A stretch of 12,538 nt of DNA from Candidatus Thorarchaeota archaeon MP8T_1. GTDB lineage: Archaea > Asgardarchaeota > Thorarchaeia > Thorarchaeales > Thorarchaeaceae. Positions 1 to 12,538 of the stretch are shown piece by piece. The notes under the pieces were generated by a model. That model made no database searches. It saw only the letters and a list, made by a program, of their open reading frames with translations, and had not been told where the DNA came from. Numbering within the stretch: position 1 is the first letter of the stretch; the number at the start of each line of letters is the position of its first letter. A program made the position numbers and the translations under genes. The stretch is taken from contig PJER01000098.1 in NCBI GenBank assembly GCA_002825465.1, positions 1-12,538 on the forward strand, read 5' to 3'.

Positions 1-36
1 AAATAGTTTGAGACTGTCTATACTTCCACGGTAGAG

Positions 37-44
37 ATTTAAAT
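37..44 (+). promoter_or_regulatory. Candidate TATA box for the first GTPase gene
   Basis: The sequence ATTTAAAT is centred about 22 bases before ATG 62 and 43 before ATG 83. An archaeal TATA box sits roughly 25 bases before the transcription start, so transcription would begin around 62-68. That gives either a leaderless message from ATG 62 or a short leader carrying GGAG in front of ATG 83. This rests on sequence pattern only. Confidence 0.35.
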
Positions 45-61
45 GTACACGACCTCTGGAC

Positions 62-631
62 ATGAATGTGGAGTTGACCTCTATGTCTACTGATTACCGT
101 TTCAAGATAGTCATGTTAGGAGACGGTGCAGTAGGCAAGACAGCTATGACTGCTAGGTTCACCCAAGATTATTTTGATGCGGACTACAAGAGAACAATCG
201 GTACGGATTTCTCGGTCAAGCGTATGAATATCCCTGAGATTGAAGCCCACGTTACACTGCAAATATGGGATCTAGCAGGTCAGCCCAGATTTGAGTTCGT
301 GCGACAGGGATTCTATAGAGGTTCTAGAGGAGGCCTTCTCCTGTACGATGTGACCAGACGGAGGACTTTTCTCAACACAGAGGCTTGGAGGGATGAAGCC
401 TTCAAGAACCTACAGACAGAGATACCTCTTGTTTTGGTGGCTAACAAGGTAGACCTTGATGATAGCAGAGCTGTAAGTACAGAGGAAGGAGAAGAATTCG
501 CTGAAAAGAATGGTTTTCTATATGTCGAGTCGAGCGCCCTCACAGGTGAGAATGTCGAGGAAGCATACCTCGCGCTGTGTAAGATCATGATCGAAGAGGG
601 AAAGACAAAGCCTGGTGCGACCTTATTGTAG
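62..631 (+). CDS. Ras/Rab-family small GTPase
   Basis: Small GTP-binding switch protein of 189 aa, the usual length of the Ras/Rab/Arf superfamily. All five G motifs are visible: P-loop GDGAVGKT (20-27), switch I threonine in TIGTDF (45-50), DLAGQ (70-74) with the catalytic glutamine present, NKVD (128-131) for guanine specificity, and ESSA (156-159). The residue after the glutamine is Pro instead of the Glu usual in Rabs. The C-terminus has no cysteine, so eukaryote-style prenylation is not expected, and no membrane segment is visible. The start is undecided: ATG 62 would fit a leaderless transcript from the TATA-like box at 37-44, while ATG 83 has GGAG 9 bases upstream. The gene ends 7 bp from the convergent WD40 gene. 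Asgard genomes are known to be rich in such GTPases; the partner and membrane target are unknown. Confidence 0.93.
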   Translation: MNVELTSMSTDYRFKIVMLGDGAVGKTAMTARFTQDYFDADYKRTIGTDFSVKRMNIPEIEAHVTLQIWDLAGQPRFEFVRQGFYRGSRGGLLLYDVTRRRTFLNTEAWRDEAFKNLQTEIPLVLVANKVDLDDSRAVSTEEGEEFAEKNGFLYVESSALTGENVEEAYLALCKIMIEEGKTKPGATLL

Positions 632-638
632 TCGCTGG

Positions 639-1790
639 TCATTTACGTGTTGTTCCTTTCAATAGACCGAGAGCACGCTTACATTGCCAGACAACATAGA
701 ACATACGTTTTGTCTGAAGGGTTTCTTCATCATATTGTGCACAGATTTCTTCAAATTTCTGAACAAACTCATCTCTACGACTCGGGTCATTTGCGGATTC
801 TATTTCCTTCAGCAATAATTGAAATGGTTCAAGCATTGAAGCCATGTCCTCTACTTCCCAACGGATGATTGCTCCTGTACCATCAGCAGTGAGGAACGCG
901 TTACGAGAAGGGTACCATTCTATCCCGTCAATCTCACCTATTGTGGAAGCTTCGCCTTGGACAGTTTGGGTTGCCACGTCCCAGAGATAGATAGTTCTAT
1001 CACCAGAGCCTGAAGCAAGATAACGACCGTCACTACTAAAACCAAGAGCTCTAACTTCGCTCTCGTGCCGCTGAAGGGTCTGCATTACCTGCATTGGTTT
1101 GATTGTTGTATCCCATAATAGCATAGTTAAGTCAGAGGAACCAGATACGAGCCTTGATCCATCAGGATTGAATCGAACTTCTCTGACCGCGGCTCGATGA
1201 TCCTCGTGACGATCTATCATCTGTCCCGTTTCAGCATCCCATTCGCAGATGTTCGCGTCAACAGAGCCTGACACAATACGACTACCTTGAGGGTCCCAAT
1301 CAACAGTGACAACATAGAATCCATGGCCTTTCATTTGACGAATCAATGCGTGATTTTCAATGTCCCAAATGATGAGAGTTGTATCGCCACTGCCTGATAC
1401 GAGCTTTTTCCCATCAGGAGAGAAGGAAAGACACAGTACAGGATACGTATGCCCCTCTAGTATGCCAATACATTCTCCTGAGCGTATGTCCCACAACTTC
1501 ACCAATCTTTCTACGGTTCCGGAAGCAACAATGTCTCCCTTTGGACTGAACGCGAGTGACGTACTGAGAAAATCATCTTGCATCCGTTGTATCTCTGTAC
1601 AATCATCTGCCGCATAGAGCCGTATACTTCTATCTTGAAGAGCTGCTGCAAACATGCGGCCCACTCGATTCATTGCAAAACGACGGGTTATTTCAGACCC
1701 ATGTTCAGCCTGTGGCTTGAGTATTGTGGGTTTCAAAAAGATGTTCTGTTCATCATTATCCATGATATCACGCACAGGACTGATTGACAC
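639..1790 (-). CDS. Seven-bladed WD40 beta-propeller protein
   Basis: Protein of 383 aa. Seven WD40 blades end at LYAA 58-61, LWDI 99-102, IWDI 141-144, EWDA 183-186, LWDT 225-228, LWDV 269-272 and RWEV 310-313, most with the preceding FSPDG/SGSGD pattern. The count matches one complete closed propeller. An N-terminal tail (1-33) precedes it, and a charged, helical C-terminal segment (about 315-380) follows. No signal peptide or membrane segment is seen, so it is probably a cytosolic scaffold for protein assembly. GTG 1790 is the longest start; an in-frame ATG at 1763 is equally possible, and neither has a clear ribosome site. The gene is convergent with the first GTPase and divergent from the HEAT/appendage gene. 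That placement suggests a coat-like scaffold, but WD40 proteins have many roles and no substrate can be read from sequence. Confidence 0.93.
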   Translation of the reverse strand: MSISPVRDIMDNDEQNIFLKPTILKPQAEHGSEITRRFAMNRVGRMFAAALQDRSIRLYAADDCTEIQRMQDDFLSTSLAFSPKGDIVASGTVERLVKLWDIRSGECIGILEGHTYPVLCLSFSPDGKKLVSGSGDTTLIIWDIENHALIRQMKGHGFYVVTVDWDPQGSRIVSGSVDANICEWDAETGQMIDRHEDHRAAVREVRFNPDGSRLVSGSSDLTMLLWDTTIKPMQVMQTLQRHESEVRALGFSSDGRYLASGSGDRTIYLWDVATQTVQGEASTIGEIDGIEWYPSRNAFLTADGTGAIIRWEVEDMASMLEPFQLLLKEIESANDPSRRDEFVQKFEEICAQYDEETLQTKRMFYVVWQCKRALGLLKGTTRK

Positions 1791-1926
1791 GCGGCCGAAT
1801 CAGAGGTTCCGTAAAAGTGTTGTGAATATAGAAAGAATATATTGCGACGGGTTAAAATCAAGAACCGTCTCTGTATCACAATAACGATTAAATGTTAGAT
1901 GAAGAGGGAATTCATGAGGGTGCTCC
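1791..1926. promoter_or_regulatory. Shared divergent promoter region of the WD40 and HEAT/appendage genes
   Basis: This 136-bp gap lies between two divergently read genes. It holds an AT-rich block around 1825-1842 with TATA-like cores on both strands (AATATA at 1825-1830, read TATATT on the minus strand; AATATAT at 1836-1842) and a further TTAAAATC at 1852-1859. Co-regulation of the propeller and the solenoid is a reasonable inference. An out-of-frame ORF of 24 codons begins inside it at ATG 1892. Confidence 0.4.
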
Positions 1927-3150
1927 TTGTCCAGAAAACCTGATAGAGTTGTGTCAGAAGCATTAGGTGGAGGAGAATCAGTTAGTCGTTTAAAGAAGGC
2001 AATGCGGAAGATCTTCAAGCCATCTGAAGATAAAATCGAAAAAATGTTAGAAGAAATCACTAGCATTCAAGCATGCAAAGATGCCGCATTAACGGGGGAT
2101 GATGATTTGCGACTACTAGCAATTTGTAGACTCGGACAGTTTGGAGTAGATGCCTACGAATCTCTAGATATTGCTCTCACTGATGAGAATCCACTCATTC
2201 GTACCTCAGCAGCAGGCATGTTGGCATACACGAAGAGACGTGATGCAATACCAATTCTTGAGCAGCACATTAACGAGAATGATGCTACTGTAAAAATAAT
2301 GGTAGATTTCGCCTTGGAGTGGTTGCTCAAGTATGGAAAAGATATCCCTTTAGGAAAGAAGATTCCAAAATCCCGTGAGAATCCAACTGAGATTCTTATT
2401 GATACAGAAACAGTTCCTCTTCGGACGACCGATGATGTCTTAGTTGTAAATGATTACACAACTACATCAGAGTCGCTGGAGTATGGTATAACTATCATAA
2501 ATGAAGGCAAAAACCCAATCAGTGAAGTCACAGTAAAAGTACTATCATATCCAAGCGAGTCATTAGAGCCTGTGGATTCGCTTAGTCAAACAATAGAAAC
2601 TATCGATGCAGGAGATTCTGGTGCGTTGATATTTGGATTTTCTATTCGTGGCGAGTGTATTGAGGGTGAAATCATAACATCGGTACAACTTGTAGATTCG
2701 ACAGGCGAGGATCTCTCAGCTAAGGCAGGCAATGTGTTTGTTCGGTCTCTATTCGAGCAGTTTCAACCTCTTGAGTTGAGCGCTGATGATTTCATCCGAA
2801 TGAAATCAGACATGAAGCAATGGAACAGGGAACACACCATGCTTGCAGAAGCAGCGGACCTGCATGAGTCACTATTTTTAATTCTAGAAGGAAAGAATCT
2901 TCATGTCTTCCAGAGTGATGCGATTGAAAGAGAGGGTATGTTCATGGGAGTGCAGACTGGATTGGCAGAGGGCAAGTTCAGTAAGACGAGAATTGCAGTA
3001 ACCTTGACTGTGGTTGGAAGCAAGGATGATAATTTATCAAAGATGAGAATCGACGTTTTTGCTGATGATTCAGAATTGCTTCAAACAGCTGCTAGTGACG
3101 TCTTTGAAACAATACAGAGAGATCTCGGAGTATTGGAGGAGGAAAAATAG
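1927..3150 (+). CDS. HEAT-repeat protein with adaptin/coatomer-like appendage
   Basis: Protein of 407 aa in three parts. Residues 34-137 form HEAT-like helical pairs (for example 55-100, with the DENPLIRTSAAGML pattern). Residues about 168-272 look like an Ig-type beta-sandwich. Residues 275-400 resemble the platform subdomain of clathrin-adaptor and gamma-COP appendages: a QF-P-ELSADDF entry, a W-containing helix, then two strands and a final helix. A beta-sandwich followed by a platform is the layout of AP and gamma-COP ear domains; the match is from memory of the fold and gamma-COP sequence. No membrane segment is seen. The start is uncertain: TTG 1927 has GAGG 7 bases upstream, with GTG 1951 and ATG 2002 as alternatives and a possible frameshift upstream. 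It sits tail to tail with the second GTPase (7-bp gap). A role as an archaeal coat or adaptor subunit is inferred. Confidence 0.8.
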   Translation: MSRKPDRVVSEALGGGESVSRLKKAMRKIFKPSEDKIEKMLEEITSIQACKDAALTGDDDLRLLAICRLGQFGVDAYESLDIALTDENPLIRTSAAGMLAYTKRRDAIPILEQHINENDATVKIMVDFALEWLLKYGKDIPLGKKIPKSRENPTEILIDTETVPLRTTDDVLVVNDYTTTSESLEYGITIINEGKNPISEVTVKVLSYPSESLEPVDSLSQTIETIDAGDSGALIFGFSIRGECIEGEIITSVQLVDSTGEDLSAKAGNVFVRSLFEQFQPLELSADDFIRMKSDMKQWNREHTMLAEAADLHESLFLILEGKNLHVFQSDAIEREGMFMGVQTGLAEGKFSKTRIAVTLTVVGSKDDNLSKMRIDVFADDSELLQTAASDVFETIQRDLGVLEEEK

Positions 3151-3157
3151 ACTGCGT

Positions 3158-3724
3158 CTAGGTCAGTCCGCCAGCCTCAAGGATTTTGATTGCTAGCTCT
3201 AAGAAGGCAGCCTCGACATTTGTTCCTGTCTTTGCACTAGTTTCAAGGAAGGATGTAATGACACCATGACTGGCAATCTTGTCTGCAAGCTTCTGACCTT
3301 CCTCTGTGGTCACAATGGTCTGCGCCATCACAGGATTATCCTTGAATTGGTCCCTAAGGTCTATCTTATTGGCGATGAGAACGACGGGTATTTTCTTGCC
3401 TGCATTGGTCCAACACTCATCAACCCAATTCATGAGGTTGTCGAAAGACCCTCGTTCTACTGTTGAGTAGACTGCGAGTGCTCCTTGTGCACCTCTATAG
3501 AAGGTGGAGCGAACACTCTTGAAGTGCTCCTGACCAGCAAGGTCCCAGATCTGAATACTGACATCATGGCCACCTTCAAGTTGCATCTTCTTGACTGCAA
3601 AGTCGGCACCGATAGTGATCATGTAATTTGCTCGGAAACCTTCTCCCATGTATGTCCTGCGGAGACTAGTCTTTCCGACGCTTCCGTCTCCCATCAATAC
3701 AACCTTGAACAGTGCAGTGACCAT
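3158..3724 (-). CDS. Rab-like small GTPase
   Basis: Second small GTPase, 188 aa from ATG 3724. Motifs are P-loop GDGSVGKT (12-19), switch I T37, DLAGQE (61-66), NKID (119-122) and ETSAK (161-165). The WDLAGQEHF stretch is very close to the Rab/Arf-like consensus and keeps the catalytic Gln. About 15 extra residues lie between NKID and ETSAK. The C-terminus ends AGGLT without cysteine, so there is no prenylation signal. A GTG at 3733 in the same frame adds three residues, but that GTG forms part of a GGGGTG ribosome site 6 bases before ATG 3724, which favours ATG. Convergent with the HEAT/appendage gene. It differs clearly from the first GTPase, so the pair is not a recent duplicate. Likely the switch for a membrane or cytoskeletal process; partners are unknown. 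Confidence 0.93.
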   Translation of the reverse strand: MVTALFKVVLMGDGSVGKTSLRRTYMGEGFRANYMITIGADFAVKKMQLEGGHDVSIQIWDLAGQEHFKSVRSTFYRGAQGALAVYSTVERGSFDNLMNWVDECWTNAGKKIPVVLIANKIDLRDQFKDNPVMAQTIVTTEEGQKLADKIASHGVITSFLETSAKTGTNVEAAFLELAIKILEAGGLT

Positions 3725-3852
3725 ATTATGCACCCCAACTGAGGTAGTATCCTCTCTCTGAGTACTATCGCGCTAAAGAGATTTCCACTATTTGAGTCTA
3801 TGCCGATTGAATAGACAATGAAAAATGCACGGCTTGACCCAAGAGCTCAGTT

Positions 3853-3885
3853 TCTTCTTTTAAAGGAAGACGGAGTCAGTCTGAC
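3853..3885. repeat. Two short palindromes after the zinc-ribbon gene
   Basis: Just past the stop of the minus-strand zinc-ribbon gene lie a perfect odd palindrome GTCAGTCTGAC (3875-3885) and a near-palindrome with TCTTC/GAAGA arms (3853-3870). On the minus strand they follow the stop within 20 bases, as a 3' hairpin or terminator would, but no clean T-run follows. The 154-bp gap (3725-3887) holds nothing else I can identify. Confidence 0.25.
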
Positions 3886-3887
3886 CA

Positions 3888-4364
3888 TTATTCTTTCTTA
3901 GGTATCATGAACCGCTTTCCACAATTCTGGCAGAGGACTGAACCATCTGCTCTAATCTTCTCCTTGGGATAGACATAGGCAGAGCCGCAATTGGGGCACT
4001 GGCTACCTCGGGATTTGATCGTTGTTTTCTCTATATTGATTTCCCAGCCATTTTTATCGGCTAGATTGGCAATGTCTTTTACAGCACGTTTTCCAGGGTC
4101 ATCAGAACCAGAAACTGAATCTAGAGAGGGGAAGCCACCCCCAGCGCCTATTATGGTGACTTCACACTTTTTCAAGTTCTTGTCATGATCAAGAGTAATC
4201 AGGTTAACATAACCTCCAAAGGCGCCCGTCCATTCAAATGAGAACACCCCTATTGTGTGTTCATGTATTCGCCATATCCTAGAGTAGTCAGCTCCATGCT
4301 TTTCTTTGAGGAGTCTGATGACTTCTTCAGCATCTGGACAATGAACTATCACTTTGAAGGCCAA
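3888..4364 (-). CDS. Uncharacterised protein with C-terminal zinc ribbon
   Basis: Protein of 158 aa that I cannot assign to a named family. Residues 1-118 are a mixed alpha/beta domain with a conserved-looking glycine-rich stretch IIGAGGGFPS (71-80). Residues 120-150 are a zinc ribbon with CPNC (123-126) and CQNC (145-148), four cysteines in two CxxC knuckles 18 residues apart. The start is TTG 4364, chosen because GGTGG (4372-4376) sits 7 bases before it and the nearby ATG at 4378 is out of frame. A TATA-like CCCTATAA on the minus strand (4399-4406) is well placed. It diverges from the PPOX gene across a 144-bp gap. The ribbon suggests nucleic-acid or protein binding; the function is unknown. 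Confidence 0.8.
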   Translation of the reverse strand: MAFKVIVHCPDAEEVIRLLKEKHGADYSRIWRIHEHTIGVFSFEWTGAFGGYVNLITLDHDKNLKKCEVTIIGAGGGFPSLDSVSGSDDPGKRAVKDIANLADKNGWEINIEKTTIKSRGSQCPNCGSAYVYPKEKIRADGSVLCQNCGKRFMIPKKE

Positions 4365-4398
4365 TTCCCAACCACCATGTGCTTGTTGGTGTGAGGTG

Positions 4399-4406
4399 TT
4401 ATAGGG
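4399..4406 (-). promoter_or_regulatory. Candidate TATA box for the zinc-ribbon gene
   Basis: Read on the minus strand this is CCCTATAA, centred 38 bases before the TTG start. Transcription would begin about 12 bases before the start, leaving just enough leader for the GGTGG ribosome site at 4372-4376. Pattern-based only. Confidence 0.35.
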
Positions 4407-4508
4407 TTTGCTTTCTGCAGACTGTCACCCTCTTCGTATTTGCCTGGACGTGAAGTATTCAAAAAAGGTTAAGGGGAACCAGCGTCAAAACAATGGGAGG
4501 TTTTGTGG

Positions 4509-4979
4509 ATGGAAAAATACGTAAAGCCACCTCCTTTGACCAAGGATGAATTGAAGTCATTCTTTCAAGAAACGAATACCACACGATTCTGTAGTATCAA
4601 TAAGAATGGGACAATCCATGCAGTGCCGGTGTGGTTCATTTATGTTAATGGAAAGTTTCTCATCGGAGCACCTGCTAAAAGCAAACGAGTGGGAAACATC
4701 CGAAGAGACAATAGAGTGACTCTGCTGATAGATGTTGAGGGACCTCCAACAAGAGGAGCCATGATCTACGGGAAAGCAGAGATAAATAATGACAACTTGA
4801 ACAATTATGCGGTTGAAATTTTCAAGAAGCATATGCCTGCTGATGAGGCAGTCGTCTATCAAAGGGGTCTGTTTAAACTTACAGAATGGGTTGGTGTGCA
4901 TGTGACACCGGAAAAGATTGTATCATTCGACTATGGGAAGGACACGACATACCGTGCAGCAACCAAAGACGAGTTATAA
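4509..4979 (+). CDS. PPOX-class flavin- or F420-binding protein
   Basis: Protein of 156 aa of the pyridoxamine 5'-phosphate oxidase-like split-barrel fold, which binds FMN or coenzyme F420 and usually reduces small substrates. Typical features are the N-terminal helix before a barrel strand, a VPVWF strand (39-43) and the basic cofactor-phosphate segment KSKRVGNIRRDNRV (57-70). Length fits the family. ATG 4509 is chosen because GGAGG (4496-4500) lies 8 bases upstream; the in-frame TTG at 4503 is too close to that site. It probably acts as a cytosolic dimer. A CofE-family gene elsewhere in the window makes F420 plausible as cofactor, but FMN cannot be excluded and the substrate is unknown. The protein ends in KDEL, which I take as chance. 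It diverges from the zinc-ribbon gene and is followed by a 143-bp gap. Confidence 0.85.
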   Translation: MEKYVKPPPLTKDELKSFFQETNTTRFCSINKNGTIHAVPVWFIYVNGKFLIGAPAKSKRVGNIRRDNRVTLLIDVEGPPTRGAMIYGKAEINNDNLNNYAVEIFKKHMPADEAVVYQRGLFKLTEWVGVHVTPEKIVSFDYGKDTTYRAATKDEL

Positions 4980-5079
4980 CGGATCTTACTTTCGGGAAAC
5001 TGTCCCCCTCGGAATCATCCTATTGAACGTATAGACTTCACTAGTAAAACCCACAATCGCCGAGGATACTAGGTAATGG

Positions 5080-5098
5080 CTGGACCAGTCGAGTCCAG
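5080..5098. promoter_or_regulatory. Inverted repeat upstream of the polymerase operon, possible operator
   Basis: CTGGAC (5080-5085) and GTCCAG (5093-5098) form a perfect 6-bp inverted repeat with a 7-base spacer, 25 bases before the GTG start of the operon. A weak TATA-like ATACTA at 5065-5070 would place the transcription start inside or next to the repeat. A repressor site or an RNA hairpin are both possible. Confidence 0.25.
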
Positions 5099-5122
5099 AC
5101 AAACGCCAAAGAGGATGCAGAC

Positions 5123-5410
5123 GTGGGACGCACAGTCCGTACCTTCAGAGATGCAATCAGGATTGAAGAAACTCGCTGGAACGAGTTCAGGCGGACACTC
5201 AGACCAGCTCAGAGAGAGGCCTTTGATAAGATATTCGACCATGCTAGAAGCCTAGCAGATGCAGGCACAATGATTCCCACCCCTCGCATTACGGAGGTTA
5301 TCTTCCTCTCTGCCATCCTCTCTGCCATCCTCAGAATACAGGAAGAGATTGACTCGATTGGAAAGAGAATCGATACTCTAGAACAACTGCAGGAGGAGAG
5401 CACCCCCTGA
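5123..5410 (+). CDS. Small helical protein co-translated with PolB
   Basis: Protein of 95 aa, rich in charged residues and probably all helical, with no cysteine and no membrane segment. The C-terminal part (70-90) has the heptad pattern of a short coiled coil. GTG 5123 is supported by GAGG 8 bases upstream. The stop overlaps the polymerase ATG by one base (TGATG), so the two are almost certainly translated together. I recall small proteins with a similar N-terminal pattern (GRT, FRD, W, R-LR, FD-LFDHAR) in other archaea, possibly near PolB2, but cannot verify this. Residues 62-70 contain a tandem LSAI repeat from a 12-bp DNA duplication. An accessory factor of the polymerase is the best inference; no biochemical function is visible. 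Confidence 0.85.
   Translation: MGRTVRTFRDAIRIEETRWNEFRRTLRPAQREAFDKIFDHARSLADAGTMIPTPRITEVIFLSAILSAILRIQEEIDSIGKRIDTLEQLQEESTP
5305..5331 (+). repeat. 12-bp tandem duplication inside the small PolB-partner gene
   Basis: CCTCTCTGCCAT occurs twice in a row (5305-5316 and 5317-5328) with the beginning of a third copy. It adds four residues in frame (LSAI-LSAI) in the middle of a helix, so it looks like a recent, tolerated slippage event. Confidence 0.6.
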
Positions 5411-7689
5411 TGAGCAAGACCGGATGGCTCTTGGATGCAAATGTGGACCATGAGAGAGAGGCACTGACCCTCTGGATTAAGACAGAGGGAAAAACAAAGG
5501 GCTACACCTATCGTGGGTTCAACCCCTCAGTCTTCGTCAGTACTGACATGATTAGAAGCAGGGAATGGACTGAAGCAGACATACTGCGAGCAGTCCTCGA
5601 GCACCCAAAGGCTGTTGACGCACTAATTGTGCACAGGTTCACAAGTGTCTACGATGAGGAGAAGACCCCTGTCCTACAAGTGTTCACTACACCAGACGCA
5701 TTACAAGATGTGGCAAAAGATCTAGAACGGTTGCCGGGAGCTACAGTGTTCCATGCAGACATCGACCCGGTTCAACAATTCTTCATAACCAATGAAATGT
5801 TCGCTTTTGGGCGTGTCGAGTTCGAGGCAGAGGGAGATGAGGTGGTCAGTATCAGAGGTCTCGACAAGCGCGAGGATCCTGAATATGATATTCCAGAGCT
5901 TGAGATGATGGACTTTGAGGTGCTCATTGCCACAGAGCAGATTTTTCCCAAAATGGAGGACAGGATTCAACACATCGAGGTCTATTGTGGAGAAGGAACT
6001 GTACATATCGAGGATGAGGATGAAGGAGAGATTATCAGACGGTTCCAGAAGGTCATCGATGAGATAGACCCTGATGTAATAATAAGTAGAGGAGGGGATG
6101 ATAATCTCTTCCGATACCTCAGCATACGATCCAAGGTCAATGGACTGCAGCTGAGATTGTCCCGAGATGGAACTCCATTGAACGTGGTCTACCGAGAACC
6201 GCAGTCGTACTGGCAATACAATCGAATTATGTTCAGATCAGGAACACAGGTCATACTGAATGGAAGAATTCACATTGATCGGGGAAAGACAGGAATGCAC
6301 TTCTACGCCCCGATGGGATTAGAGGGGGTTGTAGAGAGCTGTCGGCTTGCCTTGGGTCGACCACAGAGAGTCGCACGAATGTCAATCGGTGGGGTAAACG
6401 CGGCTGTGCAGTTCTACAATGCTTACAAGATGGACATCCTCATACCTCCTGTCAAACGGAACCCGGAGTTCTTGAAATCAATCAATGAACTGACATCCAT
6501 TGACAGAGGGGGTCTCATCTTCCAGCCGAAACCAGACATCTATGAGGACGTTGCAGAGTGCGACTTCTCATCAATGTACCCAACACTCATGGTCACCAGA
6601 AATATCAGCCCAGAAACAATCTGTACGAGGACTAAATGCCCCTATGACTACCAGTACTGCATTAAGATTCCCCAACAGAGCTTCAAGATATGTACACACA
6701 GGCGAGGAATAGTGTCCAAATCATTAGAGATGCTTGTCAATAGACGGACAGACCTGAAGAAACTGATAGAGGAAGGGCAGGACGCCAAGAAGTACGAGTT
6801 CATACAGAACACTCTGAAGGGGGTGCTGGTTTCATGTTTTGGATACTTAGGATTCAAAAACGCGAAGTTTGGAAGAGTAGAGGCCCATACTGCGGTGACT
6901 GCACTTGCAAGAGAGGTCATGCTTGAGACCCAAGAGATTGGAGAAGAGATGGGTCTTGAGATGCTTCATGGTATTGTAGATTCTGTTTGGTTGAGAGCAA
7001 ATGAGGGAATGGTGGAGTACGACACTGTTGCAAAATTCTGTGAGCGTGTATCCAAGAAAGTCAATATCAAGATGTCACCAAAGGGAGTCTACAAATGGAT
7101 GGTGATCCCATCATCACGACTTCATCCGTCAATTGCACCATTGAATCGATACTATGGAGTCTACAGGAATGGAGAAATCAAGACACGAGGGATAGAAACA
7201 CGAAGACGGGATACCTGCCTCTATGTTGGAGACTGTCAGATGGCCATGATTAAGACACTCGCCCAAGCTAATGACAAGGCGGGCTTTTTACAACGCATAC
7301 CAGAAGCATATGAGGTCTGTCAAGGCTACATGGAGAGACTTTACGACCATGATGTTGATTTAAGAGACCTCATTCTGAATGCAAACCTGACTAGAGACCC
7401 TCATGAGTACCGTGCTGTATCAAGAGCCGCGGTTGTTGCTCAACAACTTGTAAAGGCTGGGCAAGAACTTCACGCAGGGCAACGGGTTAGGTATATCATG
7501 GTCAACGCAGACTCGGAGAATCCCTTGCGAAGAGTGAAAGCACTAGAACTCTTTGATGAGTCGACTAGATATGATCCAAAGGCTTACGCAGAGCTATGCC
7601 AGCGAGCCTTTGAGAGCCTAATTCCAGCTCAGTATCTTGAACCTTCAAGAGAGAGAGATCATGACCAAGTGCTACTAACTACTCAGTGA
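5410..7689 (+). CDS. Degenerate family-B DNA polymerase, PolB2-like
   Basis: Family-B polymerase of 759 aa. Residues 1-160 match the N-terminal domain, about 165-345 the exonuclease domain, and 380-600 palm and fingers. Motif A DFSSMYPT (385-392) is intact. Motif B (470-478) keeps the Lys and SxxG but has Val474 where Asn is usual. Motif C reads HGIVDS (520-525) in place of YGDTDS, so the first Asp is Ile while the metal-binding second Asp (D524) remains. The KxRG motif (591-594) is present. Exonuclease I reads IATE (173-176), lacking the D of DxE, and the exonuclease III YxxxD is gone, so proofreading is unlikely. A cysteine cluster (405, 410, 417, 428) may bind zinc. This pattern fits the archaeal PolB2 group, described as inactivated but with reports of activity and damage-tolerance roles in Sulfolobus. 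Overlaps the 3' end of larC by 11 bp. Confidence 0.9.
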   Translation: MSKTGWLLDANVDHEREALTLWIKTEGKTKGYTYRGFNPSVFVSTDMIRSREWTEADILRAVLEHPKAVDALIVHRFTSVYDEEKTPVLQVFTTPDALQDVAKDLERLPGATVFHADIDPVQQFFITNEMFAFGRVEFEAEGDEVVSIRGLDKREDPEYDIPELEMMDFEVLIATEQIFPKMEDRIQHIEVYCGEGTVHIEDEDEGEIIRRFQKVIDEIDPDVIISRGGDDNLFRYLSIRSKVNGLQLRLSRDGTPLNVVYREPQSYWQYNRIMFRSGTQVILNGRIHIDRGKTGMHFYAPMGLEGVVESCRLALGRPQRVARMSIGGVNAAVQFYNAYKMDILIPPVKRNPEFLKSINELTSIDRGGLIFQPKPDIYEDVAECDFSSMYPTLMVTRNISPETICTRTKCPYDYQYCIKIPQQSFKICTHRRGIVSKSLEMLVNRRTDLKKLIEEGQDAKKYEFIQNTLKGVLVSCFGYLGFKNAKFGRVEAHTAVTALAREVMLETQEIGEEMGLEMLHGIVDSVWLRANEGMVEYDTVAKFCERVSKKVNIKMSPKGVYKWMVIPSSRLHPSIAPLNRYYGVYRNGEIKTRGIETRRRDTCLYVGDCQMAMIKTLAQANDKAGFLQRIPEAYEVCQGYMERLYDHDVDLRDLILNANLTRDPHEYRAVSRAAVVAQQLVKAGQELHAGQRVRYIMVNADSENPLRRVKALELFDESTRYDPKAYAELCQRAFESLIPAQYLEPSRERDHDQVLLTTQ

Positions 7690-9031
7690 CTGCATGTGCC
7701 TGCATTGCAATGCGTGGTTTGAGTTCACGAATAGGGATGCCAGTTTCACGAGAAACGCGCTCCATATCATCAGCTTCCGGTTTGATGTTTATGATACTAC
7801 CATCAGTTGTGCGTGAAATTTTGACACGAATCATGTATTCCTTGTCATCAATCTCCAACCTGCAGACAATAGTTTCACGGGCTGCCTTCAATCGCTGCCA
7901 AGTCGTATATCTGATTCCAATTGTCCCAAGATGACGTATCATAATCTCCGCTACACTTTTGAGACCAGTTTTGGTAGCAATAACCTTCACTAGGTAGCAG
8001 GGCCGGTTCTTCTTGCCGAAGGCAGGAATGATGATAACATCATATGCCAGACCTTCTTCGAGGAGCGTGTCGAAGAGATTGCCTAGAATCTCACCATCCA
8101 CATCATCAACATTTGTTTCAATGACGATGACTTCATCAGCGTTCCACTCATCAAGCACGTCTATTCGCTCTTCAGCCCTTGATTTCGAATCTGCAATTGC
8201 TTTTTCTTCCTTTGGCACAGCCTTCTTAGTATCTTCTTTAGGAGGTGGAACTGGCTTCTCATCATCCTGGACAACGATTTCTCCAATAACAATCCGCATA
8301 ATATTCGGAATCTTTCCGAGATCACGAGTGCCAAATCCAATCCCCTGATTCTGTGCGACGAAATCATCATAACTTTCCACATAGACTTTGGTGATAGCTG
8401 CAAGGAGAGCGGCTCCAGTCGGAGTTAAGACCTCAGTTTTGGCATCGCCATTGTGATAGAGAATATCATGAGCAACAAGAATCTCAGCCACTGCAGGTAC
8501 AGGAACCTCAAGTTCGCCATGTTCCGTCTTAATTGACCCACTACCTACTGCAACTCGTGTTGCAACAAAATCAGCATCTTCAAGTAAACCCGCACGCTCC
8601 AGAAGAAATGCTGTGCCTACAATATCAAGTACGGTATCAATGGACCCAGTTTCGTGTAGATTCAGGTCAGATATTGGCTTGCTATGAGCTCTACTCTCTG
8701 CCTCAAAGATGATGGTGAGAGCATCCTTGGCAAGATTCTTTCCACGAGGCGATAACTCGACCTCTTCTGCAACAGCCATTAAGACTTCCATCATAGAGTC
8801 AGGATTAAGTCTGATGGCGGGATTGCGTGTGATTTGCAACTGTCGACCTGTATGACCTGACTGAGATTGAGAAACAACTGCCAACCTGAAAGAAGGATCA
8901 TATATGAGAAGACTTGCAGCAACAGGCAAGAGAGCATCATCTTCTCCAATGAGGTCAATCAAGGCAGATAGAAACATATCTCCAGATGCGCCCGCGTTTT
9001 CAACATCAATTAGGACTTGTTTTTTTGTCAA
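7679..9031 (-). CDS. larC: LarC-like nickel-pincer cofactor insertion protein
   Basis: Protein of 450 aa of the LarC (formerly DUF111) family, which inserts nickel into the pyridinium-bisthiocarboxylate mononucleotide cofactor of lactate racemase and related enzymes. The N-terminal GASGDMFLSALIDL (14-27), LHETGSIDTVLDIVG (125-139), VPVPAVAEIL (176-185) and LTPTGAALL (202-210) match the first domain. ETNVDDVDGEILG (305-317) and the GKKNRP region (339-344) match the second. Between them lies a K/E/P-rich linker (about 255-292) where many LarC proteins have a His-rich stretch. It is one uninterrupted frame, unlike Lactobacillus where larC is made by a frameshift. The start is TTG 9031, the only one that leaves the conserved N-terminus whole. 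It lies 137 bp after the CofE-family gene on the same strand. No larA, larB or larE is in the window, so the enzyme it serves is unknown. Confidence 0.87.
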   Translation of the reverse strand: MTKKQVLIDVENAGASGDMFLSALIDLIGEDDALLPVAASLLIYDPSFRLAVVSQSQSGHTGRQLQITRNPAIRLNPDSMMEVLMAVAEEVELSPRGKNLAKDALTIIFEAESRAHSKPISDLNLHETGSIDTVLDIVGTAFLLERAGLLEDADFVATRVAVGSGSIKTEHGELEVPVPAVAEILVAHDILYHNGDAKTEVLTPTGAALLAAITKVYVESYDDFVAQNQGIGFGTRDLGKIPNIMRIVIGEIVVQDDEKPVPPPKEDTKKAVPKEEKAIADSKSRAEERIDVLDEWNADEVIVIETNVDDVDGEILGNLFDTLLEEGLAYDVIIIPAFGKKNRPCYLVKVIATKTGLKSVAEIMIRHLGTIGIRYTTWQRLKAARETIVCRLEIDDKEYMIRVKISRTTDGSIINIKPEADDMERVSRETGIPIRELKPRIAMQAHAVTE

Positions 9032-9168
9032 CTATCCTCAGACTCCTGCCTATGCTCCAACGAAGAGAATTCCCATCTATAGCAACCTTATGTTTCTTTC
9101 GAAGATGGATAGAATTCAAACGACGATGACTGGTATCTATTTCATAAGACCCAGACTAAATAAGATTG

Positions 9169-9948
9169 TCAGCTTGTATTGCCTCTACGCCATTGGTCAA
9201 AGATTGCCATGTACATGCACTCTGAGGGGGATATCCACATCTCAGAAGAATCGAACGACTGATTGACAAACTCAACAGGAGCATCACGTATCAAAGCAGC
9301 TGGTACTGATTCGTTTGATTCCCCCATGACTGCGGTGCAAGCAGATGCCAAATTATCAGCAATAGCCCTGCGTGTTATTCGCAGCTCATTACCAAAAAGA
9401 TCTTTACGACCCCGGTCGTCAGCCACTGGTCGAAATCCTGCAACGCCAAGAGCCATTCCAATATTGCCTAGTCTTAATGGCTGTGTTCTGCTATCTATGA
9501 CCATGACTCCAATCGTCTTCCCAGTACGTTTCTTGACTTCTTCTCGTAGTTTCTCTGCGCTTACACGTGAGTCAAGAGGAAGTAATGATGCGAATCCAGG
9601 AGGAACGTTCGATTTGTCGATTCCTGCATTCGCCATCAGTGTGTTATTCTTAATTGTAAGAACCACGTGAGGAATACCGCCTAATATATCATCAGCCTCT
9701 TGAATGATAAGTTGGGCTACTTCAGGAAGCAACTCATACTTATCAGCGAGCGTCATTGCTTCCCTAGAAACCGGAACGTCTTTCAAATTCACTACTCTGC
9801 CCTCTGTTGTACCAAGAGGTGTTTCAGCTACAGTAATGATATCATTGTCTTGAATTTCGATTCCAATAGAAGAAAGTCCCTCTAGTAGCACATCAAGTAA
9901 GTTGTCATCCTCTGTAATAATGCGAGTTTTGATTGGATACACAATCAC
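9169..9948 (-). CDS. CofE-family F420 gamma-glutamyl ligase, divergent
   Basis: Protein of 259 aa of the coenzyme F420-0:L-glutamate ligase family; CofE adds glutamates to F420-0 using GTP. Family landmarks are TTEGR (47-51), NAGIDKSN (107-114), a metal-site Asp in VIDS (150-153), GNIGMALGVAGFRP (161-174), GRKDLFG (180-186) and VMGESNESVPAALIR (207-221). Compared with the Archaeoglobus CofE as I remember it, the SKAEGR loop reads GTTEGR and the DTNGR loop reads DSRTQ, so substrate-loop residues differ. It could be true CofE or one of the paralogues common in methanogens. GTG 9948 is the only usable start after an in-frame TGA and has no strong ribosome site. It sits 86 bp after the marker-14 gene on the same strand and may be in the same operon. 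I leave the symbol blank because of the loop changes. Confidence 0.8.
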   Translation of the reverse strand: MIVYPIKTRIITEDDNLLDVLLEGLSSIGIEIQDNDIITVAETPLGTTEGRVVNLKDVPVSREAMTLADKYELLPEVAQLIIQEADDILGGIPHVVLTIKNNTLMANAGIDKSNVPPGFASLLPLDSRVSAEKLREEVKKRTGKTIGVMVIDSRTQPLRLGNIGMALGVAGFRPVADDRGRKDLFGNELRITRRAIADNLASACTAVMGESNESVPAALIRDAPVEFVNQSFDSSEMWISPSECMYMAIFDQWRRGNTS

Positions 9949-10034
9949 CGCTACCGACCTACCTAGCCCAATATCAGTGCCAAGATAAAGACTCCCACTG
10001 AATGACTTGATTGCAATTCAAAGATGGTTGAAAC

Positions 10035-11426
10035 TCACTTTGACTTCTTTCCTTGAATCTTCATTCGCTCTGCCATGATACATCGGTCGCCCACACGCCC
10101 TCCCATTGGATGCTGAGTTGTTCCCATTGAGTTCATGCATCTTGCAGCTACAGCAGCCCCCATCGCAAGACCATCCTCAACAAATACAAGCTGCCGTGAT
10201 GCGGTCCAAAGATCTCCATCTTTCAATTGAAGACTTTCAGCAATTAATTTTGGTTTCTGGCCGGTTGTAATAGCTCGACCTGTGAGTCCTAGAGAGGTCT
10301 CATTAAGAAGGAGATTCTCTGACTCCGCAGTACTCACAATTCGTTGCACAATCCAAGCCTGCAACTGATCAATTAGAGCAAGAAGCTGAGATTCTTTTTC
10401 TTGGTCAGTTAGTTTCGATCCAAGTTTCTCCAATCTTTTCAAATCAGCATCAACACCAATCAGAACAACTTTTGATTCATCTGCAGCCTCAGTGTTGACT
10501 GGAACTGTTCCAAATCGGGTTACACCAGGTGGAACACGTTCTATCCGGATGAATTTCTGAACTTGCTCAAGCCAATCAGTGTTGACTTTCACAATTCGAG
10601 ACTTACTGCTCCTAGGAAGGTCAAGGGTGCATCCAATATCAGGCTGGACCAATCCAGATCCGCGTGTGAGAGCATCAGGGATGGCGCCAGCCAATCCAGC
10701 AAATGACCCAATTGTACGAGCGTATGGAAATCCATTGTCAGTAATTCGTCCAGCTAGAGTTGTTCCAAAGTCCAGGGTCATAACGGGATTCCTGAAATCA
10801 ATTGTCGTTCCCTTTACTGCACCCTTGATGCCTGCGGTAACAAGCTCGCCCTCCATCTCATTTGCCACAACCTCAGTATTCGCAGGAGGAATTGAAGAAG
10901 CGATGGCACCATCAAAATATACTTTCTTAAGCCAGGTAAAATCCCGAAGAGAAGGCGGCAAGTTATCAGCTGACATTGCTGCAGTCATTTTTCGAGGAGG
11001 AATACCAGCATTAATGCATCCGTCTGCAAGTGCCTGAACAATGGCACCCACTTCAGAGGGACTAGCAAAGCTTGCAGTGACACCAGTTGATCGCACAACA
11101 AAATGAAGATCTCTTTCAATATCTATGCCAGCTCTGGATGTGACAGAAAGTAATACACTTGAAACCAATTCAGCCACAGAATCCCTAGTTAATGGAACGC
11201 CAAACACGGTTTCGCCAAATATGACCTCATCAGACCTTGGCGGTCGTACATCTCGGGTCATACGTACCTCTTTCTCAATCTCGAATATCTCTCCGGATTT
11301 TAAGTTCGTCGTGACAAGTATGCACTTTGTTGTAGTGTTTCCTAATTCAACAGAAGCCACTGTGAAGAAATGACCCATTCTAAGAGAAGACAACCCGATT
11401 GCCTTTGGCCTTAGAACTCTCTGCAT
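10035..11426 (-). CDS. Methanogenesis marker protein 14 homologue (ASKHA-like)
   Basis: Protein of 463 aa that I recognise as methanogenesis marker 14, a family first defined as restricted to methanogens and of unknown function. It shows signs of an ASKHA (actin/hexokinase) ATPase fold: VELGNTTTK (26-34) resembles phosphate-1, LDFGTTLAGRI (218-228) resembles phosphate-2, GLTGRA (380-385) and GLAMGAAVAAR (419-429) resemble the adenosine and last helix regions. The ATG at 11426 is chosen because AAGGTGA (11435-11441) is a strong ribosome site 8 bases upstream; the in-frame GTG at 11438 lies inside that site. It follows mtrH by 15 bases, so the two are surely one operon. By analogy with ASKHA-type reactivators of corrinoid proteins, an ATP-driven activator or chaperone for the MtrH methyl-transfer system is possible; this is inference. 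Confidence 0.85.
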   Translation of the reverse strand: MQRVLRPKAIGLSSLRMGHFFTVASVELGNTTTKCILVTTNLKSGEIFEIEKEVRMTRDVRPPRSDEVIFGETVFGVPLTRDSVAELVSSVLLSVTSRAGIDIERDLHFVVRSTGVTASFASPSEVGAIVQALADGCINAGIPPRKMTAAMSADNLPPSLRDFTWLKKVYFDGAIASSIPPANTEVVANEMEGELVTAGIKGAVKGTTIDFRNPVMTLDFGTTLAGRITDNGFPYARTIGSFAGLAGAIPDALTRGSGLVQPDIGCTLDLPRSSKSRIVKVNTDWLEQVQKFIRIERVPPGVTRFGTVPVNTEAADESKVVLIGVDADLKRLEKLGSKLTDQEKESQLLALIDQLQAWIVQRIVSTAESENLLLNETSLGLTGRAITTGQKPKLIAESLQLKDGDLWTASRQLVFVEDGLAMGAAVAARCMNSMGTTQHPMGGRVGDRCIMAERMKIQGKKSK

Positions 11427-11434
11427 AGTCTTTC

Positions 11435-11441
11435 TCACCTT
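11435..11441 (-). promoter_or_regulatory. Ribosome binding site deciding the marker-14 start
   Basis: Read on the minus strand as AAGGTGA, it matches the 3' half of the AGGAGGTGA consensus and lies 8 bases from ATG 11426, directly after the mtrH stop. The GTG inside it would otherwise be called as the start. Confidence 0.65.
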
Positions 11442-12377
11442 TCAGAGTAGTTTCTTGAACGGATGTCCTGCATCTGGTTCAATACCAAATTCCAAGTACC
11501 CAGACTCTGCAACGAAAACATCACCCATTGCTATGACTGGGAACACTCGGTCAGCGTTCTCAATCGGTCCATAGAGTACAAAATCAGCACCCATAATTTG
11601 TACGATGATATTTGATGCAATATCAGCTGTATAAAATGCCTCACGATCTGTCTTCTTGTATTTCCTTAACCAGGTCCAGGATGAAGGGGCATTATGTACT
11701 CCTGACCCAGTGGGCATACCATAAACTGTCTTTGCTACTAAGGTAAAGGCTGCTGCAGAACCTGCTCCCGCACCTATCGCTGTTACTGCGGTATCTATTA
11801 GGGGTTTTGTCACTCCAACATCTTTACACAAATCAAGAAGTCCTTTTTCGCTCTCCAAGACAGGTTTCTCAAGAACGGCTCTTCTGCCTGCAATTGTTGA
11901 ATCTTGAGGATTAAATGCTAGAACTATTGCACATTCATGACGCAATTCCTTGAGCGCTTCAATCTCCTCTGACGTAGCAGATACATTGATGGAGTTGTAG
12001 ATTGCTTGATCTGAGAGACCTATTTCCTCAGCATGCTTCAGACCAGCAATTCGTACCATGGGTTCTGTGGAGTCTATTAAGAATGGAGCATTTGTAATGT
12101 TAGTGACAAAATCGATGTAATGACACATTGCTTCCTCGGATTCGGAGAATATCTGAACAAGGGCAGGATTACCTGTCATTTCAGACATTTCATCCTGTTT
12201 GAGCAACAGTAATCTTGCCTTATCCTTATCGAAAACACCTTTCTTTGCATCTTCAACTATTTTATGTCCGCCATAGAAGATAGTTCCTGCAAGGGCCGTG
12301 GCTACCTCACCGAGATTCCCACCGATTTTGACACCGCCGATGTTATGGATTATTTGTTCTTTCTCAAATACAAACAA
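11442..12377 (-). CDS. mtrH: MtrH-family tetrahydromethanopterin methyltransferase
   Basis: Protein of 311 aa, matching MtrH in length and in sequence from end to end. MtrH transfers the methyl group of methyl-tetrahydromethanopterin to a corrinoid protein (MtrA in methanogens). Recognisable blocks are the N-terminal F-F-KEQ (2-8), LAGTIFY..HKIVEDAKKG.FD (29-50), TGNPALVQ (68-75), PFLIDST (98-104), IYNSINVS (126-133), PLIDTAVT (192-199), TGSGVHNAPSSW (223-234) and ADFVLYGPIENA (264-275). The protein is soluble with no membrane segment. TTG 12377 is supported by a perfect AAGGAGGA site 9 bases upstream, inside the end of the preceding gene. The closeness to methanogen MtrH suggests methyl-H4MPT is still the donor. 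No other mtr gene is visible, so its corrinoid partner is unknown; MtrH homologues outside methanogens serve other C1 routes. Confidence 0.93.
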   Translation of the reverse strand: MFVFEKEQIIHNIGGVKIGGNLGEVATALAGTIFYGGHKIVEDAKKGVFDKDKARLLLLKQDEMSEMTGNPALVQIFSESEEAMCHYIDFVTNITNAPFLIDSTEPMVRIAGLKHAEEIGLSDQAIYNSINVSATSEEIEALKELRHECAIVLAFNPQDSTIAGRRAVLEKPVLESEKGLLDLCKDVGVTKPLIDTAVTAIGAGAGSAAAFTLVAKTVYGMPTGSGVHNAPSSWTWLRKYKKTDREAFYTADIASNIIVQIMGADFVLYGPIENADRVFPVIAMGDVFVAESGYLEFGIEPDAGHPFKKLL

Positions 12378-12382
12378 ATCTG

Positions 12383-12538
12383 CTATTCCTCCTTGCCTAC
12401 TAGTATGGTACCTACATCACTACTTCTCACTTCAATTATGATTGGTGAGGGGTGGTCAGATACGGTTGCATGGGCTTCTTGTTTGCTTACCAGAGAACTG
12501 ACATGATCCAGCAGCACACCATATTCAGGAAGCATCAT
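12383..12538 (-). CDS. C-terminal end of an unidentified protein upstream of mtrH
   Basis: An open minus-strand frame enters from the window edge and ends at TAG 12385-12383, five bases before the mtrH TTG. It gives 51 residues with an amphipathic stretch (about 8-25) followed by a likely beta-strand PIIIEVR and a final hydrophobic TILVG before the acidic end. Two ATG codons stand exactly at the edge, so it could in principle begin there, but a longer gene cut by the window is more likely. I do not recognise the family; it does not look like the end of MtrA as I know it. Its tight spacing and the mtrH ribosome site inside it place it in the mtrH operon. Confidence 0.6.
   Translation of the reverse strand: MMLPEYGVLLDHVSSLVSKQEAHATVSDHPSPIIIEVRSSDVGTILVGKEE
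12387..12394 (-). promoter_or_regulatory. Strong ribosome binding site for mtrH
   Basis: Read on the minus strand as AAGGAGGA, 9 bases before the TTG start of mtrH and overlapping the last codons of the upstream gene. It explains efficient use of a TTG start and implies translational coupling. Confidence 0.75.

Follow-up and report, generated by a model that had tools for sequence, protein, structure and literature searches.

Two Rab-like GTPases, a WD40 propeller and a predicted HEAT-appendage protein in a conserved Thorarchaeota gene block

Thorarchaeota are archaea related to eukaryotes, and a locus that places small GTPases beside a propeller and a HEAT/appendage protein raises the question of whether it encodes a primitive vesicle coat, as an earlier note on this DNA proposed. 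Here we analyzed the window, the whole 12,538-nucleotide stretch of contig PJER01000098.1 from Candidatus Thorarchaeota archaeon MP8T_1, and followed its genes across 227 Asgard genomes. All three component types are present in one compact locus, as had been described, but the coat interpretation is weakened by what follows.

Layout of the locus

The +,-,+,- arrangement of four genes and the 7-bp gaps at both convergent ends were found as the earlier note gave them (Table 1). The ORF list puts the divergent region common to the WD40 and HEATapp genes at 136 bp. However, the true WD40 start is probably the Met common to its relatives, near 1763, in which case this region would be approximately 163 bp. 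The conserved start of GTPase2 is likewise probably the Met three codons in. The proposed mirror symmetry holds for the strands only; the two GTPases are paralogues with 44% identity to each other. We also rejected the symmetry as a signal, since WD40 and GTPase2 are co-oriented in 34/34 intervals and lie no more than 150 bp apart in 12 of the 15 intervals that lack HEATapp. The strand pattern arises because HEATapp sits reversed between these two co-oriented genes.

Table 1 Features of the four-gene interval, in window coordinates.
Feature	Position	Strand	Basis or remark
GTPase1, Rab/Ras-like small GTPase	62..631	+	Thor-Rab (7EZB) orthologue by sequence; Pfam Ras 4.5e-51
GTPase1/WD40 stop-to-stop gap, 7 bp	632..638		ORF list
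WD40 propeller protein, conserved C-terminal tail of ~70 residues	639..1790	-	Pfam WD40 6.1e-50; alignment
WD40/HEATapp divergent intergenic region	1791..1926		ORF list
HEATapp, predicted HEAT-hinge-appendage protein	1927..3150	+	AF2 model, fold matches
HEATapp HEAT part, model residues 45-135	2062..2334	+	nearest are generic HEAT_2/alphaRep
HEATapp hinge, residues 136-164	2335..2421	+	AF2 pLDDT <50 at 142-160
HEATapp appendage beta-sandwich, residues 165-273	2422..2748	+	AF2 model, fold matches
HEATapp appendage platform, residues 285-398 (helix-strand-helix-4 strands-helix)	2782..3123	+	AF2 model, fold matches
HEATapp/GTPase2 stop-to-stop gap, 7 bp	3151..3157		ORF list
GTPase2, second Rab/Ras-like GTPase, very strongly conserved	3158..3733	-	Pfam Ras 6.9e-47

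The GTPases and the WD40 protein

Both GTPases score far higher with Pfam Ras PF00071 (173.1 bits for GTPase1, 159.5 bits for GTPase2) than with Arf (37.4 and 37.1 bits), which makes them Ras/Rab-like rather than members of the Arf family. The top PDB matches of both are Thor-Rab and then Rabs, indicating a Rab-type core. GTPase1 matches 7ezb at E 4.4e-91, and the Thor-Rab gene of SMTZ1-45 (KXH73347.1; 7EZB/7EZD/7EZE) lies on LRSL01000056.1 (our locus L009) inside the same block; judged by sequence, GTPase1 is the orthologue of the crystallized protein. Neither GTPase has a C-terminal prenylation cysteine: GTPase1 has only Cys173 of 189 residues, GTPase2 only Cys107 of 191, and their tails are GATLL and AGGLT. 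Thor-Rab also lacks C-terminal cysteines (Tran et al. 2024, PMC10933270). Pfam finds the GTPase domain alone in each protein, with no C-terminal roadblock domain of the Rag type. At E ≤ 1e-60, GTPase1 is present in 37/227 Asgard genomes and GTPase2 in 40/227, the latter with 76-98% identity.

The WD40 protein, whose Pfam match extends over five stretches, has a propeller fold by sequence and is found in 36/227 genomes at E ≤ 1e-110.

Architecture of HEATapp

In the Pfam scan of HEATapp, the sole match is HEAT_2 at 1.2e-5, just short of its cut-off. The AF2 single-chain model (pLDDT 82.4; pTM 0.53, so that the mutual placement of domains is not fixed by the model) predicts a HEAT-hinge-sandwich-platform order on one chain. 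Its appendage consists of an Ig-like sandwich and, after it, a platform subdomain, as in adaptin and COPI appendages, and fold matches include those of AP2 and COPI, with 8-14% sequence identity in those rows. The appendage that had been claimed for the third gene is thus borne out in the predicted structure, with weak support from sequence. At E ≤ 1, PF14806 (Coatomer_b_Cpla) matches 7 of 29 HEATapp family members, the lowest E being 0.0011, and the three of these seven whose scores were inspected fall below the cut-off; one example is P0026, residues 275-366, at E 0.0016. The window HEATapp has no PF14806 match at E ≤ 1. PF02883 (Alpha_adaptinC2) gives a weak match (E 0.19) in the sandwich region of one family member.

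The HEAT part spans only ~90 residues and does not form the long N-terminal HEAT trunk of adaptins. Adaptin_N does not appear for the 29 family members among the 25 of 33 Pfam families listed. In eukaryotic adaptor subunits the HEAT trunk, hinge and ear are all on one chain, and the large-subunit trunk of AP/COPI is ~600 residues. HEATapp differs from the large subunits of AP2 (alpha, beta2) and COPI (beta-COP, gamma-COP), whose appendages it resembles, in having a short and generic HEAT_2/alphaRep-like region.

The sandwich-platform region of HEATapp is, by sequence, also present in other Asgard appendage proteins. A paralogue at L090:6077-7165 aligns across residues 165-396 (23%, E 2e-18), and appendage-only matches are numerous in Asgard genomes.

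Synteny and inheritance

The four genes lie within a conserved block of about 15 genes. In relatives, the genes ahead of GTPase1 encode a Robl/LC7 roadblock protein (Robl), which falls just beyond the window, a pair of KaiC-like ATPases, the TPR protein TPR765 and an EF-like GTPase, and GTPase2 is followed by PolB-LarC-CofE-MM14-MtrH. The cluster at 62..3733 thus does not stop at the window edge. A synteny check across Asgard genomes, suggested earlier, shows that the genes are not scattered: with an adjacency cut-off of 400 bp, GTPase1 and WD40 are adjacent in 35/35 loci that have both (median gap 6 bp), as are HEATapp and GTPase2 in 19/19, one with a decayed HEATapp. Pairs often beyond 400 bp are KaiC2-Robl (24/30, with an ORF of ~110 aa between) and GTPase2-94aa (15/39). 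The order of all four genes is also unchanged in three genomes (G218, G219 and G200) whose HEATapp is only 31-33% identical, so it is not due to chance.

Conserved synteny was not accepted as showing that the proteins form a complex. The metabolic neighbours are kept as strictly (PolB-LarC 36/36, LarC-CofE 34/34, CofE-MM14 30/30, MM14-MtrH 27/27), so adjacency is not specific evidence of one. The four genes could instead be neighbours only, in an ancient, seldom rearranged chromosomal block where HEATapp, the GTPases and WD40 have unrelated jobs. The genes flanking HEATapp lie on the opposite strand, so by strand it would share no transcript with them. In the MAG G010, the 6.9-kb contig SOKL01000065.1 has WD40 immediately after Robl, at a distance of 42 bp, and then HEATapp, with no GTPase1 or remnant of it; the best GTPase1-like match elsewhere in G010 is 54%, and GTPase2 was not found there at E ≤ 1e-60. 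HEATapp may thus persist without GTPase1. However, HEATapp with a match covering its HEAT region (E ≤ 1e-80, 22/227 genomes) sits in this block in 22/22 genomes, and in G012, G214 and G215, where the block breaks on the other side and GTPase2 is elsewhere, it remains beside Robl-GTPase1. We regard this neighbours-only account as a serious possibility, if a somewhat doubtful one.

Of the 34 intervals between WD40 and GTPase2, 18 hold an intact HEATapp, 1 a decayed copy and 15 none. Horizontal transfer was rejected as the main cause of this patchiness, as the trees are congruent (r 0.95) and the position is unchanged; HEATapp is shown to be inherited vertically and lost repeatedly. By-eye reading of a midpoint-rooted FastTree phylogeny, in which eight nodes have support <0.9, gives ~5 losses. 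No HEATapp relatives were found on the viral contigs searched, and a search with the G200 protein returned four matches at E ≤ 1e-10 including itself, one named Thorarchaeota.

Function of the locus

The repeated loss of HEATapp suggests a small switch-and-adaptor module, not a complete vesicle coat. In a coat, WD40 and HEATapp would assemble together on the membrane and curve it, with the GTPases in control, which would suit the three component types lying side by side, the conserved gene order and the predicted COPI/AP-type appendage. Of the coat-like machine first suggested, these parts stand. The machine itself does not fare as well: HEATapp is lost or decayed in 16/34 intervals, WD40 is lost from the complete chromosome of G012, which keeps HEATapp and GTPase1, and GTPase1 is missing from G010. 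Propeller and solenoid are on separate, divergent genes rather than in the one-chain order of the protocoatomer type, the HEAT part is short, the GTPases are Ras- and not Arf-like and have no C-terminal cysteine, and Pfam recognized no sigma/mu-type partner, such as AP and COPI have, among the block proteins scanned. TPR765 was considered as a coat solenoid and rejected; its AF2 model is an all-helical TPR solenoid (pLDDT 73), Foldseek returns mostly TPR proteins of a general kind, such as Ctr9 and LGN, and a single IFT-A row, ranked 43rd, and it has no match to PDB sequences at E ≤ 0.01. A primitive coat is very improbable here.

A sensory or polarity module resembling MglA/MglB or Rag/Ragulator would unite Robl, the two small GTPases, WD40, the KaiC-like ATPases and the TPR solenoid, leaving HEATapp as one of many appendage proteins for ESCRT-linked sorting. 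The upstream adjacencies (Robl-GTPase1 29/31, KaiC1-KaiC2 28/28, TPR765-KaiC1 27/27) are consistent with this, as are the many appendage-only paralogous matches (at least eight listed in G199) and the appendage proteins that relevant sections of PMC10936438 place in archaeal ESCRT loci. It is unlikely, though, given two GTPases without a Rag-type roadblock domain and block proteins among which Pfam, where scanned, recognized no ESCRT gene.

We tentatively favor, at somewhat less than even confidence, a conserved roadblock/Rab-like GTPase/WD40 switch module (Robl, GTPase1, WD40, GTPase2) to which HEATapp adds an accessory single-chain adaptor in part of the lineage. HEATapp may work like an adaptor ear. 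Robl would regulate GTPase1. In its GTP-bound form, GTPase1 would use the HEAT part of HEATapp to place this adaptor on the cytoplasmic side of the cell membrane, or else on a partner bound to the membrane. There the appendage could gather short peptide motifs of client proteins, like the AP2 and COPI ears, acting without a polymerizing coat; WD40 would be a scaffold linked more to GTPase2. Against this switch-adaptor reading, the whole block is conserved, so that adjacency may carry no functional message, and G010 suggests that HEATapp may do without GTPase1. In addition, sequence inspection of the four proteins found no membrane anchor, and the GTPases dispense with HEATapp in many genomes and so do not need it.

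Relation to known systems

In the literature searched, we found no description of the HEAT-hinge-appendage architecture or of the Rab/WD40 locus, while archaeal appendage domains are already published. Zaremba-Niedzwiedzka 2017 (10.1038/nature21031), as discussed in the reviews PMC6141808 and PMC6449795, is the likeliest place for an earlier account of Asgard propeller/solenoid/GTPase clusters. PMC6141808 reports Asgard beta and alpha proteins on one cistron; a related cluster may therefore have been published before. The text of the Thor-Rab paper (PMC10933270) contains neither 'synten' nor 'gene cluster', and its sections examined do not mention HEATapp or WD40. Adaptin-appendage proteins of archaeal ESCRT loci, including those of Asgard archaea, have the same IG sandwich and TBP-like platform as HEATapp (mBio 2024, PMC10936438). 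In the sections consulted, however, their partners are Zn-ribbon, GOLD, Vps28-C and longin domains, and neither a HEAT-hinge-appendage chain nor a Rab/WD40 locus is described. The archaeal vesiculating small GTPase ArvA, which has operon partners, is required for vesicle formation; ArvB is a DUF2073 protein and ArvC a Zn ribbon, and the pertinent sections describe no appendage or WD40 (PMC10927574).

For Asgard archaea, the relevant passage of Eme et al. 2023 (PMC10307638) reports all AP functional domains, the five being 'not fused to each other'. HEATapp differs in its predicted HEAT, sandwich and platform on one chain, though its HEAT is not established as an adaptin trunk. It is improbable, but conceivable, that HEATapp represents a surviving single-chain precursor of the large subunits of adaptors, with HEAT, hinge and ear together. 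A Rab-like GTPase would then have recruited it at a stage that preceded prenylation, sigma/mu subunits and clathrin/COPI cages, and Thor-Rab, whose structure is known, would be its switch. Compared with the unfused adaptor domains (PMC10307638) or the ears joined to ESCRT-type domains (PMC10936438) reported for Asgard archaea, HEATapp is predicted to unite HEAT, hinge and a complete ear. Its repeated losses provide natural null lineages. HEATapp and the Rab encoded next to it, whose orthologue has been crystallized, make a tangible soluble pair with which to examine whether the recruitment of adaptors by GTPases is older than eukaryotes.

Gene content of the window

Here we recovered, as open reading frames on alternating strands, all four genes that the earlier note had read as a possible primitive vesicle-coat locus. 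As that note had described, the convergent gaps are 7 bp each, and the divergent gap between WD40 and HEATapp, a HEAT-hinge-appendage protein, is 136 bp by ORF coordinates. The two GTPases are 44% identical.

Positions and Pfam assignments of the four genes
Gene	Position	Strand	Assignment by Pfam
GTPase1	62-631	+	Ras/Rab-type GTPase
WD40	639-1790	-	WD40 protein
HEATapp	1927-3150	+	HEAT_2, just below cut-off
GTPase2	3158-3733	-	second Ras/Rab-type GTPase

Elsewhere the content of the window is unremarkable, comprising a protein whose zinc-ribbon matches are weak, a PNPOx-fold protein, a 94-aa protein, PolB, LarC, CofE, methanogenesis marker 14 (MM14) and an MtrH homologue. In this Thorarchaeal genome MM14 (6e-176) adjoins the MtrH homologue (2.9e-116), with CofE alongside (10035-12377). 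The end of the 94-aa protein and the start of PolB share base 5410 (5123-7689), and the two genes are neighbours in 38/38 loci with both; the 94-aa protein is possibly a polymerase partner.

Gene order and its control

A single scan of GTDB 220 contigs gave 12 loci, 12/12 from Thorarchaeota, as are most HEATapp relatives with organism names. The order and strands of GTPase1-WD40-HEATapp-GTPase2 are kept in L001-L009 and L011; L010 ends in HEATapp, and L012 is rearranged. A contig end truncates GTPase2 in L001 and L005, an additional 324-aa ORF separates WD40 from HEATapp in L001, and a 399-bp gap precedes GTPase2 in L009. Among 227 Asgard genomes, GTPase1 occurs in 37 (E<=1e-60), WD40 in 36 (E<=1e-110) and GTPase2 in 40 (E<=1e-60); HEATapp matches that cover the HEAT region occur in 22 (E<=1e-80).

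Counting the window, the map covers 48 loci in 42 genomes, with 35 stretches beyond the first 12 loci. Adjacency (<=400 bp apart) was scored only where one locus holds both genes. The roadblock protein Robl adjoins GTPase1 in 29/31 loci, GTPase1 adjoins WD40 in 35/35, WD40 adjoins HEATapp in 22/23 and HEATapp adjoins GTPase2 in 19/19, the last two counts including a decayed copy in G213. The HEATapp-GTPase2 count omits G214 and G012, with the genes in different loci, and G215, with the genes on different contigs. The control pairs were TPR765-KaiC1 (27/27), PolB-LarC (36/36), LarC-CofE (34/34), CofE-MM14 (30/30) and MM14-MtrH (27/27). The four genes are thus not scattered and their order is kept, but metabolic control pairs are adjacent just as often. 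They therefore sit in a fixed block of ~15 genes, and their order is no specific evidence of a complex.

Relatives also show genes beyond the left edge of the window: upstream of GTPase1, L002:3413-8047 encodes the TPR protein TPR765 (an all-helical TPR solenoid in its predicted structure), two KaiC-like ATPases, a ~110-aa protein and Robl/LC7.

Loss and decay of HEATapp

Among the 34 loci with WD40 and GTPase2 (window included), HEATapp is intact in 18, decayed in one (G213) and absent from 15. WD40 and GTPase2 are codirectional in all 15, spaced by <=150 bp in 12 and 400-454 bp in the other three. HEATapp residues 262-392 are still readable across two frames of G213 (E 3e-8, 6e-30). A 27-residue C-terminal remnant (E 6e-6) persists in G208, which belongs to the 15. 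In G210, which falls outside the 34 with WD40 off the contig, 629 bp beyond GTPase2 show no HEATapp similarity. Most compared genomes are fragmented and carry no completeness or contamination values, so the absence of a gene from any one of them may reflect faulty assembly; more weight can be put on the remnants and on absences shared by a clade. Genes in relatives were called mechanically as ORFs.

Read by eye on a midpoint-rooted FastTree of 13 block proteins (8 nodes with support <0.9), HEATapp was lost on about five branches. Distances in the HEATapp and block trees correlate (r 0.95, 23 sequences), and the simplest account is therefore vertical inheritance with loss. Within the locus, the GTPases, WD40 and the roadblock protein persist more steadily, and HEATapp is the part that can be lost.

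Three genomes without HEATapp (G203, G202, G201) carry a codirectional ~106-aa frame between GTPase2 and WD40 (L073:5653-5973, L080:637-957, L068 10484-10938), a listed ORF in two loci and in G201 a similar frame read from translation; no HEATapp similarity was found in these frames. GTPase2 is very strongly conserved (92-98% identity among close relatives), still at 76-87% where HEATapp falls to 31-47%.

Appendage-like regions also occur elsewhere. Right-handed beta-helix (NosD) proteins in G199 and G195 (L047:1-2313, L054:1-2310) carry one at ~501-729, with a single hydrophobic segment near residue 443-451 between the two parts; these are possibly receptors in the membrane whose appendage is intracellular. 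In G197, L048 combines such a segment with an appendage region and lacks the NosD match. In G002, appendage paralogues of ~350-390 aa form a cluster at L090:2744-8291; two of them have zinc-ribbon-like matches at the C-terminus, and one aligns to HEATapp residues 165-396 (23%).

Possible partners of HEATapp

GTPase1 is the Thor-Rab orthologue: its best PDB match is 'Thorarchaeota Rab' (7ezb, E 4.4e-91). The available text of PMC10933270 gives the Thor-Rab gene as KXH73347.1 on LRSL01000056.1. That contig is L009, where the gene adjoins the WD40, HEATapp and GTPase2 group, so one member of the locus already has a solved structure.

Where GTPase2 lies apart (G012, G214, G215), HEATapp remains on the Robl-GTPase1 side, which makes it more likely that HEATapp works with GTPase1 and that WD40 pairs with GTPase2. 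In G012, a complete chromosome, a genome-wide search found WD40 gone (best remaining match 33% over part); GTPase2 is 0.85 Mb away, and HEATapp still lies beside GTPase1 and Robl. In G012 and G215 GTPase2 sits away from the block; in G214 it is separated from HEATapp by about 15 kb. The relocated copies (L064, L086, L074) all adjoin ORFs of 132 and ~450 aa, similar sizes that suggest one common rearrangement.

The pairing is weakened by the MAG G010 (L010:3951-5714, SOKL01000065.1), where Robl, a 172-aa ORF with 47 extra residues ahead of its conserved part, is followed after 42 bp by WD40 and then HEATapp. No GTPase1 remnant was found on this 6,951-base contig, the genome offers at best a 54% match to GTPase1, and a search for GTPase2 at E<=1e-60 found none. 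Incomplete or faulty assembly could account for the absence of GTPase1; as it stands, G010 counts against GTPase1 as a necessary partner.

Adaptor or coat

The Asgard proto-coat idea is already in print: as far as their available text goes, two reviews (PMC6141808, PMC6449795), both citing the 2017 Asgard paper, describe propeller and solenoid proteins and Rab-like GTPases as primitive-coat building blocks, and PMC6141808 adds that the propeller and solenoid proteins share one cistron. Archaeal appendage regions, including Asgard ESCRT-linked proteins, appear in the accessible part of PMC10936438. The portion of PMC10307638 available reports Asgard AP/COPI domains as 'not fused to each other', whereas HEATapp is predicted to join HEAT, hinge and appendage on one chain. 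In the literature searched, neither this chain nor its repeated loss nor its position next to Thor-Rab was found.

Both GTPases lack a C-terminal cysteine, and no hydrophobic stretch of transmembrane strength was seen in any of the four proteins, so membrane contact would need partners. HEATapp is losable, the order is not complex-specific and no membrane anchor was found; we therefore favour an adaptor over a coat. We infer every interaction here: HEATapp would be an accessory adaptor that acts together with a Rab-like switch, and partner proteins would supply the membrane contact.
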